A stretch of DNA of 64,000 bases. Origin: Rhodothermales bacterium (lineage in GTDB: Bacteria > Bacteroidota > Rhodothermia > Rhodothermales > VXPQ01). The notes below the pieces were generated by a model, which worked only from the letters and a program-made list of their open reading frames with translations, was not told where the DNA came from and ran no database searches. Within the stretch, counting starts at the first letter, position 1. Each line of letters starts with the position of its first letter. The DNA is taken from positions 1,374,759 to 1,438,758 of the forward strand of contig OX638295.1 of assembly GCA_951812345.1 (NCBI GenBank), written 5' to 3'. Positions 1 through 64,000 of this stretch are shown one piece after another. A program made the translations under genes and the position numbers.

Positions 1-908
1 CGTTCGAGGAGCAGGTCCATGGCAAGGGACCCCATTTCGTAAGCCGGTTGCGCGACGACGGTCAGAAAAGGATTGATTTGCGCAGCGATTTCGATATCGT
101 CGAAACAGGCCACTGCCATGTCCTCCGGAACACGCAACCCATGGCGTCTCAGGCTAACCAGTACTCCCACCGCCACGTGGTTGTTTGCGGCGATAATGGC
201 CTGAGGAAGCAAGTTCTTCTCGAACAGTTGTTCCGTAATCTCCTCGCCGCTTTGGCGGCTCGTACGTCCCGGATATACGTGAGGAACGAGGCTGGCTTCC
301 TTCATGGCGCGAAGGTATCCGGCCTGGCGTTCTTCCAGAGAAGAAACCCCGGGCCAGCCACCCACGAGGACAATGTCCCGGAACCCCTGCTCGACGAGAT
401 GACCGGTCAGATGGAGGGCTCCGGTGAATGTATCGCCCCATACCGCATCGGTGTCGATTTCCTCCACGGTGCGGTCGATCAACACCACCGGGATGCCGTG
501 GTGGTGAAGCATATCGAGGTGGTGGTCGTTTCCCGGGGCGGAAGAAATTAGCACGCCATCCACGCGGCGCGAGATGAGAACGTCCAGATAACGGCGTTCT
601 TTCTCCAGCGATTCATCGGAGTTGCCGAGAATGAGGGCGTATCCGTGTTGTTGCGCCCTGTCTTCTACTCCTCGGGCTACCGTGGTGTAAAACGAGTTGG
701 TAATGTCGGACAGAATCAGGGCAATGGCGTTCGTGCAGCCGTTGACAAGGCTGCGGGCTGCCGCATTGGGGACATACTTAAGCTTTTCGATAGCGGCGCG
801 CACTTTTCTGTGCGTGGCAGGCGCAAGCATGTCGGGTTGGTTAAAGTAGCGTGAGACGGTCATCGCACTGACACCCGCCTGGCTGGCGACATCCAGAATT
901 GTGTTCAT
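1..908 (-). CDS. LacI-family transcriptional regulator (partial, runs off the window start)
   Basis: About 302 codons are visible from an ATG at 908-906; the C-terminal end lies outside the window. The N-terminus (residues 1-55) is a LacI helix-turn-helix with TILDVASQAGVSAMTVSRYF and the hinge helix around PNAAARSLVNG. The rest is a periplasmic-binding-protein-like sugar sensor (NAIALILSD, VDGVLISSA, VVLIDRTV, a GWPG loop, FDDIEIAAQINP). Such proteins bind palindromic operators and release them, or bind them, on contact with a sugar ligand. It is divergent from the isomerase/aldolase genes and near a sulfatase operon. Two matching palindromes (1241-1256, 7786-7801) are good operator candidates, so it probably controls both units. 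The ligand is not known. Confidence 0.93.
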   Translation of the reverse strand, partial: MNTILDVASQAGVSAMTVSRYFNQPDMLAPATHRKVRAAIEKLKYVPNAAARSLVNGCTNAIALILSDITNSFYTTVARGVEDRAQQHGYALILGNSDESLEKERRYLDVLISRRVDGVLISSAPGNDHHLDMLHHHGIPVVLIDRTVEEIDTDAVWGDTFTGALHLTGHLVEQGFRDIVLVGGWPGVSSLEERQAGYLRAMKEASLVPHVYPGRTSRQSGEEITEQLFEKNLLPQAIIAANNHVAVGVLVSLRRHGLRVPEDMAVACFDDIEIAAQINPFLTVVAQPAYEMGSLAMDLLLE

Positions 909-927
909 CAAACTTCGCGGTCGATCA

Positions 928-969
928 AAGGAATTAAGGGGCGCGGATAAGGAATTAAGGGGCGCGGAT
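928..969. repeat. 21-bp perfect tandem duplication
   Basis: Two identical 21-bp units, 928-948 and 949-969, each containing GGAATTAAGGGGCGCGGAT, lie 20 bp upstream of the LacI start codon. They could be a polymerase-slippage duplication in the regulator's promoter region. No function is visible. Confidence 0.9.
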
Positions 970-1240
970 CAGGAACCCGCACCGGTAAACCACTTTTTCA
1001 TGATTTCCTGATGGTGCAGGTTCCCGGGACATCCGTTTCGATGCACCTTGCCTTGCACTGAATATGCGCGATTTATTGACGACGGCCAAATCGTCGTGCA
1101 TTTCTTCGGTTTTTTGGCGCCGGTTCCTCGGCGAGGAATAGTTTCGGCAAGCTCTGTGCGAGGCCGTCAGGGCATTAGGCTGTCCATCATCGATTAACTT
1201 GACATGGTGGGCCTGAATCGCTACCTTTCCTGGAGTAATG

Positions 1241-1256
1241 ATGTTAAGGTTAACAT
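1241..1256. promoter_or_regulatory. Candidate LacI operator (palindrome ATGTTAAGGTTAACAT)
   Basis: Perfect 7-bp arms ATGTTAA/TTAACAT around a GG centre, 46 bp before the GTG of the isomerase gene. It shares ATGTTA-N4-TAACAT with the palindrome at 7786-7801 in front of the sulfatase operon. LacI-family proteins bind palindromes of this size. The link to the adjacent regulator is inferred. Confidence 0.6.
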
Positions 1257-1302
1257 TTTTCATTGAATTTTCCGGCGCTCCGCGGAAAGAAAGAAGAAGC
1301 TT

Positions 1303-2910
1303 GTGACCACGAACGACGTTACGCTTATTGCTAATGGGGATCTGCGCCTCGCAGCCAATCAGAGATGCTGGCCTGAGCAGCAGAAAGTCGAACGGGCAAT
1401 CATGCGAGCCATCGAAGCGGAAGGGTATCAGGTAGTACGCGCCCACGAGGAACTTCCCCACAAGAAGCATGGCTTCATTGACAGTCAGAAGCACGGCCGG
1501 GCAGTCTTTCGGCAAATCGATCCTGACAAGCCTCTGGTGATTGCATTTGCGGCGTGGCAGTACTCGCATCACGTCCTGCCCGGTTTGTTGACCCATCGCG
1601 GGCCGATTCTGACCGTAGCCAACTGGAGCGGAACCTGGCCCGGTCTCGTCGGCATGCTTAACATGAACGGTTGCCTGACCAAGGCCGGCGTACCTTACAG
1701 CACACTCTGGAGCGACGATTTCACGGACGAGAAGTTCAGGCAGGGGCTTTGCGCCTGGCTCGGAACGGATAGCGTAGAACACGATCTGAGCCACGTGCTT
1801 CCCGCGTCTGAACTGGATTTTCCGGATGCGGAGTGGGAGCTTGGCCGACGACTGGCCGGAGAGCTTCGACGGGACAAGGCTATCATGGGGGTTTTTGACG
1901 AGGGATGCATGGGGATGTATAATGCGATCATTCCCGACGAACTGTTGCACCCGGTCGGAATTTTCAAAGAACGCCTTAGCCAAAGTGCTCTCTACTACGA
2001 AACTACTCGGGTTTCCGAGGAAGAGGCGCAGGCCTGTTTCGAGTGGCTCAAAGATCGTGGCGTGCGTTTTCAGTTGGGGCCGGACGAAGACGAACATCTC
2101 ACGGAAGCACAGGTCTTACGGCAGTGCAAGATGTACATCGCCGTACTCCGCATCGCCGATGATTTCGGTTGCGATCTCGTCGGAATCCAATACCAGCAGG
2201 GGCTCAAAGATCTGCTGCCCGCCTCCGATCTGGCAGAAGGCCTTCTGAACAACACGGAGCGTCCGCCGGTGTATTCGCGCGACGGCGCCCGCGAGCTCTA
2301 TCCCGGAACGGCGCTTCCACACTTCAACGAGGTCGATGAGTGTGCCGGGCTGGATGCCCTGGTGACCCATCGCCTCTGGTGCGCACTCGGGTATCCACCG
2401 GAGACAACTCTGCATGACCTTCGCTGGGGCGAGTCCTATCACGGAGATTTCGTGTGGGTCTTCGAGATTTCCGGGGCTGCGCCGCCCGCACATTTCACAG
2501 GAGGCTATTCGGGGACGAGTAGCGAACGCCAGCCATCCATGTATTTCCGGTTGGGCGGAGGAACGCTGAAAGGAATCAGCAAGCCGGGTGAGATAATCTG
2601 GAGCCGTGTTTTTGCCGAGGACGGCCGTCTCAAGGCCGACGTGGGGCGGGGAACGGTCGTGGAATTACCCCGGGAAGAAACGGAGCGCCGGTGGCAGCTT
2701 ACCACATCGCAGTGGCCGATCCTGCACGCCGTTCTGCATGGTGTTTCGCGTGACCAGATGATGGCCCGCCACAAGTCGAATCACATCCAGGTAGCCTATG
2801 CGCCCGATGACGACGCGGCGCGGAAGGCGCTGATCTCGAAAGTAGCGGCGTTCCAGAACATGGGCATCGAAACCTTCGTATGTGGTTCGCATGAGAGAAT
2901 CGCTTCTTGA
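1303..2910 (+). CDS. L-fucose/D-arabinose isomerase-family protein
   Basis: 535 residues. Members of this family convert aldoses to ketoses (fucose to fuculose, arabinose to ribulose) with a metal bound by Glu, Asp and His. Visible supports are the acidic FDEGCMGMYNAI segment with Glu about residue 200, and the C-terminal HKSNHIQVAYA motif at about 490-500, which matches the metal-binding His region of fucose isomerases. The length is slightly shorter than E. coli FucI (about 590). The GTG start at 1303 is preceded by a purine-rich GAAAGAAAGAAGAAG stretch; no better start is seen. The aldolase gene follows directly. Substrate is uncertain; some family members are annotated only as fucose isomerase-like. 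Confidence 0.8.
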   Translation: MTTNDVTLIANGDLRLAANQRCWPEQQKVERAIMRAIEAEGYQVVRAHEELPHKKHGFIDSQKHGRAVFRQIDPDKPLVIAFAAWQYSHHVLPGLLTHRGPILTVANWSGTWPGLVGMLNMNGCLTKAGVPYSTLWSDDFTDEKFRQGLCAWLGTDSVEHDLSHVLPASELDFPDAEWELGRRLAGELRRDKAIMGVFDEGCMGMYNAIIPDELLHPVGIFKERLSQSALYYETTRVSEEEAQACFEWLKDRGVRFQLGPDEDEHLTEAQVLRQCKMYIAVLRIADDFGCDLVGIQYQQGLKDLLPASDLAEGLLNNTERPPVYSRDGARELYPGTALPHFNEVDECAGLDALVTHRLWCALGYPPETTLHDLRWGESYHGDFVWVFEISGAAPPAHFTGGYSGTSSERQPSMYFRLGGGTLKGISKPGEIIWSRVFAEDGRLKADVGRGTVVELPREETERRWQLTTSQWPILHAVLHGVSRDQMMARHKSNHIQVAYAPDDDAARKALISKVAAFQNMGIETFVCGSHERIAS

Positions 2911-2953
2911 GGGAATGCTTGCGGGCCCTTCGGGAAAAAGGAACATCCAGCCT

Positions 2954-3751
2954 ATGACCTCCACGGAAGATATCCGTCGCCTGTTACTTGACCTCGCGCA
3001 CGATCTCGGGGACGGGCGGCATATGGCTATCGCCGGGGAGGGGAATGTATCGGGCAAGCTGGATGACCACCACTTCCTTATTAAAGCCAGTGGTACCCGG
3101 ATGTCAACGCTGAAACCCGAAGAACTGGTAGGGGTTGATGCCCGACCATTGCTGGCGGCCCTGGAAGGAGGGAAAGACCTTGCCGATGAGGAAATAGAGA
3201 GGTTGCTATTGGAAGTGCGCACGGATCCGGACGCACTCAAGCCCTCGGTCGAGAGCCTGTTTCACGCCTGGTTGCTGACTCTGCCGGGAATCCGGATCAT
3301 CGGACACGTCCACGCCATCGCCGTCAACCAGGTGCTCTGCTCACCGCGAAAGCGGGATTTTGCCGTCCGGCGCGTGATTCCCGACCAGGTTGTCTACTGT
3401 GGCGTGGAATCGGTTCTGATACCCTACGTGGATCCTGGCTTTACGCTGGCTCGGCACATGGCCAGGGAAGTGGAAACGTTTCGGAAAAGAACGGGGGTAC
3501 TGCCCAAGATCATTTTGCTTGAGAACCATGGTATCATTGCCTTGGGAGCGCAGCACACAGAGGTCATCGCAGCGCTGGCCATGGCAGAGAAGGCAGCCCG
3601 CATATTCGTCGGCGCCGCGACTCTCGGGGGCCCGGTTTTTATGGATGAATTCGAGGTTTATCGCATTGCCGGACGCACCGACGAACACTATCGGCAGCGC
3701 ATGCTTGAGCGTCATCTGCCCCGATCAGATCATGCAGATCCGGCAGACTGA
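2954..3751 (+). CDS. Class II aldolase/adducin-family protein (fuculose/rhamnulose-phosphate aldolase type)
   Basis: Zn-dependent class II aldolases of this family split phosphorylated ketoses to dihydroxyacetone phosphate and an aldehyde. The protein has the family's GEGNVSG phosphate-binding start, KASGTRM, the metal-binding pair His118/His120 in GHVHAIAVN, and the third ligand His192 in ENHGIIALG. I chose ATG 2954, with an AGGA upstream, over GTG 2882, which lies inside the isomerase gene; the frame is open in both cases. It forms an operon with the isomerase. Its 3' end overlaps the tail of the convergent maturase gene by 22 bp (3730-3751). The exact sugar is not determined. Confidence 0.85.
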   Translation: MTSTEDIRRLLLDLAHDLGDGRHMAIAGEGNVSGKLDDHHFLIKASGTRMSTLKPEELVGVDARPLLAALEGGKDLADEEIERLLLEVRTDPDALKPSVESLFHAWLLTLPGIRIIGHVHAIAVNQVLCSPRKRDFAVRRVIPDQVVYCGVESVLIPYVDPGFTLARHMAREVETFRKRTGVLPKIILLENHGIIALGAQHTEVIAALAMAEKAARIFVGAATLGGPVFMDEFEVYRIAGRTDEHYRQRMLERHLPRSDHADPAD

Positions 3752-5187
3752 TCCCCGCCATTCCTGAAAGCGCCACAACACGCCTTGTATTTCCTGCCGC
3801 TGCCGCAGGGACAGGGCTTATTCCGGCCTATGCGCCCGCCACTGGCGTGGAAATCCTGCCAGCGCGACCACGCCATGACGTCAGCAGGCGCTCTTCTCCG
3901 GTAAAGCTGATCGGCCATGAATCTCATGTAGGGGTCGATGTGCTTGAAGAACATCTTGTAACCGGCACACAAGTAATTTAATCCTGCTTCGCCGTCGGGC
4001 GTCTTCATAAAACGCTTTTTGGGACATTCACCGTTGCAGGCGAAACGCACGTCACACCGGCGGCAGTAATCCGGCAGCGTATCTTGTTTGGCGGCCCCGA
4101 ATGATTGCTGCTGGAAAGAATGCGTCATGGATAGCAGCGGCTTATCCATGATGTTGCCCAGTTTGTTGGCAGGATAGACGAAGTGATCGCAGGAATAGAG
4201 ATCCCCATTGTGCTCAAGTGCGAGCGCATCGCCACACGTTTCGCGAAACACACAAAGGCCTGGCTGCCTCCCGATCCAGGATTCCAGTGCTACATCAAAG
4301 AGTTGAACGAAGTATTGACCAACATCATTGCGCACCCATTCATCGAAAATGGTGCACAGGAATCGGCCATACTGCTCCGGCTCGACCGACCACTCGGAAA
4401 CAACGGCCTCATCTGCAAAATCAGGAGAAACAAGCGACAAGTGATCCAACCCCGGCTCGGTTGCCACACGCTCTACAATCGGGATGAACTGCATAAACCC
4501 GCTACCGATCTCCTTCAAAAACCGGTAGACCTCAAGTGCATAGTCTCCGTTATGGCGCTGGACGACCGTCAGCGTGTTAAAGGCCACGTCGTGTTTTTTT
4601 AGACAGGAAAGGCCCTGTATCACCCGATCGAAGGTAGGCTGACCACCCTTGTCCACCCGGTATCTGTCGTGTAGCGTGCGCGGGCCGTCGATGGAAAGCC
4701 CGATCAGAAAGTTGTGCTCCGCAAAGAAGGCACACCACGTATCATCAAGGATTACCCCGTTGGTCTGGAAAGCATTCTCGACTTTCCTGCCGTCTGCGTA
4801 TTTTTTCTGGAGTGCTACGACCTTTTGGAAGTATTCCACCCCCAGCAGCGTTGGCTCACCCCCCTGCCAGGCAAAGCTGATGACAGGCGTGTCCTGTGAT
4901 TCAATGTATTGCCGAATATAGGTCTCCAGGACATCGTCCTGCATCGACCAGGCCGCTCTTTTCTGTGCTTGAGGATAGAGGTTTTCCTTCTCCAAATAGA
5001 AGCAATATGTACAATCCAGATTGCAAAGTGGCCCGATGGGTTTCGTCATCACATGGAAGACCGTCTTCAAATCGTTCGCTACAGGCTCCATAACGGGGTT
5101 TAGATCATGTTCCTTTTTCATGAGGATGTCTTTTCCAGCCATTATCCCTGCATTCGAGGTCTTTCGGGGCAAAATGCGGGTTAGCAA
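3730..5187 (-). CDS. Anaerobic-type sulfatase-maturating enzyme (radical SAM/SPASM) with C-terminal SEC-C motif
   Basis: Radical SAM enzyme that oxidises the active-site Cys (or Ser) of sulfatases to formylglycine. The 4Fe-4S motif CNLDCTYC has Cys55, 59 and 62 in CX3CX2C spacing, and the SPASM cysteines follow (CGDALALEHNGDLYSCDH, CRRCDVRFACNGEC). The last 40 residues add a SEC-C-type zinc motif (GRNKPCPCGSGRKYKACC), which is not part of the usual maturase core of about 370-410 residues. The gene starts 2 bp after the sulfatase stop, so it is probably translationally coupled. Internal starts Met16 and Met23 (5142, 5121) are alternatives, because maturases normally have a short leader before the SAM domain. 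Confidence 0.92.
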   Translation of the reverse strand: MLTRILPRKTSNAGIMAGKDILMKKEHDLNPVMEPVANDLKTVFHVMTKPIGPLCNLDCTYCFYLEKENLYPQAQKRAAWSMQDDVLETYIRQYIESQDTPVISFAWQGGEPTLLGVEYFQKVVALQKKYADGRKVENAFQTNGVILDDTWCAFFAEHNFLIGLSIDGPRTLHDRYRVDKGGQPTFDRVIQGLSCLKKHDVAFNTLTVVQRHNGDYALEVYRFLKEIGSGFMQFIPIVERVATEPGLDHLSLVSPDFADEAVVSEWSVEPEQYGRFLCTIFDEWVRNDVGQYFVQLFDVALESWIGRQPGLCVFRETCGDALALEHNGDLYSCDHFVYPANKLGNIMDKPLLSMTHSFQQQSFGAAKQDTLPDYCRRCDVRFACNGECPKKRFMKTPDGEAGLNYLCAGYKMFFKHIDPYMRFMADQLYRRRAPADVMAWSRWQDFHASGGRIGRNKPCPCGSGRKYKACCGAFRNGGDQSAGSA

Positions 5188-5189
5188 TA

Positions 5190-6737
5190 TCAGGTAGACG
5201 GTACATCCCTTCCCAGATGTCGATGTCCCTGTTGCGTTCGCAGGTGACGCAGACGGCGGCGGTCGTCCATCAAGTGCTCAATGGGTTTCTGATCCCTGCC
5301 CCCTTGCTCCCACGATCCCAGTTCGGCACGAATTTGTTCAGCCTTCGCCAGCAGCCGCTCAACAACCTCCGGGTGTTGCGCAGCCAGGTCGTTCGTTTCG
5401 CCGGGGTCCGTTTCCAGATCAAATAGCATGGGCGCTTCGAGCTCGCGCAATCCTGACTCCCACCACACAAGCATCTCGGACCGACGCGGCAGATGCAACT
5501 TCCATTGCCCCTCACGCACGGCCTGGAGGTTTAGCCCATTGTAGTAATAGAACATCCGGTCAGGGGCTATGGTCTCTTCGGCGCCGGAAAGCACCGGCCG
5601 GAGATCCATCCCGTCGATTACCCGGTCCTCCGGCAGGGGAGCCCCTGCCAGACCGGCTATCGTCGGTAAAAGGTCCATCAGGTTGATCATTGCATCGTTC
5701 GTCTGTCCGGCAACGACCCCACCCGGCCAGCGCATGATGCAGGGTACGCGCATGCCCCCCTCGAACGTAGAGCCTTTTCCGCCGCGCAGCGGTGCGTTCG
5801 ATCCATGCGTAGGCGACGGACTGGCCCCATTATCCGAGGCAAAGATCACAAGAGTATTTTCCGTCAGGCCGAGCTCGTCCAGTGTTTTCAGCACCTCGCC
5901 CGTACTCCAGTCGATTTCCTCCACCATGTCTCCGTAGACACCGTCCGGGGATTGTCCCGCAAACCTCGGATTCGCCATCCACGGGGCGTGCGACCGAGTG
6001 TGGGGAAGATAGATAAAGAACGGCCGATCCCGGTGCGCACGGATGAAGTCGGTCGCGCGTCGGGTGAAATGCTCCGTTATTGTCGTGACATGAGCATCCG
6101 GATCCACGATTTCATTGTTCTCAAGCAGCGGGGTGGATCCATCCGGGTTCGTGTTGCCCACCATGCCGTAGAAGAGGTCGAAGCCGTGCCGGTTCGGGTG
6201 AAACTCCGAAGAAGACGTGAAGCCCTCGTGGGTCTGGTAATTGAAACCTTGGGGTACGCCGAGGTGCCATTTGCCGATACAGGCCGTCGCATACCCTTCG
6301 TCCTTAAGTAACCCGGCTACCGTGATTTCGCTTTCTTGCAGGCCCAGGTCCGAATATACCCCGCCCACAGCATAGGGCATTCCGCAGCGAGACGGATAAC
6401 GCCCGGTCAACAGGGAAGCTCTGGAGGGGCTGCACACGGAGCACGTCACGTGAAAATCCGTAAAGCGCATGCCCGCATCGGCCAGGCCGTCCAGGTTGGG
6501 CGTGCGGATGGTTTGCGAGCCGTAACAGGCCAGGTCGCCATAGCCCAGGTCGTCGGCGAAGATAACAATGACGTTGGGTGGTCGTCCGTCCGGTGCATCG
6601 TCCCGGCAGGCAGAAAGACCCGGCACGGCAGCGGCCACACCGGCGGTTGCCGCCAGTTTCAGGAATTCCCGCCGGCTTTGCCCCCCCGGTTTGTTCTTTC
6701 GCAGGACGTGTTCCGATATATAACGTGGTTCGTTCAT
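5190..6737 (-). CDS. Sulfatase, Cys-type, Tat/lipoprotein exported
   Basis: 515-residue sulfatase (alkaline-phosphatase superfamily, S1 type). The N-terminus has a Tat motif (SRREFLKLAA) and a lipobox-like end LSAC with Cys44. The metal site appears as [15 protein letters not shown], the modification site is CSPSRASLLTG with Cys102 as the formylglycine precursor, and the second signature is CIGKWHLG. Because the site is Cys-type it can be matured by the adjacent radical-SAM enzyme. It probably removes sulfate esters from algal or host polysaccharide in the periplasm. It lies in an operon with an ankyrin protein upstream and the maturase downstream. The last 20 residues are basic and unlike a normal sulfatase end, possibly a local frameshift. 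Confidence 0.93.
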   Translation of the reverse strand: MNEPRYISEHVLRKNKPGGQSRREFLKLAATAGVAAAVPGLSACRDDAPDGRPPNVIVIFADDLGYGDLACYGSQTIRTPNLDGLADAGMRFTDFHVTCSVCSPSRASLLTGRYPSRCGMPYAVGGVYSDLGLQESEITVAGLLKDEGYATACIGKWHLGVPQGFNYQTHEGFTSSSEFHPNRHGFDLFYGMVGNTNPDGSTPLLENNEIVDPDAHVTTITEHFTRRATDFIRAHRDRPFFIYLPHTRSHAPWMANPRFAGQSPDGVYGDMVEEIDWSTGEVLKTLDELGLTENTLVIFASDNGASPSPTHGSNAPLRGGKGSTFEGGMRVPCIMRWPGGVVAGQTNDAMINLMDLLPTIAGLAGAPLPEDRVIDGMDLRPVLSGAEETIAPDRMFYYYNGLNLQAVREGQWKLHLPRRSEMLVWWESGLRELEAPMLFDLETDPGETNDLAAQHPEVVERLLAKAEQIRAELGSWEQGGRDQKPIEHLMDDRRRLRHLRTQQGHRHLGRDVPST

Positions 6738-6752
6738 CGATACCCTCTCGTT

Positions 6753-7436
6753 TTACGGTCCTGCATGTTCTTGAAGTAACGCGCTGATCTGATCGTTGCC
6801 GTAGTGCTCCGCCAACCCCCGGGGCGTATTTCCCTGCGGCGTGGGCCCTGTCCCGGCCCTGACATGAACCTCTGCCCCGGCATCGAGCAGGTATCGGACC
6901 AGTTCCAGGCTACCGCTATAGGCTGCCCAGTGTAGCACGGTCCAGCCGTGGTTGGTGCTTCTCTGGTTGACCTCGGCTCCGGCTTCGATCAGGAGATGAC
7001 CCATCTCGGCCTGTCCGGCCATTGCAGCGCGAAGCAGTGGCGTCCAACCGTCGATGCCCTTCGCGTGCGCATCCGCTCCGCTTGCCAGAAGCAGCCTCGC
7101 CATCTCCACCTGCCCCATTTTCGCTGCCCGGTGCAGCGGCGTCCAGCTGGCCGCGCCATGGGCATCTACTTCGGCGCCTGCCGCAAGGAGCTGCCGGGCG
7201 ATCGCTACGTGCCCCGCCACCGCCGCGCGATGCAGGGGGGTCCAATCGCCCATACGAGCATTCACATCGGCGCCCTGTTCGATGAGTGTGGATACCGTCT
7301 TGAGGTCTCCCGCCTCCACGGCGCGATGCAGCGGTTCGTCAGGGCGATCCTGGATAGTTAGGGCCGCCAAAAGCATGCAGGTTACCAGCATCGCGGCGAC
7401 GAATCGTACTTCCCTGATCCTTTGCGTCTTTTCCAT
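6753..7436 (-). CDS. Exported ankyrin-repeat protein
   Basis: 227 residues with an N-terminal signal or membrane anchor (about residues 10-28, VAAMLVTCMLLAALTI) followed by about five to six ankyrin repeats (for example GDWTPLHRAAVAGHVAIARQ, SWTPLHRAAKMGQVEMARLL). Ankyrin repeats bind proteins; no catalytic domain is present. The ATG is 3 bp from the TAA of the broken sulfatase frame at 7440-7442, and the intact sulfatase follows after 15 bp, so it is an integral part of the sulfatase operon. A role as a periplasmic partner or inhibitor of the sulfatases is a guess from position only. Confidence 0.88.
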   Translation of the reverse strand: MEKTQRIREVRFVAAMLVTCMLLAALTIQDRPDEPLHRAVEAGDLKTVSTLIEQGADVNARMGDWTPLHRAAVAGHVAIARQLLAAGAEVDAHGAASWTPLHRAAKMGQVEMARLLLASGADAHAKGIDGWTPLLRAAMAGQAEMGHLLIEAGAEVNQRSTNHGWTVLHWAAYSGSLELVRYLLDAGAEVHVRAGTGPTPQGNTPRGLAEHYGNDQISALLQEHAGP

Positions 7437-7439
7437 AGG

Positions 7440-7779
7440 TTACTCGAATATCCGATCAACGTGCTCCTCCTGTTGAGAAGGATTCTCGGAGCGGGGGATA
7501 AGAGGCGCGGGATGCTCCACTCGCCCGAGGGGACGGATGTTCTCGCCCTGGATACCGGCGACCTTCCCGAGCCAATTGGTCGAGGTGCGGCGTCCGATTC
7601 AGTGTAGAGCCGTAGCAGCCTATATCTCCATAGCCGAGATCATCGGCGTTGATCAGGATGATATTGGGACGCTCAACTGTTCTGCCAGTGCATGACAGCC
7701 CTTGCGACAGCACGAAGGCAGTTGTGCCGCTACCTGTTAGCTGTAAGAACGTTCTCCGCTCCATCGTGGCGATTCGCAA
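7440..7779 (-). pseudogene. Sulfatase pseudogene with internal deletion
   Basis: The first ~70 codons are a normal exported sulfatase start: Tat-like [12 protein letters not shown], lipobox LSC, then [20 protein letters not shown] and [11 protein letters not shown]. The frame then jumps to unrelated residues and stops at 7456. In a neighbouring frame the remaining DNA encodes a sensible acidic tail ([16 protein letters not shown] then EEHVDRIFE) that stops at 7440-7442, 3 bp before the ankyrin start. The simplest reading is a deletion of the central ~400 codons, including the CxPSR site, with a frame change. No active sulfatase can be made. The start could be TTG 7779 or ATG 7764. Confidence 0.85.
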
Positions 7780-7785
7780 AGGAGG

Positions 7786-7801
7786 ATGTTATCGATAACA
7801 T
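7786..7801. promoter_or_regulatory. Candidate LacI operator (palindrome ATGTTATCGATAACAT)
   Basis: Perfect 16-bp palindrome with the central CG typical of LacI-family operators, just upstream of the first (broken) sulfatase gene. It shares ATGTTA-N4-TAACAT with 1241-1256. I saw no other copy in the window. It would place the sulfatase-ankyrin-maturase operon under the same regulator as the isomerase and aldolase. Confidence 0.65.
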
Positions 7802-7836
7802 TTACGAAGAAACTGACATGATGTCAAGCCCGGGCT

Positions 7837-8694
7837 TCACCTCGACTTCCTGATCTTGCCGATCCCTGTGAACGGGATGATGCGCGGAGTGCTCGCCTGA
7901 TAGTCCGCGTAGGACGGGTATTTGGAAAGCGAGATGGACTCGGCAAGCCGTGAGGAGCCGAAAAAAATCATGGTCAGCGCAATGAACCCCGGCATGGTCC
8001 AGGTAACAAGTTGCCCCGAGGCCGCAATCGCGAACCAGTAGAAACTCCACCACATGCCGAGCTCGCAGAAATAGCTCGGATGCCGGCAATAGGCGAACAG
8101 GCCCGAGGTCATGAAGCCCTGCTCGATTGGTTCGCCGGCCGCGATTTTGCGCTTCTTCTCCTGCTGAAAGCGCCACATCTGTTCATCGCCCGCGATTTCT
8201 CCGATCCAGAGCGTGAAAAACACCAGCGCCGTCACGACATCGATCCAGGTCAGCGCCACATCCTGATATACCCACGCAATATGTATGGGCGCCGTGAACA
8301 GCCAGACGATGAGCATCTGTCCGGGCGCGATGAACGTCAGGTTCAGCAACTGAAACCGGGCGGGGCCTATGCGCTTGCGGATTTCCAGCCACCGGTAATC
8401 TTCCCCGCCTTTGGCGAATCCTCCCTTGCGGGCGTAGTTGAAGGTGAGTCGCGCGCCCCACAGGCAAACGAGCAACGTCATCAGATTCACCCTGGCGGAT
8501 TCAAAATCCAGGGATGCGGCGACGATCAGACAGTAGATCGGCGGACAAATCGTCCAGAGACGGTCGACCCAGGAATATTCGCGCGTGATCACCGACAGGA
8601 GGTAGGCGGTAATCGCGAGGATAATGCACAGGTCCAGCGCCGTGCCGTAAGGCGTTCCGGTCAACGGATGGGGTATGAAGTTGAGATCAGGCAT
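7837..8694 (-). CDS. DUF1295 membrane protein (steroid 5-alpha-reductase-like)
   Basis: 285 residues with about six to seven membrane segments. It carries the DUF1295 signature: RKGGFAKGGEDYRW in the middle and the C-terminal GLFAYCRHPSYFCELGMWWSF, with the RHPSY motif shared by the isoprenylcysteine methyltransferase/steroid reductase superfamily. The substrate is unknown; members are thought to reduce or modify lipids in the membrane with NAD(P)H or SAM. It is divergent from an ICMT-like gene at 8912 of the same superfamily, with a palindromic repeat between them. Confidence 0.88.
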   Translation of the reverse strand: MPDLNFIPHPLTGTPYGTALDLCIILAITAYLLSVITREYSWVDRLWTICPPIYCLIVAASLDFESARVNLMTLLVCLWGARLTFNYARKGGFAKGGEDYRWLEIRKRIGPARFQLLNLTFIAPGQMLIVWLFTAPIHIAWVYQDVALTWIDVVTALVFFTLWIGEIAGDEQMWRFQQEKKRKIAAGEPIEQGFMTSGLFAYCRHPSYFCELGMWWSFYWFAIAASGQLVTWTMPGFIALTMIFFGSSRLAESISLSKYPSYADYQASTPRIIPFTGIGKIRKSR

Positions 8695-8803
8695 AAGGCG
8701 AGGAGACGGGCTCCCGGACGAGGCGATCGGTCGGGGCGAGACCGGCGCCAGGGGAACAATGCGGATTATCGTCTTGTGAAAATTCAGGAAGTAATACCCA
8801 ATA

Positions 8804-8867
8804 GGATACTCTGATTAAATCCGCAAAGATTCAGAGGCTGCGAGGGGTGGTTTTGGGCAGAGTATCC
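8804..8867 (+). repeat. Palindromic dispersed repeat, copy A (64 bp)
   Basis: Begins GGATACTCTGATTAAATCCG and ends GGGCAGAGTATCC, so the ends are inverted repeats; the inner part reads GCAAAGATTCAGAGGCTGCG then AGGGGTGGTTTTG. It matches the copy at 55204-55266 (other orientation) over its full length and the half copy at 50589. It sits between two divergent genes. It is a MITE-like or REP-like element without coding capacity. Confidence 0.85.
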
Positions 8868-8911
8868 CTAAGGTCCTGTTCTCCGCAGGCATGCGGAGCA
8901 AGGGAACCTGC

Positions 8912-9415
8912 ATGAATCTGCAACTCGTCAAGGCCATCATCATTCTGCCCGGGACGGCTCTTGTCTTCATTCCGGGGGCCATACTATGGCTTTCGGCCGG
9001 CTCGTCAGGGGCTATGGCGCTGGCTGGGCCTGAATATCTCAGGTTCTGGATCGGCGCTTTACTGGGAGTCACCGGCCTCTTTTTCGCCGCCTGGACGGTC
9101 AGGTTGTTTGTGAAGGTGGGCAAGGGTACGCCTGCGCCGTGGGCGCCGCCGAAGAAACTGGTTATTCGCGGCCCTTACCGCCACGTCCGAAACCCCATGC
9201 TCACGAGCGTAAATGTCATGCTCGTTGCCGAGTCGCTGCTGCTCGGCTCGTGGTATCTGGCCGGCTGGCTGCTTTTCTTTTTTCTCCTCAACACGATCTT
9301 TTTCGTGTTTTTTGAAGAGCCGGGCCTCGAACGGCGCTTCGGGGAAGACTATCGGCGCTACAAAGCGAATGTGCCGCGCTGGATACCCCGCCGCAGGCCG
9401 TGGGACGGGTCATGA
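8912..9415 (+). CDS. Isoprenylcysteine carboxyl methyltransferase-family membrane protein
   Basis: 167 residues from ATG 8912, with an AAGGGA ribosome site upstream; an upstream ATG at 8891 lies in a small inverted repeat and is less likely. Four membrane segments. The family motif is GPYRHVRNPM (about residues 86-95), followed by FEEPGLERRFGEDYRRYKANVPRW, the conserved E and RY elements of SAM-dependent ICMT/PEMT-like enzymes. It likely methylates a small lipid or an acid group, substrate unknown. The stop overlaps the next ATG by a few bases, so this starts an operon that runs to about 11535. Confidence 0.87.
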   Translation: MNLQLVKAIIILPGTALVFIPGAILWLSAGSSGAMALAGPEYLRFWIGALLGVTGLFFAAWTVRLFVKVGKGTPAPWAPPKKLVIRGPYRHVRNPMLTSVNVMLVAESLLLGSWYLAGWLLFFFLLNTIFFVFFEEPGLERRFGEDYRRYKANVPRWIPRRRPWDGS

Positions 9416-9837
9416 TGGAAAGAGACCACGCGAAAGGCATAGGGGGTTGGCTGCTGGTCTACGTCATCGGCTCGATTCCGGTCATGCTGTTCTATTCGGT
9501 GGGCCTGGCAGGGTGGTTCTTCGACTATCCCGTCCTGCTTATGGCCGTGATCTTCCTGGCGCTTGCAAGTCCGCTGTTGCTCATTCCACGGAAGTCTCCG
9601 AGGGCGCCGAAGTGGAATATCGCTGCATTGTGGACTGCATCCATCCTGATTACCCTGCGTATCGTATACGGGGTGTTGTTTCAGAGCATGATAGAGGGCA
9701 GGCCGCGAGCGAGTAGCGAGGAACTGCTCGCCGCCCTGCCGATTCTTTCGGGAATCGTTATTTTCTCGCTGGGATGGGCGATCGTCTGGACGAAATACTT
9801 CAAGAACTCGATGCGCGTCAGAAACACGTTCTCGTAA
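9412..9837 (+). CDS. DUF2569-like small membrane protein
   Basis: About 141 residues with four hydrophobic segments and the opening GIGGWLLVYVIGSIPVMLF, resembling DUF2569 proteins (GGWL start, four helices). The ATG at 9412 overlaps the stop of the methyltransferase gene (ATGATGG), which suggests translational coupling. There are no catalytic residues to name, and the role is unknown. Confidence 0.65.
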   Translation: MMERDHAKGIGGWLLVYVIGSIPVMLFYSVGLAGWFFDYPVLLMAVIFLALASPLLLIPRKSPRAPKWNIAALWTASILITLRIVYGVLFQSMIEGRPRASSEELLAALPILSGIVIFSLGWAIVWTKYFKNSMRVRNTFS

Positions 9838-9841
9838 AAAA

Positions 9842-10273
9842 ATGCCGGATATCTATCACACATTGTCGATCGCCGGCTCCAAAGAACGCATCTTTGAAGC
9901 CGTCAGCACAGCCGAAGGCCTTAATTCCTGGTGGACCCTGACCGCCGGCGGCGTTCCCCGATCCGGCGCAGTCTACGACTTCGGGTTCGGTCCGGATTAT
10001 CAATGGCAGGCCGAGGTTGTGCACTGCGAACCCGGGGCCGCGCTGGAATGGAAAATGACCAAAGCCGCTCCCGACTGGATGGGAACGCATGTCGGGTTTC
10101 AACTCAAGACCGTCGGCGAGGCTACGCAGGTCGATTTCTATCATACGGGATGGCGCGAAATAACCGACCACTACCGGGTGTGCTCATTCTGGTGGTGCAT
10201 GTACCTCCGGTTGCTTCGCAGATACATAGAGCGGGGAGAAGTCGTGCCCCATCATGAGCGCAATAAGGCATAG
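9842..10273 (+). CDS. SRPBCC (START-like/AHSA1-type) domain protein
   Basis: 143 residues, a single SRPBCC fold: the N-terminal IYHTLSIAGSKERIFEAVST, then GLNSWWT, a YDFGFG strand and a C-terminal helix (CMYLRLLRRYIERGE). These proteins bind hydrophobic ligands in a deep pocket. It starts 4 bp after the preceding stop, so it is co-transcribed with the membrane genes. Ligand unknown. Confidence 0.85.
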   Translation: MPDIYHTLSIAGSKERIFEAVSTAEGLNSWWTLTAGGVPRSGAVYDFGFGPDYQWQAEVVHCEPGAALEWKMTKAAPDWMGTHVGFQLKTVGEATQVDFYHTGWREITDHYRVCSFWWCMYLRLLRRYIERGEVVPHHERNKA

Positions 10274-10299
10274 CCATATATCCATATATACCCTTCGCC

Positions 10300-11535
10300 A
10301 TGTCCACCTATACCCCCGTCGCTCCCGGCGAGCGGATCCAAAGTCTCGATGTGCTCCGGGGCTTTGCCTTGCTTGGCATTCTCGTCATGAACGTGCAGTC
10401 GTTCTCCATGCCGGCTGCCGCCTACGTGAATCCGACGGCGTGGGGCGATCTGACCGGCGTCAACCTGATGACCTGGCTGGTCAGCCATATACTGGCCGAT
10501 CAGAAATTCATGACGCTGTTCTCGATTCTGTTCGGGGCGGGCGTGTGCCTGTTTGCGGAGCGGGCGGAGGCCCGCAGCGGACGATCCGTCGCCGTACACT
10601 ACCGGAGGATGTTCTGGCTGCTGGTTTTCGGGCTGGCCCATGTCTATTTCCTCTGGACGGGGGACATTCTTGTGCCGTACGCCATATGCGGCTGCGGGAT
10701 ATACCTGTTTCGCAACCGCTCGCCCCGGCGTCTCCTGGCGCTGGGGGTCTGCGTTTTCTCGGTGGGTACATTTATGGATTTCTTTTCCGCCTGGGGACTA
10801 ATGAATTACGGGTCTCAGGAAGCCGTCGCCGGCGTGGCGTCTTTCTGGGCGCCGGATGCTGCCGCGATCGAGGCCGAACTGGCTGCGTACCAGGGGGGCT
10901 GGATGGCTCAGCAGGCATATCGCGTGCGCGCGGCGCTCGAAATGCATACCTTCGTCATGCCGATGTTCATGTTATGGCCGTGCGGCGGGGCCATGCTGCT
11001 GGGCATGGCGCTCTATAAGTGGGGCGTATTGAGCGCAGCGCGGAGCGGCCGGTTCTACCGGCGCATGATCGTCATCGGCATGGCGGTGGGCCTGACGGCG
11101 ATCAGTGCAGGCGTGTGGTGGAATTTCTCCGGCGGCTGGACCTGGCAGAGCTCTTTCTTCACGGGGGTACAGTTCAACTACTGGGGCAGCATGGGCGTCG
11201 CGCTGGGCTATCTGGGCCTGATCATGCTGGCGGTGCAGAAAGGCGTTTTTCCGAACCTGCAACGCCGTCTTGCCGCCGTGGGCCGGCTGGCGTTCACGAA
11301 TTACATCCTGCAAACCGTTTTGTGTACGCTGCTTTTCTATGGGCACGGGTTCGGGCTGTTCGGGAGCGTAGAGCGCTATCAGCAACTCTTTGTCGTACTT
11401 GCCGTATGGCTTATTCAGTTGTGGCTGTCGCCCGTCTGGCTGCGCTACTTCGCGTACGGCCCGCTGGAATGGGCCTGGCGCGCCTTGACGTACTGGTGCA
11501 TCCCGAAGATGCGTTTGCGCGAAAGCCCGGTGTAA
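10300..11535 (+). CDS. DUF418 domain-containing membrane protein
   Basis: 411 residues with about ten membrane segments. It begins with RIQSLDVLRGFALLGILVMN, the hallmark of DUF418/acyltransferase-like membrane proteins, and ends with the DUF418 part (GRLAFTNYILQT, FGPLEWAWR-like FAYGPLEWAWRALTYW). The function of this family is not established; transport or acyl transfer have been suggested. It is the last gene of the run that starts at 8912. Confidence 0.88.
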   Translation: MSTYTPVAPGERIQSLDVLRGFALLGILVMNVQSFSMPAAAYVNPTAWGDLTGVNLMTWLVSHILADQKFMTLFSILFGAGVCLFAERAEARSGRSVAVHYRRMFWLLVFGLAHVYFLWTGDILVPYAICGCGIYLFRNRSPRRLLALGVCVFSVGTFMDFFSAWGLMNYGSQEAVAGVASFWAPDAAAIEAELAAYQGGWMAQQAYRVRAALEMHTFVMPMFMLWPCGGAMLLGMALYKWGVLSAARSGRFYRRMIVIGMAVGLTAISAGVWWNFSGGWTWQSSFFTGVQFNYWGSMGVALGYLGLIMLAVQKGVFPNLQRRLAAVGRLAFTNYILQTVLCTLLFYGHGFGLFGSVERYQQLFVVLAVWLIQLWLSPVWLRYFAYGPLEWAWRALTYWCIPKMRLRESPV

Positions 11536-11611
11536 AGAGGGAATGGCTCTACCTTAGGTTATGCCCCATAACCCGTTGTTGTACAACGAATTCCGACAGT
11601 AGACCGGCTCC

Positions 11612-12313
11612 ATGCCTACCGCCATACTGGACATACTGATTGCCGCCGGCTTGCTGATAGGCCTGGCGCGCGGCTTGTCCACCGGGGCGGTACGCCAGGT
11701 CGTGGGGCTTGCGGGTACGGCGCTGGCCATCGTGCTTGCGCTCGAACTGATGCACCCCGTGGGGAACGCCATCGGCGGGATTTTGGGCGCCGGAGCAGGC
11801 ATCGTGCCGGTTCTTGGTTTCATTGTCGTGTTTGCGGCGGTCCAACTGGCGCTTTACGTGCTCGCCAAGGTCATCGAAACCAGCCTCAAGATGCTCCGGC
11901 TGAGCATGCTGAACCGGGCGGCGGGGGCGGTATTCGGCCTTTGCAAGGCGGCGCTCCTCTTGAGCGTACTGTTTCTGGTGCTGAATTTTTTCAACGTGCC
12001 GGATGCTCAAAACCGCGAGGTTTCGGTGCTGTACGGGCCGGTGGCTGCGGTCTTTCCCGCAACATGGGATTTTGCCGCCCGGCGATTCCCTGCCGTCCGC
12101 GATTTGTCGGACCGGTTCGGCGAAGAGGTCCGGGGGCGGTTCGGCGATGTGCTGCCCGGACCCGAAGACATGACGCCGGAGCCCGACGAGGCGTTATCCG
12201 AACCCGAAGACGTGCCGCCGGAGCCTGACGAGGCGTTATCCGAACCCGACGACACGTTACGCGGGCTCGAAGATGGGCTGCCCGATTCCGAAGACGCGCT
12301 GCCTGAGGAGTAA
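11612..12313 (+). CDS. CvpA-family membrane protein with acidic repeat tail
   Basis: 233 residues. Residues 1-130 form a CvpA-like unit with four membrane helices (ILDILIAAGLLIGLARGLSTG; LNRAAGAVFGLCKAALLLS). CvpA proteins are linked to colicin V export, purine operons and envelope stress. The last ~70 residues are soluble and very acidic, with a 14-residue repeat (PEPDEALSEP) seen in DNA as a 42-bp period at 12176 and 12218. The tail length is probably variable between strains. Confidence 0.82.
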   Translation: MPTAILDILIAAGLLIGLARGLSTGAVRQVVGLAGTALAIVLALELMHPVGNAIGGILGAGAGIVPVLGFIVVFAAVQLALYVLAKVIETSLKMLRLSMLNRAAGAVFGLCKAALLLSVLFLVLNFFNVPDAQNREVSVLYGPVAAVFPATWDFAARRFPAVRDLSDRFGEEVRGRFGDVLPGPEDMTPEPDEALSEPEDVPPEPDEALSEPDDTLRGLEDGLPDSEDALPEE

Positions 12314-12560
12314 CGGCAGGATTTCGCCGCTGTGGAGAAGCGCTTGCCCTGGGGCAAACGGATATCGGGCGTCGCAGGCTTGACAACCGGCTGGGCATAG
12401 CGTATCTATTTTCTCAGGCGACTTCTCCGGTAAAATCAGGGTCGCCTTGCCGTGGATTTTTTGACGGGCGCATTCCGGTAGGCGGATGAGACGAGGAGTT
12501 TGGACGTTTGCGCCGTTTCCGTACGGCTGACACGATTGAAAAGACAAAAGAAAACCGACC

Positions 12561-13982
12561 ATGGAACAGTTTTGCCTGATCATCGACGGGGGCAGGGTAT
12601 CGACCGAAGAACATTTCGAGGTGCTTAATCCCGCCAAAGAGGAACCGGCGGGTCTGGCGCCGCTCGGACAGAAGAAGCATGTTGACGACGCCGTAGCAGC
12701 CGCAAAAAGGGCGTTCGAAAAATGGCGCGAAGTACCCGAAGCCGACCGGCAGGCCGCCTGCATGGCGGTGGCCTCGAAGATCGAGGAAAATGCCGAGGAA
12801 CTGGCCCGTCTCCTGACCGCCGAACAGGGCAAGCCCCTGAACGGTCTCGGCTCTCGCTGGGAGATCGGCGGGGCCGTGGCCTGGGCCAGGTATACGGCGA
12901 CCCTTTCTTTGCCGGTGAAGGTCCTTCAGGACAACGAACAGGGCCGGGTCGAACTGCACCGCAAGCCGCTCGGCGTCGTGGGATCGATCACCCCCTGGAA
13001 TTTCCCGGTTATGATCGCAATCTGGCACAGCATTCCCGCGATTCTGGCAGGGAACACGGTGGTGTGCAAGCCTTCTCCTTTCACGCCGCTGTCTACGCTG
13101 CGGCTCGTGGAAATCATGAACGAGGTGCTTCCGCAAGGCGTGGTCAATTGCATTACCGGCAAGGATACGCTCGGCCCTGTGATCACTGCGCACGAGGGGA
13201 TCAGCAAGATTATCTTTACCGGCTCCTGCGCAACCGGCAAGAAAGTCATGGTGAATGCGGCGGAAACCATGAAGCGCCTTACGCTTGAACTCGGCGGAAA
13301 CGACGCAGGCATCGTGCTGCCCGATGTGGATCCGAAGGAAATCGCCGAAGGGCTGTTCTGGGGCGCGTTCATCAATAGCGGCCAGACCTGCGCCGCGCTG
13401 AAGCGACTCTACGTCCATGAGGATGTGCATGACGAGGTGTGCAGCGAACTTGTCGCCATTGCCGAGAACATGAAAATGGGCGAGGGCACGGGCGAGGATG
13501 TCATTCTGGGTCCGGTTCAGAATGCAAGGCAATACGATATCGTGGCGGACCTGACCGCCAGCGCCAAATCCGGCGGGAGGGTGCTTCTCGGCGAAGATCC
13601 GGAAAGATACCGGGAAAAGATGGGCGGAAAGGGATATTTTTATCCGCTGACGATCATCGCAGACCTCGACAACGGAGACCGGCTGGTGGACGAGGAGCAG
13701 TTCGGCCCTGTGCTGCCCGTCATCCGGTACAGCCGGGCGGAGGAAGCGATCGAGAAGGCGAACGACAATCCGAGCGGCCTTGGGGGTTCCGTCTGGAGCC
13801 GGGATATTGCGCAGGCGAAGGAAATCGCGAATCGCATGGAATGCGGCTCGGTCTGGATCAACAAACACGGCATGATCCAGCCCAATGCTCCGTTCGGCGG
13901 GGTGAAGCGCTCCGGCGTAGGGGTTGAATTCGGCGAAGAAGGATTGCTGGAATACACGGATATCCAGGTGGTCTTCTCCTGA
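12561..13982 (+). CDS. NAD(P)-dependent aldehyde dehydrogenase
   Basis: 473 residues, a full ALDH-superfamily enzyme oxidising an aldehyde to its acid. Visible are the oxyanion/cofactor segment PWNFPVMIAIW, the NAD-binding FTGSCATGKKVM, general base Glu243 in LELGGND and catalytic Cys277 in SGQTCAALKR. The C-terminal PFGGVKRSGVGVEFGEEGL is typical. The substrate cannot be read from sequence; the betaine/succinate-semialdehyde branches are possible. A PLP decarboxylase follows 101 bp later, so the pair might handle an amine-derived aldehyde, but that is inference. The 247-bp gap upstream holds only a short stem (TTGCCC-TG-GGGCAA near 12350). Confidence 0.92.
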   Translation: MEQFCLIIDGGRVSTEEHFEVLNPAKEEPAGLAPLGQKKHVDDAVAAAKRAFEKWREVPEADRQAACMAVASKIEENAEELARLLTAEQGKPLNGLGSRWEIGGAVAWARYTATLSLPVKVLQDNEQGRVELHRKPLGVVGSITPWNFPVMIAIWHSIPAILAGNTVVCKPSPFTPLSTLRLVEIMNEVLPQGVVNCITGKDTLGPVITAHEGISKIIFTGSCATGKKVMVNAAETMKRLTLELGGNDAGIVLPDVDPKEIAEGLFWGAFINSGQTCAALKRLYVHEDVHDEVCSELVAIAENMKMGEGTGEDVILGPVQNARQYDIVADLTASAKSGGRVLLGEDPERYREKMGGKGYFYPLTIIADLDNGDRLVDEEQFGPVLPVIRYSRAEEAIEKANDNPSGLGGSVWSRDIAQAKEIANRMECGSVWINKHGMIQPNAPFGGVKRSGVGVEFGEEGLLEYTDIQVVFS

Positions 13983-14083
13983 CGGTTATGCAGCGGCCTG
14001 TTTGGCGCGGGCCTGCCCGATAGGCGGGCAGATCGGAGAAAGAAATCCGGAGCGCGCGCTTCGACAAAGAACCTGTTTAACGT

Positions 14084-15535
14084 ATGGACAGCGAAAAGGA
14101 ACCGGACCGGGAAGCGCGCGGAGATCTCCGGATGGCGCCCGGACAGATGCTCGATCTCGCGCGCAGGGCGGCGGAACTTCTGGTAGAACGCATTGAAAAC
14201 CTGCCGGGAGAGAATGCCTGGGACGGCGAGTTCCGGGATGAGTTGGAAAGGCATCTGATGGAAGCGCCTCCCGAGGAAGGGCGTCCTGCAGAAGAAGTCA
14301 TTGAACAAGCCACGCGCGATATTCTCCCGTTTGCAACCCGGCTGGATCACCCGCGCTGCTTCGGGTTTGTTCCATCCTCGCCAACCTGGCCAGGCATACT
14401 GGCCGATTTCATAGCCGCCGGCTATAACAACAACCCGTGTACATGGCTGGTGGCAAGCGGCGCCAGTCAGCTTGAATTAGTTGTTCTCGACTGGATTCGC
14501 CGTTGGATCGGTTATCCGGAGGGGGCAGGCGGGCTTTTGATGAGCGGAGGTTCGTCGGCTACGCTCAATGCGTTCGTCGCGATGCGGGAAGCGGCGGAAT
14601 ATCCCGAGCGAGCCACCGTGTATATGAGCGATCAAAGCCATACGGCTCTTAACCAGGCGGCCATGATCGTTGGGATTCGACAGGAATGCATTCGCGTGAT
14701 TCCAAGCGATAAGCACGGTCGTCTGGATATGAATGCGCTCGAACGTGCAGTGACCGAAGACCGGTGTGCCGGGTTCACGCCCATTGGCGTGGCCGCAAAT
14801 GCGGGAACGAGCGGCATGGGGGCTATCGACCCCATCGAAGCGGTGGCGGACTACTGTGAGAAGGAGGATATATGGATGCATGTTGATGCCGCATACGGCG
14901 GTTTCGCCGTCGTGACCGAGAGGGGGAAGCGTCTCCTGCGCGGCATCGAGCGCGCGGATTCTATCGTACTGGATGCGCACAAATGGTTTTTTCAGCCTTA
15001 CGAAGCCGCCTGCCTTATCGTGAAGGACGTAGGCACGCTCGAGCGCACATTTTCCGTCAAACCGGATATACTCCAGGATACGATATGGCGCGACAGGCAC
15101 CCGAATTTCACGGATCGGGGGTTGCAACTAAGCCGATCCTCTCGGGCCTTGAAGCTATGGATGTCGATTCAGACGTTCGGGATGGCCGCATTCCGGCGGG
15201 CCGTATTGCAGGGAATGAAATTGGCCGACCGCGCCGAAGAGTACGTCAGGGCAAGCCCGATTCTTGAAATATTGACTCCTGTGTCGCTCAGCATCCTTTG
15301 TTTCCGGGTGAATCCCTCGGACGCCGATTTCGACGAGGAAACGCTCGAAGAAATCAACAGGACCGTGCTCGCGCGCGTCTTTTGGGAAGGCCCCGCGTTT
15401 ATTTCGTCGACCATGGTCAAGGGAACGTTTGCTCTCCGGTTATGCATTGTGAACCATACCACTACGTGGGAAGATGTGCGAGAGACCCTAAAGGACATGG
15501 AGCGGTTCGGGAAAGCGGCATTGCCGGAAGAATAA
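14084..15535 (+). CDS. PLP-dependent group II amino-acid decarboxylase
   Basis: 483 residues, similar to aromatic-L-amino-acid and related group II decarboxylases. Landmarks: the N-terminal HPRCFGFVPSSPTWPGILAD, a cofactor segment (SGGSSATLNAFVAMREA), HVDAAYGGFAV with the Asp that pairs with the pyridine nitrogen, and the Schiff-base Lys300 in DAHKWFFQPYEAAC. It removes CO2 from an amino acid to give an amine. Which amino acid is unclear; aromatic substrates are common in this branch. It follows the aldehyde dehydrogenase on the same strand. Confidence 0.9.
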   Translation: MDSEKEPDREARGDLRMAPGQMLDLARRAAELLVERIENLPGENAWDGEFRDELERHLMEAPPEEGRPAEEVIEQATRDILPFATRLDHPRCFGFVPSSPTWPGILADFIAAGYNNNPCTWLVASGASQLELVVLDWIRRWIGYPEGAGGLLMSGGSSATLNAFVAMREAAEYPERATVYMSDQSHTALNQAAMIVGIRQECIRVIPSDKHGRLDMNALERAVTEDRCAGFTPIGVAANAGTSGMGAIDPIEAVADYCEKEDIWMHVDAAYGGFAVVTERGKRLLRGIERADSIVLDAHKWFFQPYEAACLIVKDVGTLERTFSVKPDILQDTIWRDRHPNFTDRGLQLSRSSRALKLWMSIQTFGMAAFRRAVLQGMKLADRAEEYVRASPILEILTPVSLSILCFRVNPSDADFDEETLEEINRTVLARVFWEGPAFISSTMVKGTFALRLCIVNHTTTWEDVRETLKDMERFGKAALPEE

Positions 15536-15579
15536 GGCGAGCCGGAGGCGCGCGCCTCTGGCTCCGCCGGCCATCTTCG

Positions 15580-16512
15580 TCACACCGGGGGCGCCTTCCG
15601 GCGTATGTGGCGCAGGATCAGCAACCCCCCGATGACTGCGGCGCCGCCGATGATCTGAATGGGCTTTACCGTTTCGCCCAGAAGGAGGTAGCTGGCCGTC
15701 AGCGCCGTCAACGGGACCAGATTGCCGTATGCGGCCGTGTGCGAGGCGCCTACATGGTTCACCGCGTTGTTCCAGAGCGCCAGAACCAGGCCGGTCGAAA
15801 GTCCCCCTGAATACACGATGATCGCCCAGTGCCTCGGAGTCACGACGCTCCAGTCCGTGCGGGCAATCTCCGGCAGGCCCATTCCGATCAGCACGGGAAG
15901 GGCGAACAGCAGTGCAAGGAACGTCAATCCGGTGGCGGAGACATGCCGCAGCATGGGTTTATTGAGCGCCGTATAGCAGCCCCAGGAGCAGGCCGCGCAC
16001 AGCATCAGCACATTGCCGAAGAATATCCCGCTGTCGAACGAAATCGTTCCGGCCCCGCCCACCACGATCGTCATGGCGCCTCCCAGTACGAAGGGGAGGG
16101 CCAACCAGGTTCCTCCCCGGATTCGTTCCGTGCCCAGCATAGCGCCCAGCAACGCCGTCCAAAGGGGTGCGCTGGTCATGATCAGGGCTGCGTTGCCCGC
16201 CGTGGTATGATATATGCCGTGAATGAACAGGTGCTGGTAGACGACAAAACCCAGCGCGCCCAGTCCGGCGATCCGGAGCGGATATTTCCGCAGGGGGCGC
16301 CAGACGGGTAACCCTTTTTTCCGATTTCGGTACAGGTAAATCCCGCCGAGCACGAGAATCGAGATCGAAAACCGGAAACTGTTGATCATGTGCGGGTGCA
16401 TGACCTCCAGGACCGATTTGAGCAGGGGAAAATTCACTCCCCACACGGTCACGACAAAGAGGAGGGCCGCTTCCGCGCGCCATTTTTTTCCGGAGGATTC
16501 GCTTGTCCGCAA
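15580..16512 (-). CDS. EamA/DMT-family transporter
   Basis: About 310 residues with ten membrane segments in two EamA halves (first half from KWRAEAALLFVVTVWGVNFPL, second from GNVLMLCAACSWGCYTALNK). These transporters export or import amino acids and other metabolites. The frame stays open to 16905, but that upstream part is antisense to the MerR gene. I take TTG 16512 as a likely start, 10 codons before the first helix; no ATG is available in frame there. The last residues RRKAPPV are basic. Convergent with the decarboxylase. Confidence 0.85.
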   Translation of the reverse strand: MRTSESSGKKWRAEAALLFVVTVWGVNFPLLKSVLEVMHPHMINSFRFSISILVLGGIYLYRNRKKGLPVWRPLRKYPLRIAGLGALGFVVYQHLFIHGIYHTTAGNAALIMTSAPLWTALLGAMLGTERIRGGTWLALPFVLGGAMTIVVGGAGTISFDSGIFFGNVLMLCAACSWGCYTALNKPMLRHVSATGLTFLALLFALPVLIGMGLPEIARTDWSVVTPRHWAIIVYSGGLSTGLVLALWNNAVNHVGASHTAAYGNLVPLTALTASYLLLGETVKPIQIIGGAAVIGGLLILRHIRRKAPPV

Positions 16513-16638
16513 GACGGGATACGTTGCCGCAAGATGGAATAACCTGTACTGTGGCTCGACTGCGACATTTCCCTTCGCATTCGCTGCCGGGTTTTCGTAC
16601 CTTATCTGCGATGTTGTGTTCTTGTTCTTGAAAGGTTC

Positions 16639-16971
16639 ATGCAGGAAAAGGGGATTCAAAAGCTGTACTATTCGATCGGCGAAGTCAGTGAAACGACGGG
16701 CCTCGAAACGCACGTGCTGCGTTACTGGGAAACCGAATTCAAGGAGCTGAAACCCCGAAAGAACCGCGCCGGGCACCGCACCTACACCAGCGAGGACATT
16801 CGCATTGTGGAGCGCATACAGTATTTGCTGAAGGAAAGAGGATTGACGATCAAGGGAGCGCAGAAGGTGCTCGCCGCGGAAGAATCCGGGGCAGGAAGCG
16901 AACAAATGCGCAACCTTGTCGAATTGCGGCGCTTTCTCAAAGAGGCGCTCGAGCAGCTTGAAGCAAGCTGA
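16639..16971 (+). CDS. MerR-family transcriptional regulator
   Basis: 110 residues. An N-terminal winged helix-turn-helix (YYSIGEVSETTGLETHVLRY, then WETEFKELKP and NRAGHRTYTSEDI) is followed by a short coiled helix; there is no effector domain or metal-binding cysteine. This short form is common in Bacteroidota and relatives. Divergent from the DMT transporter and immediately upstream of the GntP permease, whose frame begins at the stop of this gene. Confidence 0.92.
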   Translation: MQEKGIQKLYYSIGEVSETTGLETHVLRYWETEFKELKPRKNRAGHRTYTSEDIRIVERIQYLLKERGLTIKGAQKVLAAEESGAGSEQMRNLVELRRFLKEALEQLEAS

Positions 16972-16997
16972 CGGGACCGATCCTCATAGCAATTCTT

Positions 16998-18347
16998 GTG
17001 GGGGCCGTCGTTTTCGTCATTGTGGCGACGGCCCGTTTTCGTGCCCATCCGTTTCTTGTCCTGTTGATTGCGGCCTATCTGGTCGGGCTTGCGGCGGGAC
17101 TGCCGGGGACCGCCGTAGTTGCAGCCATCACGGAGGGTTTTGGCGGCACGATCGGCTATATCGGGATCGTGATTGCCGCGGGTACGATCATTGGCGCCCT
17201 GCTTGAAAAGACCGGCGGGGCGGCGCTCATGGCCCGCTCCGTACTGCGCTGGATCGGTAAGGCGCGCTCGCTGCTCGCCATGAGCATCACCGGTCTTTTC
17301 GTATCGGTCCCCGTCTTCTGCGATTCCGGGTTTGTCGTGCTGGCGCCACTGAATCGTTCGCTGGCCAAACAATCCGGTACGTCGCTTGCCTCCTTTACGG
17401 TGGCCTTGAGCATGGGATTGTACGCCGGCCATGTGTTCATTCCCCCGACGCCCGGCCCGCTTGCCGCCGCAGGGGAGCTGGGGGCCGACATAGGCCTGGT
17501 GATGCTTCTTGGCCTTGCCGTTTCCGTGCCCGTTATTGCAGCGACATGGCTTTTTGCCCAGGTTGCCGGACGCCGGATCGTCATAGAAGGAGAGCATAAC
17601 CCGGAACAGGCAGCCGAGACGCCAGCAAGTGTTCTACCCGCAGGCAGTACTGCCGGGGATATCCAACTCCGTTCCGCGTGGCTGGCCTTTCTGCCCATTC
17701 TGCTGCCTGTGGCGCTCATTGCGGCGCAGTCCATAGCGTCGTTGCCCGGACGTCCGTTCGGGGAAGGCGCCCTGTTTGCGTTGCTCCGGTTCGTCGGGAA
17801 TCCCAATTCGGCGCTGCTCCTCGGGGTCGTCGCGGCCTGTGCGGCGGTATGGCGCTCGGGCGGGCGCGTACGCATGGAATGGATATCGGAATCGCTCAAA
17901 ACGGGGGGACTGATTATTCTCATCACGGGGGCGGGAGGGGCCTTCGGCAAGGTGCTCCAAGCGACGCCCATAGGGGAGTATCTGGGCGGCCTTCTCGGCT
18001 CGATAGGGCTGGGGGCTTTCAGCGTGCTCGTTCCGTTTCTGCTGGCCGCCTCGCTCAAGACGGCGCTCGGCTCCTCGACCGTGGCCATCATCACGTCCGC
18101 CGCCATCGTGTTTCCGCTCTTGCCGGCGCTGGGACTGGCCTCTTCGTTCGGGCCGGTGCTGACCACGCTCGCCATCGGGGCCGGCTCCATGACGGTCTCG
18201 CATGCGAACGACAGTTATTTCTGGGTGGTGAGCCAGTTTTCCGGGATGACGGTTTCGCAGGCCTACAAACTGCATACGGTCGGCTCCGCCGTGGCGGGGG
18301 TCACAGGCATTGTCGCCGTTCTGCTGCTGGGTTTCGTCTTGTCGTAG
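16998..18347 (+). CDS. GntP-family permease (gluconate/organic acid symporter)
   Basis: About 449 residues with about twelve membrane segments. Family motifs include LLEKTGGAALMARS, SVPVFCDSGFVVLAPL and GLYAGHVFIPPTPGPLAAA, which mark GntP-type proton symporters for gluconate and related hydroxy acids, and the C-terminal SMTVSHANDSYFWVVSQF. The GTG at 16998 cuts into the first helix; the frame is open upstream to a CTG at 16968 that overlaps the MerR stop, so the true start may be there. Likely co-transcribed with the MerR gene. Confidence 0.9.
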   Translation: MGAVVFVIVATARFRAHPFLVLLIAAYLVGLAAGLPGTAVVAAITEGFGGTIGYIGIVIAAGTIIGALLEKTGGAALMARSVLRWIGKARSLLAMSITGLFVSVPVFCDSGFVVLAPLNRSLAKQSGTSLASFTVALSMGLYAGHVFIPPTPGPLAAAGELGADIGLVMLLGLAVSVPVIAATWLFAQVAGRRIVIEGEHNPEQAAETPASVLPAGSTAGDIQLRSAWLAFLPILLPVALIAAQSIASLPGRPFGEGALFALLRFVGNPNSALLLGVVAACAAVWRSGGRVRMEWISESLKTGGLIILITGAGGAFGKVLQATPIGEYLGGLLGSIGLGAFSVLVPFLLAASLKTALGSSTVAIITSAAIVFPLLPALGLASSFGPVLTTLAIGAGSMTVSHANDSYFWVVSQFSGMTVSQAYKLHTVGSAVAGVTGIVAVLLLGFVLS

Positions 18348-18423
18348 ATCGCGCCGCCGGGAAAACATTTTCGGCTTGCGCGTATCATGACATCTAAAAA
18401 AAGCCTATCTTCGGTTCTGTTTT

Positions 18424-18497
18424 CGGGACGTGGCGCAGTCCGGTAGCGCACTTGCATGGGGTGCAAGGGGTCGTGGGTTCGAATCCCGCCGTCCCGA
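18424..18497 (+). tRNA. tRNA-Pro (GGG anticodon)
   Basis: Acceptor stem CGGGACG/CGTCCCG, D-arm with GGCGCAGTCCGGTAGCGC, anticodon stem CTTGC/GCAAG with the 7-base loop ATGGGGT giving anticodon GGG, and a T-arm with GGGTTCGAATCCC. The discriminator is A and the 3' CCA is not encoded (ACAT follows). It reads CCC/CCU proline codons. A palindromic repeat starts 10 bp downstream. Confidence 0.96.
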
Positions 18498-18507
18498 CAT
18501 GTTGTCA

Positions 18508-18544
18508 GGATATTCTGATTAAGTCCGCAAAGCTCAGGGTATCC
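18508..18544 (+). repeat. Palindromic dispersed repeat, copy B (37 bp, inner part deleted)
   Basis: GGATATTCTGATTAAGTCCG followed by CAAAGCTCAGGGTATCC. It keeps the left end and the last bases of the right end of the family but lacks the AGGGGTGGTTTTG centre. It lies between the tRNA-Pro gene and an oxidoreductase gene. Confidence 0.75.
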
Positions 18545-18635
18545 TGTACTGTTGTTCCGGACGGCACAGCCCGTCCTTCCGGGCGATTTCTCGCCCGTTT
18601 TCACCGGAAACCAGCGACCGAATAGCGATAGCATT

Positions 18636-19805
18636 ATGTCTTTGAGCAGAAAACTCCGTTACGGAATGGTAGGCGGTGGCCCCGGCGCCTTCATCGGCGA
18701 AGTACACCGCAAGGCAGCCGCCCTCGACGGGCTTACGACCCTCGTAGCGGGGGCTTTTTCGTCGGATCCCGCCAAGTCGAAGCAGCAGGGGGAGGCGCTG
18801 CATCTGGATCCGGCCCGCGTGTACGGTTCCTTCGAGGAAATGGCCGAGCGGGAGGCTGCCCTTCCCGAAGACGAGCGCATCGACTTCGTATCGATCGTTA
18901 CGCCCAATTTTATGCATTTCCCGGTCGCAAAGGCGTTCATTGAGCGCGGCATCCATGTCGTGTGCGACAAGCCCATGACGACCACGATCGAGGAAGCGGA
19001 GGAACTGTGCCGTCTCGTAGCGGCGCACGACATCGTATTCGCTCTGACGCACAATTACACGGGCTATCCGATGGTCAAGCAGGCTCGCGCCATGGTGGAG
19101 AACGGCGAGCTTGGAGAAATCCGCAAGGTGGTGGTGGAGTATCCGCAGGGCTGGCTCGCCACGAAGCTGGAAGACGTCGGCAGCAAGCAGGCCGAGTGGC
19201 GTACAGATCCCTCAAGGGCCGGTGTGTCGTCGGCGGTGGGGGATATCGGCTCTCATGCGGAAAACCTGGCGCGCTATATCACCGGCCTCGAAATAGAATC
19301 GCTCTGCGCCGACATTAACACGTTCGTGCTGGGGCGGGCGCTCGAGGACGACGCCAACATGCTGATTCACTACAAGGGGGGAGCGCGGGGCGTATTGCAT
19401 TGCTCCCAGATTTCCGTCGGGGAGGAGAACGGCTTTAACATCCGTGTCTACGGCACGCAAGGCTCCCTCTCATGGCTGCAGGAGAATCCGAATTACCTGC
19501 ACGTCCGGTCCAATGACGGGCCGGAGCGGGTGTACAAGCGGGGGAATCCCTACCTCGCAGAGGCGGCCCAGCGCAACAGCCGGCTTCCGTCAGGGCATCC
19601 CGAAGCGTTTCTGGAGGCCTTTGCGAACATCTACGTGAATGCGGCGCATGCTATCGAGGCGCACCGCACCGGGGTGGAGGCGGACGACATCGCCATGGAC
19701 TTTCCTACGGTGCAGGACGGGGCCATAGGCGTGCATTTCATTCATAAGGCGATAGAGAGCGGCAAGAAGCAGGCCTGGGTGGATGCTTCGTATGAGGCGG
19801 TGTAG
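18636..19805 (+). CDS. Gfo/Idh/MocA-family oxidoreductase
   Basis: 389 residues from ATG 18636; the open frame begins earlier at 18552 but that part is unlike the family. NAD(P)-binding start [20 protein letters not shown], then the EKP-like catalytic motif seen here as [16 protein letters not shown], and a conserved H in [13 protein letters not shown]. Such enzymes oxidise or reduce sugars, inositols or their derivatives. The length and the GGPGAFIG start resemble a sub-branch of ~380-residue dehydrogenases often found in sugar-degradation loci. Substrate unknown. No operon partner. Confidence 0.9.
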
Positions 19806-19830
19806 GGGGGAACTTGGGAGGTATACGGGT

Positions 19831-20244
19831 ATGAGTAAAGGGAGGCGGAAATATATTATCGGGGCATGGAGCCAGCTTGTGCTCTTTTCAATACTTGGCC
19901 TTGTAATGTACAATATGGCTGGCCCGGAGGAGCTTTCTGTTAGCAGGCGCTCTTTCTTTCTATTACTCTGTGTTTTATACGGAATTTCTTCGTTTCAACA
20001 TACGCTACAGAGGGGCAAAATCAGGGATTTGCAGCAACGTCTTGCAAAGTATGAACCCGGTTCCGATATAAGCACCTGGAGAAGGTTGTTGCCGGAATTT
20101 CTCACACGTCGCTATATCGGAGTGGAGGTCCTGGACTGGATATGGCTTGTTGTGTTTGTTGTTTTGGTGCTGTTTTTTGCTGCTCTTGTTTTGATTAATT
20201 TAGAGGTGGTTCGGGTTGATTGGACAGATTTCGCGGGAATTTAA
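19831..20244 (+). CDS. Hypothetical membrane protein, 3' end replaced by IS sequence
   Basis: 137 residues from ATG 19831, with GGGAGG about 10 bp upstream. Two N-terminal membrane helices (QLVLFSILGLVMYNM; SFFLLLCVLYGISSF), a basic cytosolic loop (RGKIRDLQQRLAKYE) and a third helix (WLVVFVVLVLFFAALVLI). Not recognised as a named family. The last 13 codons (EVVRVDWTDFAGI) and the stop are supplied by the left end of the downstream IS3 element, so the native C-terminus was probably cut off. Base use is more AT-rich than the neighbours. Confidence 0.6.
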   Translation: MSKGRRKYIIGAWSQLVLFSILGLVMYNMAGPEELSVSRRSFFLLLCVLYGISSFQHTLQRGKIRDLQQRLAKYEPGSDISTWRRLLPEFLTRRYIGVEVLDWIWLVVFVVLVLFFAALVLINLEVVRVDWTDFAGI

Positions 20245-20353
20245 GGTGTAATGTTGCGACCTTGTTCCGACGCAATCAGAGGTGGTTCGGGTTGATTGGA
20301 CAGATTTCGGAGGAATTTAAGGTGTACTGTTGCGACCTTGTTCCGACGCAATC
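20202..20353 (+). repeat. 76-bp tandem duplication of the IS left end
   Basis: Units 20202-20277 and 20278-20353 both run from AGAGGTGGTTCGGGTTGATT to TGTTCCGACGCAATC. Only a few positions differ (for example TCGCGGGAAT against TCGGAGGAAT). The copy next to orfA is the functional left end; the outer one supplies a stop codon to the upstream membrane-protein gene. Confidence 0.9.
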
Positions 20354-20368
20354 AACCAGACAAGACCC

Positions 20369-20659
20369 ATGTCGAGACGCACACGCAGAACCCATAGTCC
20401 TTCGTTCAAGGCGAAGGTAGCCCTTGCCGCCGTGCGCGGCGACAGCACGCTGGCCGAACTCGCCGAACGCTTCGAGGTACACCCGAACCAGATACAATCG
20501 TGGAAGAGACAGCTCACAGAGAGCGCCGAGGAGGCGTTCGTTCGAAGCCGCAACGTTCCCGACGAACGCGACAGGAAGATTGAGGCGCTTCACGCAAAGA
20601 TCGGGGAGTTGTCGATGGAGAAGGATTTTTTATCGAAGGCGCTCGGACGCGACCGTTAG
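20369..20659 (+). CDS. IS3-family transposase OrfA
   Basis: 96 residues from ATG 20369. An N-terminal helix-turn-helix of the HTH_Tnp_1 type ([20 protein letters not shown] then [17 protein letters not shown]) binds the IS ends; the rest is a leucine-zipper-like helix ([20 protein letters not shown]). It stops at 20659, but a slippery TTTTTTA at 20626-20632 allows a -1 shift into the orfB frame to make the OrfAB transposase. Confidence 0.93.
20626..20632 (+). other. Programmed -1 frameshift site (TTTTTTA)
   Basis: In the orfA frame the heptamer reads GA[T TTT TTA], the X XXY YYZ pattern. After a -1 slip the frame continues ATC GAA GGC GCT CGG without a stop through the orfB ATG at 20674. This is the usual way IS3 elements make the fused transposase. 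Confidence 0.75.
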
Positions 20660-20673
20660 CCGAGCGCCGCGCC

Positions 20674-21501
20674 ATGATAGCGCCGACGCATCGCTTGCCC
20701 GTGGTTCGCCAGTGCAAACTGGTCGAACTGAGCCGTTCGACGGCCTACTACCGTCCCCGGCAAGAGAGCGAAGAGAATCTTGCCGTCATGAAGGAGATCG
20801 ACAGACTCTATATGGAGCGCCCCACAAGCGGATCGCGCACGATAAAGAGCAAGCTCGAGTCGAGAGGCATTCGCATCGCCAGAAGCCGCGTCGTACGTCA
20901 CATGCGCCTTATGGGCCTTAGGGCCATCTACCCTAAGCGCCGCACGTCGTCTCCGGGAGAAGGGCACAAGATATATCCTTATCTGCTAAGAAGCATGAAG
21001 GTGACAAGGCCCCGCGAGGTCTATGCGGCGGACATTACGTACATCCCTATGGCGAAAGGCTTTCTCTATCTCGTGGCCGTGATCGACTGGTACAGCCGCA
21101 AGGTGCTGGCCCACCGGCTCTCGAACACGCTCGACGCCTCTTTCTGCGCCGAAGCGACGGAAGAGGCCATTGTCCGCTACGGAGCGCCGGAGGTGTTCAA
21201 CACAGACCAGGGAGCGCAGTTTACCTCCGAGGCGTTCACGGGTGCGCTCAAGGCGCACGGCGTGCGTATATCCATGGACGGCAAGGGCCGCTGGCTGGAC
21301 AACGTGTACGTGGAGCGCCTGTGGCGTAGCCTCAAACAGGAAGAAGTCTACCGGCGCGCCTACGACACGGTGGCCGAGGCCAGGAAGGCAATCGCCGATT
21401 ACCTGCGCTACTTCAACGAAGAGCGCCCGCACCAGGGACTTGACAACAGAATCCCCAATGACGTATTCTACAAACGAAAACCGCTGCCCAAGGCGGCATA
21501 A
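20674..21501 (+). CDS. IS3-family transposase OrfB (DDE integrase)
   Basis: 275 residues from ATG 20674, normally made as the C-terminal half of OrfAB. The HTH_21 region (MERPTSGSRTIKSKLESRGI) precedes the rve catalytic core. The DDE residues are in YAADITYIP, FNTDQGAQFTS and DNVYVERLWRSLKQEEVY, and the C-terminal YFNEERPHQGLDNRIPNDVF is typical. All catalytic residues are present. Confidence 0.95.
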   Translation: MIAPTHRLPVVRQCKLVELSRSTAYYRPRQESEENLAVMKEIDRLYMERPTSGSRTIKSKLESRGIRIARSRVVRHMRLMGLRAIYPKRRTSSPGEGHKIYPYLLRSMKVTRPREVYAADITYIPMAKGFLYLVAVIDWYSRKVLAHRLSNTLDASFCAEATEEAIVRYGAPEVFNTDQGAQFTSEAFTGALKAHGVRISMDGKGRWLDNVYVERLWRSLKQEEVYRRAYDTVAEARKAIADYLRYFNEERPHQGLDNRIPNDVFYKRKPLPKAA

Positions 21502-21563
21502 CCCGACGCAGCGCTACACTTAAAAACGCCGGGAAAACTGTCCGGTTTTTTCGGACCATTTCT

Positions 21564-21720
21564 ATCAACCAGACAAGAAAGGCGGTTTGGGTTGATTGGA
21601 CAGATTTTCGCCAAATTTAAGGTATACTGTTCCGACCCAATCAACCAGAGGAGACCCATGCCGAGACGTACCCGCAGAACCTACTCTCCTTCGTTCAAGG
21701 CGAAGGTAGCCCTCGCCGCA
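21564..21720 (+). mobile_element. IS3-type left-end fragments fused to a cyclase gene
   Basis: 21564-21578 repeats the ATCAACCAGACAAGA that precedes orfA. From 21581 a second, diverged left end follows (GGTTTGGGTTGATTGGACAG, then the TTTAAGG(T)ATACTGTTCCGA segment), the AGGAGACCC ribosome site and the first 21 codons of orfA ([20 protein letters not shown]). Similarity to the intact element ends at 21720, where the cyclase sequence begins in the same frame. Confidence 0.8.
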
Positions 21721-22518
21721 CTCACCACGGTCCTTCTCGCCACGGGGTGCCTGCAGGACGCCCCACCCCCTGACCACACCGCCGTCTTCACCGGCGACGC
21801 GGGCGCATGGGTCGAGCTCTCCCACGCCTTCGGCCCCTCCACAATCTACTGGCCCACCGACACGGCAGGCTTCCAACTCACCGAACTGGCGTACGGCAAC
21901 ACGGACGCCGGCTACTTCTACGCGTCCTACTCCTTTGCCTCGGCCGAGCACGGCGGCACCCACCTCGACGCGCCAATCCACTTCGCGGAGGGGCGCATGA
22001 CGGCGGACGAGATCCCGCTCTCGAGCCTCATCACGACGGTGTCGGTGGTCGATGTCTCGGCCGCGGCAGAGACCGATCCCGACTACCTGCTGTCGGTCGA
22101 GGATCTCACTGCGTGGGAGGCCGAGCACGGCCAGATCGCCGACGGCGCCGCGCTGCTCGTCCGCACGGGGTGGTCGTCGCGCTGGGATGACCGCACCGCC
22201 TACCTGGGCACGGATCTCACCGGCCCCGAGGCCGTGCCTGAGCTGCACTTTCCCGGGATCGGTCCGGAGGCCGCACAGTGGCTGGTGGACAACCGCAGCG
22301 TTGCGGCGGTCGGGATCGACACGCCCAGCATCGACTACGGCCAGTCGAGCGACTACCGCACACACGTGATCCTGTACAGCGCGAACATCGTGGGGTTCGA
22401 GAACCTGACGAACCTGGACGCGCTGCCGGCGACGGGCGCCGGGATCGTGGCATTGCCGATGAAAATCGTGGGGGGAAGTGGGGGGCCGCTGAGGATTATG
22501 GGGTGGGTGCCGGAGTGA
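21658..22518 (+). CDS. Cyclase-family (kynurenine-formamidase-like) lipoprotein with IS-derived N-terminus
   Basis: 286 residues. Residues 1-21 are the start of an IS3 OrfA; residues 22 onward read LTTVLLATGCLQDAPPPDHT, a lipobox (LATGC) and mature lipoprotein start. Together, the basic OrfA residues plus VALAALTTVLLA make a plausible lipoprotein signal peptide. The body is a PF04199-type cyclase/amidohydrolase with the metal motif HGGTHLDAPIHF and later GIDTPSIDYG. Members hydrolyse formylkynurenine, isatin or similar ring amides; the substrate here is unknown. The coding DNA is richer in GC than its surroundings, which fits recent transfer. Translation probably uses the IS-borne GGAG ribosome site. 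Confidence 0.8.
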   Translation: MPRRTRRTYSPSFKAKVALAALTTVLLATGCLQDAPPPDHTAVFTGDAGAWVELSHAFGPSTIYWPTDTAGFQLTELAYGNTDAGYFYASYSFASAEHGGTHLDAPIHFAEGRMTADEIPLSSLITTVSVVDVSAAAETDPDYLLSVEDLTAWEAEHGQIADGAALLVRTGWSSRWDDRTAYLGTDLTGPEAVPELHFPGIGPEAAQWLVDNRSVAAVGIDTPSIDYGQSSDYRTHVILYSANIVGFENLTNLDALPATGAGIVALPMKIVGGSGGPLRIMGWVPE

Positions 22519-22643
22519 CGAGCCCGCCATCATGACCGTACGTTGCACCCGAGGTTCAAAATTTTAACTATGTAGGCTGGCAATTGTCAATAAAGCTTTG
22601 AGCAAGGCGCGTATTGACGAAACCGGAGAGTGTCTGCAAGCAC

Positions 22644-23423
22644 CTACCCGATCCCGAAAATCTCCCGCGCCGTGCGGCTCGTCACCTCGGCGACTTCTTC
22701 CAGCGACACCCCTTTCTCCAAAGCCAATCGCTCCGCCACAAGGCGTACATACGCCGGCTCGTTTCGCTTGCCCCGGTGCGGCGCGGGCGCAAGCCAGGGC
22801 GCATCGGTTTCGAGCACGATCCGGTCGAGTGGAATGCTGCGTACGGACTCGGCCAGACCGGCGTTTTTGAAGGTTACGATGCCTCCGATGCCGACCACAA
22901 ACCCGGCCCGGATGATGCGCGCCGCCTCTTCGGGCGTACCCGTGAAGCAGTGAAACACGCCCCGCCGCCCATCCATCTCCTTCGAATCCCCCCATTCCTC
23001 TTCGACAATCCGGATCAGATCGTCGAAGGCTTCCCGGTTGTGAAAGACGACAGGCAGTTTGCGGTCCATCGCCAGCCGGATATGCAGGCGCAGAAATTCC
23101 TGTTGCCGGTCGTCGAAGGAGCGGTCCCAGTAGTAATCGAGGCCGGATTCGCCTACCGCCACCACACGCGGATCGTCGCATAGCGCCGCCACCGCATCGA
23201 AATCCGTTGTCGTGGCCTCTTTTGTTTCCGTCGGGTGCAGGGCGGCCATGGCGTACAGGCCGTCGAATCGCTCGCAGAGTCGCAGGGCGCTATGGATGGC
23301 CGGCACGTCGATAGCGGGTAGAAGTATCCGCGTTACGCCGGCCTCGCGGGCCCGGTCGATCGCGGCTTCCAGATCGTCTTCGAACTGGTCGAGATACAGA
23401 TGTGCATGCGTATCGATAAGCAT
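22644..23423 (-). CDS. tatD: TatD-family metal-dependent hydrolase
   Basis: 259 residues, full length. TIM-barrel metal hydrolase with DTHAHLY (residues 4-10), ALHPTE, the metal-bridging Glu in VAVGESGLDYYW, HNREAFDD, FHCFTGTPEEA and ETDAPWLAPAPHRGKRNEP. TatD-type proteins are 3'-5' DNA/RNA exonucleases or D-aminoacyl-tRNA deacylase-like hydrolases acting in the cytosol. Stand-alone gene, convergent with the cyclase gene. Confidence 0.94.
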   Translation of the reverse strand: MLIDTHAHLYLDQFEDDLEAAIDRAREAGVTRILLPAIDVPAIHSALRLCERFDGLYAMAALHPTETKEATTTDFDAVAALCDDPRVVAVGESGLDYYWDRSFDDRQQEFLRLHIRLAMDRKLPVVFHNREAFDDLIRIVEEEWGDSKEMDGRRGVFHCFTGTPEEAARIIRAGFVVGIGGIVTFKNAGLAESVRSIPLDRIVLETDAPWLAPAPHRGKRNEPAYVRLVAERLALEKGVSLEEVAEVTSRTAREIFGIG

Positions 23424-23745
23424 GGCCGGGATTCTGTGCCGCAGGGATGGGACGTATCAACGTGCGTCTGCGAACGATGCCCGCTGCTCCGGGATCCCCA
23501 GGCAGCCGCCACGCGCCCCATCTCTCTTCCGAGATCGGGTTGTTTTGCAAAGGTCGCCGCCCTGCGGGCCCGTCTCCGGCCATGCCGGATAGTCGAGAGC
23601 GAACCTGCGTCCGGAACCTCTCGGCGTCCTGTTCATTGACCCAAGCGGTTCTTTACCTTAAAAGAGGAGGGCGAAAATCCCCCGGATGGCCATGAGGCCA
23701 TGGTCGGGCGTGTTGGAAACATCTCCGGGACACGTTGGCGATCTC
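23424..23745. other. Intergenic region between tatD and SpoIID-like gene
   Basis: A 322-bp divergent region. It has no convincing open frame of its own; the small frames seen are in low-quality composition. Near its right end are GAGGAGGG and a small inverted repeat ATGGCC-ATGA-GGCCAT at 23686-23701. It should hold promoters for both flanking genes. Confidence 0.5.
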
Positions 23746-25104
23746 ATGACAACCCTGTTGCGCTCCATCCTGTCGTACAAAGCAGCGATTCTAGCCTTGG
23801 TGCTTTGCGTCCTGCCGTCACAAGCCCAGGACGTACGGATACGCCTTCTCGACAGGCAGGCGCCCACAAGCATTACGCTTTCCGCATACGAGGGCGTCGT
23901 GCGGCTTCACGCCGGGGAGTATACCGATGCCCTTCTGGAGATGGAGACCGGGCAGACCGTGCTGATCTCCCCATACGGCCCCTCGAACGAACTCCGGGTA
24001 TCGTCGGATGCGCTCACCTTGTACGCGGAGTCTCTTCGCGCCGAACCGGTGGACGGCGCCTCTTTCGGTATCGGGACAGGGGACGATGAGGCCGAGCAGA
24101 CCCCGAGGCGATACACAGGGAATCTGCTTATTTCGCCGGATCAGAGCGATCAGAGCCTGGAACTGATCAATGCCGTCCCGCTCGAAGCCTATGTAGCCTC
24201 CGTCGTATCCACGGAATACGGCCTCGACGACCTGGAGGGATCGAAGGCCATGGCCGTACTGGCCCGCACCTACGTACTGAACGCGCCGGGTAAATACGGA
24301 CCGGACTACGATCTAGTAGACGACACCCGCTCCCAGGTATATAGGGGAGAGGACGTGATTCTTCCTCTGGCTCTCGAAGCGGCCCGCAGTACGGAAGGCG
24401 AGGTGCTGACCTGGCGCGGGAAGCCCATTCAGGCCGTCTACCATTCCTCCAGCGGCGGCCACACGGCCGACAACGAATCCGTATGGTCAAGCTCGCCGGT
24501 TTCCTACCTGCGGGGCAAACCCGATCCGTACGGCAAACGATCGCCCCATTCCGAATGGGTGTCCCGTGTTCCGCGCCCGAAACTGCTTTCTGAACTGGGC
24601 AAAAAATTCGGCGGGGAAGTCATTGGATTTTTGCTGGACGAGCGCAGTCCGGATGGCCGGGTCGCCTCGGTCTCCCTGCTCATGCAGAACGGGCGGCGGC
24701 GTTCCGTCACCGGCAACGAATTTCGCCTCGTCGTCATCTGGCATTTCGGGCCGCGGTCTCTGCGCAGCATGCGGTTCGACGCCGAGCGGCGAGGCAACGA
24801 ATATGTCTTTACCGGACAGGGATACGGGCATGGCGTGGGCTTGAGCCAATGGGGCGCGCACGATATGGCGAAGCGCGGCATGTCCTATCAAGAGATTCTG
24901 GATTTCTACTATACCGGCACCAAGCTATCCCGGCTCGAGGAAACGGATGCGGCGCGGACAACCCGGTATCCTTCCGCCGCAAGCGCAGGGGAAGCGCCTG
25001 CCGGGACTTCTTCGGGAGAGGAAAATCCGGAGCCTCCGGTCGAAACCGATGAAACCCGGGAAAACACTCGGCCACAGGTGCAAACCCGCAGAGTCGGCTG
25101 GTAA
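23746..25104 (+). CDS. SpoIID/LytB-domain protein (putative lytic transglycosylase), exported
   Basis: 452 residues from ATG 23746, giving a clean signal peptide (AAILALVLCVLPSQAQ). The middle part is a SpoIID domain: VPLEAYVASVVSTEYG, with the catalytic-type Glu in STE, LEGSKAMAVLARTYVL, and YHSSSGGHTADNESVW; the C-terminal GYGHGVGLSQWGAHDMAKRG is the family signature. SpoIID enzymes cleave denuded peptidoglycan. In a non-sporulating organism a role in cell-wall turnover or division is likely. The last ~50 residues are a Glu/Pro/Thr-rich, probably disordered tail. Confidence 0.9.
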   Translation: MTTLLRSILSYKAAILALVLCVLPSQAQDVRIRLLDRQAPTSITLSAYEGVVRLHAGEYTDALLEMETGQTVLISPYGPSNELRVSSDALTLYAESLRAEPVDGASFGIGTGDDEAEQTPRRYTGNLLISPDQSDQSLELINAVPLEAYVASVVSTEYGLDDLEGSKAMAVLARTYVLNAPGKYGPDYDLVDDTRSQVYRGEDVILPLALEAARSTEGEVLTWRGKPIQAVYHSSSGGHTADNESVWSSSPVSYLRGKPDPYGKRSPHSEWVSRVPRPKLLSELGKKFGGEVIGFLLDERSPDGRVASVSLLMQNGRRRSVTGNEFRLVVIWHFGPRSLRSMRFDAERRGNEYVFTGQGYGHGVGLSQWGAHDMAKRGMSYQEILDFYYTGTKLSRLEETDAARTTRYPSAASAGEAPAGTSSGEENPEPPVETDETRENTRPQVQTRRVGW

Positions 25105-25306
25105 CGCCTCGGGACAAAACAACCTGTATCTCCTCTTTCTGTGCAGGTTTTTTTTCGATTCCGGCGTTGCGAAGATTCGATGAAGGAGGCGCCGGGTTCA
25201 GCCGTTTTTCTTTTCTTGGGATACAACCGCGTTATCGGTAGATTTCTACCCTTCAACGACGTCCGTATACCGCAACGAATATCGACTGAAAACACCTTAT
25301 CGCATC

Positions 25307-26317
25307 ATGGCACGACCGGTTACTTTATTTACGGGACAATGGGCCGATATGCCCCTGGAAACGCTCGCAGAGAAGGCTGCGGGGTGGGGCTACGACGGCC
25401 TCGAGCTGGCCTGTTGGGGAGATCATTTCGAGGTGGGCAAGGCATTGTCGGACGACGGCTATTGCCAGGGCCGGCACGATCTGCTTGCGAAATACGGACT
25501 GAAAGTCTGGGCCATCAGCAATCATCTGGTCGGCCAGGCGGTGTGCGATCTCATCGACGAGCGCCACGAGGCCATTCTGCCCCCGCATATCTGGGGGGAC
25601 GGCGAGCCGGAAGGCGTGCGCACCCGCGCCGCAGAGGAGCTTGCGAATACGGCCCGCGCCGCCGCCAGGCTGGGCGTGCCGGTCGTGAACGGCTTTACCG
25701 GAAGCTCCATCTGGCATCTGCTCTATTCCTTTCCGCCCAACAAGCCGGGCATGATCGACCGGGGGTATGAGGATTTCGCAAATCGGTTCAACCCGATTCT
25801 GGACGTTTTCGACGAGGAGGGCGTCCGGTTTGCGCTGGAAGTGCACCCCACGGAGATCGCCTTCGATATCGCCAGCGCCCGGCGCGCGCTCGACGCATTG
25901 GGCAATAGGGAAGCATTCGGGTTCAACTACGACCCCAGCCACCTCGGGTATCAGGGCGTGGATTATGTTCGTTTCATCGACGCGTTCCCGGATCGCATCT
26001 ACCATGCGCATATCAAGGATGTGTGGTGGTCGGAGACGCCTACCTCAGGCGGTGTGTTCGGTGGGCATCTCGACTTCGGAAATCCGGACCGGTACTGGGA
26101 TTTCCGTTCGGTAGGCCGCGGAGCAATCAATTTCGAGGAAATCATCCGGGCGCTGAACCGGATCGGCTACCAGGGCCCGCTCAGCATCGAATGGGAAGAC
26201 AGCGGCATGGAAAGGGAGCAGGGCGCCGCCGAAGCATGCGCCTTCACGAAGGATATTGACTTTGAGCAACCCGGCGCAGCGTTCGACTCCGCTTTCTCCA
26301 AGGACGAACAGGCCTGA
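25307..26317 (+). CDS. Sugar phosphate isomerase/epimerase (xylose-isomerase-like TIM barrel)
   Basis: 336 residues. TIM-barrel metal enzyme of the AP endonuclease 2 superfamily: [16 protein letters not shown] near the start, the metal-ligand Glu in [36 protein letters not shown] and the final [10 protein letters not shown]. It resembles the large group of sugar or inosose isomerases/epimerases; the substrate is not evident. It is followed by a TMEM220 gene after 3 bp. Confidence 0.88.
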
Positions 26318-26320
26318 TTC

Positions 26321-26629
26321 ATGCGGCTCGCCAATGCGGTTGCCCTGCTGTTCTTCGTCGCCTGGGGGGCATTTCAGCACAATGACCCGGATGCGCTGGC
26401 CTGGGCAGGGGTATACGGCGCAGCCGCCATACATTGCGCCCTCTTCGCATTGGGGCGATTTCCCCGCCCGCTTGCCCTGGCTTATATGGCGCTGTGCGTC
26501 GTCTGGGCAGTGATCCTGCTGGGAATTCTCGTAGCCGGCGGCGAGGGAGCGTTTTCGGAGGCGGCCCGGGAAGCCTACGGGCTCCTCATCTGCGCAGGCT
26601 GGGTTTTTGTGTTGTACAGGAGGGGGTAG
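26321..26629 (+). CDS. TMEM220-family membrane protein
   Basis: 102 residues, three to four helices, with the family motif AFQHNDPDALAWAGVYGAAA near the N-terminus. TMEM220 proteins occur in bacteria and animals and have no established biochemical role. It starts 3 bp after the isomerase stop, so it is co-transcribed. Confidence 0.85.
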   Translation: MRLANAVALLFFVAWGAFQHNDPDALAWAGVYGAAAIHCALFALGRFPRPLALAYMALCVVWAVILLGILVAGGEGAFSEAAREAYGLLICAGWVFVLYRRG

Positions 26630-26650
26630 GTGGGCCGTTCCATCCTTTCG

Positions 26651-27631
26651 TCAGCGACTTCCTGCACTCCCTTTCTCCGCCCGTTGCAGCCGGTCCATGA
26701 TGGCCGCCCCTATTCCGGTCGGTTCCACGGTCTGGCAGTAGATGGTTTCCACGCCTGCCGCGTCACAGCGCCGCATGAAATCGAAGAGACGGTGTGCGTA
26801 GGCTTCGGGGGTAGCGACCTGCTCCACGAGACGCCAGCGTCCACCTGAGTCACTCTGTGCAGTTTCTCCGGGGTCTTCTATCCCGATATACCCCGCTGTT
26901 TCCCGGGGTGGAATGGAGGGCGCCTTATCGACCAGCACCACACGGGCCACTGGCGCGTAATGCCGGTGCCGCATACCGGGGCTGCGGGGAGTATCGCCCG
27001 GATCATGCTGAGGTCCTTGCATATCCGGAACCACTTCGCGGAGCGCTTCCAGCGTAACGCCTCCGGTTCGTAATACGCGAGGAATATCCGTCGTGCAGTC
27101 CACGACCGTCGATTCCAGCCCGACAACCGATGGTTCGCCCCGCAGCACGCAGGAAATTCGCCCGTCGAGGTCTTCCAGCACCGCCTGCCAGGTGGTAGGG
27201 CTTGGCCGTCCCGAGCGATTGGCTGAGGGCGCCGCTACGGGACACGCGCATACCCGCAGAAACGCCTGCGCTTCCTTGTTCTCCGGTGCGCGCACAGCGA
27301 TCGTATCGAGGTCCGCAGTGACAACCAGAGGCACGTCTGTATGTTTGGGGAGCACAAGGGTCAGCGGCCCCGGAAAAAAGCGTTCTGCGAGGCGCTGGGC
27401 GATCCGCGACGAGAAATCCGCAACCCGGTCCACCTCTCCAACATCAGCAATATGCGCGATAAGCGGATTGTCTGTGGGCCGCCCCTTGGCCTCGAATATC
27501 TTGCGAACCGCCGCAGCATTGAAGGCGTCCGCCCCCAGCCCGTACACCGTTTCGGTGGGGAACGCGGCGGTTTCGCCGGAGAGAATGAACGAGGCGGCCT
27601 CTTCGGGGGAATCTGTAACGATGGTCTTCAT
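26651..27631 (-). CDS. L-threonylcarbamoyladenylate synthase (Sua5/TsaC)
   Basis: 326 residues: an N-terminal YrdC/TsaC domain (about 1-205) plus a C-terminal Sua5 domain. Signatures include AAFPTETVYGLGADAF, KIFEAKGRPTDNPLIAHI, FFPGPLTLVLPK, VAAPSANRSGRPSPT and STVVDCT, then SPGMRHRHYAPVARV linking to the Sua5 part. It makes threonylcarbamoyl-AMP from threonine, bicarbonate and ATP for the t6A37 tRNA modification. Convergent with the TMEM220 gene and next to dnaK on the same strand. Confidence 0.95.
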   Translation of the reverse strand: MKTIVTDSPEEAASFILSGETAAFPTETVYGLGADAFNAAAVRKIFEAKGRPTDNPLIAHIADVGEVDRVADFSSRIAQRLAERFFPGPLTLVLPKHTDVPLVVTADLDTIAVRAPENKEAQAFLRVCACPVAAPSANRSGRPSPTTWQAVLEDLDGRISCVLRGEPSVVGLESTVVDCTTDIPRVLRTGGVTLEALREVVPDMQGPQHDPGDTPRSPGMRHRHYAPVARVVLVDKAPSIPPRETAGYIGIEDPGETAQSDSGGRWRLVEQVATPEAYAHRLFDFMRRCDAAGVETIYCQTVEPTGIGAAIMDRLQRAEKGSAGSR

Positions 27632-27652
27632 GGGGAAGACATACGAATCGAC

Positions 27653-29602
27653 CTACTTATGATTCGTACCCGGTGATTCCTCTTCCTCCTCGTCGATCAC
27701 TTCGAAATCGGCATCCACGGAACCGTCTCCCGCCGCTTCCTCCTGGCCTGCACCTGCTCCGGCGCTTGCGCCCGCTTCCTCCTGTGCGGTGGCCGCCTGC
27801 TGCGCCTTGTACATGTCCTCTGCGGCTTCGCCCCAGGCCTGGTTGAGCTGCTCCAGCGCCGAATCCAGATCGGGGGACTCGTCGTTCTTGCGCACCTCCT
27901 TGACCCGTTCGAGCGCGGCCTCGACCTTCGCCTTCTTTTCGGCGGGAATCTTGTCCCCGTACTCCTTCAGGTTCTTCTCCGTGGAATACGCAAGCGAATC
28001 GGCCTGATTCCGTTTCTCGACCTGTGCGCGCTTCTTCTCGTCCTCCTCGGCGTGCGTCTTCGCATCCTCGCGCATTTTCTCGATCTCCTGGTCGGAGAGT
28101 CCGCTGGAAGCCTCGATGCGGATGTTCTGCTTTTTGCCGGTGGCGTTGTCCTTGGCGGTTACGTCAAGGATGCCGTTTGCATCGATATCGAAGGTGACCT
28201 CGATCTGCGGGATGCCGCGCGGCGCCGGAGGAATGCCGTCCAGATGAAAGCGCCCGATCGTGCGATTGGCGACGGCCATCTGGCGATCCCCCTGGAGCAC
28301 ATGTATTTCCACGGAGGTCTGGCTGTCCGAAGCCGTGGAGAAAATCTCGCTCTTCTTCGTGGGAATGGTCGTGTTGGCCTGGATGAGCGAAGTCATTACC
28401 CCACCAAGCGTTTCAATGCCGAGATTGAGCGGCGTTACGTCGAGCAACAGCACGTCGCTGACGTCTCCGGAAAGCACGCCGCCCTGAACGGCCGCTCCCA
28501 CGGCCACCACCTCGTCCGGATTTACCGAACGATTGGGCTTTTTGCCGAAGAAATCCTCGACCACTTCCTGAATCTTCGGAAGGCGGGTCGAACCGCCGAC
28601 AAGAATCACCTCGTCGATATCGTCCCTCGAGACGCCTGCGTCCTTGAGTGCTTTTTCCATGGGGGGGATGGTGCGCTCGACCAGATCGTCCACCAGTTTC
28701 TCGAACGCAGCCCGCGTGAGGTCGAGCGTCAGGTGCTTCGGTCCGTCTTCGGTAGCGGTGATAAAGGGCAGATTGATGTTCGTCTGCGTTTGCCCGGAGA
28801 GTTCGATCTTGGCCTTCTCCGCCGCCTCTTTCAGCCGTTGCAGGGCCATGCGGTCCTTGCGCAGGTCGATGCCTTCCTGCTTCTGGAATTCGTCCGCGAT
28901 GTAGTCGATCAGCCGCTGGTCGAAGTCGTCTCCTCCAAGATGCGTATCGCCGTAGGTGGCCTTCACCTCGAACACGCCGTCGCCCAGTTCCAGAATCGAG
29001 ATGTCGTACGTGCCGCCGCCCAGATCGTATACGGCGACAAGTTCGTCCGTCTTTTCCTTTTTGTCGAGACCGTAGGCCAGCGCCGCCGCCGTCGGCTCGT
29101 TGATGATGCGCCGCACATTCAGTCCGGCGATCTCGCCGGCTTCTTTCGTGGCCTTGCGCTGCGCATCGTTGAAATATGCGGGTACCGTAACGACCGCCTC
29201 GGTCACCTTTTCGCCAAGGTAATCTTCCGCCGTCTGCTTCAGTTTCTGGAGAACCATAGCCGAGATTTCCTGCGGCGTGTACACCCGGTCGTCCACCTTG
29301 ACGCGGGCCGTATTGTTATCGCCGCGGGTCACTTCGTATGGCACGGTCCTGATCTCGCTTTCGACCTCGCCGTACTGGCGGCCCATGAAGCGCTTGATCG
29401 AAGCGATCGTATTTTGCGGATTCGTAATCGCTTGCCGCTTGGCGGGCATACCCACGAGTCGTTCGCCGTCCTTCTTGTAGGCAACGACCGACGGCGTGGT
29501 GCGTGCGCCTTCGGCGTTGGTGATCACAGCGGGTTCTCCGCCTTCCATCACGGAGACGACCGAATTTGTGGTTCCGAGGTCAATTCCAATAATCTTTCCC
29601 AT
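27653..29602 (-). CDS. dnaK: Molecular chaperone DnaK (Hsp70)
   Basis: 649 residues, full-length Hsp70. ATPase motifs: [39 protein letters not shown] and [13 protein letters not shown]; the substrate-binding domain follows from about 390 ([17 protein letters not shown]), and the C-terminal lid ends in a Gly/Ala-rich linker and an acidic [13 protein letters not shown] tail, here extended by SPGTNHK. It folds proteins with DnaJ and GrpE, neither of which is encoded nearby. The long antisense frame opposite it is a codon-bias artefact. Confidence 0.98.
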
Positions 29603-29826
29603 AACGAGTATCTCGCTACCTTGCAGGTCTTTATTTTACAGTACGCGGGTTTGGTGTCCGCTGGACGCTATCAAGAATTATGCCGGAGTCCGTTCTCCGC
29701 CATAATGACAGGTTTGCAGCGGACATTTCGTCGCTTGGCGGCGCTCCATACGCATTCCGATACGCATATGATTCGACACGGACAGCATCTTACGGACGAT
29801 GGCGCGCGGCGCCGGCGGGACGGGAA

Positions 29827-30423
29827 ATGAAGCATCTTCCGAACGCGCTTACGATCGTGCGGATACTGGTAACGCCGGTGGTGCTTATCCTGTTGTATGG
29901 CAATGCATTACCGGGTATAGCTATTGCGTTGGTTTTATTTTTGATTGCGGCGGCGTCCGATTATCTGGACGGAAAGATCGCCCGGAAATTCGAAGTCCGG
30001 TCCGAGCTGGGACAGGCGCTTGACCCACTTGCCGACAAGGTGCTGGTTCTGGGCACCTTCGTGATGCTTTGTGTGCTCGTTCCCGAGTTTGTACCATGGT
30101 GGGGCGTGGCGCTTATAGGGTTGCGCGATATATCGGTGACCTGGCTGCGCTCTCATTCTCCGACATCCGGCAGAGGCGGGTTCACGCTGCCTGTCGCCAA
30201 GGGGAAAACGGCTGCCCAGATCGTATACCTGAGCGGGATACTGACGCTCCTGACGTTCGAGAAACTGGAAGGAGCTGCCGGCGCCTGGGCCAGGTGGATA
30301 CTCGATACGCCCATTCCGCTTGCAGCCTTTTTGCTGATCGTTGCGTTTACGCTGTGGACCGGATGGATATATCTGTTCAGAAAAAAGCATCCCGGAAAAG
30401 GGAAGGACGCCGCCCAAGCCTGA
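29827..30423 (+). CDS. pgsA: CDP-alcohol phosphatidyltransferase (PgsA-like)
   Basis: 198 residues from ATG 29827; upstream in-frame ATGs lie in non-conserved sequence. The CDP-OH-P motif D-x2-DG-x2-AR-x8-G-x3-D-x3-D is intact in SDYLDGKIARKFEVRSELGQ followed by ALDPLADK. Four to six membrane helices. It most likely makes phosphatidylglycerol-phosphate from CDP-diacylglycerol and glycerol-3-phosphate. First gene of the pgsA-pyrE-cinA-recA cluster. Confidence 0.92.
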   Translation: MKHLPNALTIVRILVTPVVLILLYGNALPGIAIALVLFLIAAASDYLDGKIARKFEVRSELGQALDPLADKVLVLGTFVMLCVLVPEFVPWWGVALIGLRDISVTWLRSHSPTSGRGGFTLPVAKGKTAAQIVYLSGILTLLTFEKLEGAAGAWARWILDTPIPLAAFLLIVAFTLWTGWIYLFRKKHPGKGKDAAQA

Positions 30424-30430
30424 ATATCCC

Positions 30431-31099
30431 ATGGAAACGAATACGAAAAACGAAGCGGATCACCTGCTTGCCCGGCAAGTGGCGGAACACCTGCTGGATG
30501 TCCAGGCCGTTCGCTTTTCTCCGGACGAGCCGTTTACGCTGGCGTCCGGTTTGCTGGCGCCGGTCTATTGCGACAACCGCCTGCTCCTTTCCAGTCCGGC
30601 GGCGCGGCGCTCTGTACGGGACGGATTTGTCCGCGTATGGAAAGAGGAGAGGCTGGACGCCGAGGTGATCACGGGGACGGCCACCGCCGGCATTCCCCAT
30701 GCGGCATGGCTTGCGGACGCTCTGGAAATGCCCATGGCGTATGCGCGGGCGCAATCGAAAGAGCACGGGCGCCAATGCCGCATAGAGGGGGGGAGTGTCG
30801 CGGGCCGGGCAACGATCGTGGTGGAGGATGCGATTTCGACCGGTGGCTCCTCCTGCGCCGTGGTGGAAACGTTGCGCGACGCCGGGGCCGAGGTACAGGC
30901 GGTTCTCGCCATTTATTCTCATGGATTCGCCCTGGCGCACCAAAACTTTGAAAAGGCCAGGGTTCCACTGTATGTGTTGACCGGCCTGGACGTGCTGTTG
31001 GCGGCGGCCGAGGAACGGGAAATGCTGTCCGGAGCGGCGGTCCGGGCGATTTTGGATTGGCGGGCCGACCCGGAAAGCTGGTCGATCCGGCATACATAA
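30431..31099 (+). CDS. pyrE: Orotate phosphoribosyltransferase
   Basis: 222 residues from ATG 30431, 7 bp after pgsA. It makes OMP from orotate and PRPP in pyrimidine synthesis. The PRPP loop is TIVVEDAISTGGSS; LASGLLAPVYCDNRLLLS matches the OPRT phosphate-binding start, and the ITGTATAGIPHAAWLADAL loop is typical. Confidence 0.93.
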   Translation: METNTKNEADHLLARQVAEHLLDVQAVRFSPDEPFTLASGLLAPVYCDNRLLLSSPAARRSVRDGFVRVWKEERLDAEVITGTATAGIPHAAWLADALEMPMAYARAQSKEHGRQCRIEGGSVAGRATIVVEDAISTGGSSCAVVETLRDAGAEVQAVLAIYSHGFALAHQNFEKARVPLYVLTGLDVLLAAAEEREMLSGAAVRAILDWRADPESWSIRHT

Positions 31100-31113
31100 A
31101 CAGCTCAGGGAGT

Positions 31114-32376
31114 ATGCAGGCCACCGTGCTGACCATCGGCGACGAACTGCTTATCGGGCAGGTGCGCGATACGAATGCTGCCTGGCTTGGCGAGCAGTTG
31201 ACGCTGGCAGGCGTGGTTGTGCGCCGCATGGCCACGGTCGGCGACGACGAGAAGGCCCTGCAATCCGAGATCCGGCAGAGCCTGGACGAAAGCGATCTGG
31301 TCGTTACGACGGGGGGCCTCGGGCCTACCGATGACGACAAAACGCGCGAGGCGGTTGCAGGTCTGTTCGGGGTTGAACTGGCGTTCCGGGGTGAAATTCT
31401 GGAAGATATCCGGGAGCGGTTCAAGCTACGAGGCCGGTCGATGCCGGAAAGCAACCGCTCTCAGGCCATGGTTCCTGCGGGCTTCGAGGTCTTGTCCAAC
31501 CGGGTGGGGACTGCGCCGGGGTTGTGGCGTGAAATTCAAGAGGGGGAAGCGGCAGGAGGCATGCTGGCCGTATTGCCCGGCGTGCCGTATGAGATGAAGC
31601 ACCTTTTTGCCGAGGAGGTTCTGCCGAGGGTGCGGCGCCGGGGAGGATTGCGCGCCATCGTACACCGAACCCTCCGTACGGCAGGTATTGGAGAATCCAG
31701 TCTTCAGGAGGCTGCCGGCGATTTGTCCGGGATGCTTTCGGATACGCTCCGGCTTGCCTGGTTGCCGGGACCCGGGGGAGTGCGGTTGCGCATGACGTCA
31801 TTCGGCGGCGATCGGGAAGAGGCCGACGGTCGCATCGCGCAACTGGAAGCGTGTCTGCGGGACCGGATCGGCGCTTATGTATATGGGGCGAACGACGAGA
31901 CGCTCGAAGAAGTCGTGGGGCATATGCTCCGGGATCGCTCCCTGACCGTGGCGGTGGCGGAAAGCTGCACGGGGGGATATGTGGCGCATGCCCTTACGAA
32001 TATCCCCGGATCGTCCGCATACATGGCAGGTGGGGTGGTAGCCTATTCGAACCGGGCAAAGGTAGATGTGCTCGGCGTATCGCCGGATGCGCTCCGCAAA
32101 CATGGCGCCGTGAGTGAAGTGGTTGCCGTGCAGATGGCCGAAGGAGTGAGGCGGCGTCTCGGTGCGGATCTGGGCCTTTCGACGACGGGCGTAGCCGGGC
32201 CTGCAGGGGGCACATCGGAAAAACCGGTGGGAACCGTGTGGATCGGATATGCCGATGCGGACGGGGTCGCGGCGCACCGGTTACAGCTTGTGCGGGATCG
32301 CATGCTCAACAAACAATTGACCACTACATTTTTGCTGGACAGGGTGCGAAAAAATATGCTTGCAGGGCGCCCATAA
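31114..32376 (+). CDS. cinA: CinA-family protein (nicotinamide-nucleotide amidohydrolase/competence-damage-inducible)
   Basis: 420 residues from ATG 31114, with CAGGGAG just upstream. The N-terminal molybdopterin-binding-like/COG1058 domain (TIGDELLIGQVRDTNAAWL, VVTTGGLGPTDDD) carries ADP-ribose pyrophosphatase activity in characterised members. The C-terminal PncC-type amidohydrolase domain begins near TVAVAESCTGGYVAHALTNI and includes GVAGPAGGT. It recycles NMN or repairs pyridine nucleotides. Often next to recA, as here. Confidence 0.95.
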   Translation: MQATVLTIGDELLIGQVRDTNAAWLGEQLTLAGVVVRRMATVGDDEKALQSEIRQSLDESDLVVTTGGLGPTDDDKTREAVAGLFGVELAFRGEILEDIRERFKLRGRSMPESNRSQAMVPAGFEVLSNRVGTAPGLWREIQEGEAAGGMLAVLPGVPYEMKHLFAEEVLPRVRRRGGLRAIVHRTLRTAGIGESSLQEAAGDLSGMLSDTLRLAWLPGPGGVRLRMTSFGGDREEADGRIAQLEACLRDRIGAYVYGANDETLEEVVGHMLRDRSLTVAVAESCTGGYVAHALTNIPGSSAYMAGGVVAYSNRAKVDVLGVSPDALRKHGAVSEVVAVQMAEGVRRRLGADLGLSTTGVAGPAGGTSEKPVGTVWIGYADADGVAAHRLQLVRDRMLNKQLTTTFLLDRVRKNMLAGRP

Positions 32377-32501
32377 TGGTTACGAATTGCGTATTGTATG
32401 TGTCTGTAGGGGGCAGCAGAAAATAAATTGGAATCAACGACCTTGCGTATGTATATTAGATATGTACAACGCACATATTCACATAAAAAACCGACGTCAT
32501 C

Positions 32502-33545
32502 ATGACCACCAACGACTCCGCGACAAACAGGGCCCTCGACCTGGCCGTGAAGCAAATCGAGAAGCAATACGGGAAAGGCGCGGTGATGCGCATGAGCGAT
32601 GCGCCTGTCGCTCGCATCGAGTCGATTTCGACGGGATCGCTGGCGTTGGATGTTGCGCTCGGCGTGGGCGGCGTGCCTCGCGGGCGCGTCATAGAGATTT
32701 ACGGACCGGAGTCATCGGGCAAGACGACGCTTGCCACGCATATTATCGCGGAGGCGCAGGCAACGGGCGGCATGTGCGCGTTCATCGACGCCGAGCATGC
32801 ATTCGACATCAATTACGCGGAAAAACTCGGCGTAAAGGTGGACAGTATGCTGGTTTCGCAACCGGATACCGGGGAACAGGCGCTCAATATCTGTGAAATG
32901 CTCGTGCGTAGCGGGGGCCTGGACGTCGTGGTGATCGACTCGGTGGCGGCGCTCGTTCCCCAGGCTGAGATCGAAGGGGAGATGAGCGACCACCAGGTGG
33001 GGCTTCAGGCGCGGCTTATGAGCAAGGCGCTCCGGAAACTGACCGGCACGATTAGCCGCACCCGGACCTCGCTCATTTTCATCAACCAGATCCGCGAAAA
33101 AATCGGGGTCATGTTCGGAAATCCGGAAACGACCTCCGGCGGGCGGGCGCTCAAGTTTTATTCGTCCGTGCGGATGGATATTCGTCGTATCGGGGCTATC
33201 AAGGAGGGCACGGAGGTGGTCGGTAACCGGACGCGCGTGAAGATCGTGAAGAACAAGACGGCGCCGCCCTTCCGGCAAGCCGAATTCGACATTATCTATG
33301 GAGAAGGCATTTCGGGTCTCGGCGAGTTGATCGATCTGGGTTGTGAATGCAAAATCATGCAGAAATCCGGTTCCTGGTATGCGTACGGCAAAGAATCCAT
33401 AGGACAGGGACGGGAAGCCACCAAGGAGTGGCTGCGAGAGCACGAGAAGGAACGCGAAGAAATCAAGCAGAGGATCCGCGAGGAATTGGGGATGGTTCCG
33501 GAAGAAGGCGAGGAAATTCCCTCGAACGGCGTGGCGGCCTCATAG
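32502..33545 (+). CDS. recA: Recombinase RecA
   Basis: 347 residues. Walker [15 protein letters not shown], Walker [11 protein letters not shown], loop L1 [20 protein letters not shown], loop L2 [22 protein letters not shown] and the C-terminal domain with an acidic tail. It drives homologous strand exchange and the SOS response. The 125-bp upstream gap is AT-rich with a repeated TATGTA (TATGTATATTAGATATGTAC); this could be the promoter/operator, but I cannot assign a LexA box. Confidence 0.98.
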
Positions 33546-33667
33546 AGTATCCTATCCATTTCAGCGTCGGCGCTATCGGCGTGCTCCTCCTCGATGCGAA
33601 TCCGGTTTGTGTCGTGCGGCGTAGCCCGCCTTTCTTGAGTACCCATTCCGGATAGAAGGAACGTGAC

Positions 33668-35025
33668 ATGAATACTAACGACGCCAGCGGGCACGCGGGC
33701 CTCCGTTATCAGGCCGACGAAAAGCCCCCGGCGACCCTTTCTCTCGGTCTCGGCTTGCAGCTCGCTGCGCTCAGTATAGCCATCTTCATACTGATCCCGA
33801 CCGTCGTGATGCGCAGAGCAGGGGCGAGCGAGGCCTATCTGTTATGGCCGTGTTCGCCACCGTCGCGGTCGTGGGGATATCCACCATACTGCAAGCGCTT
33901 CGCATGGGCCGGATCGGCGCGGGTTTCGTGCTTGTGATGGGGCCGTCCGAAGCCTTCATCGCGGTCTGTATCATGGCGATCGTCGAAGGCGGACCGGCGC
34001 TGCTCGCCACCCTGATTGTCGCCTCGTCCCTCGTTCCCTTTGCGCTTGCCAAGCGGCTTTCATGGTTTCAGCGGTTCCTGACCCCGGCTATCCTGGGAAC
34101 GGTAATTATGCTGATACCGATTACCATATTGCCGGCCCTCTTCAATATGCTATCCGTGCCCGGGAGTCCGGCGCCGGCCGCTCCCCTGAGCGCCCTTGTA
34201 ACGCTACTTATCGTCAGCGGCATCGTGCTGAAAGCGAAGGGGATACTGCGCTTCTGGTCGCCGGCTCGGTGCTTGGCGGCTTTTTCGGGCTATACGATGT
34301 CGATCGCATCGCTGCGGCTTCGTGGATTGGCCTGCCGGGGAACGCATGGCCGGGCCTCGATCTCAATTTCGGGCCGGCTTTCTGGGCGCTTCTTCCCGGA
34401 TTCCTCTTCGTTGCCGTAATCAGTTCCATCCGAACGATCAGCAGCGCCGTCGCCATCCAGCGCGTATCGTGGCGCCGGAGCCGGGCATCGGATTTCCGAG
34501 CGGTGGAAGGCGCGGTAACCGTGGACGGCATAAGCAACCTGATCGCCGGTTTTGCGGGAACAATGCCTAACACGTCCAACACGCTCGGCGTATCGATGGC
34601 CGAAATCACCGGAGTCGGCGCCCGCAGCGTCGGGATCGCCACCGGGGCCGTGTTCATTGTTATGGCGTTCCTTCCGAAAGTCCTCGCCGCAGTTCTGGCG
34701 ATACCAGGCCCGGTCTTTGCGGCGTACTTTGCCGTAATGCTGGCGGCGCTCTTCGTAGTCGGCATTAAAATAGTCCTCCAGGACGGAATCGACTATCGCA
34801 AAGGTATGATTGTCGGTATCTCGTTCCTTGTCGGAGTCGCCTTCCAGAGCGATCTGGTATTTTCCGAGTACACCCTGGACTTTGCCGGCGGTCTTTTGCG
34901 GAACGGGATGAACGCCGGCGGGCTCACAGCCATCCTTCTGACGCTGTTCCTGGAGCTCTCGCGGTCTCGCCGCAGCCGGATAGAGATGGCGTTCGATATT
35001 TCCGCCCTGTCGGAGATCAGAGACT
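33668..35025 (+). pseudogene. NCS2-type (xanthine/uracil-like) permease pseudogene
   Basis: The permease is spread over three frames. Part one (from ATG 33668) reaches GASEAYLLW, then a single missing base near 33847 moves the frame to AVFATVAVVGISTILQALRM; a second break near 34255, within ILRFW / LVAGSVLGG, moves it again. Part three has the NCS2 hallmark MPNTSNTLGVSMAEITGVGA and ends about AFDISALSEIRDF at 35025. There similarity is replaced by the IS481 remnant, so the 3' end is also lost. It would have carried purines or similar nucleobases across the inner membrane. Confidence 0.82.
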
Positions 35026-35400
35026 TTCCGGCCCACCGTGCTGTGCGCCACGCCGGTTCTTCGGCTGATCTCTCGATAGGTGCACCGGGCGCGGCGCAGG
35101 GTCAGGATCGCTGCACGTTGCGCCTGCGAGGTGCGATGCGGGCAGTTGACAGGACGCGAAGAACCGTCCCGCAGACCTTCTCGTCCCTGTGCGCGATACC
35201 GGGCCAGCCACTTGTAGGCCGTGCGTACGCTGACTCCCGAAGCCTGCGCGGCTTCCTCGACGCGAAGCCCCTCGTTAACGATGCGGCAAACCAGAATCTC
35301 TCGACCTTTCGGCGTCAATCGGGCATTCTTGTGAATCTTCATTCGGCTCCCTCACTGGTTATAGGTTCACATGTCCCTGATAAATTCGGGCAGCAGGATC
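35025..35400 (-). mobile_element. IS481-family transposase remnant
   Basis: On the minus strand from ATG 35342 the first ~105 codons are a typical IS481 transposase start: MKIHKNARLTPKGREILVCR, GVSVRTAYKWLARYRAQG, DGSSRPVNCPHRTS and YREISRRTGVAHSTVGR. Beyond that the frame runs antisense through the permease and is not transposase, so the DDE domain is missing. The end sequence upstream of the ATG (GGTTCACATG region, about 35356-35400) also cuts the 3' end of the helicase gene to its right. It is dead, and probably the agent that joined two truncated genes. Its right limit is approximate. Confidence 0.8.
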
Positions 35401-38400
35401 AAACGAACAACCTGCTGAGAGGTCACATCTAGACCAGACTTTTTGCCATGCTTCCACTGCCTGCTCACATAACTCGTCACGGTCTGCGATCCATAGGATA
35501 CCGCCCCGGAAGCCGTCATGACGCATGGCTTCGACGATAGCTTGCACGGCTACACGGGTCTTGCCGGATCCGGTCGGCATACTGATCATCCCGCGCCGTT
35601 TGTCGCCATTCCCGTGTTTTTCCCGCAACAGTCCCCGAACATTCCCGGCGATGGTTCGCTGGTGCCCATGAAGCTGTGGAAGCGAGTACGGACCTTCGAT
35701 CTCTAGAAAAGGGTCGCGTTTTCTGTTTCGTTCCCCTGCCCATTCCTCAGAAAATCCGAGGGAGCGAACAAAGCGGACGGCCCGCGCCGATCTGGCCCAT
35801 TTCGACGGAGGATCAAGTCGACCCAGCGCTTGCCTGTATTGCCTGAGCGCATCCGTGTGATACGTTGCGATGGCAGCCTCCGCAATTTCGATGCCAGTCA
35901 ATACACTGACTTCATTTTCGAGTACGGCCAGGAGGGAGCGGGGAAGGCGTGTGCGTAACGCTTGTTCGCCTACTGCTGCCAGAAGGCGTTCGGCATCGGT
36001 CGAACATTGTCGTATAGCCGCACGGCGTTCCTCAATCTCCTGCGGTGTTTTGCGTTGCAGTATCGCATCGAGTTGGTGAGGGCTCAACTCGAGTCCCAGT
36101 TCGAGCGCGATTAAGCGGAGTCTGTTCTCTTCATCGCTGCTAACAATATCGGCGAGATAGATATCGGAACCGTGAATTATACATTCCTTCTCTTGATCGG
36201 CAACGAGGATTCGTTCGCAGCGTATCAGGCGGCATGTTCTTCGATGCGGCGGGAGATATTGGTTCAGGCCCGGCCAGATGTCGGTAAGCGGAACCGCGTC
36301 GTATTCCCCGAAGAATTCCGGTGTTGGCTCCGCCAACTTGAAAACCGCTTTGATCGTTTCGGCTTTAGGGTGCCTCAGCAATATGTGCAGGGCCGTCGGA
36401 TTTTCGGGATGCGATCCAAGTGCATCGGCAAGCGGAACGATGCCGTCAGGGGTTCTAACTCGCCCATGTTTACGCAGCATCCAGATTGTTGGCGCATCGA
36501 ATTTTTCTTTGGGGTAATCTCCCTTTTTGTTTTTGTGCCACATTGTCCATTTTCGATATGTGGCTTCCTCATCCAGCAGGGCGTCCGTGTACGCCGCCTT
36601 CCCTGCATCCGATAATATCTCCAAAACCTGCAGGGGGCCGATTCCTTCGCATGACTGAAAAACCAGTGAGCCGCTGCGTGTACTACTGGCTTCCTCGGGA
36701 TTCCGACCACGCCATTCCCGCTCGCAATCTTTTTCATATGACCTCATCCACGGTTCTTGTGACAGATCGCGAACATTTTCCGGTGCGTCTACCGCGCTGA
36801 GTTTTTTCAGCAACTCGCTATCGGGTTCATGAAATTCCATGTCGATAGCGACATGACGATCCCGGCTTCCATTGCCGGGTAAGATCTCGCCTGGCAGCAA
36901 CACGGAGTGTAGGAGTTTCCATTCGTTTGCCAGGGTTCGCACCAGAGTGCGTGTAGGCCAATTATTGAACTCCTTGATGACGCCAAGTGCATCGTCCGCG
37001 GCTAATTCCCGCGAGGCCCTCCAGAAATTTTCGATCGGATTATTTTTCGGCTGTCGATAGTTTTGCAGGACCTGTTGTGCAGCGAACCGGAAGCTGCTTT
37101 CCGGCGAATGTGGTTTGATTCCCAGTTCCCGCAGCGTCGCAGATGTTTCAGGGTCCGAAACCAATTCCGAGTGGACAAAACATTCCGGTTTCGTGGTATT
37201 GTCGTCAACAGGTATCTCATTGGGTAGAAAGAGGCGCTCCGGATCGGGTTTCTTCAAGATGGAGGCAGCGGTCAATACAATGAATCCCAGTTTCTCGGAG
37301 GGGGTTCGGATATCAGACAGAATACGCGCGGCAACTTGCACTGCCGCCTTTGAATTCCCGATCAAATCGGCTTCTTCCTTTCCTATACAGAGCGCCTCAA
37401 GCCACTGAGCAAGGGTGGTCCTAGGAGCACCCGGTAGCCATGTCGGGGATGGAAACAAGCGATCTATAGCGGCGAGCCTGTTGCGGGTAAGCGCTTTGTG
37501 ATGCAGCCAATTCAGTGGCCTGCCGGGGCATGCTGTCCATCGCTCGAATAGATCTGTATCAATTCGGCCATCCGGGGTCAGCTCTTTTGGCGGATACGAA
37601 AGATCCCTGCAGATACGCAAGACGCCATCCTGATCGGGGACGATTTCGCGTTCGCAAAGATGAGAGAACAGGCACTCACGGAGGAGGTCAGCTTGGTCGG
37701 AATCGCCTGACTCGTGCCGACGCGGCAAGGCATCCAGATGACATGCGGGGTCATCGTGGGTCGCGAGTTCGGGGAGCGAATCCGCAATCATCTCTGCCGC
37801 TGCTTCGATCAATTCCTTGTTATATGGGCCTGGCAACAGATTTTGCCGATCCTCGTTGGTTTTCCAGGGTGCGTTCAGGATACCGGCGACCAGGCTTGCA
37901 GTGTGTGTTGGAAAGAACGCCCAGAAATTGCCCGGTTTGTCCAATCGTTGAAGGGGGGCTGCCCACCAGATTGGTATCTCCTTACATTCGTCGCCGGGCC
38001 TGCGGTCGACTTGAGCGTTGGCCGAGAGCCGGTGCATGCGTTCGAACCGTTTCCATCGACCGGTTTCACTTCCGTCCGCGAGATGGTATTCGTCGCCAAC
38101 CTTCTCCAGTTTCATAGTGCGGTTGATGTTCGACGAGTTGTCTGTGAGCGTGAGCGTCTTCACATGCTCCACGAACAGAAGAAATTCGGTCGGGAAGCCG
38201 TGCATTTGCCGGTAGAGGTCGTCGTGGACGCCGGACTTAAGCGGTAGCCGAACAATATTTGTCGCCCAAGCCATGAACCTGCGCAGAACATTATCCTCGT
38301 CTTGATATATAGTCGGATCGACAGGTTCGGGTAGACGCAGCACTGGACAGTGTGCGGCGTTCGGGACAACTTCCTGAATACGTTTGCGAGAGCGGTCGCT

Positions 38401-38876
38401 ATCGAACCGAAAGGATCCAGAGCGGCTGAAGAACTCCGGCGCATTACTTACGCCGAGGACGGATTTGAAGCCGAGGCCGAACGTGCCGATCTGGCCGGTT
38501 GCCCGCTTGGGCGACAGACGCGAGAACATCAGTGCCTCCACACCTTCCGGGTTGATCGGTTCTCCATTATCCGCACAGTAGATATGATTTTCCGTTAGAT
38601 GGATTGCGATGCGTCCGCCGTCCTGCTCGTGAGACACCTCATCTGCTGTCTCAGTCTCTGTATCAGGAAAGAGTGCATCCGCGCTGTTCTGAATCAATTC
38701 GAACAACTGGCGATTGGCGTAACCGCCGTACACCGTGTCAGTTTCAACGCGGGCGTGTTCGGTCACAAGCTTTGGTTGTTCCCTATAACTATTCAGGTTT
38801 TTTTCGCCTCTTCGGCAATGCGGCGGCCCAGTTCTCCGTTTGGCCCGGCCCGGTCGCTCGCGGATGGATTTGTCAT
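35359..38876 (-). pseudogene. GHKL (sacsin/Hsp90-type) ATPase - SF2 helicase gene, broken at both ends
   Basis: Open from GTG 38766 for 1135 codons. The N-terminal ATPase has LFELIQNSADAL (about 21-32), CADNGEP (64-70) and GTFGLGFKSVLG (94-105), the N, G1 and G2 boxes of sacsin-like GHKL domains. After ~800 residues of unknown middle, a helicase starts: LHGHQRTIAGN, Walker A MPTGSGKT (about 1063-1070) and ADRDELCEQA; it stops before the DEAD motif because IS481 sequence supplies GHVNL and the stop. The true start is probably ATG 38876: MTNPSASDRAG to GRRIAEEAKK continues into NLNSYREQPKLVTEHARVE if one A is restored in the A7 run at 38798-38804. The family is likely anti-phage or DNA-processing. 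Non-functional as it stands. Confidence 0.8.
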
Positions 38877-38892
38877 ATTTTTTCTGTACAAG

Positions 38893-38918
38893 GCATTTTC
38901 ATCATTCGTTGAAAATGC
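38893..38918. other. 9-bp perfect inverted repeat between RES toxin and GHKL-helicase genes
   Basis: GCATTTTCA - 8 nt - TGAAAATGC, directly upstream of the reconstructed ATG 38876. It could be an operator for the GHKL-helicase gene or a weak stem; no T-run follows. No regulator is evident. Confidence 0.4.
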
Positions 38919-38981
38919 TCTATGGAGTGAAAATCATGAAGAATCTCACTGTGATATAAGGAAATCGGAAGCGATTCCCCT

Positions 38982-39464
38982 TCACCGAAATAACCGCTCA
39001 TCCCACCATACGGGTTTTTCCTTGCCCGGTTCGAGGACGGGAAAGTCGTTGTGAGTTGCGTTGATGACAATGTTGCGTTCCATACGCGCCACGACACTGG
39101 GTACGATGAGTATAGCGCTGCGTCGTTCGGCGTACCAGCGATGTCCGAATACTTGAGCAGTCTCGCTATCGAGCAGTTCCCAGCCTGCCAGCGAATCGAC
39201 ATCCGCAACTTCGTACTCCACTCCTGCGGGAACGACAATATCGATCCAGTACTGATTGGCCGGGGGTATCCCGTTCCACTGGATCAGTTTTTCCAGCATT
39301 GCTGTCGAGTAGTGCTCGGAGGCGTATATCACCCGGTCTCCGGTTTCATGCCAGCGCCCCGATATTTGACTGGCGCCTTCGGCGCTATACACTGGCCAGG
39401 CGCCTTTCGGGTCGCCTATCCGATATGCTGTAAGCGGCTCTTCGAGCCGGTGTACACGGCTCAC
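38982..39464 (-). CDS. RES-domain toxin
   Basis: 160 residues. RES domains (named for conserved Arg-Glu-Ser) of type II toxins degrade NAD+ or ADP-ribosylate targets. Visible: the Arg in TAYRIGDP, GRWHETGDRVIYASEHYSTAMLEKLI with the conserved Glu, and a C-terminal SAILIVPSVVARMERNIVIN with the conserved Ser. The GTG start overlaps the antitoxin stop (GTGA), as in coupled RES-Xre operons. Confidence 0.9.
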   Translation of the reverse strand: MSRVHRLEEPLTAYRIGDPKGAWPVYSAEGASQISGRWHETGDRVIYASEHYSTAMLEKLIQWNGIPPANQYWIDIVVPAGVEYEVADVDSLAGWELLDSETAQVFGHRWYAERRSAILIVPSVVARMERNIVINATHNDFPVLEPGKEKPVWWDERLFR

Positions 39465-39928
39465 ACGACAACCCCGGCTACGGCGCGCCGCACCAGATTC
39501 AGCACGGCATGAGCTCCTGCGGAACTGGACCTCGCCATTTCGAACGGCGTGGCGCCATCAAGCAATGGATGGGGACGGTACAGGAAGCCGTCGATGCGCG
39601 TCGCATCGCCGTGGTATGCCTGGGCCAGGGCGTCAATGACGCGCCCCAGTTCATAAATGCGTTCGCTGTGTTTTCGCGGAAGGGGTTTGAGAGATTTTTT
39701 CAGTCGGCGCAGAGTGGCTTCCGGCACCACGGGACCGATGACATGCGAACGTCCAAGAAGATCGGCAAGCGCCGTGACCGAACAGGTGGGCAATCCCTCT
39801 GCAATCTGATGCGCCAGAGTGATTTCGTCGAATCTTTTCGGCTTTGGCAGGGACAGGAGTTGCGCCAGCCGTACAGATTCGCTCGGACGCTTCGCCTGAG
39901 ATCCGGCATATGTTTCGAGTATATTCAT
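39461..39928 (-). CDS. Xre/MbcA/ParS-type antitoxin (DUF2384)
   Basis: 155 residues. The N-terminal part is an Xre-like helix region (LAHQIAEGLPTCSVTALADLLG), and the C-terminal DUF2384 region (YELGRVIDALAQAYHGDATRI, then PLLDGATPFEMARSSSGAH-like residues) binds the RES toxin. It is the first gene of the toxin operon and probably represses it through the palindrome at 39944-39981. Confidence 0.9.
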   Translation of the reverse strand: MNILETYAGSQAKRPSESVRLAQLLSLPKPKRFDEITLAHQIAEGLPTCSVTALADLLGRSHVIGPVVPEATLRRLKKSLKPLPRKHSERIYELGRVIDALAQAYHGDATRIDGFLYRPHPLLDGATPFEMARSSSAGAHAVLNLVRRAVAGVVV

Positions 39929-39943
39929 CTGCCGTAATAGATT

Positions 39944-39981
39944 GTCGTCATATGACTATAAAATAATCGTTAAATGACGAC
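39944..39981 (-). promoter_or_regulatory. Inverted repeat at the RES/Xre toxin-antitoxin promoter
   Basis: Arms GTCGTCAT (39944-39951) and ATGACGAC (39974-39981) flank an AT-rich 22-bp spacer with TATAAAATAAT, 16 bp upstream of the antitoxin ATG. This is a typical layout for an autoregulatory antitoxin operator. Assignment is by position. Confidence 0.6.
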
Positions 39982-40058
39982 GACGCAAATAGACATTATG
40001 TTTCCGACAGGATCGTCCAACGCATTTCTGTTGAAACTGCGTAGTAAAACAGGTATGC

Positions 40059-40604
40059 CTACGCCGCCGGCCGCACAAAACGCGCCAGAACTGTCCCGGC
40101 AAGCGTCCAGCCAACGAGGTCGTACACCGCCATCCAGGCAAAGAAGGTCCACGGGGTGCGCCACCATATCGGCCATGCGAAGTCGGACCAGAACGCGACG
40201 GTAACTCCCACCAGCGCCACAAACAGAACCCGATTCCGCCAGGTAGGCAGGCTCGGCAGCAGCATGCGCAACAGCATGCCGATGAGCAGCGCCGTGATGA
40301 GCATATGCAGGAAACCGCCGATCATCATGGAGGGAGGCATCACGGATTCCCCTTCCATCCTGATGAACAGGAAGGCGTGCGGACCGGCTTCATGCCGCGC
40401 TATGGCTTCGGCGTCCTGGGAGTCCTGGGGATAGGGTATGTAATAGGCCCCTGACTGGGGAATGCTTTCGGTAAGGTATTGCTGAAAAGCTGCTTCGTCG
40501 GGGTGCATGTGCATCCCGGGGGTCGGGATCAGACCCCAGAAAACGAATCCCCATGCGAACAGAACGACAGCGGCGAGAAGGGCGCCCAAGGCGAGGTTTT
40601 TCAT
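40059..40604 (-). CDS. Hypothetical membrane protein
   Basis: 181 residues from ATG 40604; the frame is open further upstream but through unrelated repeat DNA. An N-terminal helix (LALGALLAAVVLFAWGFVFW), a periplasmic loop rich in Pro and charged residues (PTPGMHMHPDEAAFQQYL), and three more helices (MIGGFLHMLITALLIGML; VLFVALVGVTVAFWSDFAW; FFAWMAVYDLVGWTLAGTVL). No enzyme motif. I cannot name the family with certainty. Confidence 0.75.
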   Translation of the reverse strand: MKNLALGALLAAVVLFAWGFVFWGLIPTPGMHMHPDEAAFQQYLTESIPQSGAYYIPYPQDSQDAEAIARHEAGPHAFLFIRMEGESVMPPSMMIGGFLHMLITALLIGMLLRMLLPSLPTWRNRVLFVALVGVTVAFWSDFAWPIWWRTPWTFFAWMAVYDLVGWTLAGTVLARFVRPAA

Positions 40605-40760
40605 GGTTTTTCCCGGTTCGTTTTCCCGGATTGGTGAAATAAATGTGCGTCGAAAGGCGCAGACAATAAAAACGCTTCTCGGCACAAGCGCAAGGAATGC
40701 CGTGTGAAAGATGCGGTCTATACCGATTGGAATGCGCAGGAATATGGAGCGTGCCTCTCG

Positions 40761-40883
40761 CAGCCTCCCGAAGGGCGCGTCACACCGACAACGTACCGAA
40801 CTACAGTGTTTTTTGCCGGTTTCAACGATGTAATCATGATGTCGCCTGCGCACGAAAGCGAAGCGGTTTTGATCAGAGTATCC
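40761..40883 (+). repeat. Long-form dispersed repeat, copy C (left end missing)
   Basis: CAGCCTCCCGAAGGGCGC at 40761 through GTGTTTTTTGCCGGTTTCAA and GAAAGCGAAGCGGTTTTGAT to ATCAGAGTATCC at 40872-40883. It aligns with the reverse complement of 63395-63558 over about 125 bp (shared CAGCCTCCCGAAGGGCGC, CAACGATG, GAAAG(C/T)GAAGCG and the terminal inverted repeat). The left terminal repeat is not recognisable. Confidence 0.75.
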
Positions 40884-40984
40884 TTATGTTTCCGGGTGCG
40901 TTTTTATTCCCCGGAATGCATTGCAAGCAACCCTTTTCGCCCGATTAGCCGGATACAGAGAAGACCTCGACCAGAGTATTGCCC

Positions 40985-41701
40985 ATGTTGACTGTCCGAC
41001 ACGCTATTCCCCGCGACGACGTACTCCTCGGCATGGTTCGCGCCGAACGGATCGAAACGGCCCGGTACCCGGAAGATTTCGATGCCCGTTTGCAGCAAGT
41101 GGTTGCCGAGCGGGTGGGACCGCTTGGGGAGGTCGAAGAAGCAAGGCGCGCCGCTGCCCGCAATATCCTTCGGAACGGGTCGTACAAACCCACCGGACGG
41201 GGCAAGCCGGCTTCCGAATACCTGCTGCGCGCCGCATCGCAACCGGAGTATGCGTTTCCGCGCATCAATGCCCCGGTGGATATATGCAACTACCTCAGCC
41301 TCCGCTATGTCGTGCCCATATCCTTATGGGACCTCGACCGGGCCGCTTCGGACCGGTACGTGTTCCGGCTGGGCCGGGAGGGGGAGGGGTTCGCGTTCAA
41401 CCATGCCGGGCAGCGGATCGACGTGAAGGACCTGCTCTGCGGGTGCCGCGTTGCGGGGAACGATTCGGATGCCTCCTCCAACGGAGAACCCATCGTCAAT
41501 CCCGTTCGGGATAGTATGGCCACGAAGACAACTCCCGAAACGCGTCGCATCGCGGCCTGTGTGTATGCTCCGTCTGCAGCAATGTCCGTAGAAGCGTTGC
41601 AGGAGCTGTGCGAGGAGTTTGCTGCGCTGTTGTCGGCGTGCGGAACGGAGGCGGAGACGGCGTGCGGCGTGGTTCTGCCTCAGGCGGTTGCTGAAGTGTA
41701 G
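40985..41701 (+). CDS. B3/B4 (tRNA-editing-like) domain protein
   Basis: 238 residues from ATG 40985. It resembles the stand-alone B3/4 domain of the phenylalanyl-tRNA synthetase beta chain: YKPTGRGKPASEYLLRAAS and INAPVDICNYLSLRYVVPIS are the conserved core. The domain normally checks mis-charged tRNA or binds aminoacyl groups; free-standing members are of unknown function. The C-terminal ~60 residues (SVEALQELCEEFAALLSACG) look like an add-on. It lies 100 bp after repeat copy C. Confidence 0.82.
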   Translation: MLTVRHAIPRDDVLLGMVRAERIETARYPEDFDARLQQVVAERVGPLGEVEEARRAAARNILRNGSYKPTGRGKPASEYLLRAASQPEYAFPRINAPVDICNYLSLRYVVPISLWDLDRAASDRYVFRLGREGEGFAFNHAGQRIDVKDLLCGCRVAGNDSDASSNGEPIVNPVRDSMATKTTPETRRIAACVYAPSAAMSVEALQELCEEFAALLSACGTEAETACGVVLPQAVAEV

Positions 41702-42009
41702 GGGTCGGTTCGCAGATTCCGCGGACCCCGGGACTCGTGGCCGCAGCGTGCAACCTGCCGGATATCGCGGGCTTTTCTATAGGGTAGCCGCATGGGCCGT
41801 CGCACCGGTTTCCCCGGAAGTTTCGGATACGCGCAGGGCATTTTCCTGCCAAAAACCAGGAAGGTATCAGGGCCCGGCACGGTATTTGTTGACAAATGAA
41901 GCAAGAAGCGGAAGTTTTTTAGCGTCGGGCGGCCTGCGGATACATGTCTTGCGGGCGCTGCGCTTTCTCCGGTCACATTGCATTTACAGGGAATCCTGAA
42001 CGTACGCCC
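41702..42009. other. Intergenic region before a lipoprotein gene
   Basis: 308 bp without a convincing gene. It contains ATTTGTTGACAAATG near 41885-41900, a small palindrome (ATTTGT/ACAAAT) that also includes TTGACA, and a TTTTTT run about 15 bp further on. This could be the promoter of the lipoprotein gene. Confidence 0.4.
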
Positions 42010-42591
42010 ATGAAATATGCGCTTTTTCCTGTGTTATTGATGTTCTGCACCGGTTGCGGAACGCTGGCGATGTCCGGTATGGAAGCAATGCCGGCGGACA
42101 TCGATCAGGTTGCATCTGAAGTGGATTCCGTACACATAGCGTCTACGCCTGTGGACAACGACGACCGATCTGACGGACTATCCGGGTATTCGAAGGAGGC
42201 ATTGGTTACCCGGGTTGTTGTACAGGATTCCCTCTCTGCGGATATCCCGGAAAAGGCGTTTCCGGATACAGCTTATCGGGATACCGACCTGTTTCCGATC
42301 GAAGCGGACAGCTCTATGGCGCACCCTCTGGCGCGCGACCAACAGGGGGAATGCGTGATTCATTGCAATAACGTTGCAAGGTGGGCTGCGCGGAATCCGG
42401 ATACGGTTCTGTTTATCTTCGATCTGGCTTACTGGGGAGGAAGTGAATTGGTACGATTGTTTTCGGGGAGTAAGAAAAAAGTCTCAGGGAAGTCCCGGCG
42501 GAGCAGCGGGCGTTCCGTGCGAGAGGCGAACCGGACCCGGTCGGAGCGTACGCCGAAGAAGGGTTCTTCGAGGGGGCGGGGACGGCGTTGA
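42010..42591 (+). CDS. Hypothetical lipoprotein with basic C-terminal tail
   Basis: 193 residues from ATG 42010; the signal peptide ALFPVLLMFCTGC ends with a lipobox Cys. The middle part is acidic and Ser/Asp-rich, a central segment NPDTVLFIFDLAYWGGSEL may touch the membrane, and the last 40 residues are Arg/Lys/Ser-rich (KKVSGKSRRSSGRSVREANR). No known domain. The basic tail may bind nucleic acid or acidic polysaccharide. Confidence 0.65.
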   Translation: MKYALFPVLLMFCTGCGTLAMSGMEAMPADIDQVASEVDSVHIASTPVDNDDRSDGLSGYSKEALVTRVVVQDSLSADIPEKAFPDTAYRDTDLFPIEADSSMAHPLARDQQGECVIHCNNVARWAARNPDTVLFIFDLAYWGGSELVRLFSGSKKKVSGKSRRSSGRSVREANRTRSERTPKKGSSRGRGRR

Positions 42592-42608
42592 GGGCCGATT
42601 GACGAGTC

Positions 42609-43010
42609 TCAGGAACGCTCGGTTTCCCATAGACGCCGAATGCCGTACCGGTCGAATAACGTCTCGATCGAGATGAAAGCGAGGTTGTGCGCAAGCGCTT
42701 GCGCAATGAGCATTCTGTCGAACGGATCGCGATGGGGACCCGGTAGCGACCCGGCGCGTATGGCGTCTTCAACGGTGATCGGCAAATCTTCAAAGCCTTC
42801 GCCGGCGATGGCTCCGGGAATGTCGTCCGCAAGCGCCTCGGCTCCGGACAGTTTACCGATACGGCGCTTGGTGGTTATTTCCCAGGCTGACGCCGCACTG
42901 ACGAGCTTCTCGTTTGATTCGTTTCCTATGGCGCGACGAGCGGCGACCGGTAACCGGTCGTTTCCGGCCAGCCACCATATGAAGGCGTGGGTATCGAGAA
43001 GAAGACGCAA
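42609..43010 (-). CDS. PIN-domain toxin (VapC-type)
   Basis: 133 residues. PIN ribonuclease fold: first Asp in LLLDTHAFIWWLAGND, Glu in ASAWEITTKRRIGKL, and Asp in GPHRDPFDRMLIAQA, the acidic metal site of VapC toxins. It cleaves RNA, probably tRNA or rRNA, when freed from its antitoxin. It follows the antitoxin gene after 3 bp. Confidence 0.92.
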   Translation of the reverse strand: MRLLLDTHAFIWWLAGNDRLPVAARRAIGNESNEKLVSAASAWEITTKRRIGKLSGAEALADDIPGAIAGEGFEDLPITVEDAIRAGSLPGPHRDPFDRMLIAQALAHNLAFISIETLFDRYGIRRLWETERS

Positions 43011-43013
43011 CGA

Positions 43014-43262
43014 TCAACCCTCCCAAGCGGACAACTCCTCTTCCGGGAGCGGGTCGAAAAAGCTGTCGTCGAGTGCTATCCGGTCCTTCCATGAGCCGAA
43101 TTGCGGCTTCCCCTGGCGCTGAAGACGCACAAGGCGAGCGATCGGTTTGCCGTTGCGGGCAATGACGACCTCTTCGCCGTCCTCGACTTGCGCAAGCAGA
43201 CGCGACAAGTGGGTCTTCGCTTTATGAACGTTCACTACTGGCATTGTCAGGCTCTTTGGCAT
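43014..43262 (-). CDS. Phd/YefM-family antitoxin
   Basis: About 82 residues. The N-terminal VVNVHKAKTHLSRLLAQVED and EEVVIARNGKPIARLV are the Phd DNA-binding and dimerisation parts; the C-terminal region (RIALDDSFFDPLPEEELSAW) would wrap the PIN toxin. ATG 43262 is used here; ATG 43244, which starts directly at the Phd core and has an AAAGAG upstream, is equally possible. A palindrome overlaps the promoter side. Confidence 0.9.
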   Translation of the reverse strand: MPKSLTMPVVNVHKAKTHLSRLLAQVEDGEEVVIARNGKPIARLVRLQRQGKPQFGSWKDRIALDDSFFDPLPEEELSAWEG

Positions 43263-43265
43263 ATG

Positions 43266-43287
43266 ATTAGTCAAATATATGACTAAT
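43266..43287 (-). promoter_or_regulatory. Operator-like palindrome of the VapC/Phd-type operon
   Basis: ATTAGTCA - AATATA - TGACTAAT, perfect 8-bp arms, 4 bp upstream of ATG 43262. This is the usual place for antitoxin autoregulation. Confidence 0.65.
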
Positions 43288-43317
43288 GTCGATATTGTTT
43301 CAAGTATTTTTAATAAC

Positions 43318-43552
43318 TCCCAATTAATTCAGAGTATCCTTTACTGGGGGAAAGCGGTTTCTTCTTTTCCCAACCGGATACCTTGTGCGGGCGGCCACGG
43401 CGAGGATAGGCTGAGGCATAGATGATAGCGCTCTCTATTTTCTCTTTCGTCAAAGCCGGGTATGCTTCCAGCAGGTCAGGAATCGCATCTCCGTTGGCGA
43501 CCATATCCGCAATGTCGTGCACAGGTATCCGTATCCCCGGAACCCCTTCTTC
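43318..43552 (-). pseudogene. DUF433 antitoxin-like fragment
   Basis: In the minus frame, [20 protein letters not shown] and [20 protein letters not shown] are a DUF433 core, a family of DNA-binding antitoxin-like proteins. The usual N-terminus (a GKPCIRG-like lead into GTRIPV) is missing and no start codon is visible in frame. The C-terminus (KGYSELIGSY and stop) is encoded by the end of a dispersed repeat. Probably a truncated antitoxin whose toxin partner is gone. Confidence 0.65.
43324..43339 (-). repeat. Dispersed repeat, copy D (end only)
   Basis: Only one tip remains: GGATACTCTGAATTAA read on the minus strand. It is in frame with the DUF433 remnant and supplies its last codons. This is a short match, so it could be a chance end. 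Confidence 0.45.
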
Positions 43553-43606
43553 CCCGGATCGTGCATGAGGCACGCCGGTCTTCGCCTTACAGCCTGTTCC
43601 CATGCC

Positions 43607-44818
43607 ATGGCCTCCCCGCACCTGAATCCCGACGACGCATATCTTCTCGAGTCTCTGCTGACGGAGGAAGACCGCCTGATCATGGAATCGGCCCGGGAGT
43701 ATGCGCAGTCCCGGCTGGAGCCGCGCGCCCTCGAAGGCAATCAGGACGAAGTATTCCATCAGGAAATCGCCCGCGAGATGGGAGAGCTTGGCCTCCTCGG
43801 CGCCGCCATTCCGGAGGAATACGGCGGCGCGGGCGCGAGCCATACGGCGTACGGCCTCATTGCGCGCGAACTCGAACGGGTGGATTCGGCCTACCGGTCG
43901 TTCGCGTCGGTGCAGAGTTCGCTCGTCATGCACCCGATCTGGCTTTTCGGCACGGAGGAGCAGCGGAAGCGACTCCTTCCGCTGCTGGCGTCCGGCGAGT
44001 ATATCGGCTGCTTCGGGTTGACCGAGCCGGACCATGGGTCGGACCCCGGCTCGATGGAGGCGTCGGCGCTAAGGACCAGCGGGGGCTGGATTCTCAATGG
44101 CGCCAAGTCGTGGATCACGAATGCATCCATTGCGGACCTTGCGGTGGTATGGGCGAAAGCCCGCGAAAACAAGGGGGAGAAGGGGCGTATCCGGGGATTT
44201 TTGCTCGAACGCGGCATGGAGGGATTTTCCACGCTGAAAACGCACCACAAGATGTCGCTGCGCGCCTCCATCACGGGAGAGATCGTTATGGAGGACGTGT
44301 TTGTCCCCGACGAGAACGCGTTCCCGGACATCGAGGGGCTGCGCGGGCCGTTCGAATGCCTGAACAGCGCCCGGTTCGGCATCGTGTTCGGAGCGCTGGG
44401 CGCTGCCGAAGATTGCTTCCGGCGCGCGCGCCGCTACGTGAGCGAACGGCGGCAATTCGGTCACTCGCTTGCTTCCATGCAGCTCGTCCAGACGAAGCTG
44501 GCGCACATGCTGACGGAAATCACCCAGATGCAATTGCTGGCCTGGCGGCTGGGGGCGCTCAAGGACGAGGGGCGGCTGGCGCCGCCCATGATTTCGCTGG
44601 CCAAGCGAAACAATTGCGGCAAGGCCCTCGAGATCGCCCGGATGGCGCGCGACATGCTCGGAGGCAATGGCATTTCGGGAGAATACCGCGTGATTCACCA
44701 CATGGTGAACCTCGAAAGCGTCAATACCTACGAAGGCACGTACGACATCCACGGCCTTATCCTGGGCCGGGAACTGACCGGCGTCCAGGCCTTCGTGCCC
44801 CGGGGCAACGAGGCGTAG
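43607..44818 (+). CDS. Acyl-CoA dehydrogenase (glutaryl-CoA dehydrogenase-like)
   Basis: 403 residues from ATG 43607; the frame opens earlier but that part is antisense to the DUF433 fragment. Flavin enzyme that makes enoyl-CoA. Motifs: [40 protein letters not shown], catalytic base Glu376 in [20 protein letters not shown], the position and context typical of glutaryl-CoA dehydrogenases, which also decarboxylate to crotonyl-CoA. Convergent with ppdK. Confidence 0.9.
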
Positions 44819-44826
44819 CGGTCCGA

Positions 44827-47727
44827 CTATGCTCTTTCCTCACCGTCCATTCCCAAATGCAGGCCCCTTTCATTAAGCGCATTAACCAGTTCCTGCAACG
44901 ATTTGCGTCCGAAACTCCGCGATTTCAGTAGCTCCCATTCTTTCAGCCTGACCAGGTCGCCAATGCTTTCGACATTGAGGACTTTCAGAGTATTCACTAC
45001 GCGCACGGACAAATCCAATTCGTCATATACGGATTGTCCAAGCAATTCGCGCATGCGCTTCCCTTTGTCGTTCAGCGCTTCCTGCGCCGCCGCAAGGCGG
45101 GCGATGGGTACGCGGAAAGGCGAGCAGGAGACATAGTCGAGGCCGATCCGGTAGCAGAATCCGATCGAGGAAGGTTCTCCGCCGTGTTCTCCGCAGATGC
45201 CGACCTTGAGATCGCTGCGCGTTGCTCGCCCGCGTTCGGTGCCGATCTGCACGAGCTGCCCGATACCCCTCTGGTCCAGCGACTGGAACGGATCGTCCGA
45301 GAGGATCTTGTAATCCACATAGTAGGGCAGGAACTTCCCGGCGTCGTCCCGGCTGTACCCGAAGCCCATCTGGGTCAGGTCGTTCGTGCCGAACGAGAAG
45401 AAATCCGCCTCTTGGGCAATCTCGTCGGCGACCAGCGCGGCGCGCGGCACTTCGATCATGGTGCCCACCAGGTAGTCGACGGAGGCGCCCTTTGCGGCGA
45501 AGACATCCGCCGCTGCCTGGTCGATCACGGCCTTCTGGTTTGCAAACTCTTCCAGCGTGCCGATGAGAGGCACCATGATTTCGGGAAGCACTTCGACGCC
45601 TTCTTCCGAGAGTTCGACCGCTGCTTCCAGAATGGCGTGGGTTTGCATCTCCGTGATTTCCGGGTAGGTGATGCCCAGGCGGCAGCCCCGGTGTCCCAGC
45701 ATCGGATTGAACTCGTGCAGAAACGCCACCTTCGCCTTTACGTCCTCGAGGCTGATGCCGAGGGAATCCGCCATCTCTTTCTGCCCGGTTTCGTCGTGCG
45801 GCAGGAATTCGTGCAGGGGCGGGTCCAGCAGGCGCACCGTCACCGGCTTGCCGGCCATGGCCCGAAAGATGCCCAGGAAATCTTCTTTCTGGTAGGGGAG
45901 CAGTTTGGCCAGCGCCTTGCGCCGGTCCTCTTCGGATTCTGCCAGGATCATTTCCCGGACGGCCTGAATGCGTCCGCCTTCGAAGAACATATGCTCGGTA
46001 CGGCACAGGCCGATGCCCTCGGCGCCGAACTCGATTGCCTTGGCGGCGTCTGCGGGCGCGTCGGCGTTCGTGCGCACCTTCATGGTGCGGAATTCGTCGG
46101 CCCATTCCATGAATTGCCCGAAGGCGCCGCCCATCTTCGGTTCGACAAGCGGCTGCTTCCCGGAAATCACTTCGCCGGTGGTTCCATTGATGGAGAGCCA
46201 GTCGCCTTCCTGAAACGTGGCCTTGCCGTTCGTGAAGGATTTTTCCCGATAGTTGATCACAATCTCGCTGCAGCCCGCCACGCAGGGTTTGCCCCAGCCC
46301 CGGGCTACGACGGCGGCGTGCGAGGTCATACCGCCCCGCGACGTCAGGATGCCCTCGGCGGCGTCCATGCCTCCCACATCTTCCGGACTGGTCTCGATGC
46401 GCACCAGGACGACCCGTTTGCCGTCCGCTTTCCAGGCCTCGGCCTCGTCGGCGGAAAAAACGACTTGTCCGACGGCTGCGCCCGGCGAGGCCGGCAGCCC
46501 CTGTCCGATCACGTCGCTCTTGTAGGCGTCCATGTCCTCGAATTGCGGATGCAGCACCTGATTCAGGTGATTCGGCTCCACAAGGTCCCGCACCGCCGTT
46601 TTCTTGTCTACGAGCCCTTCCTGCACCATATCCACCGCAATGGTCACCGCCGCCGTGCCGGTGCGTTTCCCGTTGCGCGTTTGCAGAATGAAGAGCCGGT
46701 TATCCTGCACCGTGAACTCGATATCCTGCATGTTTTGATAATGTTTTTCGAGACCGTCGGTGACCTCGAGCAGTTCCTTGTAGGCGTCGGGAAAATGATC
46801 CGCCATCCGGCTGATGTCTTCGGGCGTACGGATACCGGCTACGACATCCTCTCCCTGCGCGTTCACCAGAAATTCGCCGTACAGGATGTGCTCTCCGGTG
46901 GAAGGGTTGCGCGTAAAGCAAACGCCCGTTCCGCTGTCCTGGCCCATGTTGCCGTAGACCATGGCCTGTACGTTTACTGCGGTCCCCAGCAATCCCGAGA
47001 TTTTGTTGATGCGCCGGTATTTGACGGCCCGTTCCGCATCCCAGGAAGAGAAGACGGCGTTGACGGCGAATCGGAGTTGCTCCCGAGGGTCCTCGGGAAA
47101 CATGTGGCTGGTGTTCTGCCGGTAGATCGCCTTGTAGCGGTCCACCAGCACCTTAAGGTCGTCGCCCGATAGGTCCACATCGTTCTCCACGCCCCGCTCT
47201 TTCTTGAGCGCTTCGATCGCTTCCTCGAAATGTTCGTGCGGCACGCCCACCACGACGTCCCCGAACATGTCGATGAACCGGCGGTAGGCGTCGTAGGCGA
47301 AGCGCACGTTGCCGGTGCGGCGGGCCAGTCCTTCCGCGACCTCGTCGTTCATGCCCAGATTCAGCACGGTATCCATCATGCCCGGCATGGAAACCGCGGC
47401 GCCGCTGCGCACCGAAACAAGCAATGGATTATCAGGATCACCCAGCCCGGCCTGCATGTCGGCCTCGAGACGGACAATGGCTTCTTCGATTTGTTCTTCC
47501 AGTCCGGTTGGCCAGGTGTGGCCCTCCGAGGAATAATACTGGCAGGCCTCGGTGGAGATGGTGCATCCCGGGGGCACAGGCAGGCCAATGGCGCTCATCT
47601 CAGCCAGATTGGCCCCCTTGCCTCCCAGCAGGGATTTCATGCTTCGGTCTCCTTCCGCACGGCCTCCCCCGAAACTGTATACATATTTGATTGCTTGCGC
47701 GGTATCGGTTTGTGCGTGCGTTTTCAT
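44827..47727 (-). CDS. ppdK: Pyruvate, phosphate dikinase with C-terminal RNAP alpha-CTD-like domain
   Basis: 966 residues. It interconverts pyruvate, ATP and phosphate with PEP, AMP and PPi. The N-terminal nucleotide domain ([20 protein letters not shown]), the swivelling phosphohistidine domain with His470 in [19 protein letters not shown], and the PEP-binding TIM barrel ([32 protein letters not shown]) are all present. After the usual end at about residue 895 comes a ~60-residue extension, [20 protein letters not shown] to [19 protein letters not shown], that matches the helical alpha-CTD of RNA polymerase, which is not part of standard PPDK (about 870-910). Divergent from topA. Confidence 0.95.
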
Positions 47728-47993
47728 GGGCAGGAGGCTGGTTGCAATTCGGGCGTTTCTGGCGGGTATCGAGGACTCGCTCAGGGTTTATGTTACGGGC
47801 GCTGCGGGAGGATCCCTTGCGCCGTGCCGTAAAAAAGGCCTATCCCGGCAAATTACGAAAAATCTTGAAAACAGTCGAGCCAAAATGCTCCCGTCTATTG
47901 GTTCGTTTACCGCATCCGGGAACGATGCAGAGGGGATAGCGTGAGAGGGGCGCGCTCACATAGAAGTTCACGTACGCATAAGGTTCTCTGCAA
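47728..47993. other. Divergent ppdK-topA intergenic region
   Basis: 266 bp. Small open frames exist on the plus strand but show no family features. Presumably carries both promoters; no clear element recognised. Confidence 0.4.
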
Positions 47994-50588
47994 ATGAAGC
48001 GACTGGTTGTCGTCGAATCTCCCACGAAGGCCCGGACAATCCGGAATTTTCTGCCCGCGGATTGTCAGGTGGAGGCAAGCATGGGGCACATACGGGATCT
48101 GCCCCAGTCCGCTTCCGAAATACCGAAGGCCCACCGGGAGCAATTGTGGGAGCACTACGGCGTGGATGTGACCAAGGGGTTTGCTCCCGTTTACGTGATT
48201 TCGCCCGAGAAAAAAAAGGTCGTGCAGCGGTTGCGCACGGCGCTCAAATCGGCCGATGAACTGTATATCGCCACGGACGAAGACCGCGAAGGCGAATCGA
48301 TAGGATGGCATCTCGTCGAGGTGCTGGCGCCCACAATTCCGGTGCGGCGCATGGTGTTTCACGAAATCACGCGGGACGCCATCCAGCGCGCGCTGGAGGA
48401 AACGAGAAGCATCGACCGAAGCCTTGTAGACGCCCAGGAGACGCGGCGTATTCTCGATCGTCTTGTGGGGTACAGCATATCTCCGCTTCTCTGGCGCAAA
48501 ATAGCCAGGGGCTTGTCGGCCGGGCGCGTACAGAGCGTGGCGACCCGATTGCTTGTAAATCGGGAGAAAGAGCGGATGGTTTTTGTGCCGGCGGCCTGGC
48601 TGGACCTGAAGGCCCGTCTCGCAATACGGGGGGAGACGTTCACGGCGGAGATGACGCATTACGGAGGGGTGCGGCTCGCCGTGGGCAAGGACTTTGACGA
48701 TCATACCGGGCAACTCAGGGAAGGTCTCGTCCCGGGCAAGGACCTGCTTCTGCTGGGAGAAGAGCAGGCGGGAGCACTGGCTGCCGCGTTGCCGAACCGG
48801 ACGTGGCGCGTTGTCCGGATAGAGGACCGGTTATCCTCCCAATCTCCTTATCCGCCTTTTATTACGTCTACTCTGCAACAGGAAGGAAGCCGCAAATTGG
48901 GCCTTTCCGCACGCCGGACCATGCAAATAGCGCAGCGCCTCTACGAGCAGGGACTAATCACCTATATGCGGACCGACTCAACCCAGCTCTCGGACGAGGC
49001 CATACGTGGAAGCCGGAAGGCGGTCGAGAAGCGGTACGGCAAAGAATACCTGAGTCCGAAACCCAGACGCTACCGGGGCAAGGTTGCGAATGCTCAGGAG
49101 GCGCACGAGGCGATTCGACCTGCCGGCAGCGCCATGAAAACCAGGGACGAACTGGGCTTAAGCGGCGCCGAGGGCGCCTTGTACGATCTTATCTGGAAGC
49201 GTACGGTGGCCGGTCAGATGGCCGATGCGCGGGTGCGTCGGGTGACTGCCCGCATCGAAGCCGGTGAAGGAGAGGAAGCGGTCCGGTTCCACGCATCGGG
49301 AAAACAGGTCGAATTTCCCGGGTTCTACCGGGCCTATGTGGAAGGGTCTGACGATCCGGAAGCTGCGCTCGAGAATCGTGACAACCCATTGCCTCAGATG
49401 GCCGAAGGCGACGAGCCGGACTGCCGTAAGGTGGAAACCGTAGCGCACGAGACGAAGCCCCCGGCCCGCTACACCGAGGCCACGTTGGTCCGGATGCTTG
49501 AGAAAGAGGGTATCGGGCGGCCCAGCACCTATGCTTCGATTATCGAAACGATCGTCCGCCGGGACTATGTACGCCGCAACGGATCCCAACTGGCGCCCAC
49601 GTTTACGGCGTTTGCAGCCGTACAATTGCTCGAAGACCAGTTCGCACAACTGGTCGATGTACGGTTTACTGCGGACATGGAACAGATTCTGGATGACATT
49701 GCGACAGGGGATCGCGCGTCGGCGGGCTGGCTGGAGGATTTTTATCTCGGCGATGGGGGGCTTGTGCAGCAGGTGCAGGCCGGACAGGAAGGCATCGATC
49801 CCCGAGAGATATCGACGATCCGTTCGCCGAAATGGGATGGGATGGTCGTACGGGTAGGAAGATACGGTCCGTATGTGGAAGGGGAAATGGACGGCGCATC
49901 CGTCCGGGCCTCCATTCCGAAGGAACTATCGCCCGGCGACATCTCTGCAGAAGATCTGCAGACTCTGCTTAAAACGTCCTCCGAGGGAAACGAGGAACGC
50001 ACAGTGTGTACGCATCCGGGCGAAGGGCTGGACGTACTGGTTCGCAATGGTCCCTATGGCCCCTATGTACAACTGGGTCGGGCCGAGGACACGAAAGGCA
50101 AGCCCAAGCGTGTTTCGCTGCCCAAGGGTACGCCCATGGACACCGTGGATCCGGAGATGGCGCTTGCGCTTCTGGAGTTGCCTCGGGTGCTGGGTAAGCA
50201 TCCTGAGACGGGCAAACCGATTCTCGCAAATATAGGTCGTTACGGTCCTTATGTGCAGCACGAACGCACCTTCGTTTCGCTCACGGAAGCGGACGATGTG
50301 CTGTTTGTCGGACTGGATCGCGCGCTTGCTCTTCTGGCGCAATCCAGGAAAGCGGCGGGCCCGCTTCGGGTGTTGGGGAATCATCCGGAAAGCGGAGATC
50401 CGGTCGATGTGCGGAAAGGGAAGTACGGTCCTTATGTGAAGCACGGCAAGACCAATGCCTCGCTCCCGAAAAGCATATCGCCGGAAGAAATTACGCTGGA
50501 AAAGGCGCTCGAATTGTTGGCTGCGAAGGCGGGCGCCAAGAAAGGCGCCCGCGGGGGATCGCGCAAAAAGCGGCCGGCAAAGAAGTAA
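47994..50588 (+). CDS. topA: DNA topoisomerase I
   Basis: 864 residues, type IA. TOPRIM domain: KRLVVVESPTKARTIRNFL and ATDEDREGESIGWHL; active-site Tyr324 in QGLITYMRTDST. The C-terminus has no zinc-finger cysteines but about four Gly-rich repeats (GRYGPYVEGE, NGPYGPYVQLGR, NIGRYGPYVQHER, RKGKYGPYVKHGK) and ends in a Lys-rich tail (AKKGARGGSRKKRPAKK) that probably binds DNA. This layout is common in Bacteroidota-type TopA. It relaxes negative supercoils. Confidence 0.97.
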   Translation: MKRLVVVESPTKARTIRNFLPADCQVEASMGHIRDLPQSASEIPKAHREQLWEHYGVDVTKGFAPVYVISPEKKKVVQRLRTALKSADELYIATDEDREGESIGWHLVEVLAPTIPVRRMVFHEITRDAIQRALEETRSIDRSLVDAQETRRILDRLVGYSISPLLWRKIARGLSAGRVQSVATRLLVNREKERMVFVPAAWLDLKARLAIRGETFTAEMTHYGGVRLAVGKDFDDHTGQLREGLVPGKDLLLLGEEQAGALAAALPNRTWRVVRIEDRLSSQSPYPPFITSTLQQEGSRKLGLSARRTMQIAQRLYEQGLITYMRTDSTQLSDEAIRGSRKAVEKRYGKEYLSPKPRRYRGKVANAQEAHEAIRPAGSAMKTRDELGLSGAEGALYDLIWKRTVAGQMADARVRRVTARIEAGEGEEAVRFHASGKQVEFPGFYRAYVEGSDDPEAALENRDNPLPQMAEGDEPDCRKVETVAHETKPPARYTEATLVRMLEKEGIGRPSTYASIIETIVRRDYVRRNGSQLAPTFTAFAAVQLLEDQFAQLVDVRFTADMEQILDDIATGDRASAGWLEDFYLGDGGLVQQVQAGQEGIDPREISTIRSPKWDGMVVRVGRYGPYVEGEMDGASVRASIPKELSPGDISAEDLQTLLKTSSEGNEERTVCTHPGEGLDVLVRNGPYGPYVQLGRAEDTKGKPKRVSLPKGTPMDTVDPEMALALLELPRVLGKHPETGKPILANIGRYGPYVQHERTFVSLTEADDVLFVGLDRALALLAQSRKAAGPLRVLGNHPESGDPVDVRKGKYGPYVKHGKTNASLPKSISPEEITLEKALELLAAKAGAKKGARGGSRKKRPAKK

Positions 50589-50634
50589 GGATACGCTGAT
50601 TAAGTCCGCAAAGCTCAAAGGCTGAGAGGGGTGC
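50589..50634 (+). repeat. Dispersed repeat, copy E (left half)
   Basis: GGATACGCTGATTAAGTCCG, CAAAGCTCAAAGGCTGAG and AGGGGTG directly after the topA stop codon. The right end is missing; the following DNA is the 3' end of rsgA. It lies between the tails of two convergent genes. Confidence 0.75.
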
Positions 50635-50646
50635 GGCCCTTGTCGT

Positions 50647-51633
50647 TTAGCGGCCCACGTCCTTGTCTCCGAGGTGGATGGCGTCGAGGATATTCAGGTA
50701 ACTCTGATAGCGCCGCTCTGAAATACCGCCTTCCGCCACCCCTTCCTTGATCGCGCATTCCGGTTCGTGATCGTGGGTGCAGGTGGGAAATCGGCAATCC
50801 TTGATGTAGGGCTTGAACTCGATAAAATAGTGAGATAGCTCCCAAGGGTCTATATACAGGACGCCGAACTCACGGATGCCCGGAGTGTCGACGATGTAGC
50901 CGCCGCTTCTTAGGGAAAAGAGCGCTGCATAGGCCGTCGTATGACGCCCTCTGCGCGTTTTGGTGCTGACATGCGATGTTCGGATATCGAGACCGGGTTC
51001 GAGCACATTGATCAGTGACGATTTTCCAACCCCCGACGGCCCGGTCAATACGCTTGTTTTTCCAGCGAGGTGCTCCCTGAGAGCATCCATGCCTTCCCCG
51101 GTTTTGGCGCTAACCGTCAGGACGGGATACCCGATGCGCGCGTAGTTATTACGCAATTCCGCAATGATTTCGGCGTGTTCCTCCTGGATCAGATCCGACT
51201 TGTTGAGGACAATACCCGCCGGAATTTCGTTCGCCTCCGCCGTAACCAGCACCCGATCGACAAAACCCGCATTGGGGCGGGGCAGCCTGATTGATTGCAC
51301 GATCCATACGCAATCGATATTCGCGACCAGAATATGCTCCCGTCCCACGCGGCGCCCGGCGGCGCGCCGTCCGAGCTGATTCTTGCGCTCGTCAATATGC
51401 GTGATGACCCCGGTGGCGTCGGCATTTCGCTTCACCAGGACCCGGTCTCCGACAGCGACCGGACTCGTAGCGCCTTGTTCCCCGAGTTGAAACCGTCCTC
51501 GTACTCTTGCAGGAATCGTTTCCTCGTCGGTGCGCACGTCGCACCAACTCCCTGTCGAGCGAATAACCGTCCCCGCTACAAGATCGGCGGGGGGATTATC
51601 CTGGGCGTCATCCGTGTCAGGCGAAGCATTCAT
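50647..51633 (-). CDS. rsgA: Ribosome small-subunit GTPase RsgA
   Basis: 328 residues. Circularly permuted GTPase: an OB-fold start (VAGTVIRSTGSWCDVRT), then G4 VLNKSDL, G1 TGPSGVGKSSLIN and G3 DTPGIREFG, and the C-terminal zinc knuckle CRFPTCTHDHEPEC. It checks late 30S assembly. The first ~18 residues are an acidic, poorly conserved leader, so an internal start is possible. Confidence 0.95.
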   Translation of the reverse strand: MNASPDTDDAQDNPPADLVAGTVIRSTGSWCDVRTDEETIPARVRGRFQLGEQGATSPVAVGDRVLVKRNADATGVITHIDERKNQLGRRAAGRRVGREHILVANIDCVWIVQSIRLPRPNAGFVDRVLVTAEANEIPAGIVLNKSDLIQEEHAEIIAELRNNYARIGYPVLTVSAKTGEGMDALREHLAGKTSVLTGPSGVGKSSLINVLEPGLDIRTSHVSTKTRRGRHTTAYAALFSLRSGGYIVDTPGIREFGVLYIDPWELSHYFIEFKPYIKDCRFPTCTHDHEPECAIKEGVAEGGISERRYQSYLNILDAIHLGDKDVGR

Positions 51634-51737
51634 GGGCGCCGGGTATAGGAGGGAGGCTTGTGGAACCTGTGCACAGGTCGTCTGTCTACAGAAGCATCGC
51701 GTAACGGCGCTGTAACACCTATATCCGGAAAAAGGTC

Positions 51738-52187
51738 ATGAGCAACAACGGCAAAGAAAACAGGAACGAAGAATATCAACGCATTCGCTCCGATTTCGAT
51801 GCGCTATCTCCTCAAGAGAAGGTTGTTTTTCTTGCGGAGGCTGCATCGTCTACCGTAGTGCGTGGTTTTCAGCAATTCGGGCAGGCGCTCTCGCACGAAA
51901 TCGATGATATGCTCAGCAAGCGTTCGCAAGAGCGTGAGAAACAGCAGAATGAAGACGGTTCGGAAGCGGATGATGAGGATGTTTCGCCGGCGGATGCGGC
52001 GGTTGCAGTAGTGCGCAGTCTTCAGCAATTCGGGCAAGCCCTCTCGCACGAAGTCGAGGATATGCTCAGTAAACGTTCAAGTGGAGACGATGCTTCCCGG
52101 GAAGAGGGTTCAGAGGGGGGCGAGGAACAGGTCGTCGATGCGGACGATTCGGTAGCTGACGGGGATGCCAACCATCCGTCGTCATGA
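51738..52187 (+). CDS. Hypothetical acidic protein with an internal duplication
   Basis: 149 residues, mostly Glu/Asp/Ser. A segment is repeated: VVRGFQQFGQALSHEIDDML (residues ~41-60) and VVRSLQQFGQALSHEVEDML (residues ~92-111), each followed by SKRS, joined by an acidic linker. The repeats look like amphipathic helices for protein binding. No known family. Its stop overlaps the next start (ATGA). Confidence 0.75.
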   Translation: MSNNGKENRNEEYQRIRSDFDALSPQEKVVFLAEAASSTVVRGFQQFGQALSHEIDDMLSKRSQEREKQQNEDGSEADDEDVSPADAAVAVVRSLQQFGQALSHEVEDMLSKRSSGDDASREEGSEGGEEQVVDADDSVADGDANHPSS

Positions 52188-52408
52188 ACGAATCGGAAGA
52201 ACGTCCGGAAGAGCGCCTGGTTGAGTTCGAGCGGCTCAATATGCTTGGCAGACTGGTATGTCTTGGCGGCCTTGCCACCCGGCTTACCACCGGTGCGATC
52301 AGCGCTGCGGCCCGGCGGGCAGCCGACATCTACACGGATGCTGAAAAAGCCTTCAAAGAGGGGCGGGATCCGAATGTCGAGGACGCCCGGATACTTGACG
52401 AGGAATAG
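52184..52408 (+). CDS. Small hypothetical protein, coupled to the upstream gene
   Basis: 74 residues, starting in the ATGA overlap at 52184. A charged start, a mildly hydrophobic centre (LGRLVCLGGLATRLTTGAIS) and a helical acidic end (DIYTDAEKAFKEGRDPNVED). Not recognised. Both small genes lie between rsgA and lon and probably work together. Confidence 0.65.
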   Translation: MNESEERPEERLVEFERLNMLGRLVCLGGLATRLTTGAISAAARRAADIYTDAEKAFKEGRDPNVEDARILDEE

Positions 52409-52456
52409 CAGGACATTTTCCGGGCAGTAATCTGTCCGAACGAGTGTGGTGTCCCG

Positions 52457-55003
52457 TTACGTAATCTCGACATCCACATCCACTACGGTCGAGCCATTGG
52501 CGTCCTGTGCAAGCGGCTTCCCGGTGCGCTTTTCCTCAGGGGAGACGCAGAACATCTCCTGAACATCTGTGACCGGCTCTTTTTCCAACACCTGATCGAG
52601 GACATCCTCTACGCGGTGTGCAAAAAGGATTTCCAGCCCGTCCAGTGCATCGTCGGCAATTTCTTTGATGTCCTTTTCGTTCTTCTCCGGAAGCACTACG
52701 GTCCGGATACCTGCCCGCCTCGCGGCCAACACTTTCTCTTTGATGCCCCCAACCGGCAGGATCAGTCCCCGAAGGGTTATTTCGCCGGTCATGGCCACAT
52801 CATGCCGGATGCGTTGCTGTGTATAGATAGATACCAGCGCACTCAGCATGGCGGCGCCGGCAGACGGTCCGTCTTTCGGTACCGCTCCTGCAGGCACATG
52901 CACGTGTACGTCCCAGTGCCGAAACGCATCTTCCGGAATACCGAGAGTATCTGCACGCGATTTGACATACGAAAGAGCTGCCTGGGCCGATTCTTTCATT
53001 ACCTCGCCCAGTTTGCCCGTCAGGACGTGTTTCCCGTTCCCTCTGGATACGGATGCTTCTATAAAAAGAATGTCTCCGCCCACCGGAGTCCAGGCCAGAC
53101 CTGTTGCCACACCGGGGACTTCCGTGCGTTGTGCAACCTCCGGAAAATGCTTGCGCCCCCCCAGATAATGTTCAAGATCCTTTGATTCGATCGTTGCGGA
53201 GACCGCCTCCTCTGTGGCTATCTGCTTGGCGACTCCCCGTGCTACAGCTCCTATCGTACGCTCCAACTTGCGCACGCCTGATTCGCGCGTGTATCCATCG
53301 ATGATGGTGCCGATGGCCTCATCCTCGAAGGTCATTTGTTCCGTCGTGAGGCCGTTATTCTCCAATTGACGGGGCACGAGGTATTGCTTCGCGATCCGGA
53401 GCTTTTCCTCCTGTGTGTATCCGGTGATTTCGATACTCTCCATACGGTCTCGAAGAGGGCCGGGAATCATTTCCAGGAAATTCGCCGTCGCGATAAAGAA
53501 GACCTTCGACAGATCATAGTCGAGTTCTATGTAGTGGTCGTTGAAATTGTCGTTTTGCTCCGGGTCCAGAACCTCAAGCAGGGCGCTTGACGGATCACCC
53601 CGAAAATCCGCCCCGATCTTGTCTACTTCGTCCAGCATGAAAACAGGATTGTTGACACCCGCCTTCTTGATTCCCTGAAGAATACGTCCCGGAAGCGCCG
53701 CTACATAGGTGCGCCGGTGGCCACGAATTTCCGCCTCGTCTCGGATACCGCCCAGACTCATCCGGACGAATTCCCGCCCGATGGCGCGGGCGATGCTTTT
53801 TCCCAGACTCGTTTTTCCGACGCCTGGGGGGCCGTGCAGGCAAAGGATGGGCGCTTTCATGTCCCCCTTCAGATGCAGGACAGCAAGGTATTCAAGAATG
53901 CGCTTCTTGACCTGATCCAGTCCGTAGTGATCTTCGTCGAGCACCTCGGCGGCACGCGCAATATCCAGGTCGTCTTCCGAATATTCGAGCCAGGGCAATT
54001 CCAGCAGCCAGTCCACGTAGTTGCGGGTGACGGCATAATCCGGTGAGGCGGGATTAGAGCGCGCCAGACGAGCTATTTCCTTGTCCAGTGTTTCCCGCAC
54101 ATACTCCGGCAGTTCTTTCTTTTCGGCCCGGCTGCGAAGCTCCTGCACATCGTTGCCGCCGCCGTCGTTTTCGCCCAACTCGTCCTGTATAATTTTCATC
54201 TGCTGGCGCAGCAGATATTCGCGCTGCTGCTTGTCCACGTCCGTCCGTACGCGGCTGCGGATGTCTTCGGAAACCTGCAGCACCTGGATCTCGCGATTCA
54301 GGTACTCCATCAGTGTGTCGGCTCGCCGGGTCAGCTCGTTGAGTTCAAGGAGGGCCTGTTTCTCCTCGACGCTGATCTGAAGATTCGAGGCGATGAAATG
54401 GATGAGCAGGGGCGGCGAGTCGATCTGCTGAATGGCAAGGGCGGCCTCACCGGGCAGGTGGGGCGACAGATTGATGAACTGGATGGCCAATTCCTTGACC
54501 GAGCGGATACGGGCTTTCAACTCTACCTCATCTGTAGCCCAGTCCTCCGCTATAGGGGATACCCTGGCCTTGAAGTACGGCTCGGTTTGTATGTATTCCT
54601 TTACTTCGAACCGGCGCTTCCCCTGGATGATCATTGAGTTGGGGCCACCCGGAATCTTGATCAACTTGAGAATGTCGGCCACTGTGCCGAGGTGATACAA
54701 GTCTTCTGTACCGGGCGTCTCAACCTCGCTCCGTTTTTGTGCAACAGCCCCGATGATGCGTTTTCCGGCAAAAGCATCTCTTACAAGTTGCATGGAGGCA
54801 TCACGCCCGAGCGTAATAGGCAGTACCACCCCCGGATACAGCACGGTATTGCGGAGTGCCAGTACGGGCAATTCTTCCGGTATGTCCGACATGCCCATTT
54901 GCTTTTCTTCGGCGGGTGTCGGGAATGGAATGAATTGCTCGGCGTCGTCGACGTCGCGGGCACTGTGGCTGTTTGTATATGGATATGTGTCCCGTGTGGG
55001 CAT
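52457..55003 (-). CDS. lon: ATP-dependent protease Lon
   Basis: 848 residues. N-terminal LON substrate domain ([20 protein letters not shown]), AAA+ module with Walker [19 protein letters not shown] and Walker [13 protein letters not shown], and the protease domain with the Ser714-Lys755 dyad ([23 protein letters not shown]). It degrades misfolded and regulatory proteins. Upstream, a 200-bp gap and repeat copy F separate it from the CBS gene. Confidence 0.97.
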
Positions 55004-55203
55004 AAAAGGTATTCCGGTGTGCGAAGAGGCAGGCGAAGCAGGTATCAGGCACCCGCTGCTTCCGGTCAGTACAAGGGGAAAATACGACGCGACAGGTCTA
55101 TGTGTGCAATCATATCCTGACAGGCAAAAAACGGATGGAAAATTGGGGTGTCATCAAAAACCGGGCCAACCGCGTTGTCTGCCAATATGCGGGTATTTTT
55201 CAA

Positions 55204-55266
55204 GGATACTCTGATCAAAACCACCCATCTCAGCCTCTGAGCTTTGTGGACTTAATCAGAGTATCC
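55204..55266 (-). repeat. Dispersed repeat, copy F (63 bp, complete short form)
   Basis: Read on the minus strand: GGATACTCTGATTAAGTCCA, CAAAGCTCAGAGGCTGAG, ATGGGTGGTTTTGATCAGAG, TATCC. The tips GGATACTCTGAT and ATCAGAGTATCC are perfect inverted repeats, so it can form a hairpin. It is the reverse-orientation partner of copy A. It lies between the divergent lon and CBS genes. Confidence 0.88.
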
Positions 55267-55420
55267 CTTGCAAGCCTGTTCAGGTCCTGATGCAACACCG
55301 CCGTTCTTCCTGTCCGGGTTTTCGTTGCAAAAATTTTACAATCGGACACATGCACGAAGCGAGCAAAATACAATCTGATGCGTACTACACGCGCAAAACA
55401 ATACAACCGGAATCGCAACC

Positions 55421-56806
55421 ATGTGGCACGAAAATATCACCGGCGCAATAGGCAAGACCCCTCTCGTACGACTTCGCAGGATTACGGCGGACTGTCCTTG
55501 TACGGTGCTGGTCAAGCTGGAATATTTCAATCCGGGCGGATCGGTTAAGGACCGCATCGGTGTGGCCATGATCGAAGACGCCGAGAAAAACGGCCTGTTG
55601 GGGCCGGGGGGCACTATCGTCGAAGGTACGAGCGGCAATACAGGCGCCGCGCTGGCAATGGCTGCCGTGACGCGTGGGTACCGGTGTATTTTTACGACCA
55701 CCGACAAACAGAGTCAGGAAAAACTGGATGTTTTGCGGGCGTTGGGCGCCGAGGTGATCGTATGTCCCACCAACGTAACTCCGGAGGATACAAGGTCCTA
55801 TTACTCCGTGGCGCAACGTCTTGCCGAAGAAATTCCCGGTGCGGTATACCTGAACCAGTACGACAACCCGGCAAATCAGGCGGCCCATTACGAAACGACC
55901 GGGCCCGAGATATGGGCGGGCACGGATGGGCGAATTACCCATTTTGCGGGAGGCGCGGGTACGGGCGGAACGCTTTCCGGCGTATCGCGCTATCTCAAAG
56001 AGCAGAACCCGGATGTGCAGATTATTGGCTTGGACCCTTACGGCTCCCTCTACCACGGGTACTTCCATACCGGGAAGGTCGATCCGGGCGACATTTATCC
56101 CTATCTGACGGAAGGGGTGGGCGAGGACCTGCTGGCTGCAAACATGGATTTCGATGTACTCGACGATTTTGTGCAGGTAACGGATCGGGAAGCGATGCGG
56201 ATGACGCGGCGGCTTGCTGCGGAAGAAGGCTTGTTTTGCGGGCAGTCTTCCGGTATGGCGCTTGCAGGAGCCCTGTCGTGGATGCAGGCGCACGCCGGGG
56301 AGCTTTCCAGCGACGATGTGTTCGTGTTGCTTCTACCCGATTCGGGATACCGGTATCTTTCGAAGACGTACAATGACAACTGGATGCGCAACCACGGTTT
56401 TCTGTCAAGCATGCCGGAAGTTACGGTGGACCGGGTTCTGAACGCTCGCAATGGCAACGAAGAACTGGCGTATGCCACGCCCGAAGACACCCTTGGCTCG
56501 GTAATCGGGGTCATGGCCGAGCGCGGCATCTCGCAGATGCCCGTGATGCTAAACGATGAACTTGTCGGAAGTCTTACCGAGAGCGTGATTATGGACCGCC
56601 TCATCAAAGACCCGGAAACGCGAGACCAGCCTGTGGAAGATATCATGGATGCGCCTTTTCCTGTGGTTCCGCGTTCTCTTGGCCTTGAGGATCTTTCCAT
56701 GTACCTTGAGCGAGGCGGCGGGGCCGTGCTTGTCGAAGCGGAACAGGGAGAAACGTACCGGATCATCACCAAAAGCGACCTGATCGGGGCTTTAGCCCCG
56801 TCATAA
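55421..56806 (+). CDS. Cystathionine beta-synthase
   Basis: 461 residues: a PLP fold-II catalytic domain (1-~330) plus a C-terminal CBS-domain pair (~335-461). The PLP Lys43 is in PGGSVKDRIG, the cofactor phosphate loop is GAGTGGTLSG, and SGNTGAALAM and the end of the enzyme domain (LPDSGYRYLSKTYNDNWMR) are typical of CBS. It makes cystathionine from serine and homocysteine; the CBS pair may sense a nucleotide. The last codons (DLIGALAPS) and stop belong to a 35-bp unit that is repeated three times in tandem. Confidence 0.93.
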   Translation: MWHENITGAIGKTPLVRLRRITADCPCTVLVKLEYFNPGGSVKDRIGVAMIEDAEKNGLLGPGGTIVEGTSGNTGAALAMAAVTRGYRCIFTTTDKQSQEKLDVLRALGAEVIVCPTNVTPEDTRSYYSVAQRLAEEIPGAVYLNQYDNPANQAAHYETTGPEIWAGTDGRITHFAGGAGTGGTLSGVSRYLKEQNPDVQIIGLDPYGSLYHGYFHTGKVDPGDIYPYLTEGVGEDLLAANMDFDVLDDFVQVTDREAMRMTRRLAAEEGLFCGQSSGMALAGALSWMQAHAGELSSDDVFVLLLPDSGYRYLSKTYNDNWMRNHGFLSSMPEVTVDRVLNARNGNEELAYATPEDTLGSVIGVMAERGISQMPVMLNDELVGSLTESVIMDRLIKDPETRDQPVEDIMDAPFPVVPRSLGLEDLSMYLERGGGAVLVEAEQGETYRIITKSDLIGALAPS

Positions 56807-56882
56807 AAACCAACCCGCTCGGGGCCTTGGCCCCGTCATAAAAAATAACCTGATCGGCGCCTTGGCGCCGTCATGAAGCACG
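56781..56882 (+). repeat. Tandem repeat of the CBS gene 3' end (three ~35-bp units)
   Basis: Units of the form CTGATCGGGGCTTTAGCCCC-GTCATAAAAA begin near 56781, 56813 and 56848. Each holds an inverted repeat (GGGGC-TTTA-GCCCC, GGGGCC-TT-GGCCCC, GGCGCC-TT-GGCGCC) with a following A/T stretch, and two of them still encode LIGALAPS-stop. They could act as weak terminators. A fourth, decayed unit is at 61783-61815. Confidence 0.85.
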
Positions 56883-56984
56883 ACCGGTGCTTTGTCCTCT
56901 GCATCGAGGCACTCGTAGAGCCTATCCATTGTTGCAGCACGCCGGTGGTCTTCCAAACCATCTATTAAATCGTGTAAATACAGG

Positions 56985-57986
56985 ATGAGATTACCGATTG
57001 TGTTGATTGGGGCCGGTCGCATTGGACGGATTCACGGCACAAATGCCAGTGCGGACAACCGCATCGAGTTGCGGTACATCGTGGACCCGGTCGCGGATGC
57101 AGCAGCCGGGTTGTCCGCCATGACCGGAGCTAAACCCGTATCTCTGGATGAGGCCCTTGACGACAAGGAGGTTGCGGGCGCAGTGATTGCCAGTGCCACG
57201 AAAACTCACGCAGACCTCATCGAACGTATTACCAGCCTTGGCGTCCCGATTTTTTGCGAGAAGCCTCTGGACCTTTCGACAAGCCGCGCCAGAGATTGCG
57301 TGGATGCGGTGACAAAGAAAAATATTCCTTTCGTAATCGGCTTTAACCGCCGCTATGACCCCGATTTTGCAAGACTTCATGCCCTGGCAAGAGACGGGGC
57401 GTTAGGCAATGTCGAGTCGGTCCAAATCGTCAGCCGGGATCCTTCTCCTCCATCGCTGGACTACATCCGGGCAAGCGGAGGCCTGTTTCGCGATATGGCC
57501 ATTCATGATTTCGATGTGGCGCGCTGGCTGTTGGGAGAAGAACCCGACGAAGTCAGCGCCAGTGGCAGCAGCATCGCGGATCCTGCGATCGGGGAAGCCG
57601 GGGACATCGATACCGCTTTGATCACGCTCCGAACCCCCAGCGGTCGCCTGTGCAGTATCAGTAACAGTCGACGTACATCGTATGGATACGACCAGCGTGT
57701 CGAGGTACACGGTTCCTTGCGCACCGCACGCGTTGAAAATCACCCGGAAACCTGGCTGCTCGTTTCCGGGGATGAGGGGAGAACCCGATCCGGGATCAAA
57801 CACTTCTTTCATGATCGTTATGCGGAAGCGTACCGTCTTGAAATGAGGCACTTTGTTTCCGTAATCATGGGCAGCGAGACGCCCCGGACAACCGTCCGGG
57901 ATGGTTTGCGGGCGCTGGAACTCGCCGATGCCGCGGCGCAGTCGCTGAAAGAAAAAAGAACGGTTCAAGTGCAGACAGCTCCATAA
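56985..57986 (+). CDS. iolG: Inositol 2-dehydrogenase (Gfo/Idh/MocA family)
   Basis: 333 residues. NAD-binding start IVLIGAGRIGRIHGTNASAD, catalytic EKPLDLSTSRARDC, FVIGFNRRYDPDFARLHALA and DMAIHDFDVARWLLGE with the conserved Asp/His pair, all typical of IolG. It oxidises myo-inositol to scyllo-inosose with NAD. First gene of the iolG-iolD-iolE-iolB run, which supports the assignment. Confidence 0.93.
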   Translation: MRLPIVLIGAGRIGRIHGTNASADNRIELRYIVDPVADAAAGLSAMTGAKPVSLDEALDDKEVAGAVIASATKTHADLIERITSLGVPIFCEKPLDLSTSRARDCVDAVTKKNIPFVIGFNRRYDPDFARLHALARDGALGNVESVQIVSRDPSPPSLDYIRASGGLFRDMAIHDFDVARWLLGEEPDEVSASGSSIADPAIGEAGDIDTALITLRTPSGRLCSISNSRRTSYGYDQRVEVHGSLRTARVENHPETWLLVSGDEGRTRSGIKHFFHDRYAEAYRLEMRHFVSVIMGSETPRTTVRDGLRALELADAAAQSLKEKRTVQVQTAP

Positions 57987-58061
57987 GAATTTTCGTACAT
58001 TAATTCACGCGCCGAGAAGCGCCTGAATATCGAGCATATAGAACCATCGGGAGATACATCT

Positions 58062-59900
58062 ATGCGGTTGACAATGTCACAGGCACTGGTGCGGTATCTT
58101 GCCAATCAGTACATCGACGACGATGGGGATATCCGCCCGTATTTTGCCGGAGTCTGGGCTATTTTCGGCCATGGCAATGTGGCGGCAATGGGCGAAGCTC
58201 TTTTCGCGAACAAGGATATCCTGCCGACTTACCGCGCCCACAACGAGCAGGGCATGGCCCTCGCCGCCATCGCTTACGCCAAGGCCCTGATGCGCCGGGG
58301 GGCTATGGCCTGCACGACGTCCATTGGGCCCGGCGCCACGAATCTGGTCACCGCTGCGGCGCTGGCTCACGCCAACCGCCTGCCGGTGCTTTTTTTGCCC
58401 GGGGATGTTTTCGCCAATCGTCGTCCGGATCCCGTACTGCAGCAAATCGAAAGTTTTAGCGACGGCACGGTGAGCGCGAACGACTGTTTTCGCCCCGTAT
58501 CCAGATACTTCGATCGGATCACGCGGCCCGAACAGATCATCACCGCCCTGCCCCGGGCGATGACCACCTTTATGAATGCATCTCTCTGTGGCCCCGTCAC
58601 GCTCGCGTTGTGCCAGGATGTGCAGGCGGAGGCCTATGATTATCCGGAAGCCTTTTTTGAAAAACGGATATGGAAGGTGCAGGCGCCTGACGCAGCGATG
58701 TCGGAAGTTCACGAGCTCGCACAGCGCGTGAGATCCGCGAAGCGCCCATTGATAATTTGTGGCGGGGGCGTGCTCTACAGCAAGGGAAGTGACGAATTAG
58801 CCTCTTTTATGGACGCGGTCGGTGTCCCATGCGCCGAAACGCAGGCCGGCAAAGGCGCATTGCATTGGGAAAATCCGCTCAATCTGGGCGCGATTGGCGT
58901 GACAGGATCGGCCGCGGCCAATGCAGTGGCGGCGGAAGCCGACCTGGTCATCGGCATCGGCACAAGGCTGCAGGACTTCACCACGGCGTCGAGATCCCTG
59001 TTCAGCAATCCGGATCGGGAACTGGTGCAGGTCAATGTGAATCCGATGGACGCCGGCAAACATGGCGCGACGCCGATTTTTTCCGATGCGAAGCGTTTGC
59101 TGTCAAGCCTTCAACTTGTCCTGAGCGGGTATGCCGTCGATGACGCCTGGCGGTCCCTGTCGATGAAGAGGGCCGACGAATGGCGGGCCGTGGTCCACCA
59201 GGCGCTTACTGATCCCGGCGATTCGCCATTTTCCTATGCGCAGGTTCTGGGCGCCATCGACAGGGTGGCAGACGAAAACTCAGTGGTGGTTTGCGCAGCG
59301 GGAAGTCTGCCCGGCGAGCTGCACAAATTATGGCGAACGTCGAGACCCGGCGGATATCATGTCGAGTATGCGTATTCCTGCATGGGGTATGAGATTGCGG
59401 GCGGCCTCGGTGCAAAACTGGCCCTGCCTGATCGCGAAATAATTGTCGTCGTCGGGGATGGCAGCTACATGATGATGAATTCCGAGTTGGCCACAGCAAT
59501 CATGATGGGCCAAAAGATCATCGTTGTCGTATTTGACAATCAGGGTTATGCCTGCATCGACAATCTGCAGCGCAGCGCCGGCTCGCCCGGCTTCAATAAT
59601 ATGTTTGAGGATACGGTGCACGAGGAGCTGCCGTCCATCGATTTTGTTGCTCATGCGCAAAGTATGGGCGCCGACGCCGTGTACGTCGATTCCATCGATG
59701 CACTTGGGTCTGCGTTGAAGGAGGCGCGGAAGTCTGAACGTTCGACGGTCATTACCGCGGCTATCGGACGTGCCGGAAGCGGCGATATCGGTGGCGCCTG
59801 GTGGGATGTGGCCGTTCCCGCCGTATCCGATCTGGAGACGGTTACGGATGCCCGCGCAGCCTACGACGCCGCGACAAAGAAACAGCGCGTGGATGGGTAG
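58062..59900 (+). CDS. iolD: 3D-(3,5/4)-trihydroxycyclohexane-1,2-dione hydrolase
   Basis: 612 residues, ThDP-dependent. Catalytic Glu in HNEQGMALAAIAYAK, the ISPGATN-like SIGPGATNLVTAAALAHANR, and the ThDP/Mg motif VVGDGSYMMMNSELATAIMM ending in FDNQGYACIDNLQ. It opens the ring of the diketo-inositol to 5-deoxy-glucuronate. Directly followed by iolE (4 bp). Confidence 0.95.
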   Translation: MRLTMSQALVRYLANQYIDDDGDIRPYFAGVWAIFGHGNVAAMGEALFANKDILPTYRAHNEQGMALAAIAYAKALMRRGAMACTTSIGPGATNLVTAAALAHANRLPVLFLPGDVFANRRPDPVLQQIESFSDGTVSANDCFRPVSRYFDRITRPEQIITALPRAMTTFMNASLCGPVTLALCQDVQAEAYDYPEAFFEKRIWKVQAPDAAMSEVHELAQRVRSAKRPLIICGGGVLYSKGSDELASFMDAVGVPCAETQAGKGALHWENPLNLGAIGVTGSAAANAVAAEADLVIGIGTRLQDFTTASRSLFSNPDRELVQVNVNPMDAGKHGATPIFSDAKRLLSSLQLVLSGYAVDDAWRSLSMKRADEWRAVVHQALTDPGDSPFSYAQVLGAIDRVADENSVVVCAAGSLPGELHKLWRTSRPGGYHVEYAYSCMGYEIAGGLGAKLALPDREIIVVVGDGSYMMMNSELATAIMMGQKIIVVVFDNQGYACIDNLQRSAGSPGFNNMFEDTVHEELPSIDFVAHAQSMGADAVYVDSIDALGSALKEARKSERSTVITAAIGRAGSGDIGGAWWDVAVPAVSDLETVTDARAAYDAATKKQRVDG

Positions 59901-59904
59901 CGGC

Positions 59905-60792
59905 ATGGAAATACGATTTGGCGTCAATCCCATTGCCTGGTCGAATGATGACTTGCCGGCGTTGGGCGGTGACACTCCCCTCGAGACCTGCCTTTCCGAT
60001 ACGATGGAACTCGGTTTCGATGGTATCGAGTTGGGCAATAAATTCCCGCGTAATGCGACCGAACTCCGGCCGATTCTCGACAAGTACGGACTTGCCCTGA
60101 TTGGCGGCTGGTATTCGGGCAACATCCTGCACAACGATGTCGATGCGGAAATCGCCAGCCTCCAGGATCACCTTGCGTTGCTGAAAGCCATGCATTGCGA
60201 TGTGTTTATCTATGCCGAATGCAGCAACACGATTCACGGCGACATCGGCAAAGGCATGCGGGAAAAGGCGGTCCTGAATGAAGCAACCTGGCCGCTTTTC
60301 GGACAGCGTTTAAGCGGGGTGGCGGACTATATCCAAAAGCAAGGATTCCGCTTTGCCTATCACCATCACACAGGCACGGTGGTTGAGACCGCGTCGGAAC
60401 TCCAGCGCTTTTTCGCCGAGACCTCGGATTCGGTTGGTATCGTTCTGGATACCGGTCACGCATACGTTGGCGGTATTGATCCGGTTGAAATAGCCCTTTC
60501 GTTCCCGCAACGGATAGCCCATGTGCATTGCAAGGACGTCCGCCCGGCGGTTCTGGCGGACATCCGTGCGAGGAATGCCAGCTTCCTGACCGGCGTGATC
60601 GAGGGGATGTTCACGGTTCCCGGGGACGGCGTGATTGCGTTCGACCCTGTGCTCGGCGCGTTGAAAGAAATTGGCTATCGAGGCTGGGTGGTGGTGGAGG
60701 CCGAGCAGGATCCCGCCGTAGCAGACCCAAGACAGTACGCCGAGTCCGGATTGTCCGCCCTGCGTGCATCAGTACGAACGGCATCTCAGTAA
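59905..60792 (+). CDS. iolE: Myo-inosose-2 dehydratase
   Basis: 295 residues from ATG 59905, 4 bp after iolD; ATG 59893 inside iolD is an alternative. TIM barrel with FGVNPIAWSNDDLPALGGDT, GFDGIELGNKFP, FRFAYHHHTGTVVET, LDTGHAYVGGID, IAHVHCKDVRP and the C-terminal WVVVEAEQDP, the metal-ligand set of IolE. It dehydrates scyllo-inosose to the diketone used by IolD. Confidence 0.95.
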   Translation: MEIRFGVNPIAWSNDDLPALGGDTPLETCLSDTMELGFDGIELGNKFPRNATELRPILDKYGLALIGGWYSGNILHNDVDAEIASLQDHLALLKAMHCDVFIYAECSNTIHGDIGKGMREKAVLNEATWPLFGQRLSGVADYIQKQGFRFAYHHHTGTVVETASELQRFFAETSDSVGIVLDTGHAYVGGIDPVEIALSFPQRIAHVHCKDVRPAVLADIRARNASFLTGVIEGMFTVPGDGVIAFDPVLGALKEIGYRGWVVVEAEQDPAVADPRQYAESGLSALRASVRTASQ

Positions 60793-60808
60793 CATGGAGC
60801 AAGCGATA

Positions 60809-61615
60809 ATGAGCAAGTTAGTCGTATCAACGGGTGAACCAAACGCGTCCGGACGGGTGCTGAGCGTCACCCCCGAATCTGCCGGTTGGGAATACATAGG
60901 ATTTGCGGTGTACCATTTGCGACCCGGGCAAAACCTGGAAATAGCCGCGAGCGACCGGGAAACCTGCATCGTGCTCTTGACTGGCAAGGCCACGGTCGTT
61001 GCGGGTGGAAAATCGTTCCCGGAGCTTGGCGGGCGCAATGACGTATTCGATGGCCCCCCCACAGCCGTGTACATTCCTGATAAGACCGCATTTTCGATCA
61101 CGCCCAATACCGATCTGGAGGTGGCGTTGTGCACGGCCCCCGGCGGCGGCGATTACGAACCGCGGCTGATCGCCCCGGGAGAACACCCTGTTGAGATTCG
61201 CGGGTCGGGAACGAATACGCGGCACGTGCAAGACATTCTCCCGGAGTCAGCGCCGGCGCATAGCCTGCTGGTGGTAGAAGTGATTACTCCCGCCGGACAC
61301 TGGTCCAGCTACCCGCCGCATAAACACGACGTGGACGCGCTGCCAGAGGAGTCCTTGCTTGAGGAGACGTATTACCACCGGCTCCGCCCGAAACAGGGAT
61401 TCGCATTTCAGCGTGTCTATACGGATGATCGCTCTCTTGACGAAACCGTCTCGGTATACGACGGCGACTGCGTGATGGTGCCCCGCGGTTACCATCCTGT
61501 CGGCGCTCCTCATGGGTACGATCTCTATTACCTTAATGTAATGGCCGGCCCCAAACGCACATGGGCTTTCAGAGACGATCCGGATCATACGTGGATTTCC
61601 GGGCGCGCTGTCTGA
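60809..61615 (+). CDS. iolB: 5-deoxy-glucuronate isomerase
   Basis: 268 residues from ATG 60809 (GGAG about 10 bp upstream). Two cupin halves; YPPHKHDVDALPEESLLEET is the metal-binding His/Glu motif, and VMVPRGYHPVGAPHGYDLYY holds further ligands. It converts 5-deoxy-glucuronate to 2-deoxy-5-keto-gluconate. The later pathway genes (iolC, iolJ, iolA) are not in this window. Confidence 0.95.
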   Translation: MSKLVVSTGEPNASGRVLSVTPESAGWEYIGFAVYHLRPGQNLEIAASDRETCIVLLTGKATVVAGGKSFPELGGRNDVFDGPPTAVYIPDKTAFSITPNTDLEVALCTAPGGGDYEPRLIAPGEHPVEIRGSGTNTRHVQDILPESAPAHSLLVVEVITPAGHWSSYPPHKHDVDALPEESLLEETYYHRLRPKQGFAFQRVYTDDRSLDETVSVYDGDCVMVPRGYHPVGAPHGYDLYYLNVMAGPKRTWAFRDDPDHTWISGRAV

Positions 61616-61639
61616 CTGAACCGAAAGGCGTGTGAGCAG

Positions 61640-61815
61640 CCAGCGGAAGGTATTATGGATGTATCTTTTGCTGCGTTTCCGCGTACACTTGGCCTTGCGC
61701 ATCTTTCCATGTACCTTGAGGGGGTGGCGGGACCGTGCTTGTCCAGGCGGAACCGGGAGAAACGTATGCGATCAATCCCGAAAACAGCCTGATCGGCGCC
61801 CTGCGCTGTCATAAA
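61640..61815 (+). pseudogene. Decayed second copy of the CBS gene 3' end
   Basis: About 175 bp that align with 56636-56812. Shared blocks include CTTGGCCTTG, ATCTTTCCATGTACCTTGAG, CCGTGCTTGTC, CGGGAGAAACGTA against AGGGAGAAACGTA, and CTGATCGG then GTCATAAAAA. A 2-bp gap after CTTGAG breaks the frame, so no protein is made. It sits directly after iolB, so the inositol operon is flanked by this fragment and the real gene end. Confidence 0.85.
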
Positions 61816-61883
61816 AAACGATCCCCTGATAGCATCGGGGTCATACACGACATAAATGCATCGGTATGCATCGGAGGTTTGCA

Positions 61884-62204
61884 ATGAAGGACGCAGATAA
61901 CCAGAAGTCAGATAATCAACTCAACATAGAGCTGGACGAAAAAACGGCGGAGGGCGTCTATGCCAACCTTGTGATGATTTCTCACTCTCCCGAAGAATTC
62001 ATTCTGGATTTTATCCGGGTGATGCCAGGCGTTCCGACGGCGCGCGTAAAGAACCGGGTCATCGTAACCCCGCATCATGCACGCAGATTCCTGCGGGCGT
62101 TGCACGACAATATCGAGAAATACGAGGCGATACACGGCGAAATCGAGGAGCGGGAGCAGCCCGGACAGGCTATCCGGTTCGGCGGCATGGCCGGACAGGC
62201 GTAG
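61884..62204 (+). CDS. DUF3467 domain-containing protein
   Basis: 106 residues from ATG 61884; an upstream ATG at 61866 is possible. The core NIELDEKTAEGVYANLVMIS and HSPEEFILDFIRVMPGVPTA with VKNRVIVTPHHARRFLRALH matches DUF3467, a small family widespread in Bacteroidota and relatives. Cellular role unknown. Its tail is 10 bp from the convergent LptF/LptG-type gene. Confidence 0.9.
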   Translation: MKDADNQKSDNQLNIELDEKTAEGVYANLVMISHSPEEFILDFIRVMPGVPTARVKNRVIVTPHHARRFLRALHDNIEKYEAIHGEIEEREQPGQAIRFGGMAGQA

Positions 62205-62214
62205 TACAGGCAGT

Positions 62215-63297
62215 CTATTTCCGCACCCGCGCCAGCAGGAAAACGGCCGCAGCGAAGAACAATGCGTGCGGCAGCCATACTGCTACGGAAGGGGGTAGTA
62301 CACCCGTATATCCCAATGGCTCGGTGAGCTTCTGCACGGTAAGGTACAGGAAGGCGACAAAGAGTCCGATACCAATCTGCATGGCTTGCCCACCTCGCCG
62401 CCGGGTTGCCGCGAGCGGCATGCCGATCAGGACGAGAATCAGGTTAGCAAAGGGCCAGGCGAATTTGGCGTAGTATCCGACTTTCGTACGTCCGAGCCCA
62501 CTGGCCCCGGAACGCTCGATGTCCCGAATGTATCTTGCAGCGGCGGGGATCGTCATGGATTCCACGTCACGCTCGGTGCGAGCGAGGTCGCGCGGGAGGA
62601 TTGTCAGGGCGGTGTCGATCCGGGTCAGCACCTGTCGTGTCTCGACGCCATTCGAAAAGGTGCGCACGACCGGTTGATAAATCTGCCAGATCGACAGGGA
62701 ATCGACCCAACTCATGCGCACCCCGTCCACGCGCTGTACAAGACGGTTCGCTTCATTGAAATGCTGCAAGGAGATGCGATGAGCGGTCTCGTTGTGGCGA
62801 TCGTAATATCCCAGGGAGATGTACGACCCCAGGCTATGTTGCCGGTGGATGTTGTTCGTTTCTATGACCCGGGGAGCGTCTTTCAGGAAGCGCAGCTCGA
62901 ATTCGAGCACCGTGCGGTTGGTTTCGGGCACGATCCAGCCGTTGAACCAGAACATGCACGCGGTAACGGCAAGGCCCGTTGCGAGATAGGGGACCAGGAG
63001 TCGGTAGAGCGAAACCCCGCTGGTCTGAAGAGCGGAGAGTTGCAGGCTTTGGGACAGACGCCCGGTCAGATACACGCACGCCAGAAAAAGCGCCAGGGGC
63101 GCCGTAAGTCTGGCGATTTCCGGGATGTAATTGGGATAATAAACCAGAAAAACCTCGCGCATCGTAGCGCCGCGGTCCAGGAAATCGTCAATAAATTCGA
63201 CGTAATGCAGGACAATGAAAAACACGATCAGCACTGCGACGAGCGCTGCAAAGCCGCTCAGAAGCCGGAAAATAATATGACGGTCGAATCGGTTCAC
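62215..63297 (-). CDS. LptF/LptG-family (YjgP/YjgQ) permease
   Basis: About 360 residues from GTG 63297 (VNRFDRHIIFRLLSGF), which is where LptF/G proteins begin. The open frame runs on to 63381, but those 28 codons come from a dispersed repeat. Six membrane helices, three at each end (IVLHYVEFIDDFLDRGATMR; VYYPNYIPEIARLTAPLALF; the last from FAWPFANLILVLIGMPLAAT), around a periplasmic beta-jellyroll. It is part of the ABC transporter that pulls LPS to the outer membrane. Confidence 0.92.
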   Translation of the reverse strand: MNRFDRHIIFRLLSGFAALVAVLIVFFIVLHYVEFIDDFLDRGATMREVFLVYYPNYIPEIARLTAPLALFLACVYLTGRLSQSLQLSALQTSGVSLYRLLVPYLATGLAVTACMFWFNGWIVPETNRTVLEFELRFLKDAPRVIETNNIHRQHSLGSYISLGYYDRHNETAHRISLQHFNEANRLVQRVDGVRMSWVDSLSIWQIYQPVVRTFSNGVETRQVLTRIDTALTILPRDLARTERDVESMTIPAAARYIRDIERSGASGLGRTKVGYYAKFAWPFANLILVLIGMPLAATRRRGGQAMQIGIGLFVAFLYLTVQKLTEPLGYTGVLPPSVAVWLPHALFFAAAVFLLARVRK

Positions 63298-63347
63298 CGG
63301 TACTTTGCAGGGGCGGGATGGATTCTTCGAACGTGTGCCGTACCTTG

Positions 63348-63376
63348 GGATACTCTGATCGAAACCACTTCGCCGT
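63348..63376 (-). repeat. Dispersed repeat, copy G1 (end only)
   Basis: GGATACTCTGATCGAAACCA followed by CTTCGCCGT, similar to the reverse complement of the right end of copy C (GGATACTCTGATCAAAACCG, CTTCGC). It lies 18 bp before the complete copy G2 and reaches into the spurious N-terminus of the LptF/G frame. Confidence 0.65.
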
Positions 63377-63394
63377 TCCACGCTGCGTATTTTA

Positions 63395-63558
63395 GGATGC
63401 TCTGATCAAGTCCACTTCGATCAGCGCTTCACTTTCACGCGTAAAGGACGATATGCTTGCATCGTTGAGATCAGCGAAAAACACGGCGGATTCGGGTTGT
63501 CTCGGCCATGAAGCGCCCTTCGGGAGGCTGAATCTTTGCGGACTTAATCAGAGCATCC
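63395..63558 (-). repeat. Dispersed repeat, copy G2 (164 bp, complete long form)
   Basis: Both tips are present: GGATGCTCTGATCAAGTCCA at the left and, on the other strand, GGATGCTCTGATTAAGTCCG at the right (19 of 21 bases equal). The inside aligns with copy C. It ends 24 bp before the sucC ATG, so the sucC promoter region abuts or includes the element. Confidence 0.85.
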
Positions 63559-63582
63559 TTTAATTTAAGGTATATACACACC

Positions 63583-64000
63583 ATGAAACTGCACGAATAT
63601 CAGGGCAAGGATATCCTCGAAGGGTACGGCGTCGCCGTATCGTCAGGGAGCGTGGCGTACACTGTGGAGGAAGCAGTGGCTGCTGCGGAAGCGTTGCAGG
63701 AGGAGGGGGTATCCCTGTTTGTCGTGAAGGCGCAGATCCATGCAGGCGGACGCGGAAAGGGGGGAGGCGTCAAGCTGGCCAAAGGGCTTGAAGAGGTGCG
63801 CGAGCAGGCGAAGGCCATTCTCGGGATGCAATTGGTTACGCCCCAGACCGGGCCTGCCGGGCAGCAGGTGCGGGCGGTGTTGATTGCCGGGGGTGTCGAT
63901 ATTGCGCAGGAATATTATGTAGGCGTGACCCTCGACAGGCAGCAGAGCATGAACGTGATTATGGTTTCCACCGAGGGGGGTGTCGAAATCGAGAAGGTTG
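63583..64000 (+). CDS. sucC: Succinyl-CoA synthetase beta subunit (partial, runs off the window end)
   Basis: 139 codons are visible. [20 protein letters not shown] is the ATP-grasp start of SucC, followed by [20 protein letters not shown], the nucleotide-binding signature. It forms succinate and ATP/GTP from succinyl-CoA in the citric acid cycle. The start lies 24 bp after a dispersed repeat. Confidence 0.96.

Follow-up and report, generated by a model that had tools for sequence, protein, structure and literature searches.

Introduction

DISARM defence systems are built from DrmA, DrmB, DrmC and a methylase, with classes that contain DrmD or DrmE, and a survey of the YprA family notes that uncharacterised DISARM-like classes exist, without mention of GHKL or sacsin proteins (PMC12458937). 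MORC/Z1-type systems have been described by Iyer and colleagues (PMC2292703). Besides these, bacterial defence often involves sacsin-type ATPases, those of Tiamat and its relatives among them, for which no mechanism is known. Among toxin-antitoxin systems, the BrnT-BrnA pair combines an RNase toxin with an antitoxin that is reported to carry a C-terminal ribbon-helix-helix domain and to control its own operon (PMC11980606); given the position of that domain, the N-terminal part of BrnA is the likely toxin contact. Toxin-antitoxin-chaperone (TAC) modules are also known, of which HigBAC leads to abortive infection and some respond to a phage tail protein (PMC11980606). Finally, BrnT-like genes occur upstream of CoCoNuT defence operons (PMC11090510).

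The gene studied here lies in a 64,000-nucleotide stretch of DNA from a Rhodothermales bacterium (the window), where a first-pass annotation had seen the remnant of a gene for a GHKL ATPase joined to an SF2 helicase. The decay of this copy and the domain layout and gene contexts of its intact relatives are described. These contexts point to a kind of infection sensor that has not been described before: we consider it probable, at roughly 60%, that the family comprises DNA-sensing ATPase-translocases that relay infection to interchangeable effectors (DrmAB, a nuclease, or BrnT), the defensive role being deduced from gene context. The rare GHKL-helicase fusion would thereby gain a testable role.

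Materials and Methods

Relatives were sought in 84,980 species genomes with patterns derived from the ATPase domain, and the best 80 of 219 confirmed relatives were kept. brnT genes beyond the initial neighbour calls were recovered by tblastn and a profile. The tree was made with a quick method and carries SH-aLRT support only. The protein was modelled with AlphaFold2 (1111 residues, 51-row alignment, mean pLDDT 86). Literature was searched among open-access papers, subscription papers being outside its scope.

Results

The window copy is a broken gene

The ORF list of the window contains a minus-strand ORF of 1135 aa at 35359-38766. The original start is the ATG at 38876, common to a syntenic Rhodothermales contig (L064) with which the window gene shares 84% amino acid and 89% nucleotide identity; the long ORF begins only at the GTG at 38766, because a single-base difference from L064 near 38797 creates a TGA at 38795-38793. 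The interval given by the first-pass annotation, 35359-38876, was correct at its ATG end and too long at the other, where its first 73 bases (35359-35431) belong to an IS481-like element, other copies of which are found in the same genome at 97-99%, and the native gene runs from 35432 (Table 1). This element cuts the helicase after motif Ia, so that motifs I and Ia are all that is retained and motifs II-VI of intact relatives are missing; the remaining helicase was probably removed by an IS-mediated deletion or rearrangement. With its helicase interrupted and its frame broken, the window copy is dead, in agreement with its earlier description as a remnant. The dN/dS value of 0.36 against L064, determined from 259 N-terminal codons, indicates that purifying selection acted on the gene before it decayed. 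G372, a genome of the same genus, has the permease gene and the genes on the other flank of the window gene on separate contigs, in line with a deletion or rearrangement through the IS.

Table 1. Coordinates of features at the GHKL-helicase locus, in window positions.
Feature	Position	Strand	Remarks
IS481-like remnant, 408 bp	35024..35431	-	Interrupts the GHKL-helicase gene; adjacent to the permease gene
Broken GHKL(sacsin-type)-centre-SF2 helicase gene, native part	35432..38876	-	3' end missing; domain models and homologue alignment
RadD-like SF2 helicase start	35432..35674	-	Residues ~1030-1111, motifs I and Ia
Central region	35764..37671	-	Residues 365-1000; predicted structure, pLDDT 90.6
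GHKL ATPase and transducer (S5-like) module	37765..38763	-	Residues 1-333 of the 1111-aa query; structure comparison
Frame break close to the N-terminus, compared with L064	38793..38797	-	TGA in the frame of ATG 38876
RES-domain toxin gene	38982..39464	-	Directly upstream of the GHKL-helicase gene; Pfam/NCBIfam-type model matches
Xre/MbcA/ParS-type antitoxin gene	39461..39928	-	Overlaps the RES gene; domain-model matches

Surroundings of the window copy

Toxin-antitoxin genes and IS debris do adjoin the gene, as had been noted before, in the form of the RES-Xre pair and the IS481 remnant; the site itself, however, is not a defence island but a small variable spot that holds two toxin-antitoxin pairs and is set among housekeeping genes. 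Both the RES and the Xre gene are remnants in L064 and no such pair was found beside relatives in the neighbour scans, which leaves a functional link between the family and this pair unsupported; chance proximity within a variable spot is the best explanation for the pair. The second pair, at 42609-43274 (minus strand), consists by sequence appearance of a PIN-domain-like toxin ORF and a Phd-type antitoxin ORF, and part of it adjoins a shifted RES-Xre remnant in genome G301 (L141). On the other side, a xanthine/uracil-type permease gene (33668-35031, plus strand) is disrupted over several frames, and its 3' end runs into the IS remnant; G372 has this gene twice, in tandem. Positions 40748-40886 hold a dispersed repeat of ~140 bp, without a match in an Rfam search, that recurs in dozens of copies per genome at ~71-86% identity on both strands in six genomes of the genus, with partial copies near 63425-63530 and 55202-55222 of the window.

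Searches for possible partners gave no DrmA anywhere in the window genome, no brnT linked to the window gene and no antitoxin-like peptide in it. No cytosine methylase gene adjoins the gene, MORC, Z1 and DUF4420 genes are absent at the locus, and DISARM core genes do not appear in its gene list.

Domain organization of the protein

The layout proposed previously, a sacsin/Hsp90-type ATPase followed by an SF2 helicase, was corroborated by domain models and by the full-length homologues. In the 1135-aa ORF, Pfam SACS matches residues 18-119 (E 3.6e-4) and ResIII (E 2.4e-10) and DEAD match residues ~1048-1119, while the NCBIfam sacsin N-terminal ATP-binding-like domain reaches 57.5 bits (cut-off 50). 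The MORC-type model HATPase_c_3 reaches at best E 0.17, in L037; the sacsin-type models match instead. All sequences compared (51 of 51) agree at E22, N26, D29, G93, G96, G98 and K100, which are residues of the catalytic type, and at G67. In the AlphaFold2 model the ATPase module resembles sacsin SR1 (Z 15.2, rmsd 3.1, 181 aligned), tied at Z ~14-15 with the ATPase modules of SMCHD1, Hsp90/TRAP1, topoisomerase VI-B and GyrB; the top matches in a viral structure library are ATPases of the Hsp90/topoisomerase/RIIA type.

Models of the Tiamat protein TmtA (PADLOC) align with ~390 residues at the N-terminus (best E 3.5e-48, PDLC03964, residues 1-391). These alignments stop at model position ~414-578, and similarity over the full length of the ~1,300-1,780-residue protein was looked for and not found; L036, which is closer to TmtA, aligns at 1365 of 1655 positions.

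The central ~640 residues gave a confident fold when modelled alone and are conserved along their full length in ~60 full-length homologues, a sequence pattern that marks the centre as real protein. The remark that this part matches nothing nameable held up: the centre alone had no match among PDB sequences at E up to 10, and as one 636-residue piece it yielded no convincing fold match (best values: Foldseek, E 0.5; VIA, Z 4.5 for 71 residues), a result that, for a single piece of this size, is no proof of a new fold. In intact relatives a complete helicase with motifs I-VI follows, of which the nearest solved relative is RadD (E 7.7e-38).

Relatives and distribution

Among the best 80 of the 219 relatives, 64 loci encode a long single-frame protein of >1,300 aa, and nearly all full-length relatives in this set are fused GHKL-helicases. 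Intact homologues measure ~1,480-1,650 aa and stem from many phyla, with an identity to the window protein of 41-59% in its own clade and of 28-35% in Actinobacteria. The layout had been called rare; it is not unique, given 219 confirmed relatives, and few genomes carry it (3 of 395 other Actinomycetota genomes), while the window's own phylum has no other full-length member in 394 genomes. The homologues in L054, L055, L056, L059, L067, L087 and L088 are each spread across at least two frames, which makes decay or sequencing errors a frequent occurrence in the family.

In the tree, the window protein falls within a clade of mainly solo genes from Chloroflexota, Acidobacteriota, Pseudomonadota and others, and the other large group is actinobacterial. 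The solo clade is mixed by phylum and therefore indicates horizontal transfer. Phage records gave no match and a first viral scan none; a second viral scan, run with the alignment, returned as its sole match a full-length relative with 35% identity on a 36.7-kb contig of a viral collection (L180), and the gene may thus travel on a mobile element.

Solo-clade neighbours are mostly housekeeping genes, and tRNA synthetases, MsrB and transporters flank many members. Some other neighbours were encountered. In L052 a HepT-like gene, preceded by a small gene that is MntA-like by appearance, ends 49 bp upstream of the GHKL-helicase gene and represents another RNase-toxin-type neighbour, unfused; in L086 a gene for a GmrSD-N and Schlafen AlbA_2 protein (7346-9700) is located 159 bp upstream of a solo GHKL-helicase gene.

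DISARM-like and MORC/Z1 operons

Actinobacterial homologues reside in tight operons with a cytosine methylase gene and with DrmA in at least 38 and DrmB in at least 33 loci (E 4e-237 and 2e-81, respectively, in representatives). Across 45 operon loci, 38 DrmA, 33 DrmB, 37 Dcm (cytosine methylase) and 18+10 UvrD or NERD-UvrD genes were counted, numbers that are lower bounds as gene calling in the fetched loci was heuristic. The usual order is cytosine methylase, GHKL-helicase, UvrD-like (GajB-like or NERD-UvrD) helicase, DrmA and DrmB, with gene overlaps of, for example, -4 and -10, and loci without a called UvrD gene contain gaps of 1.2-1.9 kb, space enough for one. NaeI-like and Vsr-like endonuclease genes were each assigned to 8 loci by cluster membership, and clustering of the neighbours revealed no conserved DrmC-like gene (phospholipase-D-type nuclease). 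Four loci (L079, L088, L095, L109) contain, after the DrmA/DrmB genes, another, shorter ORF (~645-722 aa), which groups with the GHKL-helicase in the clustering.

Within the actinobacterial proteins, one branch with good support has lost the helicase and is ~1,110 aa long, and the Arthrobacter forms are naturally without it. Loci of this branch contain Dcm, MORC, DUF4420 and Z1 genes, the latter three at no fewer than 7 loci. Genomes with solo members were also inspected for a DISARM partner in trans: a clear DrmA was present in 6 of 16 and none was clear in 10 of 16, the window's genome included, and such a partner is therefore not required.

BrnT linkage and antitoxin-like N-termini

In the clade of the window protein, 10 of 31 members are placed directly behind a brnT RNase-toxin gene, mostly with ATGA overlaps. 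At 13 loci the N-terminus of the GHKL-helicase reads M(K/R)xEYDFSKGERGRFxRxNAKLxLP and is BrnT-antitoxin-like; the carriers are nine of the ten brnT-linked members plus four others, one of which (L041) has a brnT remnant. The tenth brnT-linked member (L056) has a different, BrnA-type segment at its N-terminus. A profile of the 13 peptides matched the antitoxins directly behind other brnT genes in L162 (E 2e-5) and L153 (E 6e-5), with 0.85 as the best shuffled value, and these were the only two antitoxin ORFs that, beyond the GHKL genes themselves, were matched at good E-values when every ORF in the six frames of 30 brnT loci was scanned. A second profile, built from five classic BrnA-type antitoxins, of which the one tested matches Pfam BrnA_antitoxin (4e-7), detected in 80 loci only the GHKL ORF of L056 (E 8e-11). 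Since the 13-locus peptide and the L056 segment differ, two separate BrnT-antitoxin-like segments have been joined to the same putative sensor protein.

Other brnT genes in the same genomes have small antitoxins behind them. Co-occurrence of segment and brnT among the 31 solo-clade members was 10/4/0/17 (p 2e-5, kinship uncorrected), brnT being found in none of the members without an antitoxin-type segment, and the first five brnT cases force at least 3 changes on the tree. The antitoxin-like segment was observed in the solo clade alone, and the DISARM-like forms are without it.

Discussion

The role we propose for these proteins is that of a sensor. Intact members combine, in a single chain, a GHKL ATP clamp similar to those of sacsin, Hsp90 and topoisomerase VI, the transducer of this clamp, a large scaffold and a DNA translocase of the RadD-like SF2 kind. 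The helicase would detect abnormal (phage) DNA or replication intermediates, and the GHKL clamp, opened or closed by ATP, would transmit this state to a partner effector: DrmA/DrmB and a UvrD-type helicase, beside a cytosine methylase, in Actinobacteria; MORC, the DUF4420 nuclease and the Z1 helicase for the branch that has no helicase of its own; and, for the clade of the window protein, the RNase toxin BrnT. The DrmAB and MORC/Z1 links suggest that the same sensor works with other effectors. As the BrnA-like segment forms its N-terminus, the GHKL protein may stand in for the antitoxin BrnA in the last of these; the N-terminal part of BrnA would be kept and its DNA-binding domain swapped for an ATP clamp and translocase, which suggests that toxin release tracks the state of the ATPase-helicase. 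Infection could then cause the complex to be lost or rearranged, freeing BrnT and stopping growth. TAC modules and the BrnT-like genes before CoCoNuT operons serve as precedents for the two halves of this idea. It is a tentative suggestion, at slightly under even odds, that this represents a new class of toxin-antitoxin-sensor systems in which a giant GHKL ATPase-helicase acts as the antitoxin, BrnA-type segments were gained twice and BrnT is released on phage DNA, with the same chassis reused in DISARM-like and MORC/Z1 systems.

The first-pass annotation had suspected a defence system and had named in advance a setting of intact homologues among housekeeping genes as the outcome that would speak against it. 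The nearest relatives are indeed mostly found in such a setting, and defence genes do accompany the family at 38 DrmA, 7 MORC/DUF4420/Z1 and 10 brnT loci; a defensive role is thus plausible for the family on account of these operons and weak for the window site. Three observations count against the proposed sensor function: most solo members are without brnT and have housekeeping neighbours, the antitoxin-like segment was encountered only in the solo clade, and the window copy has neither brnT nor segment, nor DrmA in its genome. Devoid of the first two and of the helicase core, this copy probably does nothing. That its shortened protein is nevertheless in use, perhaps as a helicase-less GHKL regulator like the Arthrobacter forms, is hard to believe: helicase-less relatives exist, the N-terminal dN/dS is low and the ATPase residues are intact, but the frame break, the IS junction and the lack of partner genes contradict it, and the dN/dS spans the time before truncation.

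For the family as a whole, brnT coupling and the fused antitoxin segments could also signify a TAC-like addiction or stress module, in which the Hsp90/sacsin-like GHKL fold is a chaperone or antitoxin for BrnT that stabilises mobile DNA, phage sensing plays no part and the helicase serves DNA maintenance. Chaperone-containing TAC modules, with HigBAC and its abortive infection (PMC11980606), offer a precedent, but the conserved helicase and the DISARM-like and MORC operons, which have no linked toxin, are left unexplained, and we regard such a module as unlikely. Rather improbable is a variant of Tiamat, a one-gene defence ATPase with a helicase in place of the usual C-terminal part and with brnT and Drm neighbours as accessories. 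The TmtA matches, the spread of the solo clade over phyla and the 10 of 16 genomes of solo members without a clear DrmA would suit it, yet the match stops at window residue ~465 (model position ~533 of 1302-1782) with nothing clear beyond the ATPase module, and the antitoxin fusions are not accounted for. A RadD-like housekeeping factor for DNA repair or the chromosome, with an added ATPase, is very improbable: RadD is the nearest helicase relative and tRNA synthetases, MsrB and transporters flank many solo members, but the family is patchy and rare (3/395), its tree is at odds with species phyla, and its operons are of the defence type.

Should the sensor function with interchangeable effectors hold, the DrmA/DrmB operons would bring an undescribed component to DISARM-like immunity, the exchange of DrmAB, MORC/Z1 and BrnT partners would mean one sensor with several effectors, and the two separate antitoxin fusions would show which end of the protein contacts the effector. 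In the open-access literature the GHKL-helicase fusion, its DISARM-like operon and the BrnT-GHKL pair are all undescribed, and the DISARM-like gene set with a GHKL-helicase accordingly seems new as far as these papers go.

Compared with known systems, the actinobacterial homologues resemble DISARM in sharing operons with DrmA, DrmB and a cytosine methylase and differ from it by the added GHKL-SF2 helicase giant and UvrD or NERD-UvrD helicase, whereas the clade of the window protein is without linked Drm genes. Tiamat shares the N-terminal sacsin-type GHKL ATPase, but the centre and C-terminus of the family are unmatched and a RadD-like helicase is found there instead. Human sacsin, whose SR1 is one of the closest structural counterparts of the ATPase domain, has no helicase, and the family occurs in prokaryotic operon contexts. 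Mza and MORC-linked restriction (Gao 2020; Iyer 2008, PMC2292703) share the GHKL and SF2 theme and, with the helicase-less branch, Dcm, MORC (MzaB), DUF4420 (MzaD) and Z1 (MzaC); the loci of that branch differ by an additional sacsin-type GHKL protein, and in the main family ATPase and helicase form one chain. In RtcR-associated CoCoNuTs a BrnT-like toxin likewise directly precedes a large operon for a defence NTPase, but they are GTPase-based McrBC relatives without GHKL and are not known to have an antitoxin fusion (PMC11090510). Finally, the BrnT-BrnA arrangement, with brnT directly upstream, the toxin gene first and an antitoxin-like N-terminal segment, recurs in 10 relatives, in which a GHKL-helicase of ~1,450 residues takes the place of the ribbon-helix-helix DNA-binding half of BrnA.
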